Assembly (NCBI RefSeq): GCF_041468085.1
Contig: NZ_CP121017.1
Coordinates: 4,747,501-4,811,500 of the forward strand
Direction of reading: 5' to 3'
DNA from: Tistrella mobilis
GTDB lineage: Bacteria; Pseudomonadota; Alphaproteobacteria; Tistrellales; Tistrellaceae
DNA: 64,000 nt
Below the pieces are notes generated by a model. The model ran no database searches. It had not been told where the DNA came from and was given only the letters and a program-made list of their open reading frames with translations. The stretch's first letter is position 1, and each line of letters begins with the position of its first letter. Shown here piece by piece: positions 1-64,000 of this stretch. Made by a program: the position numbers and the translations under genes.

Positions 1-822
1 GTACCCGACGGCATCGCCCTGGCTGTTGCGCCCGAGCTTGAGGCGATCGCGACCGAGTTCCGCGCCTGTCTGGCCGATGGCCGGTCGGGGGAGCGGCTGC
101 GCGAAGGTGTGGTCGTGGCGGTGGTCGGTCGCCCCAATGCCGGCAAGTCGAGCCTGGTGAATGCGCTGGCCGGGCGCGAGATCGCGATCGTCACCGATCG
201 GCCGGGCACCACCCGCGATGCGATCGAGGTCGCGCTCGATCTGGACGGCGTGGCGCTGACCCTGATCGATACCGCCGGGCTGCGCGACACTGACGACCCG
301 ATCGAGCAGGAAGGGGTGCGTCGCGCCCGGGCCCGCGCGGCCGAGGCCGATCTGCGCCTGGTGGTGATCGATCCCGAGACCGCCGATCCGTCCAAAGCGA
401 TGATCGAGGCGGGAGCGCGTCCGGGAGATCCGATCGTCTTCACCCGCCGGGATCGTCTGGCGGCCGATGCCGCCGACCGGCTTCGGGCGGCCGTGGCCGG
501 GGACCATCCGATGGTCCTGGTCTCCTGCGTCTCCGGTGCCGGCATGGGGGATCTGGCGGCGATGCTGGCCGGGCTCGCCGCCGGGCTCACCGGCGGCGGG
601 GAGGGGGCGATGATCACCCGTGCGCGCCATCGGGCGGCGCTCGATCAGGCGGCGGCGGCCCTCGATGCCGCGGTGGCCGGGCTCACCCATCCGCTGCCGA
701 TGCTGGAGCTGGTGGCGGAAGATGTCCGCCGGGCCTGTGATGCGCTGGGCCGGATCACCGGCCGGATCGATGTCGAACACCTTCTGGATGCGATCTTCCG
801 TGAGTTCTGCATCGGGAAATGA
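1..822 (+). CDS. mnmE: tRNA uridine-5-carboxymethylaminomethyl GTPase MnmE (3' part)
   Basis: The gene runs in from the left edge; 273 codons are visible of about 450 expected, so the N-terminal tetrahydrofolate-binding domain is mostly outside. MnmE is a GTPase that works with MnmG to modify U34 of certain tRNAs. The G domain is plain: P-loop GRPNAGKSS at nt 127-153, the switch/G3 stretch DTAGLRDT, and the C-terminal helical part. The protein ends in CIGK, the family's conserved C-terminus whose Cys is needed for modification. The next gene, mnmG, encodes its partner. The call is secure; only the start is missing. Confidence 0.97.
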   Translation, partial: VPDGIALAVAPELEAIATEFRACLADGRSGERLREGVVVAVVGRPNAGKSSLVNALAGREIAIVTDRPGTTRDAIEVALDLDGVALTLIDTAGLRDTDDPIEQEGVRRARARAAEADLRLVVIDPETADPSKAMIEAGARPGDPIVFTRRDRLAADAADRLRAAVAGDHPMVLVSCVSGAGMGDLAAMLAGLAAGLTGGGEGAMITRARHRAALDQAAAALDAAVAGLTHPLPMLELVAEDVRRACDALGRITGRIDVEHLLDAIFREFCIGK

Positions 823-916
823 TATCTGAAGGGCGAGCCCGCGCCGTATCCATCCCTTCAGACCGTGTCTGAACTGCCCCGGCTTTTCGTGTGTGGCACA
901 GGGGGTTGGCGGCGGA

Positions 917-932
917 TGTTCCACGTGAAACG
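917..932. promoter_or_regulatory. parS-like centromere site 1
   Basis: The 14-bp core GTTCCACGTGAAAC (918-931), preceded by T, matches the near-palindromic ParB-binding parS consensus of bacterial chromosomes. It lies in the mnmE–mnmG gap, about 2.7 kb from parA. A second copy of the same core lies inside rsmG. Binding by ParB is inferred, not shown. Confidence 0.85.
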
Positions 933-1013
933 CGGCGGCACCGCCGGCGGGTCCCAGGCCTGGCCGCCATCACCCGCCCGCCTGCCATCACCCGACGACC
1001 AGACGAGACCACG

Positions 1014-2963
1014 ATGCCCAGCGATCTGCCCCGTTCCATCCCGGCCACGCCAGAGGCCGTCGTCGATCCGTCGGCGGTCGACGTCATCGTCATCGGCGGC
1101 GGCCATGCCGGCGTCGAGGCGGCCGCCGCTGCGGCACGGGTGGGGGCGCGGACCATCCTCGTCACCCACACCTTCGCAACCATCGGCGCGATGTCGTGCA
1201 ACCCGGCGATCGGTGGGATCGGGAAGGGCACGCTGGTGCGCGAGGTCGATGCCCTCGACGGGCTGATGGCCCGGGTGATCGATCGGGCGGGGATCCAGTT
1301 CCGGGTGCTGAATGCCAGCCGCGGCCCTGCCGTGCACGGGCCGCGCGCCCAGGCCGATCGCCGGCTTTATGCCGCGGCGATGCAGAATCTCATCGCCGGC
1401 ACTGCCGGGCTCGACGTGGTCGAAGGCGCGGTCGATGACCTGATCATGGCGGAAGAGGGCACGGCCCCGCGGGTTGCCGGGGTGGTGCTCGCCGATGGCC
1501 GCCGGATCCGGGCGGCCGCCGTGGTGCTGACCACCGGCACCTTCCTGCGCGGCATGATCCATATCGGCGACGCGCGCATCCCTGCGGGCCGGGTGGGGGA
1601 GGCGCCGGCCGCGGCGCTGGGGGCGCGGCTCGAAGCTCTGGGCCTGCCGATGGGTCGGTTGAAGACCGGCACGCCGCCCCGGCTCGACGGCCGGACCATC
1701 GATTGGGCATCGCTGACGGAGCAGCATGGCGACACGCCGCCGAAGCCCTTCTCGGTGCTCACCGACCGGATCACGGTGCCGCAGATCGCCTGCCATATCA
1801 CCGCGACCACGCCGGCGGCTCATCAGGTGATCCGCGATCATCTGCACGAGAGCGCGGTCTATTCCGGCCGCATCGCCGGGCGGGGCCCCCGCTACTGCCC
1901 CTCGATCGAGGACAAGGTGGTGCGCTTCGCCGATCGCGACAGCCACCAGATCTTCCTGGAGCCCGAAGGCCTCGACGATCACACGGTGTATCCCAACGGC
2001 ATTTCCACCAGCCTGTCGGCCGAGGCCCAGGCCCGGATGCTCCGCCATATCCCGGGGCTGGAGCGGGTCTCGATCATCCGGCCGGGCTATGCGATCGAAT
2101 ACGACTTCGTCGATCCGCGATCGCTGCTGCCGACGCTGGAGAGCCGGGTGATGCCCGGCCTTTACATGGCCGGCCAGATCAACGGCACCACCGGCTATGA
2201 AGAGGCGGCGGCGCAAGGTGTGCTGGCCGGTGCCAATGCCGCGCTGGCGGCGGGCGAGGCCGGCGGTGATCGCCGTCAGGGCGCCCGGTTGCTGCCCGAC
2301 CGCGGCCGTTCGCTGACCGGGGTGATGATCGACGACCTCACCACCCGGGGCGCCGACGAGCCTTATCGCATGTTCACCTCGCGCGCCGAATACCGGCTGC
2401 TGCTCAGGGCCGACAATGCCGACCTGCGGCTGACGGGCGAGGCGATCGCCCTGGGGCTGGTCGGTGCCGAACGTCGTGCCGCTCATGAGGCGAAGCTGGC
2501 GGCCCTCGATGATGCCCGGCATCTGGCCCGCAGCCTGACCCTGACGCCGGAACAGGCCCGCACCCATGGTATCCCCGCCAATCGTGATGGCCGGCCGCGC
2601 TCCCTGCACCAGCTGCTGGTTCATGCTGAGGCGACCCGTCTGGTGCTGACCGGCATCTGGCCCGAGCTGGCCCGGATCCGCGCCGACGTCTACGAGCAGA
2701 TCGAGATCGAGGCCCGCTATGACGGCTATCTCGGTCGCCAGGAGGCGGATGTCTCTGCCTGGCGGAGAGAGGGGGGGCTCGCCATTCCGCCCGGCTTCGA
2801 CTATGGCCGTGTCGGCGGCCTGTCGGCCGAGATGCAGGAGAAGCTGAACCGGAATCGGCCGGCGACGATCGCCGCCGCTCAGGCAATCCCCGGGGTGACC
2901 CCGGCGGCGCTCAGCCTGGTGATCGGCGCCATCCGGCGCGGCGCGGCCCTGGCAGCGGAGTAG
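1014..2963 (+). CDS. mnmG: tRNA uridine-5-carboxymethylaminomethyl modification enzyme MnmG
   Basis: This is the FAD-dependent partner of MnmE; the complex installs the carboxymethylaminomethyl group on U34 of tRNAs. The 649-residue product fits the family (about 620-650). The N-terminal dinucleotide-binding motif GGGHAGVEA is at residues 28-36, followed by the conserved [13 protein letters not shown] segment near residue 62. The C-terminal tRNA/MnmE-binding region contains [11 protein letters not shown]. An upstream in-frame ATG at 891 would add 41 residues reading through the parS-like site; 1014 is preferred because the family begins just before the FAD motif. It ends 5 bp before rsmG, suggesting cotranscription. 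Confidence 0.96.
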
Positions 2964-2968
2964 GGCAG

Positions 2969-3697
2969 ATGGCACGCAAACCCGATGCCCGTCGCGGCGG
3001 CCCCAGGCCTGCGGCTCAGCCGCGCGCTGCCGGGCCGGCCGGTCCAGCCGGCGCCGACCACGACATCATCCGGCCGCGCATCGATGCGCTGCTTGCCGGG
3101 GTTCCACGTGAAACTCTCGACCGGCTGGAGATTTACGCCGAAAGGCTCATCCGCTGGCAGGGGGCGATCAATCTGGTGGGCCCCGCGACCCTGCCTGAAC
3201 TCTGGCGCCGGCATATGCTCGATTCGGCCCAGCTTCTGCCGCTGATCGGTCCGGTCGCCGGCCGGCGTCTGGTCGATCTGGGCTCCGGTGCCGGCTTCCC
3301 CGGGCTGGTGTTGGCGGCGCTGGCTGATCTGGACGTCCATCTGGTCGAAAGCGACACCCGCAAGGCGATCTTCCTGCGGGAGACCGCCCGGGCGATGGGC
3401 ATCGCCGTCACCGTCCATGCCGAGCGGATCGAGCGCCTGAAGCCCCTGGATGCCGACCTTGTGTCCGCCCGCGCGCTTGCCCCTTTGGACAAGCTTCTTG
3501 AGATGGCCATTCCGCTTGCCCGCCCTGATGCCGTATTCTGGTTTCTGAAAGGCGCCCAGGCCGATGCCGAGATTGCAGCCGCCCGCACCCGCTGGACAAT
3601 GCAGGTGGTATGCCATAGAAGTATGACCGACGAGGGTGGCGTCATCCTTGAAGCGAAGGGGCTGTCTCGTGTCCAAGACCGTGACCAATCCCGCTGA
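2969..3697 (+). CDS. rsmG: 16S rRNA (guanine527-N7)-methyltransferase RsmG
   Basis: RsmG methylates N7 of G527 in 16S rRNA using S-adenosylmethionine. The 242-residue product has the SAM motif LVDLGSGAGFPG at residues 101-112 and the family's preceding signature INLVG...RHMLDSAQL. An N-terminal extension of about 30 Pro/Ala/Arg-rich residues is extra. The segment VPRET (residues 45-49) is encoded by a parS-like sequence, so the DNA site constrains the protein here. The 3' end overlaps the preferred parA start by 29 bp, consistent with one mnmG–rsmG–parA–parB transcript. Confidence 0.95.
   Translation: MARKPDARRGGPRPAAQPRAAGPAGPAGADHDIIRPRIDALLAGVPRETLDRLEIYAERLIRWQGAINLVGPATLPELWRRHMLDSAQLLPLIGPVAGRRLVDLGSGAGFPGLVLAALADLDVHLVESDTRKAIFLRETARAMGIAVTVHAERIERLKPLDADLVSARALAPLDKLLEMAIPLARPDAVFWFLKGAQADAEIAAARTRWTMQVVCHRSMTDEGGVILEAKGLSRVQDRDQSR
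3101..3114. promoter_or_regulatory. parS-like centromere site 2, inside rsmG
   Basis: A second exact copy of the 14-bp core GTTCCACGTGAAAC lies within the rsmG coding sequence, 568 bp before parA. It encodes Val-Pro-Arg-Glu-Thr of RsmG. The identity to the site at 918-931 and the closeness to parAB support a ParB-binding role. Confidence 0.85.
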
Positions 3698-4493
3698 TGC
3701 GGCGCCTCAGGGCACCGGTCGCGTGCTGGCCATCGCAAACCAGAAGGGCGGCGTCGGTAAGACCACGACCGCAATCAATCTCGCGACCGCGCTGGCTGCG
3801 GCGCGCAAGCGGGTTCTGGTGATCGATCTCGATCCGCAGGGCAATGCGTCGACCGGGCTGGGCATCGGTGCCAGCCAGCGGGATCCGTCGAGCTATGACG
3901 TATTGATGGGCGAGGCGAGCCTTGCCGAGGCGATCGTCGAAACCGATGTGCCCGGGCTGGCGGTGGTGCCGGCTGTGGTCGACCTGACCGGTGCCGAAAT
4001 CGAGCTGATCGAGCGCCCGGCCCGCGAACGCCGGCTGCGCATGGCGCTGGGTGCCGAGGGACTACCGCAGTACGACTACATCTTCATCGACTGCCCGCCT
4101 TCGCTCGGCATCCTGACCCTGAATTCCCTGGTCGCCGCCGATGCGGTGCTGGTGCCGCTGCAGTGTGAGTTCTTCGCGCTCGAAGGCGTTAGCCAGCTGG
4201 TTCGGACCGTCGACCGGGTGCGTCGTTCGCTCAATCCGCGGCTCGACATCCAGGGTGTGGTGCTGACCATGTTCGACAACCGCAACAACCTGTCCAATCA
4301 GGTGGCGGCCGATGTGCGCAACTTCTTCGGCGACAAGGTCTACAAGACCGTCATCCCGCGCAATGTCCGCGTCTCGGAAGCGCCCAGCCACGGCAAGCCG
4401 GTGCTGCTCTATGATCACCGCTGCGCCGGGGCCAAGGCCTATATCCATCTGGCGGGTGAGGTGCTGAAGCGCGAACGGGGGGTGGCCGCGTGA
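3669..4493 (+). CDS. parA: Chromosome-partitioning ATPase ParA
   Basis: ParA is a deviant-Walker ATPase that binds DNA non-specifically and moves ParB–parS complexes for origin segregation. The 274-residue product has the deviant Walker A motif KGGVGKTT at residues 26-33, then DLDPQGNAS and the IIDCPPSLG-like motif (FIDCPPSLG). The GTG at 3669 is chosen because AAGGGG lies about 8 bp upstream; an earlier in-frame GTG at 3636 lies deeper inside rsmG and has no comparable site. The stop overlaps the parB start by 4 bp, so translation is probably coupled. Confidence 0.95.
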   Translation: MSKTVTNPADAAPQGTGRVLAIANQKGGVGKTTTAINLATALAAARKRVLVIDLDPQGNASTGLGIGASQRDPSSYDVLMGEASLAEAIVETDVPGLAVVPAVVDLTGAEIELIERPARERRLRMALGAEGLPQYDYIFIDCPPSLGILTLNSLVAADAVLVPLQCEFFALEGVSQLVRTVDRVRRSLNPRLDIQGVVLTMFDNRNNLSNQVAADVRNFFGDKVYKTVIPRNVRVSEAPSHGKPVLLYDHRCAGAKAYIHLAGEVLKRERGVAA

Positions 4494-5422
4494 GTGCGGA
4501 AGAGACCGGCGGCCGCAAGCGCGGCCTGGCGCGCGGCCTGTCCGCGCTGCTTGGTGATACGGCGATCGAGGATGCGGCCCCCGCGGCCGCAACCGCCGAT
4601 GTCCGGATGATGCCGGTAGAGCGGCTGCGCCCCGGCCGCTATCAGCCCCGCCGGCATTTCGACGAAGAGGCCCTGTCGCAGCTGGCCGCCAGCCTGCGTG
4701 AACGTGGTGTGGTCCAGCCGATCCTGGTCCGGCCGCTCGATGACGGCGGGTTCGAAATCGTCGCCGGCGAACGTCGGTGGCGGGCGGCGCAGCTTGCCCG
4801 GCTGCACGAGGTTCCGGTCATCGTCCGCCATATGGCGGATCATGATGCGCTGGAAATCGCCCTGGTCGAGAACATCCAGCGCCAGGATCTGACGCCGCTG
4901 GAAGAGGCTGACGGCTATCGCCGGCTGATGGGGGAGTTCTCCTACACCCAGGAGGAACTCGGCCGGGTGATCGGCAAGAGCCGCGCCCATGTCGCCAACA
5001 TGCTCCGCCTGCTGAACCTGCCCGATGCGGTCAAGGAGATGCTCGACGACGGCCGGCTGTCCATGGGGCATGCCCGGGCGATCGCCACGGCTGAAGACCC
5101 TTCGGCCCTGGCGAAACGCATTGCCGATCGGGGGCTGACGGTGCGTGAGGCAGAAACTCTCGCACGGGGCGAAGCGGAAAAGCGGGCGACCCGCGATGGC
5201 AGCCAGCGCAAGCCTGTCGGTGGCCGGCCGCGCCGGGCCGAGGCCGCTGGTGGTTCTACCAAGGACAGCGATACACTGCGCCTGGAAGAGGATCTGAGCG
5301 AGAGCCTGGGGCTCAAGGTCTCGATCAACCCGATCTCGCCGACCGCCGGCTCGATGACCATCGCCTATGGGTCTCTCGAAGACCTCGATGACCTGCTTGC
5401 CCGGCTGGGCGGGCGGGGCTGA
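4490..5422 (+). CDS. parB: Chromosome-partitioning protein ParB (CTPase)
   Basis: ParB binds parS, loads as a CTP-dependent clamp and spreads along DNA to form the partition complex. The 310-residue product starts with the typical [13 protein letters not shown] segment that contacts ParA. The CTP-binding motif GERRWRAA is at 93-100, [14 protein letters not shown] follows near 127-140, and a helix-turn-helix lies at about 151-178. The C-terminal dimerisation domain is present. The start is a GTG overlapping parA by 4 bp behind a G-rich ribosome-binding region. Two parS-like sites lie just upstream. Confidence 0.96.
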
Positions 5423-5485
5423 GGCATCGATCAGGGCCAGTTTACACCCAAAATATTATCGGTCGTGGAGGCTGGTTTTCAGGCC

Positions 5486-6520
5486 TCAACGGCGACGTTT
5501 CCGCTGCCCGGCTTCGGCAGCAAGACCGAGCAATGCCTGGCCGACCAGGGTTTCCTGAGGCAGCCCCTGTTTGGCCCGGGCCTCGGCATCGGCCAGCCGG
5601 CCCAGCGCCCGGGCCAGAGCCGCAGTCGGCCATACCGCCAATGCCGCCTTGAAGCCGCTGGTCTGCTTGAAGAAGACCGGCGGTTTCAGCGATTTCATCG
5701 CCGTCTCGGGATCCGCTCCCTCGTCGATCTCGGCCCGTGCCTGAAGCAGCCTGCCGAAATGGCGGGAGACCGCGCGCAGCAGGGCGATGGCCGATGTGCC
5801 CTCGGCGAAGGCCCGGTCCAGAGCCCGGTCCAGAGCCGCGGCATCGCCGCCGGCTGCGGCCAGCGCCACATCATCCAGTGCCACGGTCCGCGCATCGCCG
5901 ATCACGGCTTCGACGTCATCGAGCGTGACCCGGCCGCGGCCATGGGCGTAGAGGGCCAGCTTGTCCAGCTCCATCCGGGTCATCGCCCGGTCGGCCCCCA
6001 GAGAACCGGCCAGCGCCATCAGCGCATCGGCATCGGCCTGGAGCCCTGACTCCGACAGGTGATTGCGGATCACTTCGGCCAGATCCCGGCCTTCATCGGC
6101 ATAGCAGGCGATGGCGGCCGCGTTGGCGGCGGTTTCGAAGAGTTTGCGAAGCTTCGATCCGGGGCCCAGCTCGCCGCCATCGACCACGATCAGCGCGTCG
6201 CCGACCGGGTCGCCAAGGAAAGCGGCCAATGCCGCCGTCTGGCCATCGCCGATATCCCTGAGCCTGACCACCCGCCGTCCGCCACCAAAAGCAATGGCGG
6301 CCGCTTCATCGGCAAGCCGGGCAGGGTCCTCCGACAGGGTCTTGCCGTCGAGGGTGGCAATCCGGAAGGGGTCGGTAGGGTCCGGTACGACCGCGCGCAC
6401 CAAACGGTCCGCCCGTTCCTTCACCAGCCCCCGATCGGGACCGTAGACCAGAACGGCCCGCCAGGCGGCATCGGGCCGGCCGCTTTTGGTATCCGCATCC
6501 CGGGGGGCGACCTTCACCAT
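5486..6520 (-). CDS. holA: DNA polymerase III subunit delta HolA
   Basis: The delta subunit of the clamp loader opens the beta clamp. The 344-residue length is typical. The N-terminal ATPase-like fold is marked by AVLVYGPDRGLVKERAD near residues 22-38, where the real P-loop is degenerate, as in all delta subunits. The middle contains LSESGLQADADALMALAGSLGADRA-type helices and the C-terminal collar domain includes a LLRAVSRHFGRLLQAR segment. It follows lptE with a 15-bp gap on the same strand, so leuS–lptE–holA is probably one operon. It faces parB convergently across 63 bp. Confidence 0.93.
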   Translation of the reverse strand: MVKVAPRDADTKSGRPDAAWRAVLVYGPDRGLVKERADRLVRAVVPDPTDPFRIATLDGKTLSEDPARLADEAAAIAFGGGRRVVRLRDIGDGQTAALAAFLGDPVGDALIVVDGGELGPGSKLRKLFETAANAAAIACYADEGRDLAEVIRNHLSESGLQADADALMALAGSLGADRAMTRMELDKLALYAHGRGRVTLDDVEAVIGDARTVALDDVALAAAGGDAAALDRALDRAFAEGTSAIALLRAVSRHFGRLLQARAEIDEGADPETAMKSLKPPVFFKQTSGFKAALAVWPTAALARALGRLADAEARAKQGLPQETLVGQALLGLAAEAGQRKRRR

Positions 6521-6535
6521 CCGTCTGCCGCCGCC

Positions 6536-7135
6536 TCAGACCTCGCCATGCTGGTCGAAATAGATCGCGAGCCGGGTATGAACCTCCCGTGCCGCTTCCT
6601 GCAGGGCACGCTCGATCGCATCCTGCCGGGACACCAGCGTTGCATAGGGGGCGGAGATCTGGTCATAGCCGTTGATCTGGGTGACCGTCCCGTCGGCCAG
6701 CAGCCTGTCGGTCTTGTTGTCGCCGGCATTCGGCGCGATCAGGCGGTAGGTCACGGCGACCCGCACATTATAGCGGCTGGCCGTCGCGTCTTCGTTGATT
6801 GCGAGGCCGGTTTCCGTGATCCGGATCGCGCTGTCCAGCCGGTAGCGCCCGGGATTGCCGCGGCCCTCCCCGGCAAGCAGACGCTCCAGACTGTTCCGGT
6901 AGATCTGGCCAGCCCGGTCGGGCACCGGTCCGACCGCGACAGCGGCCAGCTGTTCGGTGACCGCGGGGCGGCTGGCCGCCGTCTCGCTGTAGAGCGGCCG
7001 GAAGCCGCAGGCCGACAGCGTCAGCGCCGCCGTGGCCATCGCGGCCGCCAGCACCAGCCGCCTTGGGCGGCGGCTGGCGGGTCGGGTCGGAGCGTTGCGG
7101 TCAACCGATGAGGTTGAGGATGCGGTTCGGGACAT
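6536..7135 (-). CDS. lptE: LPS-assembly lipoprotein LptE
   Basis: LptE plugs the LptD translocon that inserts lipopolysaccharide into the outer membrane. The 199-residue product has a basic N-terminus, a hydrophobic stretch and the lipobox LSAC with Cys at residue 43, followed by GFRPLYS, the family's hallmark start of the mature protein. The N-terminal part before the signal is long (about 25 residues), and a shorter start is possible. The chosen ATG overlaps the leuS 3' end by 35 bp. Position between leuS and holA is the usual one in Proteobacteria and supports the call. Confidence 0.9.
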
Positions 7136-9686
7136 AGATCACCTTCCGCGGGGTGCGGCCGTCGAGAGCGGTCTTGACCTTGTGGTCGGCGAGGGCACGT
7201 TCCACAGCCGCATCCTGATCCAGATCCGGCGCGACATCCAGCTTGCTGCGCACCTTGCCGTTGACCTGCACGGGCAGGGTGACGGTGTCGACCGTCACCA
7301 GGGCCGGGTCGAAATCGGGCCAGGGCTGTTCGGCCAGCAGGCCGTCATGGCCGGCCATCCGCCAGAGTTCCTCACCCAGATGCGGGGTCATCGGCCCGAT
7401 CAGCCGGATGACGGCATCCACCGCCTCGCGGGCGACGGCGGTATCGGCGGGCGAGGCCGGGGTGAAGTCGAACAGCGCGTTCGACAGTTCGCGCAGCCGC
7501 GCCACACCCTTGTTGAAGTGGAAGCGCTCCAGATCCTCCGACAGGTCGCGGATCGTCCGGTGCAGCTTGCGGCGGATCTCCAGCGCCGTACCCTCGGCCG
7601 CCGCCAGATCGGCGCCGATATCGGTGCCGGGGGCGGGCAGGGCGGCCGCCCATTCATCCACCAGACGATACAGCCGGGCCAGATAGCGGTGCGCGCCTTC
7701 CGCACCCGCATCGGTCCATTCCAGATCGCGTTCCGGCGGGCTGTCGGACAGCATGAACAGCCGTGCGGTATCGGCGCCATAGGCCTCGATGATCGCCATC
7801 GGGTCCACGACGTTGCGCTTGGACTTGCTCATCTTCTCGATGCGGCCGCGGGTCACCGGCCGGCCGGTTTCCACATGGACCAGCTGGCCGTCGGCGTCTT
7901 TGGTCACCTCTTCGGGGAAGACCCAGCGGCCCTGATCGTCCTTGTAGGTCTCGTGCACCACCATGCCCTGGGTCAGCAGCCCGGCGAAGGGCTCCTTCAC
8001 GTCCAGCAGCCCCACCTCGCGCATGGCGCGGGTGAAAAAGCGGGAATAGAGCAGGTGCAGCACGGCATGTTCGATGCCGCCGATATACTGGTCGACCGGC
8101 ATCCACTTGTCGGCCGCGTCGCGCGGGAAGGGCCGGTCGGTGGTCAGGCCGGTATAGCGGGCGAAATACCAGCTGCTCTCGAAGAAGGTATCGAAAGTGT
8201 CGGTCTCACGCCGGGCCGGCTTGCCGCAATTCGGGCAGTCGACATGCGCCCAGCTGGGATGGCGGTCCAGCGGGTTGCCCTGGCCGTCGAACACCACATC
8301 CTCGGGCAGGGTGACCGGCAGCTGGTCTTCCGGCACCGGCACCACGCCGCAATCCGGGCAGTGGATCACCGGGATCGGGCAGCCCCAATAGCGCTGGCGC
8401 GACACGCCCCAGTCGCGCAGGCGGAAGGTGGTCTCACCCTTGCCGATGCCGATCTTCTCAAGTTCCTCGATCGCGCGGCGCTTGGCGTCTGCGACCGACA
8501 GCCCGTCCAGGAAGCCGGAATTCACGATCACGCCGTCGCCGGTCACCGCCTCGGTGCCGATCTCCAGCGAGGAAGCGTCGTCCATGCCTGCGGGCCGGAC
8601 CACCGGCTTCACCGGCAGGTCGTATTTGCGGGCGAAATCCAGGTCGCGCTGGTCATGGGCCGGGCAGCCGAAGATCGCGCCAGAGCCGTATTCCATCAGC
8701 ACGAAATTCGCCACATAGACCGGCAGTTTCAGCCCCGGCACGAAGGGATGTTCGGCATCGACCGGCAGCCGGTAGCCCTTCTTCTCGGCCTTCTCCAGCA
8801 CCTCTTCGCTGGTGCCGGTGCGGTTGCACTCTTCGATGAAGGCGGCAAGCGCGGGGTCGGATGCCGCCAGCGCCTCGGCCAGCGGGTGGTTGGGGGCGAT
8901 GCCGCAGAAGGCGGCGCCGAACAGCGTGTCGGGGCGGGTGGTGAAGACCTCCAGCCCGTCCAGCCCCTCGGGTGCACCCTCAAGACGGAAGCGCAGCCGG
9001 GCACCTTCGGAACGGCCGATCCAGCGCTCCTGCATGGTCTTCACCCGGTCGGGCCAGCGGTCCAGCGTCGACAGGCTGTCGAGCAGATCGTCGCCGAAGG
9101 CGGTGATCTTCAGGAACCACTGCGACAGCTTGCGCCGTTCCACCAGGGCGCCCGAACGCCAGCCACGGCCCTCGATCACCTGTTCATTGGCCAGCACCGT
9201 CTGGTCGACCGGATCCCAGTTGACCCAGCTTTCCTTGCGATAGGCGAGGCCGGCTTCCAGGAACTTCAGGAACATGCGCTGCTCGTGGACGTAATAGTCC
9301 GGTGCGCAGGTGAAGATCTCCCGGTTCCAGTCATAGGACAGGCCCATCGACTTCAGCTGGCCGCGCATGGCCGCGATGTTGTCGTAGGTCCATTTGCCCG
9401 GGTGGATGCCGCGCTCGATGGCGGCATTCTCGGCCGGCATGCCGAAGGCGTCCCAGCCCATCGGGTGCAGGACGTTATACCCCTTGGCGCGGCGGTAGCG
9501 CGCGGTCACGTCCCCCAGCGTATAGACGCGGACATGGCCGATATGGATGCGGCCGGAGGGGTAGGGGAACATCTCGAGCACGTAGTATTTCGGCTTCGAC
9601 GACGCTTCATCGGTCGTGAAGGTGCCGTTCTCGTCCCACACCTGCTGCCACTTGGGCTCGATCGCCTTGGGGTTGTAGCGGGCCAT
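7101..9686 (-). CDS. leuS: Leucyl-tRNA synthetase
   Basis: LeuRS attaches leucine to tRNA-Leu. The 861-residue product is the bacterial length. The class I signature appears as HIGH (residues 48-51) within [11 protein letters not shown], and the second signature KMSKS lies near residue 617. The CP1 editing domain carries the expected [10 protein letters not shown] segment. The ATG at 9686 gives the family start MARYNP; a TTG 30 bp upstream is less likely. The gene leads the leuS–lptE–holA run on the minus strand. Confidence 0.97.
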
Positions 9687-9715
9687 TTTTCCGGTACGAA
9701 GTGCGGGTGACCGCA

Positions 9716-9759
9716 ACCGGCACCGCCCCCCTTCTGTCAGGGGGCATGCCGCTGCCGGT
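9716..9759 (-). terminator. Nested hairpin between the DUF3576 gene and leuS
   Basis: An outer stem pairs ACCGGCA (9716-9722) with TGCCGGT (9753-9759), and an inner stem pairs GCCCCC with GGGGGC (9725-9730 and 9740-9745). On the minus strand it follows the DUF3576 gene and lies about 30 bp before leuS. No T-run follows, so it may be a weak terminator or a structured leuS leader. Confidence 0.4.
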
Positions 9760-9816
9760 CACCCGGTTGGAGAGGATGGCGGCAGGGCTGGCCCCGTCGC
9801 CGGACTTGTGACGCCG

Positions 9817-10365
9817 TCAGCTCGCCGTGCTTGACACGCGCAGCTGACGGGCGCGGGTGAGGATGGCGTCCTCGATACGGGTCGCGACCGCGGGCTCGAC
9901 GGGCTGGTCGACCCAGGTGCCGGTTTCGTCGCGGCGCTGCTTGAAGGCAGCCACGCGGATGCCGTCGGCCCGGAGCTGGCGGTCGAGGATATAGACGGTG
10001 AGCTTCATCCGCTCACCCGGCGTTTCGGGCGCGCTGTACCAGTCGGTGATCAGCACACCGCCGAAGGGGTCGGCGGAGGCCAGCGGCATGAAGCTGATGG
10101 TGTCGAGCGAGGCCCGCCACAGGAAGCTGTTCACGCCGATCGGCGAGGCGCCGCCGGTGCCGTCGCGGCTCTTCTCATTGTCGAAGATATTGAGCCCGCC
10201 GTCGCCGAAGATGGTCTGGCGCTGGGTCTCGTAGGTGCCGCCGGTTCCGCCTGGCATCGAGCGCGGATAGCTGGCTTCGGTCTCCACGCCGCTGCAGCCC
10301 GCGAGCAGCGCGAGCGCGCCTGCGAGCGTCGCGAACCGCAAAAGATCCTTGCCCGTGACTGCCAT
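9817..10365 (-). CDS. DUF3576 lipoprotein
   Basis: This 182-residue protein matches the alphaproteobacterial DUF3576 family, a lipoprotein of unknown function. The N-terminus is a signal peptide ending in the lipobox LAGC with Cys at residue 24. The mature part contains the recognisable stretches GVNSFLWRASLDT and ISFMPLASADPFGG, then a C-terminal domain rich in beta-type sequence. It precedes leuS on the same strand. Outer-membrane or periplasmic anchoring is inferred from the lipobox; no function is known to me. Confidence 0.85.
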   Translation of the reverse strand: MAVTGKDLLRFATLAGALALLAGCSGVETEASYPRSMPGGTGGTYETQRQTIFGDGGLNIFDNEKSRDGTGGASPIGVNSFLWRASLDTISFMPLASADPFGGVLITDWYSAPETPGERMKLTVYILDRQLRADGIRVAAFKQRRDETGTWVDQPVEPAVATRIEDAILTRARQLRVSSTAS

Positions 10366-10899
10366 GGCCGTTCCAAACCTCTCTGGCTATTGTCCGACGT
10401 GGTCCCGCCGGCGTTGTCTCTGGTCCCGACAGGGCGTCGCCGAAATCTGTCCGAGAGAGGCATTTGCACTCCGTCGGATGCTTCGGTCGGCTGAACTATA
10501 TGGCAAGCCGCTTCCTGCCTCAACCGAAGCCGATAGCCCGCCGTCCGTGGCACCGGGCAGCCCCGGGGACCGGATCAGGGGGCCGTGACGCCGCCGTGTC
10601 ATCCCTGTTGCAATCCTGCTACATTGTGACGGAAATCACTGACGCGTCGTATTGCGCCGCGTTGACGGCGCGTGCGCTGCGGAAGAACATGAACTTGCCG
10701 CATGGGCGAATTCCCCGCACGCCCGGCGTCCGGATGGCGGCCAAGACCGTCGACCGTCAAAGAGCTTCCGGCCAGCATCAGGCCAATCATGACCAGGCCG
10801 GAACCCGAAGCGGGCCGGCTGACCAGATCGTATCCCGGACGTCCCGGCACCCGGCCGGATTGAAGATTTCTGAACGTTCTCACCAGGGGACCCGACCCG
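10366..10899. other. Porin 1 upstream region without a convincing gene
   Basis: This 534-bp gap separates the DUF3576 start from porin 1 and must hold both divergent promoters. The only clear signals are the promoter-like sequence at 10662-10690 and the AGGGGA ribosome-binding site just before the porin ATG. Short open frames here look random. The distance from the promoter implies a porin leader of about 200 nt. Confidence 0.6.
10662..10690 (+). promoter_or_regulatory. Putative porin 1 promoter
   Basis: TTGACG (10662-10667), a 17-bp spacer and GAACAT (10685-10690). The -35 is strong and the -10 is weak, but the same TTGAC[G/C]–17–GAACAT layout recurs before porin 2. This supports it as a shared sigma-70-type promoter. 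Confidence 0.45.
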
Positions 10900-11979
10900 A
10901 TGAAGAAGATCCTGCTCGGCAGCACTGCCATCGTCGCCGCTGCCGCCGCTTTCGCCGCTCCCGCTTCGGCGGCCGAGAAGATCAAGCTCGGCCTCGGCGG
11001 CTATTATCAGAGCGCCTTCGTCCTGATCGACGAGGATGTGGCAGATACCCGCACCGACAGCATCAAGCAGGAAGGCGAGATCCACTTCCTGGGTGAGACC
11101 ACGCTCGACAACGGTGTCACCGTCGGCGTGAACGTGCAGCTCGAGGGCTACACCACCGGCGACCAGATCGACGAGCACTTCGTCTATTTCGAGGGCGGCT
11201 TCGGCCGCGTGCAGCTGGGCGCCGCCGACTCGGCCGCCTATCTGATGCACTATTCGGCCCCGACCGCGATCGCAGGTCACGGCGTCGACAGCCCGAACTT
11301 CTTCCATGCCTCGCAGCCCGGCACCAATGTGCTGGCCTCGAACTACACCTTCCTGAACACCACCGGCGACGCCAACAAGCTGACCTATTTCACCCCGCGC
11401 TTCGCGGGCTTCCAGCTGGGCCTGTCGTACACGCCCAGCCTCGCGGCCGGCACGGGCGGCTCGTCGAACTCCTATGGCAACCTGCCGGATAACACCCCGG
11501 GCCAGCAGGAGCAGATCGTCGAGATCGGCGCCAACTACGTGAACAGCATCGGCGGCGTCGATGTGGCCTTCGCGCTGGGCTACCTCACCGGCAAGCAGGA
11601 AGTCGATGCCGCAGGCTTCGACGATCAGGAAGCCTTCACCGTGGGCGCGCAGCTGGGCTATGCCGGCTTCACCTTCGGCGGTGGCTACCAGAAGAACAAT
11701 ATGGGCCTGCAGCTCGAAGACGACATGGAGCAGTGGAACGTCGGCCTGACCTACGGCTTCGGTCCCTTCACCGTCGGCACCGGCTATGGCTATGGCAGCC
11801 AGACCAGCGGTGCCGGCGTCGAGGACGAGCTGTCGACCTTCGAGATCGGCGGCACCTACGAGATGGGCCCGGGCGTCAGCCTGATGGCCGGCTACTTCCA
11901 CTACGACTTCGACTCGGATCTGGCGGCGAACCGGAACACCTCGGACGCCTTCATGGTCGGTACCTCGCTCGAATTCTGA
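10900..11979 (+). CDS. Outer-membrane porin, paralogue 1
   Basis: A 359-residue gram-negative porin of the alphaproteobacterial type, expected to form a trimeric beta-barrel channel. It has a cleavable signal peptide (MKKILLGS..., predicted cut after ASA near residue 24). The mature protein starts AEKIKLGLGGYYQS, alternates amphipathic beta strands and ends in Phe (SLEF), the usual signal for the BAM assembly machinery. It is closely similar to the next two genes throughout. AGGGGA lies before the ATG. Substrate is not predictable. Confidence 0.92.
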   Translation: MKKILLGSTAIVAAAAAFAAPASAAEKIKLGLGGYYQSAFVLIDEDVADTRTDSIKQEGEIHFLGETTLDNGVTVGVNVQLEGYTTGDQIDEHFVYFEGGFGRVQLGAADSAAYLMHYSAPTAIAGHGVDSPNFFHASQPGTNVLASNYTFLNTTGDANKLTYFTPRFAGFQLGLSYTPSLAAGTGGSSNSYGNLPDNTPGQQEQIVEIGANYVNSIGGVDVAFALGYLTGKQEVDAAGFDDQEAFTVGAQLGYAGFTFGGGYQKNNMGLQLEDDMEQWNVGLTYGFGPFTVGTGYGYGSQTSGAGVEDELSTFEIGGTYEMGPGVSLMAGYFHYDFDSDLAANRNTSDAFMVGTSLEF

Positions 11980-11991
11980 TCGGGCAGTCGT

Positions 11992-12016
11992 GGACGCCGC
12001 AGTTTCCGCGGCGTCC
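11992..12016 (+). terminator. Hairpin after porin 1
   Basis: GGACGCCGC (11992-12000) pairs perfectly with GCGGCGTCC (12008-12016) around a 7-nt loop, starting 13 bp after the porin 1 stop. It is followed by ATCCCCC rather than a T-run, so termination may be partial. Confidence 0.6.
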
Positions 12017-12119
12017 ATCCCCCTCACATAACCGTCTGACGGCCGATCCGGCCCTGCCCGGAGTTGTTGCTTCACAGCCACAGTGTGGCGGGAAGCGCGA
12101 CGGCAGGGGTGCACCTCGC

Positions 12120-12148
12120 TTGACCACCGCATGCGCGGGATGGAACAT
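12120..12148 (+). promoter_or_regulatory. Putative porin 2 promoter
   Basis: TTGACC (12120-12125), a 17-bp spacer and GAACAT (12143-12148), the same arrangement as before porin 1. The implied leader is about 155 nt. Confidence 0.45.
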
Positions 12149-12309
12149 GGCGACGCACAGCGCTTCGGATACGGCTTCGACGGCACCCTATTTACGGGTC
12201 GTATCACCTGGCGCTCGATGCCGCGCCGGGCTTTTTTTGCTGGTCTGATGGCAGTTCGCCAGAGGGCCGGCCTCAAGCCTGGCTCCACCGGTTCTAGGGG
12301 AACTGACCG

Positions 12310-13410
12310 ATGAAGAAGATTCTGCTTGGCACGTCGGCCATCGTCGCCGCCGGCCTGCTCGCCGCGCCGGCGTCGGCCGCTGAGAAGATCAAGCTGGGCC
12401 TGGGTGGCTACTACCAGAGCGCCTTCGTCCTGATCGACGAGGACGTCGAGAACACCCGCACCGACAGCATGAAGCAGGAAGGCGAGATCCACTTCCTGGG
12501 TGAGACCACGCTCGACAACGGCATCAAGGTTGGTGTCAACGTCCAGCTCGAGGCCTACACCACCTCGGATCAGGTCGACGAGCACTATGTCTACTTCGAG
12601 GGTGGCTTCGGTCGCGTCGTCCTCGGCGCCGAGAACTCGGCTCCGTACCTGATGCACTATTCGGCCCCGTCGGCCGTGGTGGGTCATGGCGTCGACAGCC
12701 CGAACTTCTTCCATGCCAGCCGTCCGTCCTACTCGGTTGGCGGCGCCACCGTTCAGAACGCGCTCGCCTCGAACGCGACCTTCCTGAACGCGACCAGCGA
12801 CGCCAACAAGCTGACCTACTTCACCCCGCGCTTCGCCGGCTTCCAGCTCGGCCTGTCGTACACCCCGAGCCTCCAGGGCGGTCGTGGTGGTTCGTCGGGT
12901 GCCTATGGCAACCTGTCGGACAACAACGTCGGCGCGCAGGAGAAGCTCGTCGAGGTCGGCCTGAACTACGTCAACACCTTTGGTGGCATCAATGTGGCGG
13001 CCTCGGCCGGCTACAGCGGCGGCTCGCTTGAGCAGGAAGCTGCCGGCTTCGACGATCTCGAAGCCTGGAGCCTGGGTGCGAACCTCGGTTATGCCGGCTT
13101 CACCTTCGGTGGCGCCTACATGACCAGCAACCAGGGCCTGCAGCTCGAAGACGATCTCGAGCAGTGGAACGTCGGCCTGACCTATGGCTTCGGCCCGTAC
13201 AAGGTCGGTGTTGCCTACGCCGATGGCGGCGTCACCCTCGGCACCGGTCGCCAGGACGAGCTGAAGATGATCGAGGTCGGCGGCACCTATGCCCTCGGCC
13301 CGGGCGTCAATCTGATGGCCGGCTACTACTACATCGATTTCGACTCGGACGATGCGGGTCTCCGCAACGAGGCGAACTCGTTCATGGTCGGTACCGCCCT
13401 GTCGTTCTGA
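12310..13410 (+). CDS. Outer-membrane porin, paralogue 2
   Basis: A 366-residue porin nearly collinear with paralogue 1. The signal peptide ends ASA around residue 23 and the mature start is again AEKIKLGLGGYYQS. It shares the segments GEIHFLGETTLDNG and LTYFTPRFAGFQLGLSYTP, and ends TALSF with the terminal Phe needed for barrel assembly. It differs by an insertion near residue 140 (a Ser/Tyr/Gly-rich loop), probably a surface loop. The ATG follows AGGGGAACTGACCG. Tandem duplication is the simplest origin. Confidence 0.92.
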   Translation: MKKILLGTSAIVAAGLLAAPASAAEKIKLGLGGYYQSAFVLIDEDVENTRTDSMKQEGEIHFLGETTLDNGIKVGVNVQLEAYTTSDQVDEHYVYFEGGFGRVVLGAENSAPYLMHYSAPSAVVGHGVDSPNFFHASRPSYSVGGATVQNALASNATFLNATSDANKLTYFTPRFAGFQLGLSYTPSLQGGRGGSSGAYGNLSDNNVGAQEKLVEVGLNYVNTFGGINVAASAGYSGGSLEQEAAGFDDLEAWSLGANLGYAGFTFGGAYMTSNQGLQLEDDLEQWNVGLTYGFGPYKVGVAYADGGVTLGTGRQDELKMIEVGGTYALGPGVNLMAGYYYIDFDSDDAGLRNEANSFMVGTALSF

Positions 13411-13456
13411 TCGACGGAGCAGCCGATCGGCCGGGTCACCGGCCAGACGTGAAAGA

Positions 13457-13486
13457 GGGGATGGGCTTCGGCCCATCCCCTTTTTT
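13457..13486 (+). terminator. Intrinsic terminator of porin 2
   Basis: GGGGATGGGC (13457-13466), the stable TTCG tetraloop, the perfect complement GCCCATCCCC (13471-13480) and six T's. This is a textbook Rho-independent terminator. Confidence 0.95.
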
Positions 13487-13668
13487 CTTGTCTGCGAGTC
13501 TGGTCGGACAGGGGGCGGAATGGTTGCACTGCACACCCGGGAAGGTCCGCAGGATCCCGCGGAATCCGGCACGGAATGCCGCACTGCAACGGTATACCGT
13601 TCGCGCCTGCGCTATGTGGCATTGGTGACACAGTGCGCGTCAACCGACACATCGGCGATCCCGGTTTC

Positions 13669-13697
13669 TTGACGACCCTCACCAGCCCGCGTTTATT
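13669..13697 (+). promoter_or_regulatory. Putative porin 3 promoter
   Basis: TTGACG (13669-13674), a 17-bp spacer and TTTATT (13692-13697). It lies 152 bp before the porin 3 ATG, a distance like that of the other two porins, but its -10 is different. Confidence 0.4.
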
Positions 13698-13849
13698 TGG
13701 TGCGTCTCATGTGACGATGATCACGAAAACCCCGGGAGCGGGTGACGAAGATCACGTCCATCAAGCATCAGCCTTCGGGAGCACGGGCCCCGTCGGTGTA
13801 TCGTCCGGGCAACACCGCCGGGCGACCTCGATCGAGAGTGAGGGAGAGC

Positions 13850-14968
13850 ATGAAGAAGATTCTCATCGGCACCACGGCACTCGTCGCCGTCGGCCTCATC
13901 GCCGGCCAGGCTTCGGCGGCGGAGAAGATCAAGCTGGGTCTGGGCGGCTACTATCAGTCGTTCTTCAAGATCACCGACCAGGACGAGGTCAACGGCGTCG
14001 AGTACCGCTCCGACGAGATGGTTCAGGAAGGCGAAATCTTCTTCCTGGGCGAGACCGTCCTCGACAACGGCCTGAAGGTCGGCGTGCAGGTGCAGCTCGA
14101 GGGCTACACCACCGGTGACCAGATCGACGAGCACTATGTCTACTTCGACGGCTCGTGGGGCCGCGTGCTGCTGGGTGCCGAGAACTCGGCCCCGTATCTG
14201 ATGCACTATGCCGCGCCGACCGCGATCGCCGGCCATGGCGTGTCGTCGCCGAACTTCTTCAACTTCTCGACCGGCACCAACCTCGCCGGCCGCGTTGGTC
14301 AGGCGCCGAGCACCCTGATCAACAACACCTCGGACGCCAACAAGCTGACCTACTTCACCCCGCGCATGGCCGGCTTCCAGCTCGGTCTGTCGTACACCCC
14401 GACCGTGAAGGCGGGTGTCGCGGCCGGCCAGAACGGCAGCGGCGGCGGTTGGTCGGGCTCCTATGGCAACACGGCTGACAACCAGCCCGGTCAGCAGGAG
14501 CAGATCGTCGAAATCGGTCTGAACTACGTCAACAAGCTGGGCCCGGTCGATCTGGCCGTGTCGGGTGGCTACCTGAAGGGCAGCCAGGAAGTCGACACCG
14601 CTGGCTTTGACGACCTGCAGGTCTGGAGCCTGGGCCTGAATGTCGGCTTCTCGGGCTTCACCTTCGGCGGTTCGTATGTGAACGACAACCGCGGCCTCGA
14701 CGGCAACAACGACATCACCGGCTGGGACGTCGGCCTGGTCTATGCCTTCGGCCCCTACAAGGTCGGCGCGGCCTATGCCAACCATCAGCGTGAGTTCGAC
14801 GTTGGTGGCGACGACGAGATCAAGTTCTACGAGATCGGTGGTTCGTACGCGATGGGCCCGGGCATCAGCCTGAATGCGGGCGTGCAGTTCCTCGATGCCG
14901 ACAGCGACCGCGTTTCGGCTCGTCAGGACGGCACCTCGTTCCTGGTCGGTACCGCTCTCAGCTTCTGA
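13850..14968 (+). CDS. Outer-membrane porin, paralogue 3
   Basis: A 372-residue porin of the same family. The ATG at 13850 follows AGGGAG at a normal distance and opens a signal peptide (MKKILIGTTAL...) ending near ASA; an in-frame ATG at 13742 would only prepend a non-signal sequence. The mature protein starts AEKIKLGLGGYYQS and ends TALSF. It is the most diverged of the three, with changes in the putative loops (for example near residues 145-165, Gly/Ser-rich). It has its own promoter-like sequence and terminator. Confidence 0.92.
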   Translation: MKKILIGTTALVAVGLIAGQASAAEKIKLGLGGYYQSFFKITDQDEVNGVEYRSDEMVQEGEIFFLGETVLDNGLKVGVQVQLEGYTTGDQIDEHYVYFDGSWGRVLLGAENSAPYLMHYAAPTAIAGHGVSSPNFFNFSTGTNLAGRVGQAPSTLINNTSDANKLTYFTPRMAGFQLGLSYTPTVKAGVAAGQNGSGGGWSGSYGNTADNQPGQQEQIVEIGLNYVNKLGPVDLAVSGGYLKGSQEVDTAGFDDLQVWSLGLNVGFSGFTFGGSYVNDNRGLDGNNDITGWDVGLVYAFGPYKVGAAYANHQREFDVGGDDEIKFYEIGGSYAMGPGISLNAGVQFLDADSDRVSARQDGTSFLVGTALSF

Positions 14969-15008
14969 TCGGTGTCGCTCGGGCGGCCTTCGGGCCGGAT
15001 GAGACGGG

Positions 15009-15036
15009 AAGGGCGGGTCTTCGGACCCGCCCTTTT
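15009..15036 (+). terminator. Intrinsic terminator of porin 3
   Basis: AAGGGCGGGTC, a TTCG loop (15020-15023) and GACCCGCCC followed by TTTT. It has the same UUCG-capped design as the porin 2 terminator and ends the porin array. Confidence 0.93.
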
Positions 15037-15158
15037 CCGTATGTATCCTGTGCTTGTGACGCGGCTTTCTTTTGTCCGGCGCGGTTTTCGGCTATGGATT
15101 GGGGCTCGATGCCCGGCCGGCACGGTCTGCCGGCAGCCTTCAAGGGAGTCCCGCCGTC

Positions 15159-16055
15159 ATGGGTGCGATCATCTGGCTCGCTTCCTATCCGAAATCGGGC
15201 AATACCTGGACGCGGGCGTTCCTGCACAACCTGCTGCGTGACGCCAAGGCGCCGGTTCATCCCGATCGTTTCGCCGATTTCTGCCTGGGCGAGAGCAAGC
15301 CCGAATGGTATCTGCGCTATCTGGACAAGCCCCTGTCGCAGGCGACCGAGCAGGAGATCATGAAGATCCGCCCGCTGGTCCATCGCGACATGACCCGGGC
15401 CTTTCCGGACAACGTCTTCGCCAAGACCCACAACATCCTGGCGGAGCGGGGCGGTTATCCGCTGATCAGCCTGAACCACACCGCCGGTGCCATCTATATC
15501 GTGCGCAACCCGTTGGACGTGGTCTCGTCGGTGGCCGACCATTTCGGTCTCGATATCGACGGGGCGATCGGCATGATGGCCACCGAGGGTGCCGTCACCG
15601 CCAATGACGACCGCAATGTCTTCGAGGTGCTCAGCACCTGGTCGCTGCATGTGAAGAGCTGGACCCAGGTGGCGAGCCCCGGCCTGCATGTCATGCGCTA
15701 TGAAGACATGACCGACCGGCCGCTTCAGACCTTCCGCAAGCTGACCGACTTCCTGGGGCTGAAGCCCCCGCGGGAGCGGCTGGAACGGGCGATCCGCTTT
15801 TCCTCCTTCAAGATCCTGAAGCAGATGGAGGAACGCCACGGTTTCCGCGAACGCTCGGTCAATTCCAAGGCCTTCTTCCGCTCCGGCGGTGCCGGCAAAT
15901 GGCGGGAGCGGCTGACATCCGATCAGATCCGCCGGATCATCGCCGATCATCACGAACAGATGGCGCGGTTCGGCTACATTCCCGCAGATTATGCCGATGC
16001 GGTTCCCGGTGCGGCCCTGCCGCAGCCGGCGGTCGCCGGCGAGGGGCCCCGATGA
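15159..16055 (+). CDS. Sulfotransferase family protein
   Basis: This 298-residue protein resembles PAPS-dependent sulfotransferases, which move a sulfuryl group from PAPS to an alcohol or amine. The 5'-phosphosulfate loop is seen as YPKSGNTW (residues 10-17) and the 3'-phosphate-binding element as VRNPLDVVSS (115-124). The C-terminal part contains the SSFKILKQME and RSGGAGKWRERL segments common to cytosolic-type enzymes. The ATG at 15159 is preceded by AAGGGAG. Its stop overlaps the next gene's start by 4 bp (ATGA), so the two are cotranslated. The acceptor is unknown. Confidence 0.87.
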   Translation: MGAIIWLASYPKSGNTWTRAFLHNLLRDAKAPVHPDRFADFCLGESKPEWYLRYLDKPLSQATEQEIMKIRPLVHRDMTRAFPDNVFAKTHNILAERGGYPLISLNHTAGAIYIVRNPLDVVSSVADHFGLDIDGAIGMMATEGAVTANDDRNVFEVLSTWSLHVKSWTQVASPGLHVMRYEDMTDRPLQTFRKLTDFLGLKPPRERLERAIRFSSFKILKQMEERHGFRERSVNSKAFFRSGGAGKWRERLTSDQIRRIIADHHEQMARFGYIPADYADAVPGAALPQPAVAGEGPR

Positions 16056-16918
16056 GCGAGCAGCGCGCCAGGCGTTTCGCATTGTCCACCGCACTCGGCT
16101 TCGGCAAGCGCGGCTATTTCATCCCGTACCGCTATGCCGAACAGGTGGAGGCGGTGAAGCCCAAGGGGCCGCATCCGGCCGCCGAGGCGCTGTTTCACGC
16201 CATGGAGCCGGTTTTCGGTGCGGTGCTGGATGCCGCGACCGATTATCGCGACGACCTGGCCCGGCTGGCGGGGGCCCGGCCGCCGGCACCGCGCTGGTCG
16301 CAGGACTGGTTCCCGCGGCTGGATGCGCTGGCCGCCTATACCATGGTGCGAGCGGCCCGGCCGCGGCGGATCATCGAGATCGGGTCGGGCCATTCCACCC
16401 GCTTCATCGCCCAGGCGTTGAAGGATGACGGCCATGGCGCCGAGATGACCGCGATCGACCCCGAACCCCGGGCCGCGATCGACGAACTGGGCATCCGGCT
16501 GATCCGCAAGCCGATGCAGAGCGTGCCGCTGAGGGAGTTCGCGGTGCTGGAGGCCGGCGACATGCTGGTCGTCGACAGCAGCCATATCCTGATGCCGGGC
16601 AGCGATGTCGACGTGGTGTTGAACCGCATCCTGCCGATGCTGCCCAAGGGCGTGCTGGTCCATTTCCACGACATCTTCCTGCCCGACGGCTATCCGCAGA
16701 GCTGGGCCTGGCGCGGCTATAACGAGCAGCCGGCCGTTGCCGCCCTGCTGTTCACCGGCGGCTACAAGCCGCTCTTCGCCAGCCGCTATGTCGCAACCCG
16801 GATGACCGGGCGGGTGCAGAACGGCATTGCCGGCGGGCTGCCGCTGCTGGAAGGTGCCTATGAATCCAGCCTCTGGCTGGAAAAGCTGGTCGACGCGGCG
16901 GTTGCTCCGCCCGAGTAG
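16052..16918 (+). CDS. Class I SAM-dependent methyltransferase-like protein
   Basis: The 288-residue product has a Rossmann-type motif I, IIEIGSGHSTRF (residues 107-118), an acidic residue at the next strand (AIDPEPR) and VDSSHILMPGSD plus VHFHDIFLP further on. These fit the class I methyltransferases often found with glycan or cell-surface genes. The start overlaps the sulfotransferase stop by 4 bp, so the pair probably acts on the same substrate. No signal peptide is seen, so the substrate is modified in the cytoplasm. The exact reaction cannot be assigned. Confidence 0.8.
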   Translation: MSEQRARRFALSTALGFGKRGYFIPYRYAEQVEAVKPKGPHPAAEALFHAMEPVFGAVLDAATDYRDDLARLAGARPPAPRWSQDWFPRLDALAAYTMVRAARPRRIIEIGSGHSTRFIAQALKDDGHGAEMTAIDPEPRAAIDELGIRLIRKPMQSVPLREFAVLEAGDMLVVDSSHILMPGSDVDVVLNRILPMLPKGVLVHFHDIFLPDGYPQSWAWRGYNEQPAVAALLFTGGYKPLFASRYVATRMTGRVQNGIAGGLPLLEGAYESSLWLEKLVDAAVAPPE

Positions 16919-16945
16919 TCAGGCCAGGTAGTCAGGCCCAACCAG

Positions 16946-17551
16946 TCAGGCCGGCTTGAAAGCGTCGATGGCGGCAAAACCCGCCAGGTTGCGGCAGGGG
17001 GAAAGCTGCCGCAACCGGCTGCGGTCCATGCCGCCCAGCGCGACCACCGGCCGGTCGGCCTGCCGGGCGAGCGCCCGGAAGCGGAGCGGCCCCAGCACCC
17101 TGGCCCCCGGATGGCTGCGGGTCGGCAGCACGGGAGAGATCAGCAGCAGCTCTGCGCCCCGCCGCCGGGCCCGGACAAGATCCCGGCGGTCATGGACGGC
17201 GGCGCTGGCCGGCAAGGGGCGCGGCAGGCGGCGGATCTCGGGTCGGCGCAGCCGGTGGCCGGGCAGGTGCTGCCCGTCGGCACCAAGTGCAAGGGCCAGG
17301 CGACGATCGCCCGCGATCAGCAGCCCGATGCCCCGCGCCCGGGTCAGCCGTCGCCACAGCCGGCCGAGGGCCGGCCGGTCGGGGGCGCCGTAGTCGCGGA
17401 AGATCACCAGATCGCCGCGCTTAAGGCCGGTCAGCAGGGCCGGGCGGGGTGGTCCCTGCCGGTTCCGGTCGGTGATCAGCACCGCGATCCCGCGCGGGCC
17501 CGGCCGCTGAGAGTTGAGAAGCCCGCCGCCTCGGCTATGATGGCGCCCCAT
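16946..17551 (-). CDS. Thiamine-phosphate-synthase-like (ThiE/TenI) protein
   Basis: The 201-residue product fits the ThiE/TenI barrel family. The clearest match is ISPVLPTRSHPGARVLG (about residues 138-154), equivalent to the phosphate-binding segment of ThiE, followed by PVVALGGM. The N-terminal AVLITDRNR matches the first strand. The pyrophosphate-binding motif is poorly conserved, so catalytic activity in thiamine synthesis is uncertain and a TenI-like role is possible. No other thiamine gene is nearby. It is divergent from yggS. Confidence 0.7.
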   Translation of the reverse strand: MGRHHSRGGGLLNSQRPGPRGIAVLITDRNRQGPPRPALLTGLKRGDLVIFRDYGAPDRPALGRLWRRLTRARGIGLLIAGDRRLALALGADGQHLPGHRLRRPEIRRLPRPLPASAAVHDRRDLVRARRRGAELLLISPVLPTRSHPGARVLGPLRFRALARQADRPVVALGGMDRSRLRQLSPCRNLAGFAAIDAFKPA

Positions 17552-17628
17552 ATCGCATCTGCCCGATCCGAAGGGTGGAGGCGGGGTACCGCCCCGCCGG
17601 TGATCCGTTCCGAGGGAGCCCGAGCCCC

Positions 17629-18315
17629 ATGACCGACGTCAAGGCAAACCTCGCCCAGGTCCGGGCGGAGATCGATCGCGCCGCCCGCGATGCCGGCCGC
17701 GATCCTGCGGCGGTGACCCTGGTGGCGGTCTCCAAAACCCATGACGCGCCGGCCATCCTGCCGGCGATCGAGGCCGGCCAGCGGGTTTTCGGGGAAAACC
17801 GGGTGCAGGAAGCGGCCGGCAAATGGCCGGCCCTGCGCGAGCGTTTCCCCGATCTGGAGCTGCATCTGATCGGCCCGCTGCAGACCAACAAGCTGCGCGA
17901 GGCGCTGGCGCTGTTCGATGTGATCCAGAGCGTCGACCGCCCGAAGCTTGCCCGGATGCTGGCCGAAGAAGGGGCCAGGGCCGGCCGGCTGCCCCGGCTG
18001 CTGGTGCAGGTGAACACGGGTGAAGAGCCGCAGAAGGCGGGTGTGCTGCCCGCCGATCTGGACGGGTTCCTGCGGGAATGCCGCGAGGATCTGGGCCTGA
18101 TCGTCGACGGGCTGATGTGCATCCCGCCGGTCGACGACCAGCCGGCACCGCATTTCGCCCTGCTGGCCGACATGGCGGCGGCCCATGGTCTTAAGCTGCT
18201 CAGCATGGGGATGAGCGGCGACTACCCCATGGCCATCCGCCTGGGCGCCACCCATGTCCGCGTCGGCACCGCCATCTTCGGCCACCGCGACTATTCTGCC
18301 CCTGCCGCGGGGTGA
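17629..18315 (+). CDS. yggS: YggS-family PLP homeostasis protein
   Basis: This 228-residue protein belongs to the COG0325 PLP-binding family, which carries pyridoxal phosphate and helps keep B6 vitamer and amino-acid levels balanced without a known catalytic reaction. The PLP lysine is in LVAVSKTH (K36). The barrel motifs FGENRVQE, HLIGPLQTNK, GLMCIPP and LSMGMSGDYP-like are all present, and the C-terminus has VRVGTAIFG. The ATG at 17629 is chosen because the family starts there, and it follows CGAGGGAG. No neighbour is functionally linked. Confidence 0.94.
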   Translation: MTDVKANLAQVRAEIDRAARDAGRDPAAVTLVAVSKTHDAPAILPAIEAGQRVFGENRVQEAAGKWPALRERFPDLELHLIGPLQTNKLREALALFDVIQSVDRPKLARMLAEEGARAGRLPRLLVQVNTGEEPQKAGVLPADLDGFLRECREDLGLIVDGLMCIPPVDDQPAPHFALLADMAAAHGLKLLSMGMSGDYPMAIRLGATHVRVGTAIFGHRDYSAPAAG

Positions 18316-18319
18316 TCCT

Positions 18320-18832
18320 CTAGAATCTCGCGCTGATGGTCAGGGTGTCGCCCGGGCCTGCATCCGCCAGCACCCGCACCAGATCTTCCATCGCCAGCGC
18401 CACGCAGCCCTCAGTGCCGGAGAAATCCGGCCGGGCGACATGCATAAAGATGGCGCTGCCACGCCCCGGCACCACCGGGGCATCGTTCCAGCCCAGCACC
18501 GCGATCAGGTCGTAGACATGGTCGTCGCGCCACAGCCGTTCATGGCGGGCGGGGAAGGGCAGGTCGACGGGCTTGTTGTACCAGGGGTTTTCAGGATCGT
18601 CGCACCAGCCGTCCTCAGGACGGATCGCCTGGACGGGCAGGCGGGTGCGTGGGGCCTCGATCCGGTCGGCGCGATACAGTACGCGCCGGATCGGCAGCGT
18701 GCCGATCGGTGTCGCGCCATCGCCTTCGCGCTTAGCGACGGTGATGCCGTTACGGCCGATGGCCACCGGCAGGCGCTCGTCCCGCCACCAGAAGCGGAAC
18801 CGGGCGAGAAGGGGATCGTATCGAACCAACAT
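18320..18832 (-). CDS. L,D-transpeptidase (YkuD) domain protein without signal peptide
   Basis: The 170-residue product has the L,D-transpeptidase catalytic region: His131 followed by the SGTEGC motif with Cys143. This fold cross-links peptidoglycan or attaches proteins to it. Oddly, the protein has no signal peptide or membrane segment and starts directly with LVRYDPLLARFRFWW. Some alphaproteobacterial members look alike, so this may be a lineage feature. An in-frame GTG 42 bp upstream would not add a signal. It converges with yggS across 4 bp. Confidence 0.8.
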   Translation of the reverse strand: MLVRYDPLLARFRFWWRDERLPVAIGRNGITVAKREGDGATPIGTLPIRRVLYRADRIEAPRTRLPVQAIRPEDGWCDDPENPWYNKPVDLPFPARHERLWRDDHVYDLIAVLGWNDAPVVPGRGSAIFMHVARPDFSGTEGCVALAMEDLVRVLADAGPGDTLTISARF

Positions 18833-18925
18833 GGACCCAGTCTGCCACGGCTCCGCCGGGCCCGTGAAGGCCACCGGGCCCCTGACGCGGATTTGTCACG
18901 CCGCCGATCGCCTGGTGAGGGCCGA

Positions 18926-20191
18926 TTACAAGTTCCTTGAGACCGTCGCGCCCTTGCCCTGGCCGGCGCGCATCTGGGCCTGATAGCGGTCCAGCGCCTG
19001 GTTCATCCGCGCGGCGAAATCATCGAGCGGGATCGGGCCGGTCTCGGCGGCATCCGTGCCGGCGGCATTCATCTCGCGCAGCTGGGCTGCCCGTGCGGCA
19101 TCGGTTGCCGTCCTGTCGTCCTGCTGTTCACGACCGCGTGGCGGGGTCGTGCGCGCGGCATAGGCTGAGGCACCCGGGGCCGATACCGGCGGGGCCGGCT
19201 TACGGGCGGTGGGGCCGTCGACGCCCATGAAGGCGGCTGCCGGGATGATCCGTCCCATCTCGGTATTGCCGCCGGCACTGCCGCCCGGCAGATCGGCGAG
19301 CGGCGTGCTGCCGGCGCCGCCTGCCGGTACGCTCTGGCGCAGCATGGCCTCGATCTCGCGCTCGCTGGGCCGGCCGTTGCGGCCGCGGGCGGTGGAGAGG
19401 TCGTTCGCTGCCAGGCGCTCCTCGGCCGGGGTGGTGGTGGTGCGGGTCTGCGCTGCCCGCGGCGCCCGGTCGGCGGTGGCGGCGATCGATGCCTGCGCCC
19501 CGGAGGATGCCTGCGCCCCGGAGGTCTGGGGCCCACCGCCGGCTGCCCCGTCGGCTGGCTGGTTGCCATTCGCCGCCGCCGGTGCCGGCGCGCCGAAGGC
19601 CCCCAGCAGGGCGGCGAACTGGGCCTCGCTCATCCCCTGATCGCCATCCGTGACGGGAATGTCCTTCGCGCCCACCGGCTTGCCCGCCGGCGCGGCGAGC
19701 GAGGCGATCTGGGAGCCGGCGACCCGTGCGCCGTCGTCGGCGGCGCTCTCCACCCGGCCGGAGGCGGCATCGGCTGCGGCCAGTGCCGTGCCGCCGGTAT
19801 CCTCGTCTTCGCCGATCAGCGCTGCCAGCGCCCGATCACCGGCGGTCTTGCCCGCGGCGTCCATGGTGGCGTTTTCCATCATCGCGCCGATCATGCCCAC
19901 CGGCCCGCCGAAAGCGATGCCGCCGATCATCCGGGCACCGGGCGAGACGGTATCGCCTGTGAGCGCGCGATAGACCGTGCCTACCACCGGCAGCTGCTGC
20001 AGCGGGTTCACGATATCGAGCAGGTCGCCGAAGCTGAAGCCGTCTTCGCCCCAGAAGCCGGCGGGTTCCGCGTTCGCGGTCCGGGTCGTCCGGTCGGCCT
20101 CTGCGGTGTCGGTCGAAGACGTGCGCGCAGGTTCCCCGCCGGCCCAGGCGGGCGTGTCGTAGCGGTAACCGCGGGAAGCGTCGACGAGCAT
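18926..20191 (-). CDS. Ala/Gly-rich hypothetical protein
   Basis: I do not recognise a function for this 421-residue protein. Residues about 45-100 are ordered and contain FGDLLDIVNPLQQLPVVG and TVYRALTGDT, then a small hydrophobic Gly-rich segment (RMIGGIAFGGPVGMIGAMM) that could insert in or lie on a membrane. The rest is low complexity, rich in Ala, Gly, Pro and Thr, with a short duplicated ASSGAQ unit. The last 40 residues look helical (PLDDFAARMNQALDRYQAQ). Codon use is like that of the neighbours, so it is a native gene. A conserved alphaproteobacterial family is likely. Confidence 0.6.
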   Translation of the reverse strand: MLVDASRGYRYDTPAWAGGEPARTSSTDTAEADRTTRTANAEPAGFWGEDGFSFGDLLDIVNPLQQLPVVGTVYRALTGDTVSPGARMIGGIAFGGPVGMIGAMMENATMDAAGKTAGDRALAALIGEDEDTGGTALAAADAASGRVESAADDGARVAGSQIASLAAPAGKPVGAKDIPVTDGDQGMSEAQFAALLGAFGAPAPAAANGNQPADGAAGGGPQTSGAQASSGAQASIAATADRAPRAAQTRTTTTPAEERLAANDLSTARGRNGRPSEREIEAMLRQSVPAGGAGSTPLADLPGGSAGGNTEMGRIIPAAAFMGVDGPTARKPAPPVSAPGASAYAARTTPPRGREQQDDRTATDAARAAQLREMNAAGTDAAETGPIPLDDFAARMNQALDRYQAQMRAGQGKGATVSRNL

Positions 20192-20434
20192 GGCAGAAAC
20201 CCCGGGGGCGCCCTGGCCGGCTGGCCTGTCGGGCGGGCGGTCGTGGCGCGCGGACCGGCGCCGTCCCGGATGTCGAATTCAAGCATCGTGCCAGTCGCGA
20301 ACCGGCCCACATCGCTCCGATCCGGGCAAAAACCTGCCGCAAGCCATTGATGGCTGACATCCTGCCGTTCGTGGCGCCCTGATCGGCCCGGCAGGAACTG
20401 CCGGGCGGCAGGCATTGCCCGGCGGGCCGTGCCG

Positions 20435-21085
20435 CTATGCGGAGACGGCCCCTCCCGGCGTCTTGTCCCTGTAACGGCAGAGATCGGCCACGATGCAGGC
20501 GGGGCAGTCGGGCCTGCGGGCCTTGCAGACATAGCGGCCGTGCAGGATCAGCCAGTGATGGGCGTGCAGGCGATAGTGTTTCGGCACGCGGCGCTCCAGC
20601 CCGCGCTCGACATCGAGCGGGGTTTTGCCGGGGGCAAGGCCGGTGCGGTTGCCGACCCGGAAGATATGGGTGTCGACCGCAATCGTCGGCTCGCCGAAGG
20701 CCACGTTCAACACCACATTCGCGGTCTTGCGGCCGACCCCGGGCAGGGCCTCAAGGGCGACACGGTCGCGCGGCACCTCACCCCCATGCTGCTCCACCAG
20801 AATGCGGCTGAGCGCGATGACGTTCTTCGCCTTGGCATTGAACAGGCCGATGGTCTTGATATGGGCGCGCAGGCCCTCTTCGCCCAGCTCCAGCATCTGG
20901 CCCGGGGTGAAAACCTGCTGGAACAGCAGCCGGGTCGCCTTGTTGACGCCGATATCGGTCGCCTGGGCAGACAGCACCACCGCCACCAGCAGCTGGTAGA
21001 CGTTGCCATAGGCAAGCTCGGTCTCGGGCGCCGGATCGGCGGCGGAGAGCCGGCGGAAGAATTCTTCGACATCGGCGCGCTTCAT
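20435..21085 (-). CDS. nth: Endonuclease III
   Basis: Nth is a DNA glycosylase/AP lyase that removes oxidised pyrimidines in base-excision repair. The 216-residue length is standard. The helix-hairpin-helix LPGVGRKTANVV contains the catalytic Lys120, and Asp138 in VDTH is the catalytic acid. The four cluster-binding cysteines appear in the spacing C-x6-C-x2-C-x5-C near the C-terminus. The ATG at 21085 fits the family; a GTG 54 bp upstream is less likely. It is divergent from the DUF2244 gene, a common pairing in alphaproteobacteria. Confidence 0.96.
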   Translation of the reverse strand: MKRADVEEFFRRLSAADPAPETELAYGNVYQLLVAVVLSAQATDIGVNKATRLLFQQVFTPGQMLELGEEGLRAHIKTIGLFNAKAKNVIALSRILVEQHGGEVPRDRVALEALPGVGRKTANVVLNVAFGEPTIAVDTHIFRVGNRTGLAPGKTPLDVERGLERRVPKHYRLHAHHWLILHGRYVCKARRPDCPACIVADLCRYRDKTPGGAVSA

Positions 21086-21211
21086 GGACGCTGACGATAG
21101 CCGCTTGGGCAGGCCTTGGGAAGCGGCGGCCGCATCCACGGATCAACCTGTCCCAGGTCCCTGAAGAATAACGGCTTGGCGGGCCGCCCGGCCGCTCCAT
21201 ATACTGAACCC

Positions 21212-21760
21212 ATGAGCCAGCCAGAGACCAGAGACGAGAGCCGGCCATCTTCCGACGGTCCGCTCATTTTCGATGCGCTGCTGACCCCCCATCGCTCCCT
21301 GCCGCCCAGCGGGTTCAGATGGGTGATGTTCGGCATCGCAGGCGTGCTCGCGCCCATGGGCATCTATTTCATGACCCTGGGCGCCTGGCCGGTCTTCGGC
21401 TTCTGCGGGCTTGAAATCCTGCTGATCTGGCTGGGCTTCCGCGCCAGCTATATCAGCGGCCGCGCGTTTGAGCGGCTGCACCTCACCCATGAACGGCTGC
21501 GGGTGGAACAGACCGACCATCGCGGCCGCACCCGCGCCCATGATTTTCAGCCCTACTGGCTGCGGGTGGAACTGGTGGAGCCCGATGCCGGCGAGGAAGA
21601 CGGCTTCGGCCCGCGCGAACTCGCCCTCACCAGCCATGGCCGGCGGCTGATCATCGGCCATTTCCTGACGCCCGAGGAACGGCGCGACCTGGCCCGGGCG
21701 CTGGAAACCGCGCTGCACCGGGCCAGGATGCCGCAGCCGACGGAGACGCTGCTCGCCTGA
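21212..21760 (+). CDS. DUF2244 membrane protein
   Basis: A 182-residue protein of the DUF2244 family (function unknown), identified by its layout: a short cytoplasmic N-terminus, two hydrophobic segments at about residues 36-75, and a C-terminal soluble domain with LHLTHERLRVEQTD. The last 33 residues (150-182) recur exactly, as a fragment, 2 kb downstream. The gene is intact, but its 3' end forms the left border of the AT-rich insert. Divergence from nth is a usual arrangement. Confidence 0.87.
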   Translation: MSQPETRDESRPSSDGPLIFDALLTPHRSLPPSGFRWVMFGIAGVLAPMGIYFMTLGAWPVFGFCGLEILLIWLGFRASYISGRAFERLHLTHERLRVEQTDHRGRTRAHDFQPYWLRVELVEPDAGEEDGFGPRELALTSHGRRLIIGHFLTPEERRDLARALETALHRARMPQPTETLLA

Positions 21761-21761
21761 G
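21666..21761 (+). repeat. Left copy of the 96-bp direct repeat (att-like)
   Basis: These 96 bp are the 3' end of the DUF2244 gene plus one base after the stop, identical to 23742-23837. Extending left, 7 further bp match apart from one silent C/T difference at 21665 (Leu CTG/TTG). To the right, similarity ends at once. The pattern is that of an attachment site used by an element that rebuilds the 3' end of its target gene. Confidence 0.93.
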
Positions 21762-22278
21762 GTGAACTGATCGATAGTGTTCGCCCACGCTCGGTGCATA
21801 TATATATTTTAAATAAATTTTCAGATATGAAGAGTCTTAATTGAGACACCAAGAATTAATTATTTCTAGAGTCCAAATATTTTTGACAAAAAATTTGCCA
21901 ATTTATTCCCTGGGATTCGTTTTCATTTCCACCTCAACGCCATATGAGATATGCTCTGAAACCGTATTTAAACCCCAAGGCGCAAGGTGCTACGACACGG
22001 ATTTGTTGCTGGTCAGCCTGTGTCGTTTCCGCCGCAAAAACGAAGCTTCAGGCGCTATGGATCTGGAAACCATGGCGTTTGCAACCATTTTCCGATGGCG
22101 TAGCTGGGCGCACTTCGATAACGTCCACTAGACAAACTCCATCGTGCTGAAGGGGGAAGAGCTTTAGCAGCTCAAGCTCACAGCCACTGCGTGTCTTCTA
22201 AAGCACGCCGATCTAAAAATAAGAGCTGACAAAGCCTTTCCTTATGCACTCATCGGCCAATGAATGGGAAAGTATGAG
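21762..22278. other. AT-rich left part of the insert, no convincing gene
   Basis: This stretch opens with a run of TA repeats and A/T tracts (21798-21835) and has a TTGACA at 21883 without a good -10 at normal distance. Open frames at 21841-22131 and 21944-22150 lack ribosome-binding sites and recognisable sequence, so I do not call them. A structured RNA cannot be excluded. Confidence 0.5.
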
Positions 22279-22515
22279 ATGAATGCGATGCGCAAGAATC
22301 GTGACTACGCCATTTATGGTCAGATGCGTCCAGATCGGGAAGCGTCCTGGTTAGACAGCTTTAGTGCGTTGACCCTTGACTTTAGCCCTACTCCATCTAG
22401 CTCTTATCGTAGCGACGGGCTATTCGGCGATGCCGTAAAAATACGACAGGACGCTGACAAAGTTATGAAAAATGCTGTATTGCGTCACATATTGTCACGG
22501 TCGCAGAATTTCTAA
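22279..22515 (+). CDS. Small hypothetical protein in the AT-rich insert
   Basis: A possible 78-residue protein that I do not recognise. It is rich in polar and charged residues, has no membrane segment and ends HILSRSQNF. Three in-frame ATGs (22264, 22279, 22288) compete; 22279 is preferred because GGAAAG lies at a workable distance. It ends 26 bp before the DUF2335 gene on the same strand, so the two may be cotranscribed. Codon use is like the insert, not the host. Existence as a real gene is uncertain. Confidence 0.45.
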   Translation: MNAMRKNRDYAIYGQMRPDREASWLDSFSALTLDFSPTPSSSYRSDGLFGDAVKIRQDADKVMKNAVLRHILSRSQNF

Positions 22516-22541
22516 TTTGGAAATTTTTATGAGATAATTTC

Positions 22542-23171
22542 ATGAACGAACGCACGCCGAATCCAGAAGACAGCGAGATGGCTGAGCGCTTGAACGAGGT
22601 CATCCGCCAGAACGCCATCTCGAAACTTAAAGATCTGAATTCTAATACGGTTAAATCTAACAACAGAGAAGCGCTCGCCCAGCTTGTTGCAGATGTGGCG
22701 AGCGATTCTCTGTTGGAAATCATTGAAATTTCAGAGATTGAGAAAAGCCACTACCATATGGGTCCTTTACCGGATCCGGCTACGCTTCGTGGATATGACG
22801 AGGTTGTTCCAGGATCGGCAGCGCAAATCGTTAATTCCCTTGCAGAAGAACAGCGGCATCGGCACAATTGGGAGAATAAGGCGCTATCCTCTGCTTCCAA
22901 AGAACGTGTAAGACGAGACTTAATTGCCAGTTTTCTTGCCTCTCTAGCCTTCGTGGCTGGCATATATCTTATATATCTAGGAAATTCATGGGAGGCAGTC
23001 GCTCTTATTTTAGGCGTCGTCTTGGGTGGCAGTGCTCTTTTTCTGGGTAGACAGATACTTGTCAGATTGGGACAAAATATTCTGGTAGAGAGCCAATCAA
23101 ACCATGATCCCTTGAACTCTAATGGTCGCAGGGAAAATATAAAATCCCAGAAAAAAATTCGAAAAAAATAG
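22542..23171 (+). CDS. DUF2335 membrane protein
   Basis: The 209-residue product fits the DUF2335 family of predicted membrane proteins of unknown function. The diagnostic part is MGPLPDPATLRGYDEVVPG (residues 73-91) followed by an EEQRHRH helix (102-108). Two hydrophobic helices at about 127-147 and 150-168 form a hairpin, and the tail is basic (KKIRKK). The first 70 residues are probably helical and acidic. The ribosome-binding site is weak. Families of this kind are often scattered on mobile DNA, which agrees with its low G+C and the flanking direct repeats. Confidence 0.75.
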   Translation: MNERTPNPEDSEMAERLNEVIRQNAISKLKDLNSNTVKSNNREALAQLVADVASDSLLEIIEISEIEKSHYHMGPLPDPATLRGYDEVVPGSAAQIVNSLAEEQRHRHNWENKALSSASKERVRRDLIASFLASLAFVAGIYLIYLGNSWEAVALILGVVLGGSALFLGRQILVRLGQNILVESQSNHDPLNSNGRRENIKSQKKIRKK

Positions 23172-23734
23172 TCGATCTGAATTTACGAATATTTCGAATC
23201 CCCGGTTTTTCCAGCCGTCAGATTGACAAAGCTACCGCTTAAGAAAATGGGCGGATTTGAAAATCAGCCTGCGCCCAAGCCGTAGATATCCGCTGCATAA
23301 TCTGAAAAATTATTTACCCTTGCACAAAAAAGGTGTGAAAGCCAAGCCGCCGTCCCGTCTCGAAATGGATCAGCACCGAGAAATACATCTGGCCAGAGCG
23401 GGCTGATTATCACTCTGGCGCCAGGGAGCTTGCAACATCTTCGCTGTCAACAGGCCTAGCGCCGACAGGCCACGAGGCAGACTTGGCCACATCCCGACAG
23501 GGTACCGGTCGCCTTGAGAGATGGGCGAGCGGAAAACCGATAGACGACGCCTGATCAACGCCGCCAACTCGGAGCGGCTGCCCTGTCGACGACACTTCTG
23601 CGGCCTAAAAAGCCTCAACCATGCCGCGTGACGTTTCACGAGCCCGGCCGATGATGACTCCGACGTCGGTCACCACGCAGGGATGTTACCCGACCCCTAC
23701 CGCAATGGCTGGCAATTGCCCCAAATTATCAGCT
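23172..23734. other. Right part of the insert, no convincing gene
   Basis: The first 200 bp stay AT-rich; from about 23380 the G+C rises towards host level. The minus strand has a 60-codon open stretch (about 23271-23447) without a start codon or ribosome-binding site that I can support, possibly a gene remnant. A perfect palindrome GGCAATTGCC occupies 23711-23720, just before the right repeat. No recombinase remnant was recognised. Confidence 0.45.
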
Positions 23735-23836
23735 CATTTCTTGACGCCCGAGGAACGGCGCGACCTGGCCCGGGCGCTGGAAACCGCGCTGCACCGGGCC
23801 AGGATGCCGCAGCCGACGGAGACGCTGCTCGCCTGA
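23735..23836 (+). pseudogene. Displaced 3' fragment of the DUF2244 gene
   Basis: The fragment encodes the last 33 residues of DUF2244 (HFLTPEERRD... to ...TETLLA) and its stop codon, identical in protein and differing by one silent base. It has no start of its own and is a by-product of the insertion upstream. If the insert arrived by site-specific integration, this is the ancestral end of the gene. Confidence 0.9.
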
Positions 23837-23837
23837 G
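23742..23837 (+). repeat. Right copy of the 96-bp direct repeat (att-like)
   Basis: Identical over 96 bp to 21666-21761. It marks the right boundary of the insert. The sequence to its right (23838-24430) is also AT-rich, so the boundary separates two unusual segments rather than insert and normal chromosome. Confidence 0.93.
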
Positions 23838-24123
23838 CATGCAGTGTCTGCAGCAGCCTGACTGCCCAAGGCGATTCCCGAGTATTGCGACGCTGAAACG
23901 TGTCGCTCTATTTAAAAATTTCGGCAGACAAAACATGGGCCGCCTCCCCGGCGCCGATCCCACGCAACCTTTGCGGCATAAGTCCTTCTAAAACTACCGG
24001 GTGATAAGACAAAATGCCGCGAGCCGCGTATGATCACATGGAAGATTATTCGCCGGGCTTGATGTGTCGTATATTTTTTCGGGACTGCCGTTTCGCGCAT
24101 GATATACGAAGAGAGCTCAATAT

Positions 24124-24167
24124 GGGTTGAAGTTTAACGAGGCTGCGCAGCCTTCAATTTTCAACCC
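24124..24167. repeat. Nested inverted repeat
   Basis: Outer arms GGGTTGAA (24124-24131) and TTCAACCC (24160-24167) enclose the perfect 14-bp palindrome AGGCTGCGCAGCCT (24140-24153). TTGAAG (24127-24132) can alternatively pair with CTTCAA (24152-24157), so two structures compete. Confidence 0.75.
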
Positions 24168-24241
24168 AAACCGTGAAGCCACTTGAACGGGTTCATTCTT
24201 CATACTTAACCGCCTCAGCCGAGCGAAATTCTTCTCATAGA

Positions 24242-24263
24242 AGTAAATTATCAATAATTTACT
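24242..24263. repeat. Perfect AT-rich inverted repeat
   Basis: AGTAAATTAT and ATAATTTACT form 10-bp arms around a 2-bp centre. It could be a protein-binding site; a 2-nt loop is poor for a hairpin. Confidence 0.7.
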
Positions 24264-24430
24264 CGTTATAGTAGTCGCGTGTCTCCAGTTACACGTCAAG
24301 GTATTTATGCTTGTGTATGAACACGCATTAGCTGTAAATGACTCTGATAGCTTCGTTTTATCCCCATGATTATTGACGAAATCATGGTGGTCGACTAACG
24401 ATCAGGTAGAACAGAGTCTGAAGAAAGCCA

Positions 24431-24454
24431 ACACGCCACCCGCCGATGGCGTGT
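24431..24454 (+). promoter_or_regulatory. Hairpin upstream of the comM-like gene
   Basis: ACACGCCA (24431-24438) and TGGCGTGT (24447-24454) form a perfect 8-bp stem with an 8-nt loop, exactly where G+C returns to host level. No T-run follows, so it is more likely a leader structure or operator than a terminator. Confidence 0.5.
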
Positions 24455-24554
24455 CGCGAAGGGGTTCGTGCGTGCGGACGTTGTGGACAGATCCACCGAC
24501 CCGGATCGACAGATGCACCGATGGCCTCCCGGCCGGAAACCGGGGGCGACGCCG

Positions 24555-26168
24555 TTGACCGCGCGCGTCGATACCATCGCGCTGACCGGCATCCGGGCAG
24601 TCCCCGTCGAGGTTCAGGTGGCGATCTCGGCCGGGCTGCCGGCCTTTGCCGTGGTCGGTCTGGGCGACAAGGCGGTGACGGAAGCACGGGAACGGGTGCG
24701 TGCGGCGCTCGGCCGGCTGGGGCTGACCCTGCCGGCGAAGCGTATCCTGGTCAATCTGGCGCCGGCGGGTCTGGCCAAGGAAGGCTCGCATTACGATCTG
24801 CCGATCGCGCTCGCCCTGATGCTCGGCATCGGCGCCCTGCCGTCAGGGGTGTTGGACGGCCATCTGGCCCTGGGCGAACTGGCGTTGGACGGCACGCTTG
24901 CCGCGGTGGCCGGCGTGCTGCCGGCAGCCGTTCTTGCGGCGGAAACCGGCCGGCGGATCATCTGCCCGGCCGCATCGTCGGAAGAGGCGGCCTGGGCGGG
25001 CGATCGCCATGCGGTGATCGCGGCCCCCGATCTGCTGGGCCTGTTGGGCCATCTGACCGGGCGCAGCACGCTGCCGACACCGCCGGAACCCCGGCTGGAG
25101 GGGGAACCGTCCCTGCCCGACATGGCCGACATCCGCGGCCAGCCGGTGGCACGGCGGGCGCTGGAGATCGCCGCGGCCGGCCGCCACAATCTGCTGATGA
25201 TCGGCCCGCCCGGTGCCGGAAAATCCATGCTGGCCCGGCGCCTGCCCGGCCTGCTGCCGCCGCTGGCCCCGGCGGAATCACTGGATCTGTGCCTGATCGA
25301 AAGCGTGGCCGGCCGCGGGCAGGTGCGGCCGCGGATCAGCCGGCCGTTCCGCGACCCGCATCATTCGGCATCGGCCGCAGCCCTGGTCGGCGGCGGCAAC
25401 CGCGCCCGCCCGGGCGAAATCAGCCTGGCCCATGGCGGCGTGCTGTTCCTGGACGAGCTGCCGGAATTCGCCCGGCCGACGCTGGAAGCCCTGCGCCAGC
25501 CGGTGGAAAGCGGTGAGGCCGTGGTGTCGCGGGCGGCCTTGCATGTGTCCTATCCGGCGCGCGTACAGCTGCTGGCGGCGATGAATCCCTGCCGTTGCGG
25601 CCATGTCGCCGACCCGATGCTGGCCTGCAACCGCGCGCCGCGCTGTGCGGCGGATTATCAGAACCGCCTCTCCGGCCCGCTTCTCGACCGCTTCGACATG
25701 ACGATCGAACTGGCGCCGACACCGCCGGCCGCGATTCTGGCCCACGGGCCGGGAGAGGCAAGCGCCCCGATCCGGGCGCGGGTGCTGGCGGCGCGCGCCC
25801 GTGCCGATGCCCGCAATCGCGGGCTCGCCGGGCTGGACGAGGCTCCGGCCCATCTGCGCCGGCCGATGACCAATGCCGAGCTGGAAGGCACGGCCCTTGA
25901 TCAGGCGGCCGCACTCGACGGACCGGCGCGGGAATTGATGCTGCGCGCATCGGAACGGCTTCGTCTGTCGGCACGGGGCGTGACCCGGGTTCTGCGGGTT
26001 GCGCTGACCATCGCCGATCTGGCCGGCCGCGAGCGGATCGGCCGCACCCAATTGAGCGAGGCGCTGGCCTATCGCCGCCCGCCCGGCCCGGCGGCAGGGC
26101 TGCGCACCGCCGGGCAGCCCCATGATCGTGGTGGTCCGAACGCCCGGCCCTCCCATCCTCCACAGTGA
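24555..26168 (+). CDS. comM: YifB/ComM-family Mg-chelatase-like AAA+ ATPase
   Basis: The ComM helicase aids branch migration during natural transformation in some bacteria; the family is widespread. Walker A GPPGAGKS lies near residue 217, Walker B is in GGVLFLDELPEF, and a four-Cys zinc-binding stretch starts NPCRCGH. The conserved N-terminus begins ARVDTIALTGI, so the TTG at 24555 is preferred (537 residues). An ATG at 24513 and a GTG at 24468 (good AAGGGG) are alternatives that add unconserved residues. The AT-rich region ends about 100 bp upstream, and the original 5' end may have been altered. Confidence 0.88.
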   Translation: MTARVDTIALTGIRAVPVEVQVAISAGLPAFAVVGLGDKAVTEARERVRAALGRLGLTLPAKRILVNLAPAGLAKEGSHYDLPIALALMLGIGALPSGVLDGHLALGELALDGTLAAVAGVLPAAVLAAETGRRIICPAASSEEAAWAGDRHAVIAAPDLLGLLGHLTGRSTLPTPPEPRLEGEPSLPDMADIRGQPVARRALEIAAAGRHNLLMIGPPGAGKSMLARRLPGLLPPLAPAESLDLCLIESVAGRGQVRPRISRPFRDPHHSASAAALVGGGNRARPGEISLAHGGVLFLDELPEFARPTLEALRQPVESGEAVVSRAALHVSYPARVQLLAAMNPCRCGHVADPMLACNRAPRCAADYQNRLSGPLLDRFDMTIELAPTPPAAILAHGPGEASAPIRARVLAARARADARNRGLAGLDEAPAHLRRPMTNAELEGTALDQAAALDGPARELMLRASERLRLSARGVTRVLRVALTIADLAGRERIGRTQLSEALAYRRPPGPAAGLRTAGQPHDRGGPNARPSHPPQ

Positions 26169-26186
26169 CCAACGGACCCCTTGGCC

Positions 26187-26867
26187 ATGACCGACGACAA
26201 CCAGCATGACGGCCCGAAGCGCCACACCAAGCCGACGCAAAAGGGCACGGAGCCCCAGAAGGGCGTACCGGCAGAAAAGAGCCCGGGCGGTGGATCGGGG
26301 GGCCCGTTGATCGCGGAAGGCGGCGTGCCCGACTGGCCGCCGGTCGAGCCCGCGCAAATCGATCCGGAAATCCGGTCGGCCAGCGCCCAGATGATCGATG
26401 CCCATGTCGGCGCGCGCCTGCTGGCCCTGCGCCAGATGCGCGAGATCAGCCAGCACCAGCTGGGCGAAGCCCTGGGCCTGACCTTTCAGCAGGTCCAGAA
26501 ATACGAGCGCGGCCTGAACCGGATCAGCGCCGGCCGGCTGTACATCGCCGCTACCTTCCTGGGGGTGCCGGTCGCCTATTTCTTCGATGGTCTGCCGACC
26601 GGCACGGACCTGGAAGCCTGGCTGAGCGGCGACCAGCTGGCAGAGGCGCCTGCTACATTGTCGGCCGGCACACCGGTTACAACAGAAGATCGACAGCTTC
26701 AGGATCTGCTGGTTGCCTATGCCCGGATCGAGGATCCGGGGCGGCGGCAGGCGCTGGCGGCGGCCGTGCAGAACATCGCCGACGCCTGCGATGGTGTCGT
26801 GGGGGGCGAGGGGCGCCGTTCCCCCTTGCGCCGCCGCCGCGGCCGGCCGCCCAAGAAGCGGGATTGA
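26187..26867 (+). CDS. XRE-family transcriptional regulator
   Basis: A 226-residue DNA-binding protein. The helix-turn-helix occupies about residues 68-122 and includes LGEALGLTFQQVQKYERG and NRISAGRLYIAA. It is flanked by a polar N-terminal tail of about 65 residues and a C-terminal region ending in a basic RRRRGRPPKK. This type is common in alphaproteobacteria with the FQQVQKYE recognition helix; target genes are unknown. The HTH resembles that of the protein at 49594-50115. The ATG at 26187 is preferred to a TTG two codons earlier. Confidence 0.9.
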   Translation: MTDDNQHDGPKRHTKPTQKGTEPQKGVPAEKSPGGGSGGPLIAEGGVPDWPPVEPAQIDPEIRSASAQMIDAHVGARLLALRQMREISQHQLGEALGLTFQQVQKYERGLNRISAGRLYIAATFLGVPVAYFFDGLPTGTDLEAWLSGDQLAEAPATLSAGTPVTTEDRQLQDLLVAYARIEDPGRRQALAAAVQNIADACDGVVGGEGRRSPLRRRRGRPPKKRD

Positions 26868-26982
26868 GCGGACGATACCGGCGGGGACGGCGGCGTCATC
26901 CTGGAGGCTTGATCCGGGGCGGGCTTCGATCAACCATGCGTCGATCAGCCCCATGCCATTCCAGCCCGAAAGGACCTGCCGG

Positions 26983-27744
26983 ATGATCGAGACCGCCCGC
27001 CTGGAGATTGCGGGGCCACGCGCCACCCTGACCCTGACCCGGCCGGCCAAGCGCAATGCGCTGCTGATGCGCGAGATCCCGGCAGTGATCGGGCTGATCG
27101 ATCAGGCAGAAGCCACGCGCGGCGTGCGGGTGATGGTGGTGACGGGCGAGGGCGGGACCTTCTGTTCCGGCGTCGCCTTCGACGATCTGGCCGGGGTGGA
27201 CTGGACCGACAACCCGCTGGAAAAGCTGTGCGAACGGGTGGCCCGGGTGGCGGTACCCACGATCTGCGCCCTGAATGGCGGGGTCCATGGCGGCGGGGTG
27301 GATCTGGCGCTGGCCTGCGACATCCGCATCGGCACCCCCGCCAGCCGGGCGGTGGCGCCGCCGGCGCGAATCGGGGTGATGTATCACGTGACGGGGCTTG
27401 AGCGTTTCGTCGCCAGACTGGGCATCACCGCCGCCAAACGCCTGCTGGCCCTGGCCGAGCCGATGGAGGCCGACGAGCTGCTGCGCATCGGCTTTCTGGA
27501 TCAGCTGGCCGGCGGGGAAGAGGGGGCGCTGGCCGCCGCGGTGGATGCCCATGCCGCCCGCATCGCCGGGCTGGCCCCGCAAACGGTGCGCAATTTCAAG
27601 CGCCTGCTGGACGATATCGCCGCCGGCCGGCTGGACCGCGCGGCGGCGGTGGCCGAAATCGGCGCCAGCTTCACCTCGGCCGAGGCCCGGGAAGGCTATG
27701 CCGCGCTGACGGAGAAGCGGGCGCCGGTCTATGACGATGTCTGA
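26983..27744 (+). CDS. Enoyl-CoA hydratase/isomerase (crotonase) family protein
   Basis: The 253-residue product has the crotonase fold: GGTFCSGVAFDDL (oxyanion-hole loop) and GGVHGGGVDLALACDI. Crotonases act on acyl-CoA thioesters. The first catalytic Glu of hydratases is Asp here (GGVDLAL), and the second (usually within PEI/PEV) is replaced in PPARIGV. Classical hydratase activity is therefore doubtful; another crotonase reaction is more likely. The ATG at 26983 follows AAAGGA; an ATG at 26953 is an alternative. Neighbours do not suggest a pathway. Confidence 0.85.
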   Translation: MIETARLEIAGPRATLTLTRPAKRNALLMREIPAVIGLIDQAEATRGVRVMVVTGEGGTFCSGVAFDDLAGVDWTDNPLEKLCERVARVAVPTICALNGGVHGGGVDLALACDIRIGTPASRAVAPPARIGVMYHVTGLERFVARLGITAAKRLLALAEPMEADELLRIGFLDQLAGGEEGALAAAVDAHAARIAGLAPQTVRNFKRLLDDIAAGRLDRAAAVAEIGASFTSAEAREGYAALTEKRAPVYDDV

Positions 27745-27797
27745 CGGAAGCCGTATCTGACGGAAGTCGTATCTGACGGAAGTCGTATCTGACGGAA
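27740..27797 (+). repeat. 16-bp tandem repeat at the crotonase gene stop
   Basis: The unit TCTGACGGAAG[C/T]CGTA repeats three and a half times, starting on the stop codon of the crotonase gene. It lies between two convergent genes and encodes nothing. It looks like a slippage array. Confidence 0.85.
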
Positions 27798-27807
27798 AGG
27801 CGGCGTC

Positions 27808-28464
27808 TTAAAGCGCGGCCAGCACCAGCCGCGCCACCTCGCCCGAGCTTTGCGGGTTCTGGCCGGTGATCAGCCGGCCGTCCTGCACGGCCTTCACATT
27901 CCAGTCGGCAGCGCCTTCATGCAGCGCGCCCAGCTGCGTCAGCCGGGTTTCGAGCAGGAAGGGCACGTTCCGGGTGCCGCCCACCGCCGCTTCCTCGCTG
28001 TCGGTGAAGGCCGCAAGCCGGCGCCCCTTCACGAAGGGCGTGCCGTCGGGGCGGCGCATGTCGCCGAACACCGCCGGCGCATGACAGACGGCGGCGACCA
28101 GCCGGCCGCTGTCGGCAAAGGCGAAGAGCAGATCGTGGAGGCGGCGATTGAACGGCATGTCGAACATGGTGCCATGGCCGCCGGGCAGATAGACGGCATC
28201 GAAGCCGCTGGTATCGATGCGGTCATAGGCCGGCGTGCTCTTCAGCGCCGCGATCGCCGGCGCCCAGGCCGTCGCCTGTTCGGGGGAGGGGGTGCTGCCC
28301 GGATCGACCGGCACATCGCCGCCGGCCACCGAGGTGACCGTGACCTCGTGCCCGGCTTCGGTGAAGGCCATATAGGGCACGGCATGTTCTTCCAGCCAGA
28401 GCCCGGTGGGCTTGCCGTCGAGCAGGCGGTCATGGCTGGTGAGGATAAACAGGATGCGGCTCAT
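27808..28464 (-). CDS. DJ-1/PfpI-family (type 1 amidotransferase-like) protein
   Basis: A 218-residue protein of the DJ-1/PfpI superfamily, closest in length to Hsp31-like glyoxalase III/deglycase members. The nucleophile is Cys127 in AAVCHAP, with His128 beside it; the elbow Glu lies in LWLEEHAVPY (Glu25 or Glu26). PGGHGTM (94-100) is also typical. It is probably cytoplasmic and may detoxify reactive carbonyls; the substrate is inferred from the family. It is divergent from a LysR regulator, which is likely its controller. Confidence 0.85.
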   Translation of the reverse strand: MSRILFILTSHDRLLDGKPTGLWLEEHAVPYMAFTEAGHEVTVTSVAGGDVPVDPGSTPSPEQATAWAPAIAALKSTPAYDRIDTSGFDAVYLPGGHGTMFDMPFNRRLHDLLFAFADSGRLVAAVCHAPAVFGDMRRPDGTPFVKGRRLAAFTDSEEAAVGGTRNVPFLLETRLTQLGALHEGAADWNVKAVQDGRLITGQNPQSSGEVARLVLAAL

Positions 28465-28562
28465 GGGGATCGGACCTCCATTGATGAGGGTGATGATCTG
28501 TCCTGGTCGATCCTTCAGGTGGCAGCGGCCTCAGGCGGATTCAAATTCGCGGTGCCGATGCC

Positions 28563-28585
28563 AGATATCAGCTAGAATGATATCT
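28563..28585. promoter_or_regulatory. Putative LysR operator
   Basis: AGATATCA and TGATATCT are perfect 8-bp arms around a 7-bp spacer. It contains ATC-N9-GAT and T-N11-A, the LysR-box form. It ends one base before the first ATG of the LysR gene and about 100 bp from the DJ-1/PfpI start. Confidence 0.75.
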
Positions 28586-28586
28586 G

Positions 28587-29495
28587 ATGATGTATGACCT
28601 GAACCTGATGCGGATCTTCGCCGCCCTGATCGACGAGGGCAGCGTGACCCGCGCCGCCCACCGGCTGGGCATGACCCAGCCGGCGGTGAGCGGCGCGCTG
28701 ACCCGGCTGCGCGCGCTGATCGGCGATCCGCTGTTCGTGCGCGAGCGCTATGGCATGCGGCCGACCGAAAAGGCCCTGGCACTGGCCCCGGCGATCACCC
28801 GGGCACTGGCCGGCATCGATGATGCGGTGATGGCGGCACAGGGCTTCGATCCGGCGACCGCGCGGCGCAGCTTCGTGATCTCGGCCAACAGCTATGCCGA
28901 ATTCGTGCTGCTGCCGGCGCTGGTGGCGCGGGTTCAGGCCGAGGCCCCGGGGGTGCGGCTGCGCGTGCTGCCCTTCGGCGCAGATCTGGCCGAAACCGGG
29001 CTGCTGACAGGCGATACCGCCCTGGCACTCGGCCGGATCGTCGATCCGCCGGACACGCTGGTGGTGCAGGAAATTCTGACCGACGGGCTTTCCTGCGTGC
29101 TGCGCGCCGATCATCCCGATGCGGCGGGGGGCAGGCTGGACCGCGCGGCCTTCGAACGGCTGCGCCATGTGAACCTGCTGCCACCCGGCCGGCTGAAGGT
29201 CGGCCTGTTCCAGGTGCTGGAGCGGCTGGAGTTGCAGCGCGAGGTCGCGGTCTCGGTGACCCATTTCCTCGCCATCCCGGAACTGGTCGCAGCCACCGAT
29301 CTCTGCGCAACCTTGCCGACGGCGATCTGCCGCAGGCTGGCCGGCGACGCGCGGCTGAAGGTGCTGGAGCCGCCTGCCGATTTCGGCCGTTTCCCGGGCC
29401 ATATGGCCTGGCATCTCCGCCACCGCGAGGATGACGGCCATCGCTGGCTGCGCCGGCTGGTGCGCGAGATCGCGGCCGCAGCGGTCAGACCATGA
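28587..29495 (+). CDS. LysR-family transcriptional regulator
   Basis: A 302-residue LysR regulator. The N-terminal winged HTH (residues 4-62) includes RAAHRLGMTQPAVSGALTRLR, and the effector domain follows the standard order. Start MMYDLNLMRIF matches family members starting MxDLNLLRxF, so the second ATG (28590) is equally likely. The start sits almost directly on the palindromic operator, leaving little or no leader; autoregulation is therefore likely. The divergent DJ-1/PfpI gene is the probable target. Confidence 0.92.
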   Translation: MMYDLNLMRIFAALIDEGSVTRAAHRLGMTQPAVSGALTRLRALIGDPLFVRERYGMRPTEKALALAPAITRALAGIDDAVMAAQGFDPATARRSFVISANSYAEFVLLPALVARVQAEAPGVRLRVLPFGADLAETGLLTGDTALALGRIVDPPDTLVVQEILTDGLSCVLRADHPDAAGGRLDRAAFERLRHVNLLPPGRLKVGLFQVLERLELQREVAVSVTHFLAIPELVAATDLCATLPTAICRRLAGDARLKVLEPPADFGRFPGHMAWHLRHREDDGHRWLRRLVREIAAAAVRP

Positions 29496-29501
29496 CGACC
29501 G

Positions 29502-30203
29502 TCAGAGATTGAGCCGGTAGCCGCCCGCCTCGGTGATCAGCAGGCGGGCATTGGCCGGGTCGGGCTCGATCTTCTGGCGCAGGCGATAGATATGGGTCTC
29601 CAGCGTATGGGTGGCGACCCCGGCATTATAGCCCCAGACCTCGTCGAGCAGCCGCTCACGCGGGACCGGCTTGTCGCCCGCGCGGTAGAGATATTTCAGG
29701 ATCTGGGCTTCCTTGTCGGTGAGCCTGATCTTGCGCTTGCCGTCTTCGGTGACCAGCATCTTCACTGCCGGCCGGAACTGATAGGGGCCGATCGCAAACA
29801 CCGCATCGTCGGATTGTTCATGCTGGCGCAGATGGGCGCGAACCCGCGCCAGCAGCACCGCGAAGCGAAAGGGCTTGGTGACGTAGTCGTTCGCCCCGGC
29901 ATCCAGGCCCAGAATGGTGTCGGCCTCGGTATCGGCACCGGTCAGCATCACGATCGGCGCCTTCAGCCCGGCGCGGCGCATCAGCCGGCAGACCTCGCGG
30001 CCATCCAGATCGGGCAGGCCGATATCCAGGATGACCAGGTCGTGGGGGGCGGATTTCAGCGCCACCTTCACCTTCTCCAGCGCCTGGGCACCGCTCGCCG
30101 CCTCTTCGATCGCAAACTCCTCGTAGAGCGCCAGCTGCTCGGCAAGCGTCTGGCGCAGCAGGGGGTCGTCGTCGATCAGCAGGATGCGCTTCTGGGCGGT
30201 CAT
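29502..30203 (-). CDS. OmpR-family response regulator, orphan
   Basis: A 233-residue two-component response regulator. The receiver has the acidic pocket IDDDP at residues 10-14, the phosphoacceptor Asp60 in VILDIGLPD, and the KPF motif. The C-terminal winged helix contains LTDKEAQILKYL and HTLETHIYRLRQKIEPD. No histidine kinase is adjacent, so its partner is elsewhere. It is 71 bp downstream of the methyltransferase gene that ends the left arm of the GTP-derived cluster, on the same strand, so readthrough is possible. Its role is unknown. Confidence 0.92.
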   Translation of the reverse strand: MTAQKRILLIDDDPLLRQTLAEQLALYEEFAIEEAASGAQALEKVKVALKSAPHDLVILDIGLPDLDGREVCRLMRRAGLKAPIVMLTGADTEADTILGLDAGANDYVTKPFRFAVLLARVRAHLRQHEQSDDAVFAIGPYQFRPAVKMLVTEDGKRKIRLTDKEAQILKYLYRAGDKPVPRERLLDEVWGYNAGVATHTLETHIYRLRQKIEPDPANARLLITEAGGYRLNL

Positions 30204-30274
30204 GGGCGGCGCTTTCCATCGATGGCGTCCCCCAAGGTTTTACGGGCCCCTTACCGGATCAGGCAAGTGCTGGA

Positions 30275-31102
30275 TCAGGCAAGGCCCGGCGGTATGCCCA
30301 GCAGATCCAGATGCCCCACCACCAGCCGTCCCGGGCCGGCGGCGGCGCGGCCGGCCCGGAAATCCGCGACCAGCCCGGCCGGTGCCTCGCCGCTGTCGAC
30401 CAGATCGACCAGGGCGCCTGCGATGCCGTCGACCATGGCCCGATGCATCGCCCGATGATCGGGGCCGATTTCCCAGTCGGAGCGGGCAAGGGTCACGTCG
30501 AAACCATGACGCCTCAGCGCCTCGGCAAAATACGGCGCCGCGCCAGGCCCGAGCGCCGGGCCACCCAGCCCCTTGTCACGACGCTGATGGCGGGCGAAGC
30601 CGGCCACCGCATCCGCATCGGGCGCGGCGGCCGGATCCCAGTTCATCCGCCCGTCCCAGGTCAGGGCGCCCAGCACCGGCACGCCGGCCCGGGCCAGGGC
30701 GTCGGCCAGGTCGTCCAGCCAGGCACGCCCGGCCAGATCAATGAGGGCGGTGAAATGGACGAGACCGGCACCTTCCAGAACCGGGGCCAGATCGGCGGTG
30801 GCGAGATCCGCCTCCAGCCAGTTGACCGAGACACCGGCGGCTTCGGGTTGCACCGACAGCCGGGCGCGACCGGCGGCGATCAACACCGGATCACGCTCCA
30901 CCAGACACCAGGACTGACGGAGCTGTGCGCCCAGCCTTGGTGCCAGATGCACCAGCCCGGCACCCGTGCCGGCCCCCAGATCGACCACCCGCAGGTCTTG
31001 CAGACCGGCGATATGGCGGACCAGCCGCGCTTCAATCTCAGTCGCCCGCGCGGCGGTGTCGAAGCCGGCGCGCAGCGCCAGCCAATCGGGATCGAATCCC
31101 AT
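30275..31102 (-). CDS. Class I SAM-dependent methyltransferase in the GTP-derived cluster
   Basis: The 275-residue product has motif I LRVVDLGAGTGAG (residues 37-49) and the acidic end of strand 2 in LVERDP. The C-terminal half has GFDVTLARSDWEIG. It is a small-molecule-type methyltransferase with no membrane segment. Its start overlaps the glycosyltransferase stop by 1 bp (TGATG), so it is the last gene of the left arm and translationally coupled. The substrate is unknown; by context it methylates the cluster's product. Confidence 0.83.
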   Translation of the reverse strand: MGFDPDWLALRAGFDTAARATEIEARLVRHIAGLQDLRVVDLGAGTGAGLVHLAPRLGAQLRQSWCLVERDPVLIAAGRARLSVQPEAAGVSVNWLEADLATADLAPVLEGAGLVHFTALIDLAGRAWLDDLADALARAGVPVLGALTWDGRMNWDPAAAPDADAVAGFARHQRRDKGLGGPALGPGAAPYFAEALRRHGFDVTLARSDWEIGPDHRAMHRAMVDGIAGALVDLVDSGEAPAGLVADFRAGRAAAGPGRLVVGHLDLLGIPPGLA

Positions 31103-32166
31103 CAGACCTCCGGGATCAGGGTGGCCAGCCGCCGGGCCTGATCGGGCCAGCGGGGCAGGCGGGCGCCGGCTTCTGTCGCCCCGCGGGCAAGACGGTGGCG
31201 CAGCGCCGCATCCGCCATCAGCCGCCGCAGGGCATCGGCCAGCGCATCGACATCGCCGGGCGGCACCAGGGTCCCGGCGCTGTCGGGCACCAGTTCCGGT
31301 ACCGCACCGGCACGGGCGGCCACAACCGGCAGGCCGGCGGCCAGGGCCTCGGCAAAGGCCATGCCATAGCCCTCGAAGCGCGAGGGCAGCACGAAAAGAT
31401 CGGCCGCGGCATAGCGCCGGGCAAGGTCGGTGCCCGAGAGCACGCCATGGAGGTGAATCCGGTCGCCCAGCCCGGCCGCCTGGATCGCCGCGCGCACCCG
31501 TGCGGCATGGGGCGGGTCCAGCGTGTCGGGACCGACGAGATCCAGCCGCCAGTCGTGATCACGGCCGATCTGGCCGAGCGCCGCCACCAGATCCTCATGG
31601 GCCTTGCGCGGGGTCAGGCTCGCAACCGTGAGCAGGCGCAGGGTGCCGTCCGCGGCGGCCTCGCGGGGGAGGGGCTCCACCGACAGACCCGGCTCGATCA
31701 CCCGCACCGGCAGATCGGTCCAGCGCTGGTCACGCAGCAGGGTCGCGGTGGCGGGGCTGGTGGCGACCACGGCATCGACCCGGGCCAGCGCCGCCCGCTC
31801 CAGCCGCTCCAGATCGGCCGCGACCTCGGGCGCCAGACCGGTTTCGAGCGCACAGGGGTGGTGGACCAGCGCAATCCGCCGCGGCCCGCCCCGGGCGGGC
31901 GCAATCTCGTCCAGCAGCGGCGCCAGCCCCGGCAGGGCCAGCCCGTCGATCAGCAGCGCGCGAACCGGACCGGCGGCCAGCCGGTCACGCAGCACCGCAA
32001 GCGCCGGTGGCCCGACCGGCGGCGGCCCGCCGGGCAGGGCCAGCGTCTCGACGCCGAGCCCCAGCCCGGCGGCAGCCGCCATGATCCGGCGGTCATAAAC
32101 ATAGCCACCGGTGGCAAGATCGACCGGCCCCGGCACCGCAAGCAGAAGATCGACGGCGTCCGTCAT
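31102..32166 (-). CDS. Glycosyltransferase family 4 protein
   Basis: A 354-residue GT-B glycosyltransferase of the GT4 type. The C-terminal domain carries the donor-binding EGYGMAFAE (E-x7-E motif) preceded by LFVLPSRF, and LTVASLTPRKAHEDL begins the domain. The ATG at 32166 starts MTDAVDLLLAVPG, matching the first strand of the N-terminal domain; longer upstream frames are noise. It lies 13 bp after the PTPS-like gene and overlaps the methyltransferase by 1 bp. The sugar acceptor is unknown; pterin glycosylation is a guess from the neighbours. Confidence 0.87.
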   Translation of the reverse strand: MTDAVDLLLAVPGPVDLATGGYVYDRRIMAAAAGLGLGVETLALPGGPPPVGPPALAVLRDRLAAGPVRALLIDGLALPGLAPLLDEIAPARGGPRRIALVHHPCALETGLAPEVAADLERLERAALARVDAVVATSPATATLLRDQRWTDLPVRVIEPGLSVEPLPREAAADGTLRLLTVASLTPRKAHEDLVAALGQIGRDHDWRLDLVGPDTLDPPHAARVRAAIQAAGLGDRIHLHGVLSGTDLARRYAAADLFVLPSRFEGYGMAFAEALAAGLPVVAARAGAVPELVPDSAGTLVPPGDVDALADALRRLMADAALRHRLARGATEAGARLPRWPDQARRLATLIPEV

Positions 32167-32179
32167 CGCTGCGGGCCCC

Positions 32180-32599
32180 TCAGCCCGCGCGGGCGGCGTT
32201 GCCGACCGGGCCTTCATAGGCGGCCCAGGCGACATGGCTTTCATGGAGCACGATCCGGATCGCATCGATCCCGGCGGCCGAGGCACCGAGATCACCCGCA
32301 TCGATCGCCGCCGCCATCCGGCCATGGATGTGGCGGGCCAGAAACTCGGTGGTGGTGTTCTGGCCGGCAAATTCCGGCAGATCGTCGAGATTGCGATAGG
32401 CCAGCGGCTCCAGCGCCGCCTTCAGCGCCTGATGGGCCAGGCCGATATCGACCACCAGACCGTCATCATCCAGCGCGCGCCGCCTGAATTCGACATCGAC
32501 CACATAGGTCGCGCCATGCAGACGCTGGGCCGGGCCGAAGATCTCGCCACGGAAACTGTGGGCGATCATCACATGGTCGCGGACGCCGAGGGTGAACAT
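32180..32599 (-). CDS. 6-pyruvoyl-tetrahydropterin synthase (PTPS/QueD)-like protein
   Basis: A 139-residue PTPS-fold protein. The family acts on dihydroneopterin triphosphate through a zinc site and a catalytic Cys. His14 (AHSF) and His28 (LHGA) match two zinc ligands, but the third ligand of the usual LHGH is Ala30, and the usual catalytic Cys just before LHG is Ala (GPAQRLHG). The tail has N-T-T-T-E and [11 protein letters not shown], keeping the Glu of the active site. It is therefore a divergent PTPS member with altered chemistry or a binding role. Adjacent genes are GT4 and the dehydrogenase. Confidence 0.85.
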
Positions 32600-32645
32600 C
32601 GGGTGCAGATCCTCAGATAAGGGGGCGCAGAGGGGAGAGCGTGGA

Positions 32646-33602
32646 TCAATAGACGATACGCAGCACCGTGCCGCGCAGATCGGGATCCGGCCCGCAGAGA
32701 TGGGTGGCGAGCCGGGCGGGAGCGGCGGCGAAGGCGACCTCGTCGACCACCAGCGCATCCAGTGCGGCATCGTCGAGCAGGCGGAGCGCCAGGTCCAGCC
32801 GGTCGGCATGGCTCCAGCGTGCCCGCCGGCCGGCCGAAACCTGGCCGACCTGCGACGAGATCAGCTTCAGGCGCCGGGCGTGGAAGGCGCGGCCCAGATT
32901 GATCGGGGTCTCGCGGTCGCCATGCCAGCTGGCCTCCACCACCCGCGCCTCCATGCCGGCCAGATCGAGCGCCAGATCGAGCCCGGCGGCGGAGGCGCTG
33001 GCATTGATCACCAGATCGCGGTCGGGGGTTGCGGCATCGGGCGCGCGGAAGGGCAGGTCGAGCGCCGCGGCCGCCGCGGCCCGGCCGGGATCGCGGTCGA
33101 TGATTTCCACCGCGGCACCGGGCAGCCTGCGGGCCAGACGGGCGATGAGCAGCCCGACCAGACCGGCGCCGACCACCGTGATCCGGTCGCCCGGTCCGGC
33201 GCCTGCATCCCAGAGCACGTTCACCGCGGTTTCCATATTGGCGGCCAGCACCGCCCGGGCCGTCGGCACCGCCTCGGGCACCGGGCGGAGCATGGCGGCC
33301 GGGGCCAGAAACCGGTCCTGATGAGGATGGAGCACGAAGACGCGATCACCCTTCGGATCCAGCCCGACCATGGCGTAGCCATATTTGACCGGGAAGGGGA
33401 AATCGCCTTCCTGAAGCGGCGCACGCATCCGTTCGTATTCGCTTTCGGGCACCAGACCGCCGGCAACCAGCCGTTCGGTGCCCCGGCTGACCGCGCTTTG
33501 CAGGGCACGGACCTCGATCAGGCCGGGGGTATGGGCGGGGAGCGTGCCGGTGCGGATCTCGAAACGGCCGGGGCCGACCGTCCAGAGGGCGCGGGTCATC
33601 AT
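32646..33602 (-). CDS. BchC-like medium-chain dehydrogenase lacking zinc ligands
   Basis: A 318-residue medium-chain dehydrogenase. Its N-terminal part has [14 protein letters not shown] and [11 protein letters not shown], where zinc alcohol dehydrogenases have the Cys of GxCGTD and the His-Glu of GHE. This is the pattern of BchC, a pigment-alcohol dehydrogenase that does not need zinc. The NAD(P) site is [13 protein letters not shown]. It probably oxidises an alcohol on a small molecule. It overlaps the RibD-like stop (ATGA), with ATG 33602 or 33599 as start. Confidence 0.83.
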
Positions 33603-34663
33603 CCGGGATGTCCTCCGTCAGGGCGCCGGACCAGATCCAGACAGCATTCGACCAGGATGTCGGCACCCATGATGAAATGGCGGACCGGCGGACGGATCGC
33701 CTGATCGAGATGATCGATTTCAGGCAGGCACAGCACCGGGCGGCCCGATCCGAGCAGCACCGGCGCGATTGCCATCTGCAGCCGGTCGACGGCGCCCGCC
33801 TGAATGAGCTTCGAAACCGTGACTCCGCCGCCTTCGACGAAGATCCGGCGAATGCCGCGGGCCCGCAGCTGCCGCAGCGCCTGATGCGGGTCGAGCGTAC
33901 CACAGGGCCGGCGCGGCACGGCCACCGGCTCAACCTGATCGGTCGCCGGCGGGGGCGGGGTATCGGCGGCATGGAGAACCAGGGTACGGGCGGCACCGTC
34001 TCCGAACAGTTTGTGGCCGGCTTCAAGCCGTCCGCCGGCATCGATCACCACCCGGACCGGGTTGGGGCCGGGCACCAGACGCACGGTCAGGCGCGGGTCA
34101 TCGGCCGCGACGGTGCCGGCGCCGACCAGCACCGCATCGGAAAGCGCACGCATGCGATGGGCGTGAACAAGGTCTTCCTCGCCCGACAGCCATTGCGAAC
34201 AGCCGCTGGTGGTGGCGATGCGGCCGTCCAGGCTCTGGGCCAGATGGGCCGAGACCCGCGGCCGGTCGGCCGGGGCAGGGCGGAGCACCGGAAGATAAAG
34301 GTCGAGCAGCCGGGCGGCGGCCGGATCGAGCTCGATCCGTGTCGCCCAGCGCATGGCGGGCTCGTCCGCGTGGTCATCCAGCAGCACCGCATCGGCGGCA
34401 AGCGGCGTCGCCGCCGGCACCAGCCGGCCGTCGGGCCCCAGCGCCAGACCCGCCGGCAGATCGGGCGCGGCGGCAAGGGCCAGAAGCCCGTCCCAGACCG
34501 CGGCGGCATCAAGGCGAACCGGAGCGGGGCCAACCGGAGCGGGGCGGGCAGGACGCGGGCGCACCGGCCGGGGCGGGAATGCGACGGAACCAGCCCGGGC
34601 GGGGGCGGTTCCGTTCTCCGTCACCGGATTGCGGGCGGCAGGGACGGCATCGGCTGGTGGCAT
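33599..34663 (-). CDS. RibD C-terminal-domain reductase-like protein, no deaminase domain
   Basis: The 354-residue product has the RibD/DHFR-like reductase domain: SAHLAQSLDGRIAT, ALSDAVLVGAGTVAADDPRLTVR and RIFVEGGGVTVSKL. In riboflavin synthesis this fold reduces a ribosylamino-pyrimidine to the ribityl form. The usual N-terminal zinc deaminase (HAE...PCxxxGxxxPC) is absent and replaced by about 130 residues of Ala/Pro-rich sequence and a small unknown domain. A perfect AGGAGG lies 6 bp before ATG 34663. First gene of the left arm. Confidence 0.87.
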   Translation of the reverse strand: MPPADAVPAARNPVTENGTAPARAGSVAFPPRPVRPRPARPAPVGPAPVRLDAAAVWDGLLALAAAPDLPAGLALGPDGRLVPAATPLAADAVLLDDHADEPAMRWATRIELDPAAARLLDLYLPVLRPAPADRPRVSAHLAQSLDGRIATTSGCSQWLSGEEDLVHAHRMRALSDAVLVGAGTVAADDPRLTVRLVPGPNPVRVVIDAGGRLEAGHKLFGDGAARTLVLHAADTPPPPATDQVEPVAVPRRPCGTLDPHQALRQLRARGIRRIFVEGGGVTVSKLIQAGAVDRLQMAIAPVLLGSGRPVLCLPEIDHLDQAIRPPVRHFIMGADILVECCLDLVRRPDGGHPG

Positions 34664-34759
34664 GTCCATCCTCCTGGTCTTTCTCCCCCTGCCCTCGACC
34701 CTTCGATCGGTGCCGCCCGGCATAACCGACAGACGGTGAGCGATCCGAAGGCGTGGCGA

Positions 34760-34787
34760 TTGCGTAAAGCTATTGCAACTTACGCAA
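34760..34787. promoter_or_regulatory. Palindromic operator between the two arms of the cluster
   Basis: TTGCGTAA (34760-34767) and TTACGCAA (34780-34787) are perfect 8-bp arms around 12 bp that contain a central TTGCAA. It lies 97 bp from the left-arm start and 132 bp from the right-arm start, in the only intergenic gap of the cluster. A dimeric repressor or activator of both arms is likely; the family of the regulator is unknown. Confidence 0.7.
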
Positions 34788-34918
34788 ATGCCTGGCCGCC
34801 GGATCGGTTCCCGGGTCACATCCCGGATCAGGTTCCTGGTCTCCGTCGGCACGATCCGCCGTCTTTCCCGGCAGTCGCCCCATACAACCAGGGCGCTCCC
34901 GTCTCCATATGGTGATGC

Positions 34919-35710
34919 ATGGCGAGGAAACGAGAGGCCGCTGCCCTGGCGCGGCTCAGACTGGATGCAGGCCTGCATGCAATCGGTGCGACCGGGCTGG
35001 TCGCGGCTGCGGCGGTGTTTGCCGCCGCGCGGGCAGGCGATGCGCTGGGACCGGCCTACCCGTTGAAGGCGGTGGCCTGGCTCGCCTTCGCGCTTGCCAT
35101 TGCCGGCCCGGCCCTGGCCCAGCATCTGCCCCAGGCCCGTTTCGGCCCGGCCAATCGGGTGACCCTGCTGCGCGCCGGGCTGGTGGCACTGGTCGCGGCC
35201 ACGATCGGCGAGCCGTTGATGGCGCTGGATCACGGTGCCGCCGCCGGGCCGGTCGCCTGGATGTTGTTTCTGACCGCGGCGATCTGTCTGGCGCTGGACG
35301 GCGTGGATGGCTGGATTGCCCGCAGGCGCGGCGTGGCCAGCCCCTTCGGCGCCCGGTTCGACATGGAACTGGATGCGCTGTTCGTGGCGGTGCTGTCCTG
35401 GGCGGCGCTGGATGCGGGGCGCGCAGGCCCCTGGGTGCTGGCGGCGGGCGCGCTGCGCTATCTGTGGGTGGCGGCGGCCTGGGCCTGGCCGCCCCTGAAA
35501 GCCCCCCTGCCCCCCAGCAACCGCCGCCGGGCCGCCTGCGCCTTCGGCGTGGCGGCGCTGGTCGGCGCGCTGAACCCGCTCTCCGCCACTGCCGGCATGG
35601 TTTCGGCCGCGATCGCGGTTGCCGTGCTCGGCTGGTCCTTCACCGTCGACCTTCTGGCCGTGATCAGGCTGCATCGCAGCCGCACCCCTCGCGAGGAGAT
35701 CCCGAGATGA
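34919..35710 (+). CDS. CDP-alcohol phosphatidyltransferase family protein
   Basis: A 263-residue membrane enzyme of the CDP-alcohol phosphotransferase family, which joins a CDP-activated alcohol to a second alcohol. The complete motif D-x2-D-G-x2-A-R-x8-G-x3-D-x3-D is present at Asp127, Asp130, Gly131, Ala134, Arg135, Gly144, Asp148 and Asp152. About six hydrophobic segments surround it. Substrates cannot be told. Its stop overlaps the YceI start by 4 bp. Its presence suggests that the cluster product is lipid-linked or transferred at the membrane. Confidence 0.87.
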   Translation: MARKREAAALARLRLDAGLHAIGATGLVAAAAVFAAARAGDALGPAYPLKAVAWLAFALAIAGPALAQHLPQARFGPANRVTLLRAGLVALVAATIGEPLMALDHGAAAGPVAWMLFLTAAICLALDGVDGWIARRRGVASPFGARFDMELDALFVAVLSWAALDAGRAGPWVLAAGALRYLWVAAAWAWPPLKAPLPPSNRRRAACAFGVAALVGALNPLSATAGMVSAAIAVAVLGWSFTVDLLAVIRLHRSRTPREEIPR

Positions 35711-36369
35711 CGATGCGTACCGCCCGGGCGGCGGCCCTGCTCGCCCTCCCCACCCTGCTCGCCCATCCCTTCCTGACGGCGCCGGCGGCGCTGCTGACGG
35801 CCGCAGCCCTGACCGCCCCCCCGGCAGCCGCCGCACCCGCAACCTACACGCTTGATCCGGAACATGCCGTGGTCGGCTTCCTGGTCATGCATGCGGGCTA
35901 TGCCAACGTGCTGGGCCGGTTCCGCGAGGTCGAAGGCGAGATCAGCTTCGACGAGGCGACGAAACAACTCGGCGGCGGCGAGATCCGGGTGAAGACCGCC
36001 AGCGTCTTCACCGATCACGACAAGCGGGACGAGCACCTGCGCGGGCCCGATTTCCTGAATGCCGAGGAATTCCCCGACATGATCTTCCGACTGGAGGGCG
36101 CCGAGGCGACCGGCGAACGAACCGGGCGGATCACCGGCACGCTGGAGCTTCTGGGTGTGCGAAAGCCCATGTCACTCGACGTGACATGGAACAAGAGTGC
36201 CGAATACCCGTTCGGGACTGGCGTATTCGGTACGCGCCCCTATGTTATCGGAGTTTCTGCGCGTGGTACCATTCGCCGCAGCGACTTCGGCATGACCTAT
36301 GGCCTGGACGGCGACCTCGTCGGTGACGAGATCTCCCTGATCCTTGAAATGGAGGCACGCCGGCAGTGA
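35707..36369 (+). CDS. YceI-family periplasmic protein
   Basis: A 220-residue secreted protein of the YceI lipocalin-like family, whose known members bind long isoprenoid or amphiphilic molecules. A long hydrophobic signal region (residues 1-43) ends AAAA. Mature features are YTLDPEHAVVGFLVMH, ADFVTDHDKRDEHL-like (SVFTDHDKRDEHLRG) and FGTRPYVIGVSARGTIRRSDFGM. It may bind the cluster's product or a lipid carrier. The start overlaps the upstream gene by 4 bp and the stop overlaps the ribA-like start by 4 bp (GTGA). Confidence 0.88.
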   Translation: MTMRTARAAALLALPTLLAHPFLTAPAALLTAAALTAPPAAAAPATYTLDPEHAVVGFLVMHAGYANVLGRFREVEGEISFDEATKQLGGGEIRVKTASVFTDHDKRDEHLRGPDFLNAEEFPDMIFRLEGAEATGERTGRITGTLELLGVRKPMSLDVTWNKSAEYPFGTGVFGTRPYVIGVSARGTIRRSDFGMTYGLDGDLVGDEISLILEMEARRQ

Positions 36370-37547
36370 ACGCGACATCCGGCTCCGACGGACTCCCCCC
36401 CGCGGACAGGTCCAATGACGAGGACGATCAGATGAGTGAGGCGACGGAGCGGCGACTTCAGCGTGCCCAGGCCGAATTGCGCGCCGGTGGCGCCGTGCTG
36501 CTGCGCGACGATCAGGCCGATGTGCTGGCGCTCTCTCCCGAACGGGCCTCACCCGATCGTCTTGCCGCCCTCGCCATTCTGACCGGTGCGCCGGCAGATC
36601 TGCTGATTTCCCGCCGCCGGGCCGCACTGGCCGGGCTGGTCGCGCCGATCGAGGCCGATGATCCGCGCGGCGTGGAGCCGGTGGCGGCCCCCATCCGCGA
36701 CATCAGCGATCCGGCCTGGCGGCTGGCCGCCGACCCCACCCGCAGCGATGACGGCACGGCCGCCCGCGAACGCGCCCTCGGCCGGCTGCGCCCGGCCGGG
36801 CGGGCCTCGGCGGCAGCGATCGCACTGGCCAAGCGGGCGGGCCTGCTGCCGGCACTGGTCTCGGTGGAACTGCCCGCGGGCCGGCTGCCCGGCGGGGCCT
36901 CGGCACTCGACCCGGTGATCCTTGAGGCGAAGCTGCTGAAAGAGGGCCAGGTTGCGGCCGGCCGTCTGAAGCGGGTGGCAGAGGCCCGGGTGCCGCTGGC
37001 GGATGCCGAGAACTGCCGGATCATCGCCTTCCGCCCGTCGGATGGCGGGCCCGAACATCTGGCGATCGTGGTGGGAGAGCCGGCCGCGGATGCGCCGATC
37101 CTGGCCCGGCTGCATTCGGAATGCTTCACGGGCGATCTGCTCGGCTCTCTGCGCTGCGACTGCGGTGAACAGCTGAAGGGCGCGATCCGGACCATGGCCG
37201 CCGCAGGCGGTGGCGTGGTGCTGTACATGGCCCAGGAAGGCCGGGGCATCGGGCTGATCAACAAGCTGCGCGCCTATGATCTGCAGGACCGCGGGCTGGA
37301 CACGGTGGATGCCAATCTGGCCCTGGGCTTTGAGGCCGACGAACGCGATTTCCGCCCGGCAGCCGAAATGCTGCGGGCGCTGGGCCATCAGCGCATCCGG
37401 CTGCTCACCAACAACCCCACCAAGGTGCAGGCGCTGGGCGCCCATGGCATCGAGGTGGTGGAGCGGGTGCCCCATGCCTTCCCCGCCAATGGCCACAATG
37501 CCGGCTATCTGTCGACCAAGGCCCGCCGGGCGGGCCACATGCTCTGA
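36366..37547 (+). CDS. ribA: GTP cyclohydrolase II with degenerate RibB-like N-terminus
   Basis: A 393-residue protein. The C-terminal GTP cyclohydrolase II domain opens GTP to the diaminopyrimidine that begins riboflavin-type pathways. Zinc ligands are Cys253, Cys264 and Cys266, with EGRGIGL and a final THNP-like (LLTNNPTK). The N-terminal half aligns loosely with DHBP synthase (RibB) but lacks the DEDREN-EGD and HT motifs, so it is probably inactive. The GTG at 36366 overlaps YceI by 4 bp behind GGAGG; ATG 36432 is an alternative. Last gene of the right arm; probably not the housekeeping ribA. Confidence 0.9.
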   Translation: MNATSGSDGLPPADRSNDEDDQMSEATERRLQRAQAELRAGGAVLLRDDQADVLALSPERASPDRLAALAILTGAPADLLISRRRAALAGLVAPIEADDPRGVEPVAAPIRDISDPAWRLAADPTRSDDGTAARERALGRLRPAGRASAAAIALAKRAGLLPALVSVELPAGRLPGGASALDPVILEAKLLKEGQVAAGRLKRVAEARVPLADAENCRIIAFRPSDGGPEHLAIVVGEPAADAPILARLHSECFTGDLLGSLRCDCGEQLKGAIRTMAAAGGGVVLYMAQEGRGIGLINKLRAYDLQDRGLDTVDANLALGFEADERDFRPAAEMLRALGHQRIRLLTNNPTKVQALGAHGIEVVERVPHAFPANGHNAGYLSTKARRAGHML

Positions 37548-37612
37548 CCACATGGTCCGGTCCTGCCCTGGTCCGACGCAGCTGCCCGAAGACGCCATCT
37601 GTTGATCAGGAC

Positions 37613-37642
37613 AAAGGCCGGCGGAGCGATCCGCCGGCCTTT
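37613..37642. terminator. Bidirectional terminator between ribA and ppa
   Basis: AAAGGCCGGCGGA, loop GCGA (37626-37629) and TCCGCCGGCCTTT form a perfect 13-bp stem. It carries A's on one side and T's on the other, and it lies between convergent genes, so it can serve both. Confidence 0.9.
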
Positions 37643-37673
37643 GCAGTCTGGTCGGGGTCTGATCGACGCCGGC

Positions 37674-38201
37674 TCACTTGCCGGCGCGGGCGACACCTTC
37701 CTCGATCAGCCGCTTGGCGGTGTCGATGTCGTCCCAGCCGGTGACCTTCACCCACTTGCCCTTCTCAAGGTCCTTGTAGCGGGTGAAGAAATGCTCGATC
37801 TGGCGGATCAGCAGCTCCGGCAGGTCGGTATAGCTCTGGACATGGTCGTAGAGCGCCGAGACCTTCTGGTGCGGAACGGCCAGGATCTTTTCGTCCATGC
37901 CGCTCTCGTCTTCCATCTTCAGCACGCCCACCGGCCGCGCGCGGATCACCGAGCCCGGCACGACGGGGTACGGCGTCACGACCATCACGTCCACCGGGTC
38001 GCCGTCATCGCCCAGGGTGTTGGGGATGAAGCCGTAATTGGCCGGGTAGAACATGGGCGTGGCGACGAAGCGGTCGACCAGGATGGCGCCGCTGTCCTTG
38101 TCCAGCTCGTACTTCACCGGATCGGCGTTGGCAGGGATCTCGATGACGACATTGATGTCCGCAGGCACCGCGCGGCCGGCGGCGATCTTGGTCACGTCCA
38201 T
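37674..38201 (-). CDS. ppa: Inorganic pyrophosphatase
   Basis: Family I soluble pyrophosphatase hydrolyses PPi to phosphate, pulling biosynthetic reactions. The 175 residues match the family. Signature residues are in DGDPVDVMV (metal-binding Asp cluster), with YPANYGFIP and KYELDKDSG. The ATG at 38201 starts MDVTKI after AAAGAGG; a longer upstream frame is not used. It is separated from ampG by 93 bp on the same strand and from ribA by a shared terminator. Confidence 0.96.
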
Positions 38202-38294
38202 TGGTCGGGCCTCTTTCCCCGGTGGTACAGAAATGGCGATGTACACCCGGGGGTCGAGACGGGACGGCCGGGTGCGACCTCGCCGATCGAGGTG

Positions 38295-39659
38295 CTAGAT
38301 AGCACGATCTGCGGTTCTGCGCGAGACGAGCCGCAGCAGGATCAGCCCCGGAATCGCCGCAACCGTGGTGGCGAGGAAGAAGGCCGACCAGCCGAGTTCC
38401 TCGGCCATGATGCCGCTCGACGACGACAGCCAGGTCCGTGCCACCGCCATGAAGGACGACAGCAGCGCATACTGCGTGGCGGTATAGGAGACATTGCACA
38501 GGCTGGACATGTAGGCGACGAACACCGCCGTTCCCATGCCGCCGGCCAGGTTCTCGAAGCCGATCACCGCCGCCAGCACCGCGACATCGGGGCCGGCCTC
38601 GGCCTGCACCATGAAGGCAAGGTTCGACAGCGCCTGCAGGATGCCGCAGATCCAGAGCGAGCGGACCGTGCCCAGCGCCCCCAGCAGCGTGCCCCCGGCC
38701 CAGAAGCCGACCATCGAGGCCCAGAAGCCGAACAGTTTGGAAATCTCGGCGATCTGGGTCTTGTCGAAGCCGATATCGACCAGGAAGGGGTTGGTCATCA
38801 CCCCGGCCAGGCTGTCGCCGAATTTGTAGAAGGCGACGAAGGCCAGGATCAGCCAGGCATGGGGGCGGGTCAGGAATTCCTGAAAGGGGGCCACCACCGC
38901 GGCATGAAGCCAGGCGCCGGCGCGGCCGATCGGCCCCCCGGCACCCAGCCGTTCCAGCACCCGTTCCGCCCGGGCTTCGGCCTCGGCCGCATGGCTGCGG
39001 TCGACCCGGGGTTCGGGGCCGGCGAGTACGGCGAGCACGCCCAGACCCATCGCCCCTGCCATCACGGCATAGGCGGTGAACCAGTCGAAATAGGCGGCGA
39101 GATAAAGCGCGCCCGCGCCCGAGGCGAGCATGCCCAGCCGGTAGCCGAACACCACCATCGCCGCACCGGCGCCCTGGCGATCTTCGGGCAGGCGCTCCAC
39201 CCGATAGGCATCGATGACGATGTCCTGGCTGGCCGAGGCGAAGGCCAGCAGCACCGCCCAGAGCGCCGTGGTCCAGGGGTCGGCGGCGGGGTCGGACAGC
39301 CCCAGCCCCAGCATGGTCAGGATCACCGCCGCCTGGGTCAGCAGCAGCCAGGACCGGCGGTGGCCGAACAGCCGGGCCAGGCCCGGCAGCCGCAGCTGGT
39401 CGATCAGCGGCGCCCAGATGAATTTGAGCGCATAGGGCGTCCCCACGGCGGCGAACAGGCCGATCGCCGCCTTGGAGATGCCGTCTTCCGTCAGCCGGAC
39501 GCTGAGCGTGCCGAAGCTGAGCGCCAGCGGCAGGCCGCTCGCAAAGCCCAGCAGCAGGATCTGGAGGAGGCGCGGTTCCAGATAGATCCGCGCCCCGGCA
39601 AGGAATCGGCTGCCCCTGCCTGTCTGATCCCTGCCCTCGCCACCATCGGGTGTCGTCAT
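38295..39659 (-). CDS. ampG: AmpG-family muropeptide permease (MFS)
   Basis: A 454-residue major facilitator transporter. AmpG imports anhydro-muropeptides for cell-wall recycling, which also feeds beta-lactamase induction in some bacteria. Evidence is the family's LLGFASGLPLALSFGTL in the first helix, FASASQDIVIDAYRVE, KFGDSLAGVM and GGMGTAVFVAYMSSLC, with about 12 membrane segments. The start ATG is at 39659. It lies 25 bp after typA on the same strand, with which it is probably cotranscribed. No other recycling gene is in the window, apart from an L,D-transpeptidase far upstream. Confidence 0.9.
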   Translation of the reverse strand: MTTPDGGEGRDQTGRGSRFLAGARIYLEPRLLQILLLGFASGLPLALSFGTLSVRLTEDGISKAAIGLFAAVGTPYALKFIWAPLIDQLRLPGLARLFGHRRSWLLLTQAAVILTMLGLGLSDPAADPWTTALWAVLLAFASASQDIVIDAYRVERLPEDRQGAGAAMVVFGYRLGMLASGAGALYLAAYFDWFTAYAVMAGAMGLGVLAVLAGPEPRVDRSHAAEAEARAERVLERLGAGGPIGRAGAWLHAAVVAPFQEFLTRPHAWLILAFVAFYKFGDSLAGVMTNPFLVDIGFDKTQIAEISKLFGFWASMVGFWAGGTLLGALGTVRSLWICGILQALSNLAFMVQAEAGPDVAVLAAVIGFENLAGGMGTAVFVAYMSSLCNVSYTATQYALLSSFMAVARTWLSSSSGIMAEELGWSAFFLATTVAAIPGLILLRLVSRRTADRAI

Positions 39660-39684
39660 GCGGGCATCCGTCCGACGGGTGGGA

Positions 39685-41511
39685 TCAGGCCGAAGCGACG
39701 GCGCGGGCCGCCTTCTTGCGGTCGTTGGGGTCCAGGAAGCGCTTGCGCAGCCGGATCGACTTGGGCGTGACCTCGATCAGCTCGTCCTCGTCGATATAGG
39801 CGATCGCCTCTTCCAGGCTCATGATCTTCGGCGGCGTCAGGCGGATGGCGTCGTCCTTGCCGGCCGAGCGGATATTGGTCAGCTGCTTGGCCTTCAGCGG
39901 GTTGACGTCCAGGTCGTTGCCGCGCGAATGCTCGCCGATCACCATGCCGCCATAGACCCGGGTCTGGGGCTCGACGAACAGGATGCCGCGCTCCTCCAGG
40001 TTCCACAGCGCATAGGCGACCGCCTCGCCGGTGCCGTTGGACACCAGCACGCCGTTGCGCCGGCCTTCCACCTCACCTTTGTGCGGGCCGTAATGCGAGA
40101 ACAGCCGGTTCAGCACGCCGGTGCCGCGGGTGTCCGACAGGAACTCGCTGCGATAGCCGATCAGGCCGCGCGACGGCGCCATGAACACGATCCGGGTCTT
40201 GCCGCCGCCCGAGGGGCGCATGTCGGTCATTTCGGCCCGGCGCAGGCTCATCTTCTCCACCACGACGCCCGAATACTCTTCGTCGACGTCGATGTGGACT
40301 TCCTCGATCGGCTCTTCCAGCTGGCCGGTCTCGGCATTCTCGCGGAACAGCACGCGCGGGCGCGAGATCGACATCTCGAAGCCTTCGCGGCGCATGGTCT
40401 CGACCAGCACGCCCAGCTGAAGTTCACCGCGGCCGGCCACCTCGAAGGCGTCCTTGCTCGGCAGTTCGGTCACGCGGATCGCGACATTGCTTTCCGCCTC
40501 GCGGAACAGCCGGTCGCGGATCATGCGCGAGGTGACCTTGTCGCCTTCCTGGCCGGCCAGCGGGCTGTCGTTGACCGAGATGCTCACCGCCATGGTCGGC
40601 GGGTCGATCGGCCGGGCGGCCAGCGGCTCGGTGATGCCGACGGCGCCGATGGTGTCGGCGACCGTGGTCTTCGACAGGCCGGCGATCGAGACGATATCGC
40701 CGGCTTCCGCCTGGTCCACCGGTTCGCGCTTCAGCCCGTCGCTGCGCAGGATCTTGGTGATCCGCGCATCCTCGACCACCGTGCCGTCACGGCGCAGCGC
40801 CCGGACGGCCTGGTTCATCTTCACGACGCCCGAGGCGACCCGGCCGGTCAGCACGCGGCCGATATAGGGGTCGCTCTCGATCATGGTGGCGAGCATGGTG
40901 AACGGCGCCTCGCGATCCACATCCGGTGCGGGCACATGGGCGACGATCAGATCGAGCAGCGGGTGCAGGTTCTCGCCCGAGGTCACCGGCTCCATCGAGG
41001 CCCAGCCCGACCGGCCCGAGGCATAGGCCACGGGGAAGTCCAGCTGGTGCTCGTCGGCCCCCAGGGCCGCGAACAGGTCGAAGACCTCGTCGAGCACGGT
41101 GTCGGGGCGGGCGTCGGGGCGGTCCATCTTATTGACCACCACGATCGGGCGCAGGCCCTTGGCGAGCGCCTTGGAGAGCACGAACTTGGTCTGGGGCCGC
41201 ACGCTTTCGGCCGAATCCACCAGAAGCAGCGCGCCGTCGACCATGTCGAGGATCCGCTCGACCTCACCGCCGAAATCGGCGTGGCCGGGGGTGTCGACGA
41301 TGTTGAGGCGGTAATCCTTCCAGGCGACTGCCGTGCATTTGGCCAGGATGGTGATGCCGCGCTCGCGCTCGAGATCGTTCGAGTCCATCGCCCGTTCGGC
41401 GAGCTGCTGGTGGGCGCGCACGGCGCCGCTCTGCTGGAGCAGGGCGTCGATCAGCGTGGTTTTGCCGTGGTCGACGTGGGCGATGATCGCGAGATTGCGC
41501 AGGACGGTCAT
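39685..41511 (-). CDS. typA: Translational GTPase TypA/BipA
   Basis: A 608-residue ribosome-binding GTPase used in stress, cold and ribosome assembly. The P-loop is AHVDHGKTT (residues 11-19), [14 protein letters not shown] is G3 and NKMDRPDA is G4. The C-terminal domain has [19 protein letters not shown], a TypA hallmark. The start ATG at 41511 gives [10 protein letters not shown], which fits the family; the longer frame at 41547 adds unconserved residues. It lies between the adenosine kinase and ampG genes, all on the minus strand. Confidence 0.97.
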
Positions 41512-41536
41512 ACGGGTCTGACAAGCCTTGAGAGAT

Positions 41537-41563
41537 GACGGCGGCACCTCTTGTGCCGCCGTC
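41537..41563 (-). terminator. Hairpin between adenosine kinase gene and typA
   Basis: GACGGCGGCAC (41537-41547) pairs perfectly with GTGCCGCCGTC (41553-41563) around a 5-nt loop. Both genes are on the minus strand. No T-run follows, so termination may be partial or it may be a typA leader structure. Confidence 0.5.
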
Positions 41564-41582
41564 CGCCCGCTTGAGCCCCGAT

Positions 41583-42575
41583 TCAGGCCGATCGCGCGAC
41601 GAGATCCGCGATCGATCCGGCAGGGCGCGGGCCGATTTGGCCGATGATTCCGGCAGCCGCCAGGCCGCCGAGTCGGGCGGACCGCGCGAGATCGAACCCG
41701 TGGGTCAGCCCGTAAAGGAAACCAGCCGCATAGAGATCACCGGCGCCGGTGGTATCGATCACCGCGTCGACCGGGCTCGCCTCCACCACGACCGGCGCCC
41801 CCTCGCGGGGCACGATCACCGATCCGTGTTCGCTGCGGGTCAGCGCCGCGATCTCCACCCGGCCCGCCACCGAACGCATGGCCGCGTCGAAGTCATCGGT
41901 CTCCGCCAGGGCGGTGATCTCGGCTTCGTTCGCGAACAGGATGTCGATGTGGTCGTCGATGAGCCGGTGGAACTCGGCACGGAAGCGGTCGACGCAGAAC
42001 TTGTCGGACAGGCTGAAGGCCACCCGTGTCCCATTGCGCCGTGCCGCCCGCATCGCCTTGAGGCAGGCTTCCTTCGCGGGTGCAAGATCCCACAAATAGC
42101 CTTCCACGTACAGTATTTCGGCACGCGCGACTTCGTTTTCGTCGACATCGTCGGGCGACAGGTGGACGCTGGCCCCCAGATAGGTGTTCATCGTGCGCTG
42201 GCCGTCGGGGGTGATCAGCACGAAGCAGCGCGCGGTGGGCGGGGTCGGATCGGCGGCGGGCGTGTCGTAAGCCACGCCCAGCGCCCGGATGTCGTGCCGG
42301 AAAACCTGGCCCAGCGTGTCTTCGGCCACCCGGCCGATGAAGGCGGTGCGCGCGCCAAGCGCCGCCAGGCCCGCGATCGTGTTGGCCGCCGATCCGCCCG
42401 AGCTTTCGATCGCCGGGCCCATTGCCGCATAGATCGCCTCGGCCCGGTCGGTATCGATCAGGGCCATTGTGCCCTTGACCATGCCCTGGGCGTCGAGGAA
42501 ACCGTCCTCCGTGCGGGCCAGGATGTCCAGGATGGCGTTGCCGAGGCCGAGCACGTGATAGGTCTTCTCCGTCAT
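41583..42575 (-). CDS. PfkB-family adenosine kinase-like carbohydrate kinase
   Basis: A 330-residue ribokinase-fold kinase. It fits the adenosine-kinase branch common in alphaproteobacteria: N-terminal GLGNAILDIL, SSGGSAANTIAGLAALG near residue 58 and the catalytic Asp in DTTGAGDLYAAGF near residue 285. It phosphorylates a nucleoside or sugar with ATP; adenosine is the likeliest substrate, but other PfkB specificities cannot be excluded from sequence. The ATG starts MTEKTYHVLG. Lies upstream of typA on the same strand. Confidence 0.87.
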   Translation of the reverse strand: MTEKTYHVLGLGNAILDILARTEDGFLDAQGMVKGTMALIDTDRAEAIYAAMGPAIESSGGSAANTIAGLAALGARTAFIGRVAEDTLGQVFRHDIRALGVAYDTPAADPTPPTARCFVLITPDGQRTMNTYLGASVHLSPDDVDENEVARAEILYVEGYLWDLAPAKEACLKAMRAARRNGTRVAFSLSDKFCVDRFRAEFHRLIDDHIDILFANEAEITALAETDDFDAAMRSVAGRVEIAALTRSEHGSVIVPREGAPVVVEASPVDAVIDTTGAGDLYAAGFLYGLTHGFDLARSARLGGLAAAGIIGQIGPRPAGSIADLVARSA

Positions 42576-42907
42576 GATCGGTTCGTCTTCCTTTGCGCGG
42601 GAATGCGGGCTTCGTTCGAGGATACGGGCGGGGCCACCCGGGCATCCGGGAGGATCTCAACCAGCAGCTGCATGGGCGGTCGGCGGCAGTATAGCGACCC
42701 TGGTGCGCGGAGGCGATGCCGGGCGCGCGGCCATCCGTCCGCTTTTGCGACGCAATGTCCATTGGGCCCTTGAGTCCGGCCGGCCCCCGTCGTATGTATC
42801 GAAGCGGCTTCGCAGCTGCACCGCGACCGGGTCACGGACCGGGGGTGCAGCTGTCACGGGCTCCCTCCTGCCTCCCCTCCCCGCGCTCCCCGGAGACGAC
42901 CTGCGCC
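42576..42907. other. Divergent spacer with a long hairpin
   Basis: A 332-bp gap between the kinase and EI24 genes holds two divergent promoters that I cannot place. The one clear structure is the inverted repeat at 42813-42853. In-frame starts upstream of 42908 (for example 42716) would give a Pro/Arg-rich extension that I reject. Confidence 0.5.
42813..42853 (+). repeat. Inverted repeat upstream of the EI24 gene
   Basis: CAGCTGCACC (42813-42822) and GGTGCAGCTG (42844-42853) are perfect 10-bp arms; the loop contains a smaller CCGG-flanked repeat. The structure lies 54 bp before the EI24 ATG and could be a leader hairpin or operator. Confidence 0.55.
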
Positions 42908-43603
42908 ATGGCGCTGATCACCACCACCGTCGGACGCACTGTCGGCAATCTCGACGATGCGCGCATGTGGCGCCCGCTCGGCATCGGCATCGTCGGTTCG
43001 GCGATCCTGATGGGGGTGTTGTGGTGGCTGGCGGTCGGCTGGGTTGATGCGACCGGGTTGACCGGCATCGGCTGGCTGGACACCACCATCTCTTATGCCG
43101 GCGATTTCGCCGTCGTCATCATCTCGGCCTGGCTGCTCTTCGTGCCGATCACCTCGGCGGTGATGTGTCTGGTGATCGACGAGGTCGCCGAGGTGGTGGA
43201 GCGGCGCAGCTATCCCGGATTGCCGCCGGCCAAGGGGGCCGGGTTCTGGGCCTCGCTCTGGTCCGGTGTCAGGTTCGGCGTCTTCGCGCTTCTGCTGAAC
43301 CTGCTGGTGCTGCCGCTCTATTTCGTGCCGGTGGTCAACCTGGTCCTGTTCGTCGGGCTGAACGGTGTCCTGCTCAGCCGGGAATATTTCGAACTGGCGG
43401 CGCTGCGCCGTCTCGGCACCGCCGAGGCGAAGGCCATGCGGCTCCGCCACCGAACCACGCTCTTCGTGCATGGCGCCGCGGTTTCCTTCCTGTTCGCGAT
43501 CCCCTTCGTGAACCTGACCGCGCCGATCATCGCCGCTGCCCTGTTCACCCATCTCTTCACCCTGATCCGGGAGCGCGAAGCCCGTGAGCTGCGCCGTCCG
43601 TAG
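42908..43603 (+). CDS. EI24 (CysZ-like) membrane protein
   Basis: A 231-residue protein with about four to five membrane segments, fitting the EI24/CysZ domain family. Useful stretches are FAVVIISAWLLFVPITSAVM near residue 60, LPLYFVPVVNLVLF near 140 and the GLNGVLLSREYFELAALRR signature after it. CysZ is a sulfate uptake protein in enterobacteria; the alphaproteobacterial members have no assigned job. The ATG at 42908 opens MALITTT. The last 20 bp overlap the lipoprotein gene start. Confidence 0.85.
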   Translation: MALITTTVGRTVGNLDDARMWRPLGIGIVGSAILMGVLWWLAVGWVDATGLTGIGWLDTTISYAGDFAVVIISAWLLFVPITSAVMCLVIDEVAEVVERRSYPGLPPAKGAGFWASLWSGVRFGVFALLLNLLVLPLYFVPVVNLVLFVGLNGVLLSREYFELAALRRLGTAEAKAMRLRHRTTLFVHGAAVSFLFAIPFVNLTAPIIAAALFTHLFTLIREREARELRRP

Positions 43604-44033
43604 CCAGATCGCCCGTCCTTTGGCCATTCTTCTTCTCGGCCTTACCGGCCTTGGCCTCGCCGGCTGCCAGACCACCGGCTCCGATATCGGTGCCGCCCAG
43701 ATGCGCCCGGCACCCAAGCCCGTGCATGCAGTGCAGCCCTCGGGGGTGGCAGAGCTGCTGAAGCTGGATCAGAACGATCTGACCAGCCGGTTCGGCCGGC
43801 CTGCGGTGGCACGGCGCGAAGGCCAGTCGGTCTTCTGGCGCTATTCCGACAATCGCTGTGCGCTGATCCTCTATTTCCCGGCGATCGATGCGGCAAAGCC
43901 GGGCGGGGCCCGTCCCACTCATGGGGTGGTACGCTGGTTCGGTCCGCGGGCGGCGGGTGCGGGCGATGCCGATTGCGTGGCGGGGTTCGACCACGCCACC
44001 ATTCAGGCCCGGCTGGCAGCGCCGGGCGTCTGA
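43584..44033 (+). CDS. Small lipoprotein of unknown function
   Basis: A 149-residue lipoprotein: signal sequence ARPLAILLLGL, lipobox LAGC with Cys28, then QTTGSD. The mature domain starts SGVAELLKLDQNDLTSRFG and has FWRYSDNRCALILYF, a pattern reminiscent of SmpA/BamE-type folds in which a helix is followed by beta strands. This resemblance is only a suggestion. The GTG at 43584 overlaps the EI24 gene by 20 bp, so the two are coupled. Two Cys in the mature part could form a disulfide. Confidence 0.8.
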   Translation: MSCAVRSQIARPLAILLLGLTGLGLAGCQTTGSDIGAAQMRPAPKPVHAVQPSGVAELLKLDQNDLTSRFGRPAVARREGQSVFWRYSDNRCALILYFPAIDAAKPGGARPTHGVVRWFGPRAAGAGDADCVAGFDHATIQARLAAPGV

Positions 44034-44039
44034 GCCTGT

Positions 44040-45005
44040 CTAGCCGGTTGCGGGCAGCAGGTTGATCGGTTTGCCCGGGGCGTCTGCAGGCGCCGTCTCG
44101 TCTGGATAAGGTGCCAGGCCCGACGGCGGCACCGGTCCCACCGGCGTGGCCGGCGCCGTCGGCGGTGGCGGCACCTCTCCGGGGGATGGAAGCGCCGGGG
44201 GTACCGGTACCACGGCCTCGGTTGCCGGGGGCGGCGTATCCGATGTAACGGGCGGGGGCGCCTGCATGGCGGCCTGCATTGCCTCCAGACGGCGGCGCAT
44301 CTCGTCGATCTGCCGGCGCTCTGCCGCGGCTTCATTGGCGGTGATGACCCCCTGGCGCACCCAGCCGTCGATCCGCCGGCCATGGGCGTCCAGTTCTTCC
44401 ATGGTCATTTCATTCGGGTAGGGCAGCGTTTCTGCCGGGGCGGGCGGCAACAGGGCATCGATGATCCGTGCCTGTTCGGCCCGCGCCTCTTCGATGGTCA
44501 TCTCGCGCGCGGCGACCATCTGTTTCAGCGCCTCGAAGCGCGCCAGGGTCTCGCCGGGGGTGGGTGCCTGGGCGAGCGGGTCCACGGTGACCGACGGGGT
44601 ATGCGACAGCGGCAGCAGCCCGCCCAGATTGGTCGCCCGGCGTTCCGCCGCCAGCCGGGCCGTCACCAGATCGGCGGCGCGCAACCGCTCCATGGTCTGG
44701 AAGCGCCGTACCAGGCCGGCGTCCAATGCCTGGTCCACCGGGGCGGGGCCCGGCCGTGGCCGGCTGCCGGGCGGCCAGACCACCGGCTGCCAGGCCACCA
44801 TCTGCACCGCGACCGGCGATTCGACCGTGATCGGCGCCTCGACGATGATCGGGTCGGTGCTGGGCAGGATCCGTTCCTCATCCGCCGGCGGTTCGGTCGT
44901 CATGGTCTCCATGCAGCCGGTCAGGATCGCCGGCATGGCCAGCAGGGCCAGCAACAGGGCGATGGGGCGGCGCAGAAACAGGGGCATCGGGCGAACGGGT
45001 GTCAT
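44040..45005 (-). CDS. Proline-rich lipoprotein with SHOCT-like helical repeats
   Basis: A 321-residue lipoprotein I cannot name. The signal region ends in the lipobox LTGC (Cys31). Residues about 145-255 contain helical segments such as RFEALKQMVAAREMTIEEAR and WVRQGVITANEAAAER, which have the short 'length, turn, IT-EE' pattern of SHOCT-like helices. The C-terminal 65 residues are Pro/Ala-rich and probably disordered, suitable for spanning the periplasm or cell wall. Start 45005 gives MTPVRPM; 44987 is possible. It converges with the small lipoprotein gene. Confidence 0.65.
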   Translation of the reverse strand: MTPVRPMPLFLRRPIALLLALLAMPAILTGCMETMTTEPPADEERILPSTDPIIVEAPITVESPVAVQMVAWQPVVWPPGSRPRPGPAPVDQALDAGLVRRFQTMERLRAADLVTARLAAERRATNLGGLLPLSHTPSVTVDPLAQAPTPGETLARFEALKQMVAAREMTIEEARAEQARIIDALLPPAPAETLPYPNEMTMEELDAHGRRIDGWVRQGVITANEAAAERRQIDEMRRRLEAMQAAMQAPPPVTSDTPPPATEAVVPVPPALPSPGEVPPPPTAPATPVGPVPPSGLAPYPDETAPADAPGKPINLLPATG

Positions 45006-45068
45006 GCCCAAGAGAATAGGGTGTCCCGGCCGCGCCCGCCAGCCCTGCCCCTGCGGCAACATGCGGCG

Positions 45069-46601
45069 TCAGCCGATCCGCCGCCCGGCCTCGATATGGG
45101 CCCGACCGCCGCGCAGCCGGCGGTCCAGCCGCTGGGCGAACCGCCCGGTGCCCACGGTCAGGCTCTGAACCGTCTCGGGTTCGGCGGCCAGTTCGGCATG
45201 TCTGTCTGAGAAATAGCCGATTCGGCTATTTTGGCCCATATTCCTAGCCGATCCGTCAAGTGGGGTCATCGCTTCCCACACCGGGCGACCGCCATGGGGA
45301 TCGGGTGCGATCGTATGTTCAAGCCCCATCATCGCCAGCATGGTCGGCATGATGTCGGCGGTACCGGTCGCGGTCTCGATCCTGGCCCCGCTCCGGAAGC
45401 AGTCACCGACCAGCGCCCCCAGGCTCAGGATCTCCTTCGGGTGCAGCCCGCCATGGATGCCCACCCCGTCGCCCAGCCCGTTGTCATGCAGACAGGTCCC
45501 CGTCAGGCCCCACTGATCCGGCGTATCGAAGTTCCGCAATACGAAAACCAGATCGGCTGCACGGGCATGGTCGATGCCCGCCAGCCGCCGGTCGAAGGTC
45601 CCCGGGGCCTGGCCTTCCACCCCGTCCCGGCCGGGGGCCGAAAACACCATGCCGATCTCGTCCATCTCCATCAGCGCTGCCGCCACTTTCGCCGCCAGCG
45701 CCGGGGAACGATCACGCACCAGCATGTTTCCGCAATAACCCGGAATCAGGGCCACATCGGCTCCGTCGGCCAGGTGCCGGTCGACCCTGAACCCCGCCGA
45801 CCTCAGCGCAGCCGCCAGATCGAAGCGCCGTGTCTGGGTAACATGTGCATGATCGGACACGAAAATCAGCTGCACACCGGCAGCCCGGCCCTCGGCTTCC
45901 CACCAGTCGGCCACCCGGCCGATCTGATCATCCACCGCCCGCATCGCGCCCAGCGAGGTTTCGGATCCGATGCCGAAAACGTGGTAGGCATTATCGGGTT
46001 CGCCGTACCACAGAATGGTGACATCCGGCAGGTCTCGGGTGATGACCGTCAGGAAGGCATCGGTCATCCAGCGGGTGCCGGCCAGGTCCGGATACTGCTT
46101 GGGTGCCTCGGGCCGGCCCACCTCGTCCAGGATTGCCCGCACCTCGGCCTCAGGGAAGGAACTTTCGGGCTGGTGGACCGACAGGCACAGGGCATCCAGC
46201 CCGGTCATCGGCTGCTTCAGCCGCACGCTGCCGGCGGAATTGGCCGACAACACCTTCAGCCGCCGGCCGTTGGCCGCCAGAATCTCGCCCAGGGTCGGGG
46301 TCGTGAACAGCCGGCCGTCATAGGCCGCAGTCGCCTTCTCGATCTTGGCGATGTCGTAGCCCTCGAAGCGCTCGCGGGCATCCACCCGGGGATCCAGGAA
46401 GAAGTTCGCCACCATGCCGTGGCCCGACGGCCGGGCGCCGGTCACCAGGGTCGGCAGGTTGACATAGGTCTCGGTCGGGAAGGCGGCGGAATGGCGTGCC
46501 AGCACCGTGCCCCGCTTCAGCAGCGCCGTCAGCACCGGCATGCGATCGTGGGTGACGAGTTCCGGGCGCAGGCCGTCCAGGCCGATCAGCAGAAAGCGCA
46601 T
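45069..46601 (-). CDS. Alkaline-phosphatase-superfamily phosphodiesterase
   Basis: A 510-residue hydrolase of the type I phosphodiesterase/nucleotide pyrophosphatase group. Metal-binding Asp9 is in GLDGLRPE, the nucleophile Thr43 in FPTETYVNLPTL, and metal ligands follow in SDHAH near residue 265. Later GIHGGLHPKE supplies another. It has no signal peptide. The family cleaves phosphodiester or phosphonate bonds. Its divergence from a GntR/UTRA regulator resembles phosphonate-type operons, but no phosphonate gene is adjacent. The start 46601 (MRFLLIGLDG) is clear from the motif. Confidence 0.87.
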   Translation of the reverse strand: MRFLLIGLDGLRPELVTHDRMPVLTALLKRGTVLARHSAAFPTETYVNLPTLVTGARPSGHGMVANFFLDPRVDARERFEGYDIAKIEKATAAYDGRLFTTPTLGEILAANGRRLKVLSANSAGSVRLKQPMTGLDALCLSVHQPESSFPEAEVRAILDEVGRPEAPKQYPDLAGTRWMTDAFLTVITRDLPDVTILWYGEPDNAYHVFGIGSETSLGAMRAVDDQIGRVADWWEAEGRAAGVQLIFVSDHAHVTQTRRFDLAAALRSAGFRVDRHLADGADVALIPGYCGNMLVRDRSPALAAKVAAALMEMDEIGMVFSAPGRDGVEGQAPGTFDRRLAGIDHARAADLVFVLRNFDTPDQWGLTGTCLHDNGLGDGVGIHGGLHPKEILSLGALVGDCFRSGARIETATGTADIMPTMLAMMGLEHTIAPDPHGGRPVWEAMTPLDGSARNMGQNSRIGYFSDRHAELAAEPETVQSLTVGTGRFAQRLDRRLRGGRAHIEAGRRIG

Positions 46602-46702
46602 GGGGATGAACTCCGGGGGCGGCGGCTGCCGTGAGGATCGGAAGACGAGTGACATACCAGGATGATGTTGCACCTGTGCGGATGGCCTGCCTAGGGCTGA
46701 CT

Positions 46703-46711
46703 GGTTTAACC
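46703..46711. promoter_or_regulatory. Putative GntR operator half-set 1
   Basis: GGTTTAACC, within the near-palindrome CTGGTTTAACCCAG (46701-46714), about 100 bp upstream of the phosphodiesterase start. Confidence 0.5.
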
Positions 46712-46762
46712 CAGAAAAGGATCCTGTCTTCGGCTCTGGCGGCAGGTCCGCCGCTGCTGCTA

Positions 46763-46771
46763 GGTTGAACC
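46763..46771. promoter_or_regulatory. Putative GntR operator half-set 2
   Basis: GGTTGAACC, the same GGTTNAACC pattern 60 bp from the first site and 11 bp before the ATG at 46783 of the regulator gene. Confidence 0.5.
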
Positions 46772-46782
46772 GGTTTCCCCGG

Positions 46783-47496
46783 ATGGACGATCGGATGACC
46801 CTGCGCGACCCCATCTATCTCAAGGCCAAGACATATCTGAGTGAAGGTCTGGACGAGGGCCGCTGGTGTCCGGGTGACAAGCTGCCCTCGGAACGCGATC
46901 TGGCGCGCCAGCTCCTGCTGGACCGCAATCTCGTCCGTCACGCCCTGATGGCGCTGGAAGGCGAAGGGCGGGTGATGCGGCTGGATCGCCGGGGCTGGTT
47001 CGCCACACCGCCGCGCCTGGCCTTCGACCCGGTCAACCACGTCAACTTCGCCCGGGCCGCGCGCGAACAGGGGCGGGAGCCCGGCTGGCAGTCGCTTCAG
47101 CGCGACATGGTGCCAGCCCCCGGGCCGGAGGCGCGGGCGATGCGGATCCCGGCCGGCACGCCGCTTCTGCGCACCTTTGCCTGGGGCGCGCTCGACGGGG
47201 TGAAGGTCTATGTGGAAGAGACTTTCTACAACCCTCGTCTCGGTCCGGTTGCCGACACGCGCTGGCACGGAAGATCCACCACCGAGGTCTGGGAACAGGA
47301 ATTCGGGATCCGGCCCCGCCAGCGCAATCTTCTGGTCCGTCCCGTGCGGCTGGCGGGGGAGGTGCTTGAGGTTCTGGCACTGGCCCCGGGTGCTCCGGGC
47401 GTGTACATCCGTCGGATCAAGGTCGACGAGGTGGGGAATGTCATCGAGATCGACCATGAATACTGGCGGTTCGATGCCGTCGAATTCAGAATGTAG
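46783..47496 (+). CDS. GntR-family regulator with UTRA ligand domain
   Basis: A 237-residue repressor-type regulator. The GntR winged HTH (residues 8-80) includes GDKLPSERDLARQL and RNLVRHALMALEGEG; the UTRA effector domain (about 90-237) has LLVRPVRLAGEVLEVLAL and VYIRRIKVDEVG, binding a small molecule. It is of the PhnF/HutC group. ATG 46783 or 46795 are both usable; a TTG at 46765 falls inside the putative operator and is rejected. It is divergent from the phosphodiesterase gene, its likely target. Confidence 0.88.
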   Translation: MDDRMTLRDPIYLKAKTYLSEGLDEGRWCPGDKLPSERDLARQLLLDRNLVRHALMALEGEGRVMRLDRRGWFATPPRLAFDPVNHVNFARAAREQGREPGWQSLQRDMVPAPGPEARAMRIPAGTPLLRTFAWGALDGVKVYVEETFYNPRLGPVADTRWHGRSTTEVWEQEFGIRPRQRNLLVRPVRLAGEVLEVLALAPGAPGVYIRRIKVDEVGNVIEIDHEYWRFDAVEFRM

Positions 47497-47502
47497 GCCT
47501 GA

Positions 47503-48675
<1,173 letters not shown>

Positions 48676-48679
48676 CCCG

Positions 48680-49549
48680 ATGATCGTGAAGAACATGGAG
48701 ACGATCTCCACCAGCCGCTGTTTTGGCGGTACCCAGGGGATCTACGCCCATGCATCGGCCGAGACCCGCACCCGCATGCGGTTCTCGGTCTTCGTGCCGC
48801 CGCAGGCAGAGCAGGGGCCGGTGCCGGTGGTCTGGTTCCTGTCGGGGCTGACCTGCACGGAAGAGAACTTCACCGTCAAGGCCGGTGCCCAGCGCATGGC
48901 TGCGGCGCTTGGGCTGATGCTGGTCGCCCCCGATACCAGCCCGCGCGGGGTGGACGACGGCGGCGAGACGGTGCCCGACGATCCCGAGGGCGCCTGGGAT
49001 TTCGGCCTGGGGGCCGGCTTCTATGTCGATGCCACCGAAGCCCCCTGGGCGCGCAACTACCGGATGTTCTCCTACATTTCGGACGAGTTGCCGCAGCTGA
49101 TCGCCGGGGCCTTCCCGGCCGATATGGAGGCCCAGGGCATCATGGGCCATTCCATGGGCGGCCATGGTGCGCTGACCATCGCGCTGCGCCATCCCGGCCG
49201 GTTCCGGTCGGTCTCGGCCTTCGCGCCCATCGTGTCGCCGTTGAACTGCCCCTGGGGCGAAAAGGCGCTGGGCGGCTATCTGGGGCCCGATCGCAGCGGC
49301 TGGCGGGCCCATGACGCCGTCGCCCTGATCGAGGACGGCGCTCGCTGCCCGCATATCCTGGTCGACCAGGGCATGGCCGACGGGTTCGTCGCCAGCCAGC
49401 TGAAGCCCGAACTGCTGGAAGCCGCCTGCAATGCCGCCGGTCAGCCGCTGACGCTCAACCGGCGCGACGGCTATGACCACAGCTACTACTTCATCGCCAG
49501 CTTCATGGAAGACCATCTCCGCTGGCATGCGGCGGCGCTCAGGGACTGA
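48680..49549 (+). CDS. fghA: S-formylglutathione hydrolase
   Basis: This serine hydrolase releases formate and glutathione from S-formylglutathione. The nucleophile lies in GHSMGGHG, the Asp in LVDQGMADGFV-type, and the His in DHSYYFIASF. PVVWFLSGLTCTEENF (residues about 50-65) is diagnostic. The 289-residue length is normal. The ATG at 48680 is 4 bp after the adhC stop; ATG 48695 is an alternative. With adhC it forms a formaldehyde-detoxification pair. Confidence 0.95.
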   Translation: MIVKNMETISTSRCFGGTQGIYAHASAETRTRMRFSVFVPPQAEQGPVPVVWFLSGLTCTEENFTVKAGAQRMAAALGLMLVAPDTSPRGVDDGGETVPDDPEGAWDFGLGAGFYVDATEAPWARNYRMFSYISDELPQLIAGAFPADMEAQGIMGHSMGGHGALTIALRHPGRFRSVSAFAPIVSPLNCPWGEKALGGYLGPDRSGWRAHDAVALIEDGARCPHILVDQGMADGFVASQLKPELLEAACNAAGQPLTLNRRDGYDHSYYFIASFMEDHLRWHAAALRD

Positions 49550-49593
49550 TATCGTCCATCGGCCCGGGGTGGGAGGGATGACGTCGGGCGAGA

Positions 49594-50115
49594 TCAGGCC
49601 TCGTCCGGCTCCTCTCCGTCCCCGCCCTGCGGGCGCTTATCCGGATGGGCCGGAGCATCGGGGTCGGTGAGTGCCCGGATCAGATCGGCAATCGCCCGAC
49701 GGGCCAGCGGATGCGATACCGCTTCGATACGTGGCGGTTCCGGAGGGCTGCGATCAGGCGTGCGGCGGCGCGGGGGGACCGTCATCGGGTCGGTGGTGTC
49801 GTCGAGCAGGGCGGAGGGAGCCACTTCCAGCACGTCTGCCAGCATCACCAGCGTGCTGGCGGCGATGCGGTTACGGCCCTTCTCGTATTTCTGAAGCTGC
49901 TGGAAACTGATGCCGAGCGCCGCGGCACAGCGTTGCTGGGTGAGCCCGCGCGCACGACGGATGGTGCGGATCCGTCGGCCGACCGCCGTAGCGAAGACCT
50001 CCTCCGTGACCTTCCCGCGCCGTGCGCCCGACGACGGCGCCAGATCGTCGCCATCATCCTCCCACAGGTCATCGGCTTCCCACAAAACGGTCGTGCCGGA
50101 ATACAGCAGCTCCAT
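49594..50115 (-). CDS. XRE-family transcriptional regulator
   Basis: A 173-residue regulator. The HTH is at about residues 44-98 with LTQQRCAAALGISFQQLQKYEKG and NRIAASTLVMLADVLEV. The N-terminal 35 residues are acidic (DDLWEDDGDD) and the C-terminal tail is Pro/Arg-rich. The start ATG 50115 follows GGAGG at a good distance; an upstream GTG at 50169 lacks one. The recognition helix is like that of the regulator at 26187-26867, so both belong to one common alphaproteobacterial type. Targets unknown. Confidence 0.87.
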   Translation of the reverse strand: MELLYSGTTVLWEADDLWEDDGDDLAPSSGARRGKVTEEVFATAVGRRIRTIRRARGLTQQRCAAALGISFQQLQKYEKGRNRIAASTLVMLADVLEVAPSALLDDTTDPMTVPPRRRTPDRSPPEPPRIEAVSHPLARRAIADLIRALTDPDAPAHPDKRPQGGDGEEPDEA

Positions 50116-50297
50116 CCACGTCCTCCCGTCGGCAGAGTACAGGCGTACTTCCACCTCAGATTGAAGCACATTTCGTGAGGAGAGCGCTACATATCAATCG
50201 CCATGCGAGATGGGCGGCAAGGCCTGTGCCACGTGATGAGAACTCGACCAGAGGTAATGCGACCGCCGATGAGCGACGGCAGCCGCATTTCAGGCGA

Positions 50298-50651
50298 TCA
50301 GAGCAGGGTGTCGATGGCTTCGGTCGGGCGGCCGATCACGGCGCGGCTGCCGCGTAGCACAACCGGGCGCTCGATCAGCCGCGGCGTTGCGGCCATGGCG
50401 GCGACGAGATCGGCATCGTCCTTCGCCGGATCATCCAGGCCAAGCCCCTTGTATTCCGGTTCGGCCTTGCGGATCAGTGCTCTGGCGCCGCCCACCGCCG
50501 CGGCGACGCGGGCGATCTCTTCGGCCGAAGGTGGCGTGTCCAGATAGCGCAACACGTGTGGCGTCAGGCCACGAGCCTCGATCCGCTCAAGGGCTGCACG
50601 CGATTTGGAGCAGCGCGGGTTGTGCCAGATCACGATCTCGTCGGTGGTCAT
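50298..50651 (-). CDS. arsC: Arsenate reductase (glutaredoxin-type)
   Basis: A 117-residue ArsC-family protein. The catalytic Cys14 is in HNPRCSKSRAAL, and the anion-binding Arg is in TPRLIERPVV. The enzyme reduces arsenate with glutathione and glutaredoxin. Because the Spx/ArsC family includes other reductases, the substrate is inferred. The ATG at 50651 starts MTTDEIVIWHN. It follows gshB with a 19-bp gap on the same strand, giving it a direct link to glutathione supply. No other ars gene is present. Confidence 0.85.
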   Translation of the reverse strand: MTTDEIVIWHNPRCSKSRAALERIEARGLTPHVLRYLDTPPSAEEIARVAAAVGGARALIRKAEPEYKGLGLDDPAKDDADLVAAMAATPRLIERPVVLRGSRAVIGRPTEAIDTLL

Positions 50652-50670
50652 GGTGGGTATCCGTTCCGGT

Positions 50671-51612
50671 TCAGCTGCGCTTCGCTTCGATGGCATCCCA
50701 GATCGCCGCGGCGAGATCGGTGCCGTCGAAGCGCTCGATCTCCTGCAGGCCCGTGGGCGAGGTGACGTTGATTTCGGTCAGATAGTCGCCGATCACGTCG
50801 ATGCCGACGAAGATCAGCCCCTGCCGGCGCAGTTCCGGGCCGATCGCCTCGCAGATCTCGCGCTCGCGCGGGGTGAGTGCCGTGGGCTCGGGGCGGCCGC
50901 CGACATGCATGTTCGACCGGGCCTCTCCCTCGGCCGGCACGCGGTTGATGGCGCCCAGCGGCTCACCATCGACCAGGATGATGCGCTTGTCGCCCTTGCG
51001 CACGTCGGACAGATAGCGCTGGGCGATGATCGGCTCGCGGCCCAGCCGGCTGAACACCTCGATCGCGCTGTTGAAGTTCTCGTCGTCCGGGCGGATGCGG
51101 AACACGGCCGCACCGCCATTGCCGTAGAGCGGCTTCAGGATGATGTCGCGGTGCTCGGCCCGGAAATCGCGCAGGGCCTGGACATCGGCCGTGATCAGGG
51201 TCGGCGGTGCCAGTTCGGGATAATGGGTCACCAGCAGCTTTTCGGGGGCATTGCGCACCGAATGCGGGTCGTTCACCACCAGGGTCCGGGGATGAACGTG
51301 CTCCAGGATATGGGTGGTGGTGATGTACGCCATGTCGAAGGGCGGATCCTGGCGGAGCAGCACGACGTCCATGGTGGTCAGGTCGCGCAGCTCCAGGGCT
51401 CCCAGGCGGAAATGGTCGCCGGCCATGCGGCGCACGGTGACCTCGTGGCCGCGGGCGGTGACCTTGCCGTCGCGCAGCGCCAGATCGCGGGGCAGGTAAT
51501 AGAACAGGCTGTGCCCGCGACGCTCGGCCTCCAGCATCAGGGCGAATGTGCTGTCGGCATTGATGTCGATCGACTGGATCGGGTCCATCTGGACCGCGAC
51601 GGCGAGGCTCAT
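50671..51612 (-). CDS. gshB: Glutathione synthetase
   Basis: GshB joins gamma-glutamylcysteine and glycine with ATP to make glutathione. The 313-residue product has the ATP-grasp arrangement: [21 protein letters not shown] (start), [31 protein letters not shown] (ATP-binding loop) and [19 protein letters not shown] (metal-binding residues). The start ATG is at 51612. It sits in the familiar rsmI–yraN–...–gshB order and is 19 bp upstream of arsC. Confidence 0.97.
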
Positions 51613-51727
51613 GGGACGGGAACTCCTCAGCGCGGATGAAGCCTGTGGCGGCCGATATGGGGTGGATCCGGGGGCGGCGGAAGACCGGGCGATCCTGATC
51701 CCACTCTATTGCGGATCCCGTCCCGGC

Positions 51728-52609
51728 TCAGTTCAGTTCGGCGCGCAGCCGTTCGACCAGGGTGAGGGCCCGCCGGCGGGGTTCTTCGGCAGTGGTGTTG
51801 GCGGCGAAGACCTCCAGAGCCTGCACGGCGCCCAGCTGTTCGCCCAGCCGGGCGCGCATCAGCCCCAGCTCGTACCACAGCGCCCAGTCGGTGGGGGCGA
51901 TCAGCAGCATGCGCGCCAGCACGTCGCGGGCGCGGTCCAGCTCGCCTCGGCCGGCGGCGCGGATTTTCAGATTGTTCTGCAGGCGCAGCAGCACCGCCCG
52001 CCGGTCCACCGCCCGATAATGCTCGGGTTCCAGCTCGGCGGTGTCGCCCGCCACCTGCTTCAGCAGTGCGCGAAGATCCGAGGTTTCCACCACCCGGCCA
52101 CGGTCGAAAGGATCGACCAGCACCCGGTCCATGCCGCCTTCCACCCGGATCAGGAAATGGGCGGGAAAATTGACCCCCACGACCGGCCAGCCCAGCGTTT
52201 CGCCCAGATGCATGGCCAGCACGCCCAGGGCCACCGGCAGGCCGCGGCGGCGTTCCAGCACCCGGGCCAGGCTCGCATTGTCGTCGTGGTCATAGGTCTC
52301 GTCGTCGCCGTCGAAACCGTAGCGGCCGTGAAGGATATCTGCGATCAGCACCGCCCGGTCGCGGGCGCCGTCATCGGCATCGGCGGCATCGACCCCGGTC
52401 TTCAGCCCGCGGGCCATGGCCTCGGTCTCGGCGGCCAGGGATATCTCTTCCAGCAGTGCCCGCGCCTTTGCGAGATCGGCTGTCGGATGGTCGAGTGCCG
52501 AGAGCAGCAGGGCTGTTTCCGCGATCGGGATCGCCTCGTCGTCCAGCCGGCCGACGGCTTCCAGTCTGCGGGCGATGGCCGCCCGCTCCGACGGGGCGCC
52601 CGCGCTCAT
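51728..52609 (-). CDS. SirB1-like transglutaminase-fold protein with TPR tail
   Basis: A 293-residue protein of the SirB1/transglutaminase-like group. The N-terminal half carries RRRGLPVALGVLAMHLGETLGWPVVGVNFPAHFLIR-type sequence (split here; key pieces are GLPVALGV and VNFPAHFLIR), the family's usual His region. The C-terminal part has tetratricopeptide-like helices (LLIAPTDWALWYELGLMRA). SirB1 proteins are of uncertain function, sometimes linked with kdsA and peptide-chain-release genes. The start overlaps the BON gene stop by 4 bp. No obvious catalytic Cys is seen. Confidence 0.83.
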   Translation of the reverse strand: MSAGAPSERAAIARRLEAVGRLDDEAIPIAETALLLSALDHPTADLAKARALLEEISLAAETEAMARGLKTGVDAADADDGARDRAVLIADILHGRYGFDGDDETYDHDDNASLARVLERRRGLPVALGVLAMHLGETLGWPVVGVNFPAHFLIRVEGGMDRVLVDPFDRGRVVETSDLRALLKQVAGDTAELEPEHYRAVDRRAVLLRLQNNLKIRAAGRGELDRARDVLARMLLIAPTDWALWYELGLMRARLGEQLGAVQALEVFAANTTAEEPRRRALTLVERLRAELN

Positions 52610-53229
52610 GCCCCGGCCCCCGGCCGCTTGACCTCGACATAGGACACCACCCGTTTGACCCCTGAAATGCCGCGGGCGATCTCCACGGCGCGGGCATGTT
52701 CCGCATCGCTGGCCGCAAGCCCGATCAGATAGACCACGGCGCCAGAGACCTCGATGTTGTAGTTGAAGGAATTGACCGTCTTGTCGGCCAGAAGGGCGGC
52801 CCGGACCTTTGTGGTGAGCCAGGTGTCACGTGCGTAGTCGCCGAGATCGCCCTCCCCCACCACGCGGATCTCGTCCATCACCTGCGTGACGCCCGGAACG
52901 CCCCGCGCGATGCTCACCGCCTCGGACTTCCAGGTCTGGGTGGCCACCCGGCCGGTCAGCAGCACCCGGCCCTGATTGACCTGGATGTGCACCGGGCGGT
53001 AAAGCTCGTCGACCTGGCGCTCGAAGTAACGCCGGGCGATGCCGGCGCGGATATCGGCATCCGACACCACGCCGCCGACGCCGCGTTCATCCGCGGCGGC
53101 CGAGACGGCCGTGGCACCGCCGGTGGCCACGGCAGCGGCACAGGCCTGAAGCAGGCCGGCCAGGGCAATCGCGACCAGCGGCAGGGCCAGGCGACGGAGA
53201 TGAGTGGTCCGGGAAAGAAGCTCGGTCAT
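52606..53229 (-). CDS. BON-domain outer-membrane lipoprotein (DolP/OsmY-like)
   Basis: A 207-residue lipoprotein with lipobox LQAC (Cys30) after a hydrophobic signal. Two BON domains follow at about residues 70-135 and 140-200, with VHIQVNQGRVLLTGRV and NIEVSGAVVYLIGLAASDAEHARA. DolP/YraP-type proteins guard outer-membrane integrity and bind anionic lipid. The gene lies between yraN and the SirB1-like gene, and its stop overlaps the latter by 4 bp. That agrees with the yraN–dolP link known in enterobacteria. Confidence 0.88.
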   Translation of the reverse strand: MTELLSRTTHLRRLALPLVAIALAGLLQACAAAVATGGATAVSAAADERGVGGVVSDADIRAGIARRYFERQVDELYRPVHIQVNQGRVLLTGRVATQTWKSEAVSIARGVPGVTQVMDEIRVVGEGDLGDYARDTWLTTKVRAALLADKTVNSFNYNIEVSGAVVYLIGLAASDAEHARAVEIARGISGVKRVVSYVEVKRPGAGA

Positions 53230-53318
53230 GGGCTCGGTCGTCGGGGGTGACGTCAGAAGTTGAACGGCTGGCGCATCCTAGCACCGCCTGCGGGCGCTGC
53301 GCCATGCGGTGTGCGCGG

Positions 53319-53708
53319 TCAGGATCCGTCAGGGCGCCAGGCATCGGGCAGATGGTGCGGCAGGCCCAGCCGGTCGACCCAGATCAGATCGAAGCGCAGG
53401 CCTTCGACACCGCCGGCCCCCAGCGCCTCGCCGCGCGCCAGCACCCAGTCGGCGGCGCGGGCCAGACGGTGGCGTTGGGCCGGCAGCACCGCCTCGCCGG
53501 CGGTTGCCCGATCCGGGCGGCGCTTGACCTCGACGACGGCGAGCATCCGCCCGCGCCGGGCCAGGATATCGATCTCGCCTGCGGGTGTCTTCAGCCGCCG
53601 GGCCAGGATCCGCCAGCCGGTGAGACGCAGGCGAAGTGCCGCCAGCGCCTCCGCCCGCCGGCCGGCACGTTCCGACGACCGGCCACGGGCGGCACGGGGG
53701 CCGCTCAC
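53319..53708 (-). CDS. yraN: YraN/UPF0102 nuclease-fold protein
   Basis: A 129-residue UPF0102 protein with the restriction-endonuclease-like core: GEIDILARRGRMLAVVEVKRR (split: Glu45, Asp47, then Glu60 and Lys62), matching the E-D-ExK arrangement. It is a presumed Holliday-junction-resolvase-related protein; no activity is proven for the family. The start overlaps the rsmI stop by 4 bp, the usual operon partner. The name is well supported by order and motif. Confidence 0.92.
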   Translation of the reverse strand: MSGPRAARGRSSERAGRRAEALAALRLRLTGWRILARRLKTPAGEIDILARRGRMLAVVEVKRRPDRATAGEAVLPAQRHRLARAADWVLARGEALGAGGVEGLRFDLIWVDRLGLPHHLPDAWRPDGS

Positions 53709-54856
53709 CTCTCGTCTCCCTCACCGTCATCGCCGGTCAGCGCGGCAGCGCGGGCATAGAAGGTCTTTCGCGGTGCGCCGGTCAGCTCCGCCAGCAGCTT
53801 CGCCGCCCGATTGGCGCCCATCGCCTTGACCAGCGGCGGCATCAGCTTTTCCACCGCGGCCGAATCAAGAGCGCCACCGGCGGGCAGGCTGTCGTCCCCG
53901 GCCTCGCTTTCCCGCGCCGGCGTCCGATGGCCCTCGACCAGCAGCACGATCTCGCCCCGCGGGGGTGTCGCCTCGAAGCGAGCCGCAAGCTCAGGGAGCG
54001 GGCCGCGGACGACTTCCTCGAAAAGCTTGGTGAGTTCCCGCGCAACCGCCGCCTGGCGCGGCCCCAGGGCCTCGACCAGTTCGGCAAGGGTGCGGGCGAT
54101 GCGGTTGGGGCTTTCATAGAACACCAGCGTCGCCGGCTCGTGGGCAAGGCCGGCAAAGGCACGTCGCCGTTCCCCGGCCTTTGCCGGCGGAAACCCCAGG
54201 AACAGCACCCGGTCGGTGGGCAGCCCCGCGATCGAGAGTGCGGCGGTCAGGGCCGAGGCGCCGGGCACCGCCCGGACCTGGTGGCCGGCACCTGCCGCGT
54301 CGCGCACCAGCTTGTAGCCGGGATCCGACACCAGCGGCGTCCCGGCATCCGAGACGAGTGCAATCCGTTCCCCCGCCTCCAGCCGGCGCAGCACCTCGGG
54401 TCGCATCCGGGCGGCATTGTGCTCGTGATACGGGGCGAGCTTCGCCCTGACACCCCAATGACCCAGCAGCCGGCCGGTGGTGCGGGTATCCTCGCACAGC
54501 ACCAGGTCTGCCTGGCCCAGCACATCCAGGGCGCGCGGGGTCATGTCACCCAGATTGCCGATCGGGGTTGCCACGGCATAAAGCCCCGGATCGATCCGCC
54601 GGCCGGGCCGTGACGGCAGGCCTGCCTCACCCTCGGGGTCGTCCGTGTGTTGTCTCGGGCCGGGGCTGCCATTACTCTGATCGCCACCCTGGTCGCCGCA
54701 GTCCGGGCCGTGGCCGCTTCCGCAGTCCGCCGGGCCGGCCTCTGCCGCAACGACATCCGATGAGATCCGATCCCGTGAAAACTGACCGGTCCCGTGTCCG
54801 TCCGGCTGAACCCGGCCCGCTCCACCGCCTGCTTCGTCGCTCGCGCGCGTCGTCAT
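53705..54856 (-). CDS. rsmI: 16S rRNA (cytidine1402-2'-O)-methyltransferase
   Basis: RsmI methylates the 2'-O of C1402 in 16S rRNA. The family core starts at LYAVATPIGNLGDMTPRAL and includes EDTRTTGRLL, SDAGTPLVSDPG and PGASALTAAL. The product from ATG 54856 is 383 residues; the usual N-terminus is about 80 residues shorter, so an unusual Gly/Asp/Ser-rich extension is present. I found no suitable later ATG or GTG before the core. The 5' end overlaps the divergent LpoA-like gene by 97 bp. Confidence 0.9.
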   Translation of the reverse strand: MTTRASDEAGGGAGRVQPDGHGTGQFSRDRISSDVVAAEAGPADCGSGHGPDCGDQGGDQSNGSPGPRQHTDDPEGEAGLPSRPGRRIDPGLYAVATPIGNLGDMTPRALDVLGQADLVLCEDTRTTGRLLGHWGVRAKLAPYHEHNAARMRPEVLRRLEAGERIALVSDAGTPLVSDPGYKLVRDAAGAGHQVRAVPGASALTAALSIAGLPTDRVLFLGFPPAKAGERRRAFAGLAHEPATLVFYESPNRIARTLAELVEALGPRQAAVARELTKLFEEVVRGPLPELAARFEATPPRGEIVLLVEGHRTPARESEAGDDSLPAGGALDSAAVEKLMPPLVKAMGANRAAKLLAELTGAPRKTFYARAAALTGDDGEGDER

Positions 54857-56289
54857 TGCGTCTCTTGCCTCTTGCGGCGATGCTCGTGCTTGCCGCCTGT
54901 CAGAGCCAGAGGGTAGAGCCGCCGGCGCCTCCGGCACAAGTGCAGCCGCAGCAGCCCCAGCAGCCGGTGCAGGTTCTGCCCCAGGAGCCGCCGAAGCCGG
55001 CAGTGCCGGAAAGCCCGCTCGACCTGCCGCCGGGCGCACTGCGCGTCGGCCTGCTGGTGCCGATGACCGGCCCCCAGGCCGGTTTCGGCCAGGCCATGAT
55101 CGATGCCGCCACGCTCGCGCTCTCGGATGTGAAGGCCGACGATGTGGTGCTGCTGCCCCGCGACAGCGGGGCGGAACCCCAGCAGACCGCCGCTGCCGCC
55201 CGCGATCTGGTCGAGAACCAGGCCGCGACCGTGCTTCTCGGCCCGATCTACGGCCGCAACGTGCCGGCCGTGGCCGAGGTCGCGGCCCCTCGCCAGGTGC
55301 CTGTGGTCGCCTTCTCGAACGATACCTCGGCGCTGCGCCCGGGTGTTCATCTGATCGGCCTTGCGCCCGAGGTGCAGGTCGAACGGGTGGTTGATTACGC
55401 CGTCCAGCAGGGCAAGAGCCGCTTTGCCGCCCTGCTGCCCTATGGCGCTTATGGCGACCGGCTGGCCGAGAGCTACCGCAAGGCGGTGTCCCGCACCGGA
55501 GCGGAGCTGGTCGATATCGTCCGCTATTCCGATCCCGGATCCGATGCCCAGGATGCCGTCCGGCGCCTGTCCGGCGGGCAGCAGACCCCGCCCTTCGACA
55601 GCCTGCTGCTGGCAGAGACCGGCGAGCGGCTGCGCGGCATCGCCAGCCTGTTGCCCTATTACGGCATCGATGCCGGCGAGGCGCAGATTCTGGGCACGGC
55701 CCTCTGGATGGACCAGCCGGTCGGTCGCGATCAGAACCTGCAGGGCGCCTGGTATGCAGCCCCCGACCGCGGTGCCTGGGACGGCTTCGTGCGCCGTTTC
55801 AGCGCGCTGTTCGGTGCCCAGCCGCCTGCGTTGGCAGGGCTTTCTTACGATGCGACCGCTCTTGCCGCGGTGCTCGGCCGCAAAGGCCAGCTCGCCCGCG
55901 AACTCGACAATCCGGACGGATTTGCCGGCGTGAACGGCCTGTTCCGTTTCGATCAGAAAGGGGCGGCCGAGCATGCGCTCGCCATCTATCAGGTGACGGC
56001 AGCCGGCGGCGAGCTGCTCGATCCGGCGGCCCAGCGGTTCACTGCCGGTGCACGGCCGGGGGAAGGCGCAATCCGCTCCAACCCGCTCGCAGCTCCCACC
56101 CAGCCGGCGGCGTCGAGCGTACCGCCCACCACCGGTGCCGCCCCGGCCAGCGGTGCCAATCCTGGGTCAGGCGTCGCTCCCGCCGCCGCTGCGACGACTG
56201 GCGCGCCGGCGACCGGTGCTGCAAGCGGCGCGGCACCGCAGGGACTTACCGGCACCACGCCGGCCGGTTCGGTACCACCGGTGCGCTGA
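54760..56289 (+). CDS. LpoA-like penicillin-binding-protein activator lipoprotein
   Basis: A 509-residue lipoprotein of the COG3107/LppC group. Basic N-terminus, hydrophobic signal and lipobox LAAC (Cys47) are followed by a Pro/Gln-rich linker and a periplasmic-binding-protein-like domain beginning LRVGLLVPMTGPQAGFGQAMIDAA-type sequence (in pieces: VGLLVPMTG and GQAMIDAATLAL). LpoA activates the cell-wall synthase PBP1a in enterobacteria; here this is by family only. The C-terminal 60 residues are Ala/Gly/Thr-rich. Usual position next to rsmI, but on the opposite strand, as in other bacteria. Confidence 0.88.
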   Translation: MRSDPVKTDRSRVRPAEPGPLHRLLRRSRASSLRLLPLAAMLVLAACQSQRVEPPAPPAQVQPQQPQQPVQVLPQEPPKPAVPESPLDLPPGALRVGLLVPMTGPQAGFGQAMIDAATLALSDVKADDVVLLPRDSGAEPQQTAAAARDLVENQAATVLLGPIYGRNVPAVAEVAAPRQVPVVAFSNDTSALRPGVHLIGLAPEVQVERVVDYAVQQGKSRFAALLPYGAYGDRLAESYRKAVSRTGAELVDIVRYSDPGSDAQDAVRRLSGGQQTPPFDSLLLAETGERLRGIASLLPYYGIDAGEAQILGTALWMDQPVGRDQNLQGAWYAAPDRGAWDGFVRRFSALFGAQPPALAGLSYDATALAAVLGRKGQLARELDNPDGFAGVNGLFRFDQKGAAEHALAIYQVTAAGGELLDPAAQRFTAGARPGEGAIRSNPLAAPTQPAASSVPPTTGAAPASGANPGSGVAPAAAATTGAPATGAASGAAPQGLTGTTPAGSVPPVR

Positions 56290-56299
56290 CGGCGCGCCG

Positions 56300-57499
56300 T
56301 CAGCTCTCGGGAAAACGCTCGTCCAGATCATCGGCGAGCAGATGGGCGGTCAGCGCCCCCAGCACCAGCCGGCCGGCGGGCGTTGCCACCAGCCGGTCGG
56401 TGCGGTCGGCGACGAAACCGCCCTCCACCGCCTGGGCAAGGCGGGTGGCGTCCACCGCATCGCGCAATGCCACGCCGGTGCGGCGCTCGAAGACCACGGG
56501 TTCGATGCCGGCATCGAGCCGAAGCCCCATCATCAGCGCCTCTTCCGCAGCCCGTGCCTGCCCTACCACCACGGCCTCATCGCGGCCGTGACCATGGGTA
56601 TCGACCAGGTCGAGCCAGGTCTCGGGCGCACGGGCCCGCCGTGTGGCTTCGCGCCGGCCGCCCGGACCGGTCGGCACGCGGCCATGGGCACCGGGACCGA
56701 TGCCGGCATAGTCGGCATAGGTCCAGTAGGCGAGATTGTGGCGGCATTCGAAACCCGGCCGGGCGTGGTTCGATACCTCATAGGCCGGCAACCCCGCGGC
56801 AGCGAGCCGCGCGGTCGTGGCCTCGTAAAGGTCGGCCGCTTCGTCATCCTCGGGCAGAATCAGTTCGCCACGGGCATGACGGGTGTGGAAAGCGGTGCCG
56901 GGCTCGATGGTCAGCTGATAGAGCGACAGATGATCGGCAGCCAGCCCGACCGCGCGGTCAAGCTCTGCCATCCAGGCGGCCATGGTCTGGCCCGGCCGGG
57001 CATAGATCAGGTCGAAGGACATGCGCGGGAAGATCTCCCGCGCATGTCCGATCGCATCCAGCGCCTCTGCCAGGTCATGCGCCCGCCCCAGCGCCTTCAG
57101 CGCGGTCTCGTCCAGCGCCTGGACACCGATCGACAGCCGCTCGACGCCGGCCGCGCGGAAATCCTTCAGCTTGGCGGCTTCGACCGTGGTCGGGTTGGCC
57201 TCCAGGCTGATCTCCGGCATGATTTCCGCCGGGAACAGGGCGCAGGCCCGGTCGATGATCCGTGCAGTGGTTGCCGGATCCATCAGCGAGGGCGTGCCGC
57301 CGCCGAAGAAGATCGATCCCAGGGGGCGCGGCCCCAGGCGTCGGGCTTCGTCTTCCAGTTCGGTCAGCAGGGCGCGTTCCCAGCGCGCGCCGTCGATCTT
57401 CTCCCGCACATGGCTGTTGAAGTCGCAATAGGGGCATTTGGAGACGCAGAACGGCCAGTGGACGTAGAGCGCGAGCGGTTCGGTTGCGGCAGTCGTCAT
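56300..57499 (-). CDS. hemW: Radical-SAM heme chaperone HemW
   Basis: A 399-residue radical-SAM protein of the HemW family, which delivers heme to target proteins. Cluster cysteines are Cys18, Cys22 and Cys25 in CVSKCPYC; FFGGGTPSLM and ISLEANPTTVE are also conserved. The family was once called coproporphyrinogen III oxidase (HemN-like), but the coproporphyrinogen-oxidase-specific extra motif is absent. It lies 8 bp after rdgB in the rph–rdgB–hemW operon and converges with the LpoA-like gene. Confidence 0.94.
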   Translation of the reverse strand: MTTAATEPLALYVHWPFCVSKCPYCDFNSHVREKIDGARWERALLTELEDEARRLGPRPLGSIFFGGGTPSLMDPATTARIIDRACALFPAEIMPEISLEANPTTVEAAKLKDFRAAGVERLSIGVQALDETALKALGRAHDLAEALDAIGHAREIFPRMSFDLIYARPGQTMAAWMAELDRAVGLAADHLSLYQLTIEPGTAFHTRHARGELILPEDDEAADLYEATTARLAAAGLPAYEVSNHARPGFECRHNLAYWTYADYAGIGPGAHGRVPTGPGGRREATRRARAPETWLDLVDTHGHGRDEAVVVGQARAAEEALMMGLRLDAGIEPVVFERRTGVALRDAVDATRLAQAVEGGFVADRTDRLVATPAGRLVLGALTAHLLADDLDERFPES

Positions 57500-57507
57500 C
57501 CCGGCGT

Positions 57508-58119
57508 TCAGTCAGGCTCGAAACAGGCGCGGACCAGCTGGCGGAAGGCGATGGCCCGATGGCTGATCGCATGCTTCTCCGCCGGCTCGAACTCGCCGAA
57601 AGTGCGGCTGTCGCCTTCGGGCACGAAGATCGGGTCGTAGCCGAAGCCGTTGCTGCCGCGCGGCGGGAATTCCAGATGTCCCTGAATGATGCCTTCGAAG
57701 GTCTCTACTGCGCCATCCGGCCAGGCCAGCGCCAGAGCGCAGACGAAGGCACCCCGGCGGTTGGGATCGTCGCCCATCCGGGTGCGGACCAGTTCGATCG
57801 CCACGGCGAAATCCTTGGACGGGCCGGCCCAGCGCGCGGAATAGATGCCGGGCGCCCCGTCCAGAGCCTCGACCGTCATGCCGCTGTCGTCGGCGAGGGC
57901 CGGCAGACCGGAGGCCTCGGCGGCAGCCCGCGCCTTGAGCACCGCATTCTCGATGAAGGTCAGGCCGGTCTCTTCGGGCTCGGGCAGTCCGAGGTCACCG
58001 GCCGAGACCACATCCACGCCGAAGGGCTCCAGCAGCTCGCGGATCTCGATCACCTTGCCCTTGTTGTGGCTGGCGATGACGAGGCGGTCTTCGGTGAAAC
58101 GACGATGGGGAGTGGTCAT
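57508..58119 (-). CDS. rdgB: RdgB/HAM1 nucleoside-triphosphate pyrophosphatase
   Basis: A 203-residue XTP/dITP pyrophosphatase that cleanses non-canonical purine nucleotides. [10 protein letters not shown] at the start is the substrate loop; [22 protein letters not shown] and [11 protein letters not shown] are family motifs. The start ATG is 14 bp after the rph stop. It sits in the order rph–rdgB–hemW, which is standard in alphaproteobacteria. Confidence 0.96.
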
Positions 58120-58133
58120 CTGGCGATCTCCGG

Positions 58134-59126
58134 TCAGCGGTCCTTGCGCTGGGCGGCCGCCAGCGCATCGCCCAGGGTGCCGAGCGGCCGTCCCTGCTGG
58201 TTGCGGTCGCGATCGGGCGCGCGGCCGCCGCTGCCATTGTTGCCGCCGCCCTTGCCGCCACCGCCCTTGCCGCCACCGGCACTGCGGTTGCCACCGCCCG
58301 GCTTACCGCTGCCCTGTTTCTGCGCCTTCTGCTGCTGGGCCAGCTGTTCGGGCGACAGCGGCGGTGGGGTGGCGAGGTCGGGCCGGCCTTCCATGGCAGC
58401 GATGATCGCTTCTTTCTGCAGCTCGAACAGTCGTGCCGTGCCGATTTCGGCCAGCTCGATCAGGCGGCGGAACTGCGTGGGCGAGAACGGGTCGGCCTCG
58501 GCGGTCGCCTGAACCTCGACGATGCCCCCGCCTTCGGCGAGTACGAAATTGGCATCGGCCTCGGCGCGGCTGTCCTCTTCGTAGTCGAGATCGAGCACGG
58601 CCTCGCCGTCGACCAGGCCACAGGAGATGGCGGCCACCGCGCGGGTGATCGGGTGCTCGGCCAGATCGCGCGTCGCCACCAGCCTCTGCAGCGCCAGCCA
58701 CAGCGCCACATAGCCACCGGTGATCGAGGCGGTGCGGGTACCGCCATCGGCCTGGATGACGTCGGCATCCACCCGGATCTGGCGCTCGCCCAGCTTCTGC
58801 ATGTCGACGACCGCGCGCAGGCTCCGGCCGATCAGGCGCTGAATCTCGACCGTGCGGCCCTGCTGTTTGCCCTTGGCGGCCTCGCGATCGGTGCGGCTGT
58901 GGGTCGCGCGCGGCAGCATGCCGTATTCCGCGGTGACCCAGCCCTTGCCGGTGTTGCGCAGGAAGGGCGGCACCTTTTCTTCCACCGTCGCCGTCACCAG
59001 CACCTTGGTGTCGCCGAAATGGACCAGGCACGAGCCCTCGGCATATTTGTTCACCATCGGCTCGAACCGGATGACGCGGAGCGCATCGACGGCACGGCCG
59101 GACAGGCGCATCGGAGACTGACGCAT
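58134..59126 (-). CDS. rph: RNase PH with a long Gly-rich C-terminal extension
   Basis: RNase PH trims tRNA 3' ends phosphorolytically. The first about 240 residues are a normal enzyme: [12 protein letters not shown], the tRNA-binding [23 protein letters not shown] and [17 protein letters not shown]. The usual family length is about 240; here about 90 further residues follow, rich in Gly, Lys, Asn, Gln and Arg, with a Gly-Lys-Gly repeat zone and end AAAQRKDR. The extension looks disordered and RNA-binding. The start 59126 fits the preceding region; 59111 is possible. Confidence 0.93.
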
Positions 59127-59318
59127 GGGGAGACGAGGCCTCGGCAGCGGGCGATGCGGATGCATCGCGCCGGATAACGGATCGGGAGGGGGCGGTGCGA
59201 AGCACGGTTGCGACGACGCACCGGCCGGCTGGCTGGTAAAGCTACGCGCTCGGGCCCGGGCTTGCAATGTCGGGAGACTGTCGCCGCACTATGCGCCGAC
59301 CTGCGCCATGTCCTAGAG

Positions 59319-59347
59319 TTGACGGTCGGATGCCCCCTGCTTACATA
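59319..59347 (+). promoter_or_regulatory. Putative hrcA promoter
   Basis: TTGACG (59319-59324), 17-bp spacer and TACATA (59342-59347), 56 bp before the hrcA start. It has a housekeeping-promoter layout; no CIRCE repeat is near. Confidence 0.5.
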
Positions 59348-59402
59348 CCGGCTCGGACCGTCACCCGGGCTGGTCGGACCGTGATCGACCCGGAGGGCCA
59401 AG

Positions 59403-60533
59403 GTGGAGCGGATCAGACCCATGTCGCGCGCAAATGACCGGGAGAACGTCGACCGTCAGGCGCTCGAAGCCCTGGAAGGTTTCGGGGGGCCGCCGCGCGT
59501 CTTCCAGCAGCTGAACGAGCGCTCCCGCGAGGTCTTCCGGCATGTCGTCGACGCCTTCGTCGAGACCGGTGAGCCGGTGGCGTCGCGGACCATCGCCCGC
59601 CGGCTGGGCAGCAGTCTGTCGGCCGCCACGATCCGCAATGTGATGGCCGATCTTGAAGAAAGCGGCCTGCTCTATGCGCCGCACACTTCGGCCGGGCGGC
59701 TGCCGACCGATATCGGGCTGCGGTTGTTCGTCGACGGCCTCCTTGAGATCGGTGATCTGTCCGACGACGAGCGCCGGACGATCGACAGCCAGTGCAATGG
59801 TGCCGGCCGCAGTATGGCTCAGGTCCTTGCCGAAGCGAGTGGCGTGGTTGCCGAGATGTCGCGCTGCGTCGGACTGGTGATCGCCCCCAAGAGCGAGGCC
59901 GGGCTCAAGCATGTGGAATTTGTGCCACTGTCGGAGAACCGGGCCCTGGTGATTCTGGTCGACGACAACGGGATGGTCGAGAACCGGGTGATGCCGCTGC
60001 CGCCCGGCCTGCCGCCGGCCAAGCTGATCGAGGCCGGCAATTATCTGAGCGCGAGGCTGCGTGGCCGCACGATGGACGAGGCCCGCCAGCTGATCGGCGA
60101 CGAAATCGCCCGCAACGCCGCCGAGATCGACACCCTGACCGCCCGGGTGGTGGAACAGGGGCTGGCCACCTGGTCGGGTGGCCATGACGAGGGGTTGCTG
60201 ATCGTGAGCGGCCAGTCGCGGCTGCTCGACAACGTCTCGGCCCTGTCGGATCTTGAGCGGATCCGCCGGCTGATGGAGGCGTTGGAAACCAAGAAGGACA
60301 TCCTGCGTCTGCTGAATGAGAGCCAGCGGGCGGAGGGGGTCCAGATCTTCATCGGGGCGGAGAGTGCCTTGTTCGGCCTGAGCGGCTGTTCGGTGATCGC
60401 AGCTCCCCTGACCGACCAGAACCGGCGCTATGTGGGCGCGATCGGCGTGATCGGGCCCACCCGGGTGAACTATGCCCGGATCGTGCCGGTGGTGGATTAC
60501 ACGGCAAAACTGATCGGGCGGTTGATCGGCTGA
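59403..60533 (+). CDS. hrcA: Heat-inducible transcription repressor HrcA
   Basis: HrcA represses chaperone operons by binding the CIRCE inverted repeat and is refolded by GroEL. The 376-residue product has the N-terminal winged helix (residues 38-105, including SRTIARRLGSSLSAATIRNVM) and the GAF-like domain. The GTG at 59403 has GGAGG 6 bp upstream and is preferred; ATG 59421 is an alternative. It is divergent from rph, the usual arrangement. No CIRCE sequence was found here, so its targets are elsewhere. Confidence 0.94.
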   Translation: MERIRPMSRANDRENVDRQALEALEGFGGPPRVFQQLNERSREVFRHVVDAFVETGEPVASRTIARRLGSSLSAATIRNVMADLEESGLLYAPHTSAGRLPTDIGLRLFVDGLLEIGDLSDDERRTIDSQCNGAGRSMAQVLAEASGVVAEMSRCVGLVIAPKSEAGLKHVEFVPLSENRALVILVDDNGMVENRVMPLPPGLPPAKLIEAGNYLSARLRGRTMDEARQLIGDEIARNAAEIDTLTARVVEQGLATWSGGHDEGLLIVSGQSRLLDNVSALSDLERIRRLMEALETKKDILRLLNESQRAEGVQIFIGAESALFGLSGCSVIAAPLTDQNRRYVGAIGVIGPTRVNYARIVPVVDYTAKLIGRLIG

Positions 60534-60703
60534 CGGTCTGGGGCAGAATGTCCCGGATCTCCGATCGGCCCCCATGGCGACGGATGCCGCGGCTGGGGTG
60601 GAACTGCCCGGCCGGGCCATCTGCGGAGCGCGGCCGGGGCAGGCCCCGAAGCGGGCGGCCCGGGCCGCGGGTTCGAATGAGAAGACGATGGAGCAGGCTT
60701 GAG

Positions 60704-61306
60704 ATGACCGACCAGAACCAGACGCCCGAGGGCACCGAGGCCGAGGCCAGCCCTGAGACCGCCGCAGCCGAGAGCCCTGAGGCCCGGATTCAGGCGCTTG
60801 AGGCGGAGCTGGCACAGATCCGCGACCAGCATCTGCGCGCGCTGGCCGATATGGAAAACCTGCGCCGCCGTGCCCAGCGCGAGGTGGAGGATGCCGGCAA
60901 GTATGCGGTGACGAAATTCGCCCGCGACGTGCTCGCCGTCTCGGACAATCTGGAGCGTGCCGCCCAGGCTGTCCCCCCTGAGAAGCGCGGCGACGATCCG
61001 CTGGTCGACCAGCTGGCCCAGGGCGTGGACATGACCCTGTCCTCGTTCCGCCAGACGCTGGAGACCCACGGCATCCGACGCGTTGATCCGCTGGGTGAGC
61101 GCTTCGACAGCAAGCTCCATCAGGCGATGATGGAAGTCGAGGATCGCACGAAGCCGGCCGGCACCGTGGTCCAGGTCCTCCAGACCGGCTATGTCATCGC
61201 CGACCGCCTGCTTCGCCCGGCCATGGTCGCCGTCTCGCGCGGCGGCCCGAAGGAGGGGACGCCCGCGCCCGAAACCCCCGGCAGCCGGGTCGATACCTCG
61301 GCCTGA
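60704..61306 (+). CDS. grpE: Nucleotide exchange factor GrpE
   Basis: GrpE releases ADP from DnaK. The 200-residue product has an acidic N-terminus, a long coiled coil with MENLRRRAQREVEDA-type helix near residues 50-65, and the beta domain with DPLGERFDSKLHQAM and VVQVLQTGYVIADRLLRPA. The ATG at 60704 starts MTDQNQTPEG; longer frames upstream are noise. The gap to hrcA is about 170 bp, so the two may have separate control. Confidence 0.95.
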   Translation: MTDQNQTPEGTEAEASPETAAAESPEARIQALEAELAQIRDQHLRALADMENLRRRAQREVEDAGKYAVTKFARDVLAVSDNLERAAQAVPPEKRGDDPLVDQLAQGVDMTLSSFRQTLETHGIRRVDPLGERFDSKLHQAMMEVEDRTKPAGTVVQVLQTGYVIADRLLRPAMVAVSRGGPKEGTPAPETPGSRVDTSA

Positions 61307-61327
61307 CCTCCTCGGCCTGACACAGTG

Positions 61328-61350
61328 ACGGTCCGGCTCTGACCGTTTTC
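61328..61350 (+). terminator. Weak terminator after grpE
   Basis: ACGGTC (61328-61333) pairs with GACCGT (61341-61346) around a 7-nt loop, followed by four T's in total. The stem is short. Confidence 0.5.
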
Positions 61351-61487
61351 CGGCCCGTTCCGCCTGCCGATCCCCTGAGGGACCGGCGGCGGGCGGGCCG
61401 TCGTCGTGTCGGGAGGGGGGGAACCGAGGCTGGCGTGGCCGTGCTGCCATGCGCGACATGTCGCAGCATTTCTGAGACGCCCCCATG

Positions 61488-61516
61488 GTTGCGCCCCCGC
61501 CCGGCCTTCCCTATAT
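61488..61516 (+). promoter_or_regulatory. Putative sigma-32 heat-shock promoter of dnaK
   Basis: GTTG (61488-61491) and CCTATAT (61510-61516) with an 18-bp spacer agree with the alphaproteobacterial sigma-32 pattern CTTG–17/18–CYTATNT. The -35 is imperfect. It lies about 150 bp before the dnaK ATG. Confidence 0.55.
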
Positions 61517-61666
61517 GACGCTCGACCGCAGATGTCGGGGCGAAATTGGGCATCGCTCCGCCATCTGCCTGGACCCTTCCACCCCTTCACGCATGGAAAC
61601 GGGGGGGCCGTCGGCGCCGCTCTGATCAGGGCCGTCGGCGCCCGCTACCTGAGAGAGACCGAACCC

Positions 61667-63592
61667 ATGAGCAAAGTCATCGGCATCGACCTGGGCACCA
61701 CTAACTCTTGCGTCGCGATCATGGACGGCAAGAATGCCAGGGTCATCGAGAACAGCGAAGGTGCACGCACGACGCCCTCGATGGTGGCCTTCACCGAGGA
61801 TGACGAAATTCTGGTCGGCCAGCCGGCAAAGCGCCAGGCGGTCACCAACCCCGAGAACACCATCTTCGCGGTCAAGCGCCTGATCGGCCGGACCTTCAAC
61901 GACCCGACGACCCAGAAGGACGCCAAGATGGTGCCCTACCGGATCGTCAAGGCGGACAATGGCGACGCCTGGGTGGAAGTGCGCGGCAAGAAGCAGTCGC
62001 CGAGCCAGATCAGCGCGCAGATCCTGAAGAAGATGAAGGAAACCGCCGAGGCCTATCTGGGTGAGACCGTCACCCAGGCGGTCATCACGGTGCCGGCCTA
62101 CTTCAACGACAGCCAGCGTCAGGCGACCAAGGATGCCGGCAAGATCGCCGGACTTGAGGTCCTGCGCATCATCAACGAGCCGACGGCGGCGGCGCTCGCC
62201 TATGGCCTTGAGAAGAACGACGGCAAGACCATTGCCGTCTACGACCTGGGCGGCGGCACCTTCGACGTGTCGATCCTGGAGATCGGTGACGGCGTGTTCG
62301 AGGTGAAGTCGACCAATGGCGACACCTTCCTCGGCGGCGAAGACTTCGACATGCGGATCGTCGATTACCTCGCCGACGAGTTCAAGAAGGAGAACGGCAT
62401 CGACCTGCGCAGCGACCGTCTGGCCCTGCAGCGGCTGAAGGAAGCCGCCGAAAAGGCCAAGATCGAGCTGTCCAGCGGCATGCAGACCGAGGTCAACCTG
62501 CCCTTCATCACCGCCGACCAGACCGGGCCGAAGCATCTTGCGATCAAGGTGACCCGCGCCAAGCTGGAAGCCCTGGTGGGTGATCTGGTCGAGCGCACCA
62601 TCGAGCCCTGCCGCAAGGCGCTGAAGGATGCGGGCCTCACTGCCGGTGAGATCGACGAGGTCGTGCTGGTCGGTGGCCAGACCCGCATGCCCAAGGTCAT
62701 CGAGAAGGTGAAGGAGTTCTTCGGTCGCGAGCCCCATCGCGGTGTGAACCCGGACGAGGTGGTCGCCATCGGTGCCGCCATCCAGGCCGCCGTGCTGAAG
62801 GGCGAGGTGAAGGACGTCCTGCTGCTCGACGTGACCCCGCTGTCGCTGGGCATCGAGACGCTGGGTGGCGTGATGACCAAGCTGATCGAGCGCAACACCA
62901 CCATCCCGACCAAGAAGAGCCAGGTGTTCTCCACCGCCGACGACAACCAGACGGCGGTGACCATCCGGGTCTTCCAGGGTGAGCGCGAGATGGCGGCGGA
63001 CAACAAGCTGCTTGGCCAGTTCGATCTGGTCGGCATCCCGCCGGCGCCGCGTGGCGTGCCGCAGGTCGAGGTGACGTTCGACATCGACGCCAACGGCCTG
63101 GTAAACGTCTCGGCCAAAGACAAGGCGACCGGCAAGGAACAGGCGATCCGCATTCAGGCTTCGGGCGGCCTGTCCGATGCCGAGATCGAGCGGATGGTCA
63201 AGGAAGCCGAGGCGAATGCCGCCGAGGACAAGAAGCGCAAGGAGCTGGTCGAGGCCCGCAACCACGCCGACGGTCTGGTGCATTCGACCGAGAAGAGCCT
63301 GAAGGAGCACGGCGACAAGATCGGCGCGGAAGACCGCTCGGCGATCGAGGATGCCGTCACCGCGCTCAAGGCTGCGCTCAACGGCGATGATGCCGACGAC
63401 ATCAAGACCAAGACCGAGGCGCTGTCGATGGCGGCGATGAAGCTTGGCGAGGCGATGTACAAGGCCGGTGAGCAGGGCGATGGCCCGACCGCGTCGGGCC
63501 CGGGCGCCGGCGCCGGTGCCAGGGCGGCTGACGACGGTGTCGTCGACGCCGATTTCGAGGAAGTGAAGGACGACAAGGGCGGCCGGGCCTGA
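61667..63592 (+). CDS. dnaK: Molecular chaperone DnaK (Hsp70)
   Basis: The 641-residue ATP-dependent chaperone. Signatures: [14 protein letters not shown] at the start, [14 protein letters not shown] and [13 protein letters not shown] in the ATPase domain, the linker [20 protein letters not shown]-type region, and the substrate-binding domain. The C-terminal tail has a Gly/Ala-rich stretch ending [12 protein letters not shown]. The ATG at 61667 is fixed by the family start MSKVIGID. It works with GrpE and DnaJ, both adjacent. Confidence 0.98.
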
Positions 63593-63612
63593 GGCCCGCC
63601 ACCCGTTTCCGG

Positions 63613-63645
63613 GGGCGGTCGGTGCCGATAAGGCACCGGTCGCCC
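63613..63645 (+). terminator. Hairpin between dnaK and dnaJ
   Basis: GGGCGGTCGGTGCC (63613-63626) pairs with GGCACCGGTCGCCC (63632-63645) across a GATAA loop, with two G·U pairs in the middle. GCGGTCGTTTTC follows. It may end most dnaK transcripts or reduce dnaJ expression. Confidence 0.6.
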
Positions 63646-63774
63646 GCGGTCGTTTTCAGAGGGAGCTGCGCGGGGGTCCGGTTCTCGTGCGCGCGCCCAT
63701 GATCGAAGGCACCGGCAGAGGCGTCCGCCACGGCAGGCGCGCGGATGCCCCGGCTCAAGGTACAGTCCACGACC

Positions 63775-64000
63775 ATGGCGAAGGCCGATTACTACGAGAT
63801 GCTCGGCGTTGCGCGAGACGCCGATGAAGCGACGCTCAAGAAGGCGTTCCGCAAGCTGGCGATGCAGTATCATCCGGACCGTAATCCGGGTGACGCCGAA
63901 GCGGAGAAGCGCTTCAAGGAAATCAACGAGGCTTACGAGGTCCTGAAAGACCCGAAGAAGCGTCAGGCCTATGACCAGTTCGGTCATGCAGCTTTCGAGG
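63775..64000 (+). CDS. dnaJ: Chaperone DnaJ (5' part)
   Basis: The start of dnaJ runs off the right edge. DnaJ delivers clients to DnaK and stimulates its ATPase. The first 75 codons encode a J domain beginning [12 protein letters not shown], with the invariant HPD at residues 33-35 ([10 protein letters not shown]) and the [10 protein letters not shown] end. The ATG at 63775 follows a rather poor ribosome-binding site. It is separated from dnaK by 182 bp with a strong hairpin, so it is probably partly independently expressed. Confidence 0.95.

What the first reader, a model, noticed from the sequence alone, without database searches (positions are those of the whole stretch)
21666..23837. AT-rich insert flanked by a 96-bp direct repeat that restores the end of the DUF2244 gene
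Sequence: 21666-21761 and 23742-23837 are identical over 96 bp, with one silent mismatch further left. The 2.0 kb between is visibly AT-rich in an otherwise G+C-rich genome. Established knowledge: integrative elements often use the 3' end of a gene as attB and carry a copy that rebuilds it. Inference: this is a small non-autonomous or decayed integrative element, and the DUF2244 gene would be a new type of attachment site.
Basis: partly seen in the sequence, partly recalled or inferred. Interest (0 to 1): 0.75.

Follow-up and report, generated by a model that had tools for sequence, protein, structure and literature searches.

The report
Recombinase-less mini-element ending a gene
A 2 kb piece of foreign DNA carrying a phage-type membrane-protein gene pair has slipped into the end of a bacterial gene while supplying a replacement for the end it displaced, and three unrelated bacteria carry equally tiny inserts with the same gene pair built the same way, so this looks like one of a scattered set of cargo-only integrative elements that encode no recombinase of their own.

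Summary
In detail: 21659-21761 and 23735-23837 are a 103-bp direct repeat with one silent mismatch, and 96 bp are identical. Two congeners, including T. mobilis KA081020-065, show the empty site, so the 2,076-bp unit is an insertion at the 3' end of the DUF2244 gene that rebuilds the gene. The AT-rich stretch 23838-24430 is native and not part of the insert.

The cargo is a two-gene module: a small ORF (22264-22515) and a DUF2335 membrane protein (22542-23171). DUF2335 corresponds to PHROG 3996, filed under "moron". No recombinase, or remnant of one, was found.

Going beyond the finding, I surveyed 41 DUF2335 loci. Three unrelated bacteria have the same architecture: about 1 kb, small ORF plus DUF2335, no recombinase, flanked by 36, 175 or 184 bp copies of the 3' end of an HNH, WYL or hydrolase-like gene. 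In all four cases homology ends 0-2 nt after the stop codon, and a relative has the empty site.

Best reading: a cargo-only (CIME-like or prophage-end-derived) integrative element, integrated by a recombinase supplied in trans or since lost. Homologous-recombination routes are not excluded. DUF2244 is not a recurrent site (0 of 40 other alphaproteobacteria).

The parts
21212..21760 (+). DUF2244 gene, the target; intact, its last ~96 bp most likely supplied by the element
   Evidence: Pfam PF10003 E 1.5e-44; intact in congeners with single copy of the end
21659..21761 (+). gene-proximal copy of the direct repeat (attL-like junction)
21762..23734 (.). unique part of the insert, 1,973 bp, absent from congeners; unmatched in plasmids, phages and 288 other alphaproteobacterial genomes (one chance-size 27-bp match only)
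22264..22515 (+). small ORF (83 aa), position and C-terminal pattern match the small partner gene found upstream of DUF2335 elsewhere
   Evidence: weak sequence similarity (8-20% identity to partners), no family hit of its own
22542..23171 (+). DUF2335 membrane protein gene (209 aa)
   Evidence: Pfam PF10097 E 2.8e-11; phrog_3996 'moron ... membrane protein' E 8.6e-23
23172..23734 (.). non-coding or decayed right part of the insert, GC 0.55-0.63 at its end
   Evidence: no ORF with an integrase match
23735..23837 (+). distal copy of the repeat (attR-like junction): left edge element-derived, remainder most likely the original gene end
   Evidence: native downstream sequence follows it
23838..24467 (.). 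native intergenic region upstream of comM, not part of the element
   Evidence: conserved in G001 and G002

Best explanation
The 2 kb unit is a cargo-only integrative element. Shown: it is an insertion exactly at the 3' end of the DUF2244 gene, it leaves that gene intact, and the empty site exists in relatives. Shown: its recognisable coding content is a phage-type two-gene module (small ORF plus DUF2335 membrane protein), with no recombinase. Inferred: a circular form carrying a partial copy of the DUF2244 3' end recombined with the chromosomal gene inside the 96-bp identity. The 5' part of the gene was then completed by the element's copy (left repeat), and the displaced original end was left at the far side (right repeat). 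Inferred: the recombinase was an integrase supplied in trans by a phage or integrative element, or belonged to a larger parent that decayed to this attL/cargo/attR remnant because the cargo was worth keeping. Inferred from phage position, from a TIR-DUF2335 fusion in an integron cassette, and from neighbouring toxin-antitoxin cargo in related hot spots: the cargo is a lysogenic-conversion or anti-phage membrane module. The same architecture arose independently at three other protein genes in other bacteria, so this is one instance of a recurring design.
For: Empty site in two congeners. Homology ends 1 nt after the stop codon. Change from 5 differences in the ~22 bp at the repeat's left edge to 0 in the next 96 bp (Fisher p 1.5e-4) suggests that the distal copy's edge has another origin, as in an attR hybrid. 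Three independent parallels with the same module, no tyrosine recombinase and an empty site in relatives: L064 (hydrolase-like gene, 184 bp, 94%), L119 (WYL gene, 175 bp, 96%), L114 (HNH gene, 36 bp, 89%). In all four, homology ends 0-2 nt after the stop codon. In L064 the native post-stop sequence follows the distal copy, and the gene-proximal copy has a different terminus. In L119 all 7 differences between the copies are synonymous, so both copies most likely diverged as coding sequence before being joined. Control: excluding the window, 3 of 36 other testable DUF2335 positions versus 1 independent two-copy case at 362 control positions (p 0.003). DUF2335 is phrog_3996 and in temperate phages sits between the lysis genes and attP or next to the integrase.
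Against: No recombinase is encoded in the insert, and no element carrying one was found at any DUF2244 end. At L064 and L119 the repeats are long enough for homologous recombination, and their inner edges are sharp. L119 is a messy hot spot (CRISPR repeats, HigBA, later deletions). The home-made integrase model may miss divergent or serine recombinases. The anti-phage role is untested: the window protein has no PADLOC hit. The small ORF of the window is only weakly like its supposed relatives.
Confidence: 0.6

Rival explanations
1. Homologous or homology-facilitated illegitimate recombination. A DNA fragment or circle ending in a DUF2244 3' end plus cargo was taken up and joined by the host's recombination machinery, with no integrase at any step.
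For: No recombinase in any of the four inserts. Repeats of 96-184 bp are long enough for RecA. Homology-facilitated illegitimate recombination is a described process (PMC3240628 abstract). Sharp inner edges at L064 and L119.
Against: Homology stops within 0-2 nt of the stop codon in all four cases, although relatives share DNA beyond it. The 36-bp case (L114) is short for homologous recombination. The degraded left edge in the window is not expected of a simple illegitimate joint.
Confidence: 0.22
2. Decayed prophage end. A full temperate phage integrated at the DUF2244 end and everything except the conversion genes next to attR was later deleted. This is a sub-case of the main reading rather than a separate alternative.
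For: DUF2335 is a phage gene family found next to attP or integrase in several temperate phages. The ~500 bp on each side of the gene pair shows no recognisable gene, as in decay.
Against: No phage or integrase remnant in the insert besides the pair. Four independent cases each reduced to the same two genes in 1-2 kb would need strong selection.
Confidence: 0.3
3. Local duplication of the gene end around pre-existing native DNA, or an assembly artefact.
For: Only the repeat itself.
Against: Empty sites in two congeners at this locus and in relatives of all three parallels. The insert differs in composition and is absent from relatives.
Confidence: 0.02
4. Transposon with an unusually long target-site duplication.
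For: Direct repeats flank the insert.
Against: No transposase family hit; no terminal inverted repeats at the ends in the repeat listing; repeat lengths differ (36-184 bp) and always end at a stop codon; I know of no transposon making ~100-bp duplications.
Confidence: 0.02

Closest known systems
CIME (cis-mobilizable element; decayed ICE/IME keeping attL and attR), as defined in PMC5704250
   Same: att-like repeats flank cargo; no integration or transfer genes; inserted at a gene 3' end
   Different: no tandem ICE/IME partner here, far smaller (2 kb), cargo is a phage-type pair, and the same cargo recurs in independent minimal cases
e14 element / phage 21 in the icd gene of E. coli (PMC4759930 for icdA/icdC; phage 21 from general knowledge)
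   Same: element replaces the 3' end of a protein gene and leaves the displaced end at its far side
   Different: e14 is a prophage-size element with its own recombination genes; this insert has two small genes only
Additive flexible genomic islands at tRNA genes (repeats of the tRNA 3' end bounding cargo, PMC10872708) and Dehalococcoides ssrA islands (PMC3146451)
   Same: copies of a gene 3' end delimit cargo segments; only some of the ssrA islands carry the integration module
   Different: targets here are protein genes, repeats are longer, and there is a single cassette
Tycheposons (PMC10872708)
   Same: cargo-carrying elements bordered by a conserved chromosomal gene
   Different: 4-200 kb, tRNA targets, tyrosine recombinase present
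Integron gene cassettes
   Same: small mobile cassettes; L109 holds a TIR-DUF2335 gene as a cassette next to IntI
   Different: no IntI nearby, gene-end restoration instead of attC-based capture

Membership tests
Integrative element restoring a gene 3' end | direct repeat, one copy being the 3' end of an intact gene | tested here: met
Integrative element restoring a gene 3' end | empty site with one repeat copy in relatives | tested here: met
Integrative element restoring a gene 3' end | encodes an integrase (autonomous members) | tested here: not met
   hence described only as non-autonomous
CIME | keeps attL and attR, lacks recombination and transfer genes | tested here: met
   repeats kept, no such genes; functionality of the sites not tested
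CIME | derives from an ICE or IME | tested here: inconclusive
   no ICE/IME remnant; cargo is phage-type
Prophage remnant | phage genes beyond the cargo | tested here: not met
   no other ORF of the insert resembles an integrase; DUF2335 itself is phrog_3996
Integron cassette | attC site and nearby IntI | tested here: inconclusive
   no tyrosine-recombinase match in the insert; attC structure not modelled
Transposon | transposase, or terminal inverted repeats | tested here: not met
Non-autonomous element mobilised in trans | excision or integration by a helper recombinase | not testable with these tools
   needs experiment

The most novel reading that the evidence does not exclude
There is a widespread, overlooked class of 1-2 kb recombinase-free mobile cassettes. 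Each consists of a two-gene phage-conversion, defence or toxin-antitoxin module plus a copy of the 3' end of a protein gene. They insert precisely at gene ends, using helper integrases or host recombination, and restore the gene each time.
Probability: 0.3. Interest if true: 0.8.

Novelty: new variant of a known kind. Interest (0 to 1): 0.6.

Why it matters
If right, small defence-type gene pairs move between bacteria as units too small for island surveys to see. One E. coli defence-island survey required at least ten genes (PMC10121019). The hallmark is simple and computable: a gene's last 30-200 bp repeated within about 3 kb, homology ending at the stop codon, and no recombinase in between. 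The whole class could therefore be counted in existing genomes. The finding also gives precise borders for testing what the uncharacterised DUF2335 pair does.

Tried and rejected
Similarity of the insert to plasmids and phages at DNA level: none; to 288 other alphaproteobacterial genomes: none beyond one chance-size 27-bp match. Att sequence in IMG/VR: none. DUF2244 as a recurrent site: 0 of 40. Repeats at L056 and L121 are dispersed palindromic repeats, and those at L109 are integron attC-like repeats with IntI; none of these were counted as parallels. The second DUF2335 pair of this genome (L049) lies beside a tRNA-Met 3' end but has no repeat. Repeats of the HNH gene end at the G726 and G725 inserts: none found. 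Solved-structure relatives of DUF2335: only weak hits. Rfam on the insert: nothing significant. My first integrase profile was built from wrong frames and was replaced.

Full report
Observation. The repeat is real and at the stated coordinates. 21659-21761 and 23735-23837 match over 103 nt with one silent mismatch (C21665/T23741), and 96 nt are identical. Identity ends one nucleotide after the TGA stop of the gene at 21212-21760, which is DUF2244 (Pfam E 1.5e-44). The insert is AT-rich for about three quarters of its length. The AT-rich DNA to its right (23838-24430) is not part of it.

Empty site. Only two other genomes of the genus are held, G001 and G002; G002 is Tistrella mobilis KA081020-065. 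Both have DUF2244 with one copy of the end, followed directly by the homologue of 23838 and by the conserved intergenic region before comM. Aligned stretches show about 95% identity on the left and about 90% on the right, with nothing between. The 2,076-bp unit is therefore an insertion, not an ancient duplication. The repeat occurs nowhere else in the genome in full.

Content. The insert encodes a DUF2335 protein (22542-23171; Pfam E 2.8e-11; phrog_3996, 'moron, auxiliary metabolic gene and host takeover', membrane protein, E 8.6e-23). It is preceded by an 83-aa ORF (22264-22515). No other ORF has an integrase match, and the two further ORFs tried gave no Pfam hit. Nothing similar was found in plasmids or phages, and among 289 alphaproteobacterial genomes only the own genome and one 27-bp match appeared.

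Parallels. I collected 41 DUF2335 loci from the window's genome, from samples of 289 class-level and 397 phylum-level genomes, and from one plasmid. Most carry a small ORF of 60-120 aa just upstream of the DUF2335 gene, often overlapping it. The small proteins share a weak consensus, GS...P...DW..G.D...A. Three loci repeat the window's architecture. L064: last 184 bp of a hydrolase-like gene (no Pfam hit; 'hydrolase-like' is my reading of the sequence), 94%, insert about 1 kb, DUF2335 broken by a stop. L119: last 175 bp of a WYL-domain gene, 96%. L114: last 36 bp of an HNH gene, 89%. Tyrosine recombinases were seen at only two of the 41 loci: IntI of a chromosomal integron (L109) and a tRNA-Leu island (L120).

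Controls. With the same test at 362 other positions of these loci, repeats of 30 bp or more appeared at seven. Four are dispersed multi-copy repeats and three are one place in L106. Excluding the window itself, 3 of 36 against 1 of 362 gives p 0.003, and the unfiltered counts 6 of 36 against 7 of 362 give p 0.0004. The numbers are small, but a feature not used in the test agrees: in all four cases homology ends 0-2 nt after the stop codon.

Empty sites of the parallels. L114: G724 and G722 read straight through with one 36-bp copy. L064: G744 and G164 read straight through. L119: G699 has the WYL stop followed by the far flank. G702 and G697 share the insert at the same spacing; G700 keeps the gene pair without the distal copy, and G704 keeps the small ORF and only part of the insert. 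So presence, absence and decay are all seen.

Direction of exchange. In L064 the native sequence after the stop follows the distal copy, and the gene-proximal copy ends differently, so the element brought its own gene end. In L119 the two copies differ at seven positions, all synonymous, and encode the same protein, so they most likely diverged while coding, in different genomes. In the window the distal copy's left edge has five differences in about 22 nt and none in the next 96 (p 1.5e-4), the pattern of a hybrid junction. I therefore infer crossover inside the repeat, with the gene end supplied by the element. The SNP pattern inside L119 alone does not fix the crossover point, because the distal copy also has private changes.

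Where the recombinase is. Unknown. The cargo's usual home suggests phages: in Streptococcus phage Javan433, Staphylococcus phages IME1365_01 and IME-SA4, and Pseudomonas phage MD8, the pair lies at the end of the genome, beside an annotated attP, or next to the integrase. That favours either a remnant kept for its cargo or a cassette moved in trans. Homologous routes without any integrase remain possible, mostly for the two long-repeat cases.

Function. Not known for DUF2335. Hints only: L109 is a TIR-DUF2335 fusion in an integron cassette (Pfam TIR_2 E 1.6e-25), and the WYL and HNH gene ends in relatives hold HigBA, HipBA or a HATPase/DUF4325 pair. One table of T6SS effectors labels DUF2335 '(phospholipase)' (PMC6267618), which I could not check. 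I take an anti-phage or conversion role as most likely, unproven.

DUF2244 is the target here, but none of 40 other alphaproteobacterial DUF2244 genes had a gene-end copy or integrase within 7 kb, so it is not a general hot spot. Only two papers of the library mention DUF2244, neither about attachment sites by title or abstract.

Verdict. Observation confirmed and interpretation supported. The added result is the recurrence of the same minimal architecture with the same cargo at three other genes.

Noticed in passing
window 24240-24470: Native non-coding stretch upstream of comM is 96-98% conserved between Tistrella species in parts, more than most neighbouring coding DNA, and folds better than shuffles (z -3.5); no Rfam match. 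Possibly a leader or small RNA.
   Followed up: partly
L049 9914-10631 (G000:C4 ~3.09 Mb): A second small ORF + DUF2335 pair in the same genome lies just beside the 3' end of a tRNA-Met gene; T. mobilis has a different pair there that looks like BrnT/BrnA by eye.
   Followed up: partly
L109 7770-8510: A TIR-DUF2335 fusion gene sits as a cassette in a chromosomal integron with IntI at 11505-12467.
   Followed up: partly
L239 (reverse strand), 721 to about 2250 in reverse coordinates: The same HNH gene end as in L114 carries, in a relative, a different AT-rich two-gene insert (HATPase-like + DUF4325) without a detectable repeat.
   Followed up: partly
L242 (reverse strand), 1007-5208 in reverse coordinates: WYL gene end followed by HipBA and, beyond a BCCT-type transporter (by eye), an 82% copy of the last 60 bp of the WYL gene, as if an older and larger insertion had occurred there.
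   Followed up: partly
L119 7743-7836: Two CRISPR-like repeats lie inside the insert next to the distal gene-end copy, and a Cas1-like gene lies beyond the WYL gene.
   Followed up: no
window 10897-14697: Three tandem paralogous genes (segments 64-89% identical, ~1.4-1.55 kb apart), porin-like by eye.
   Followed up: no
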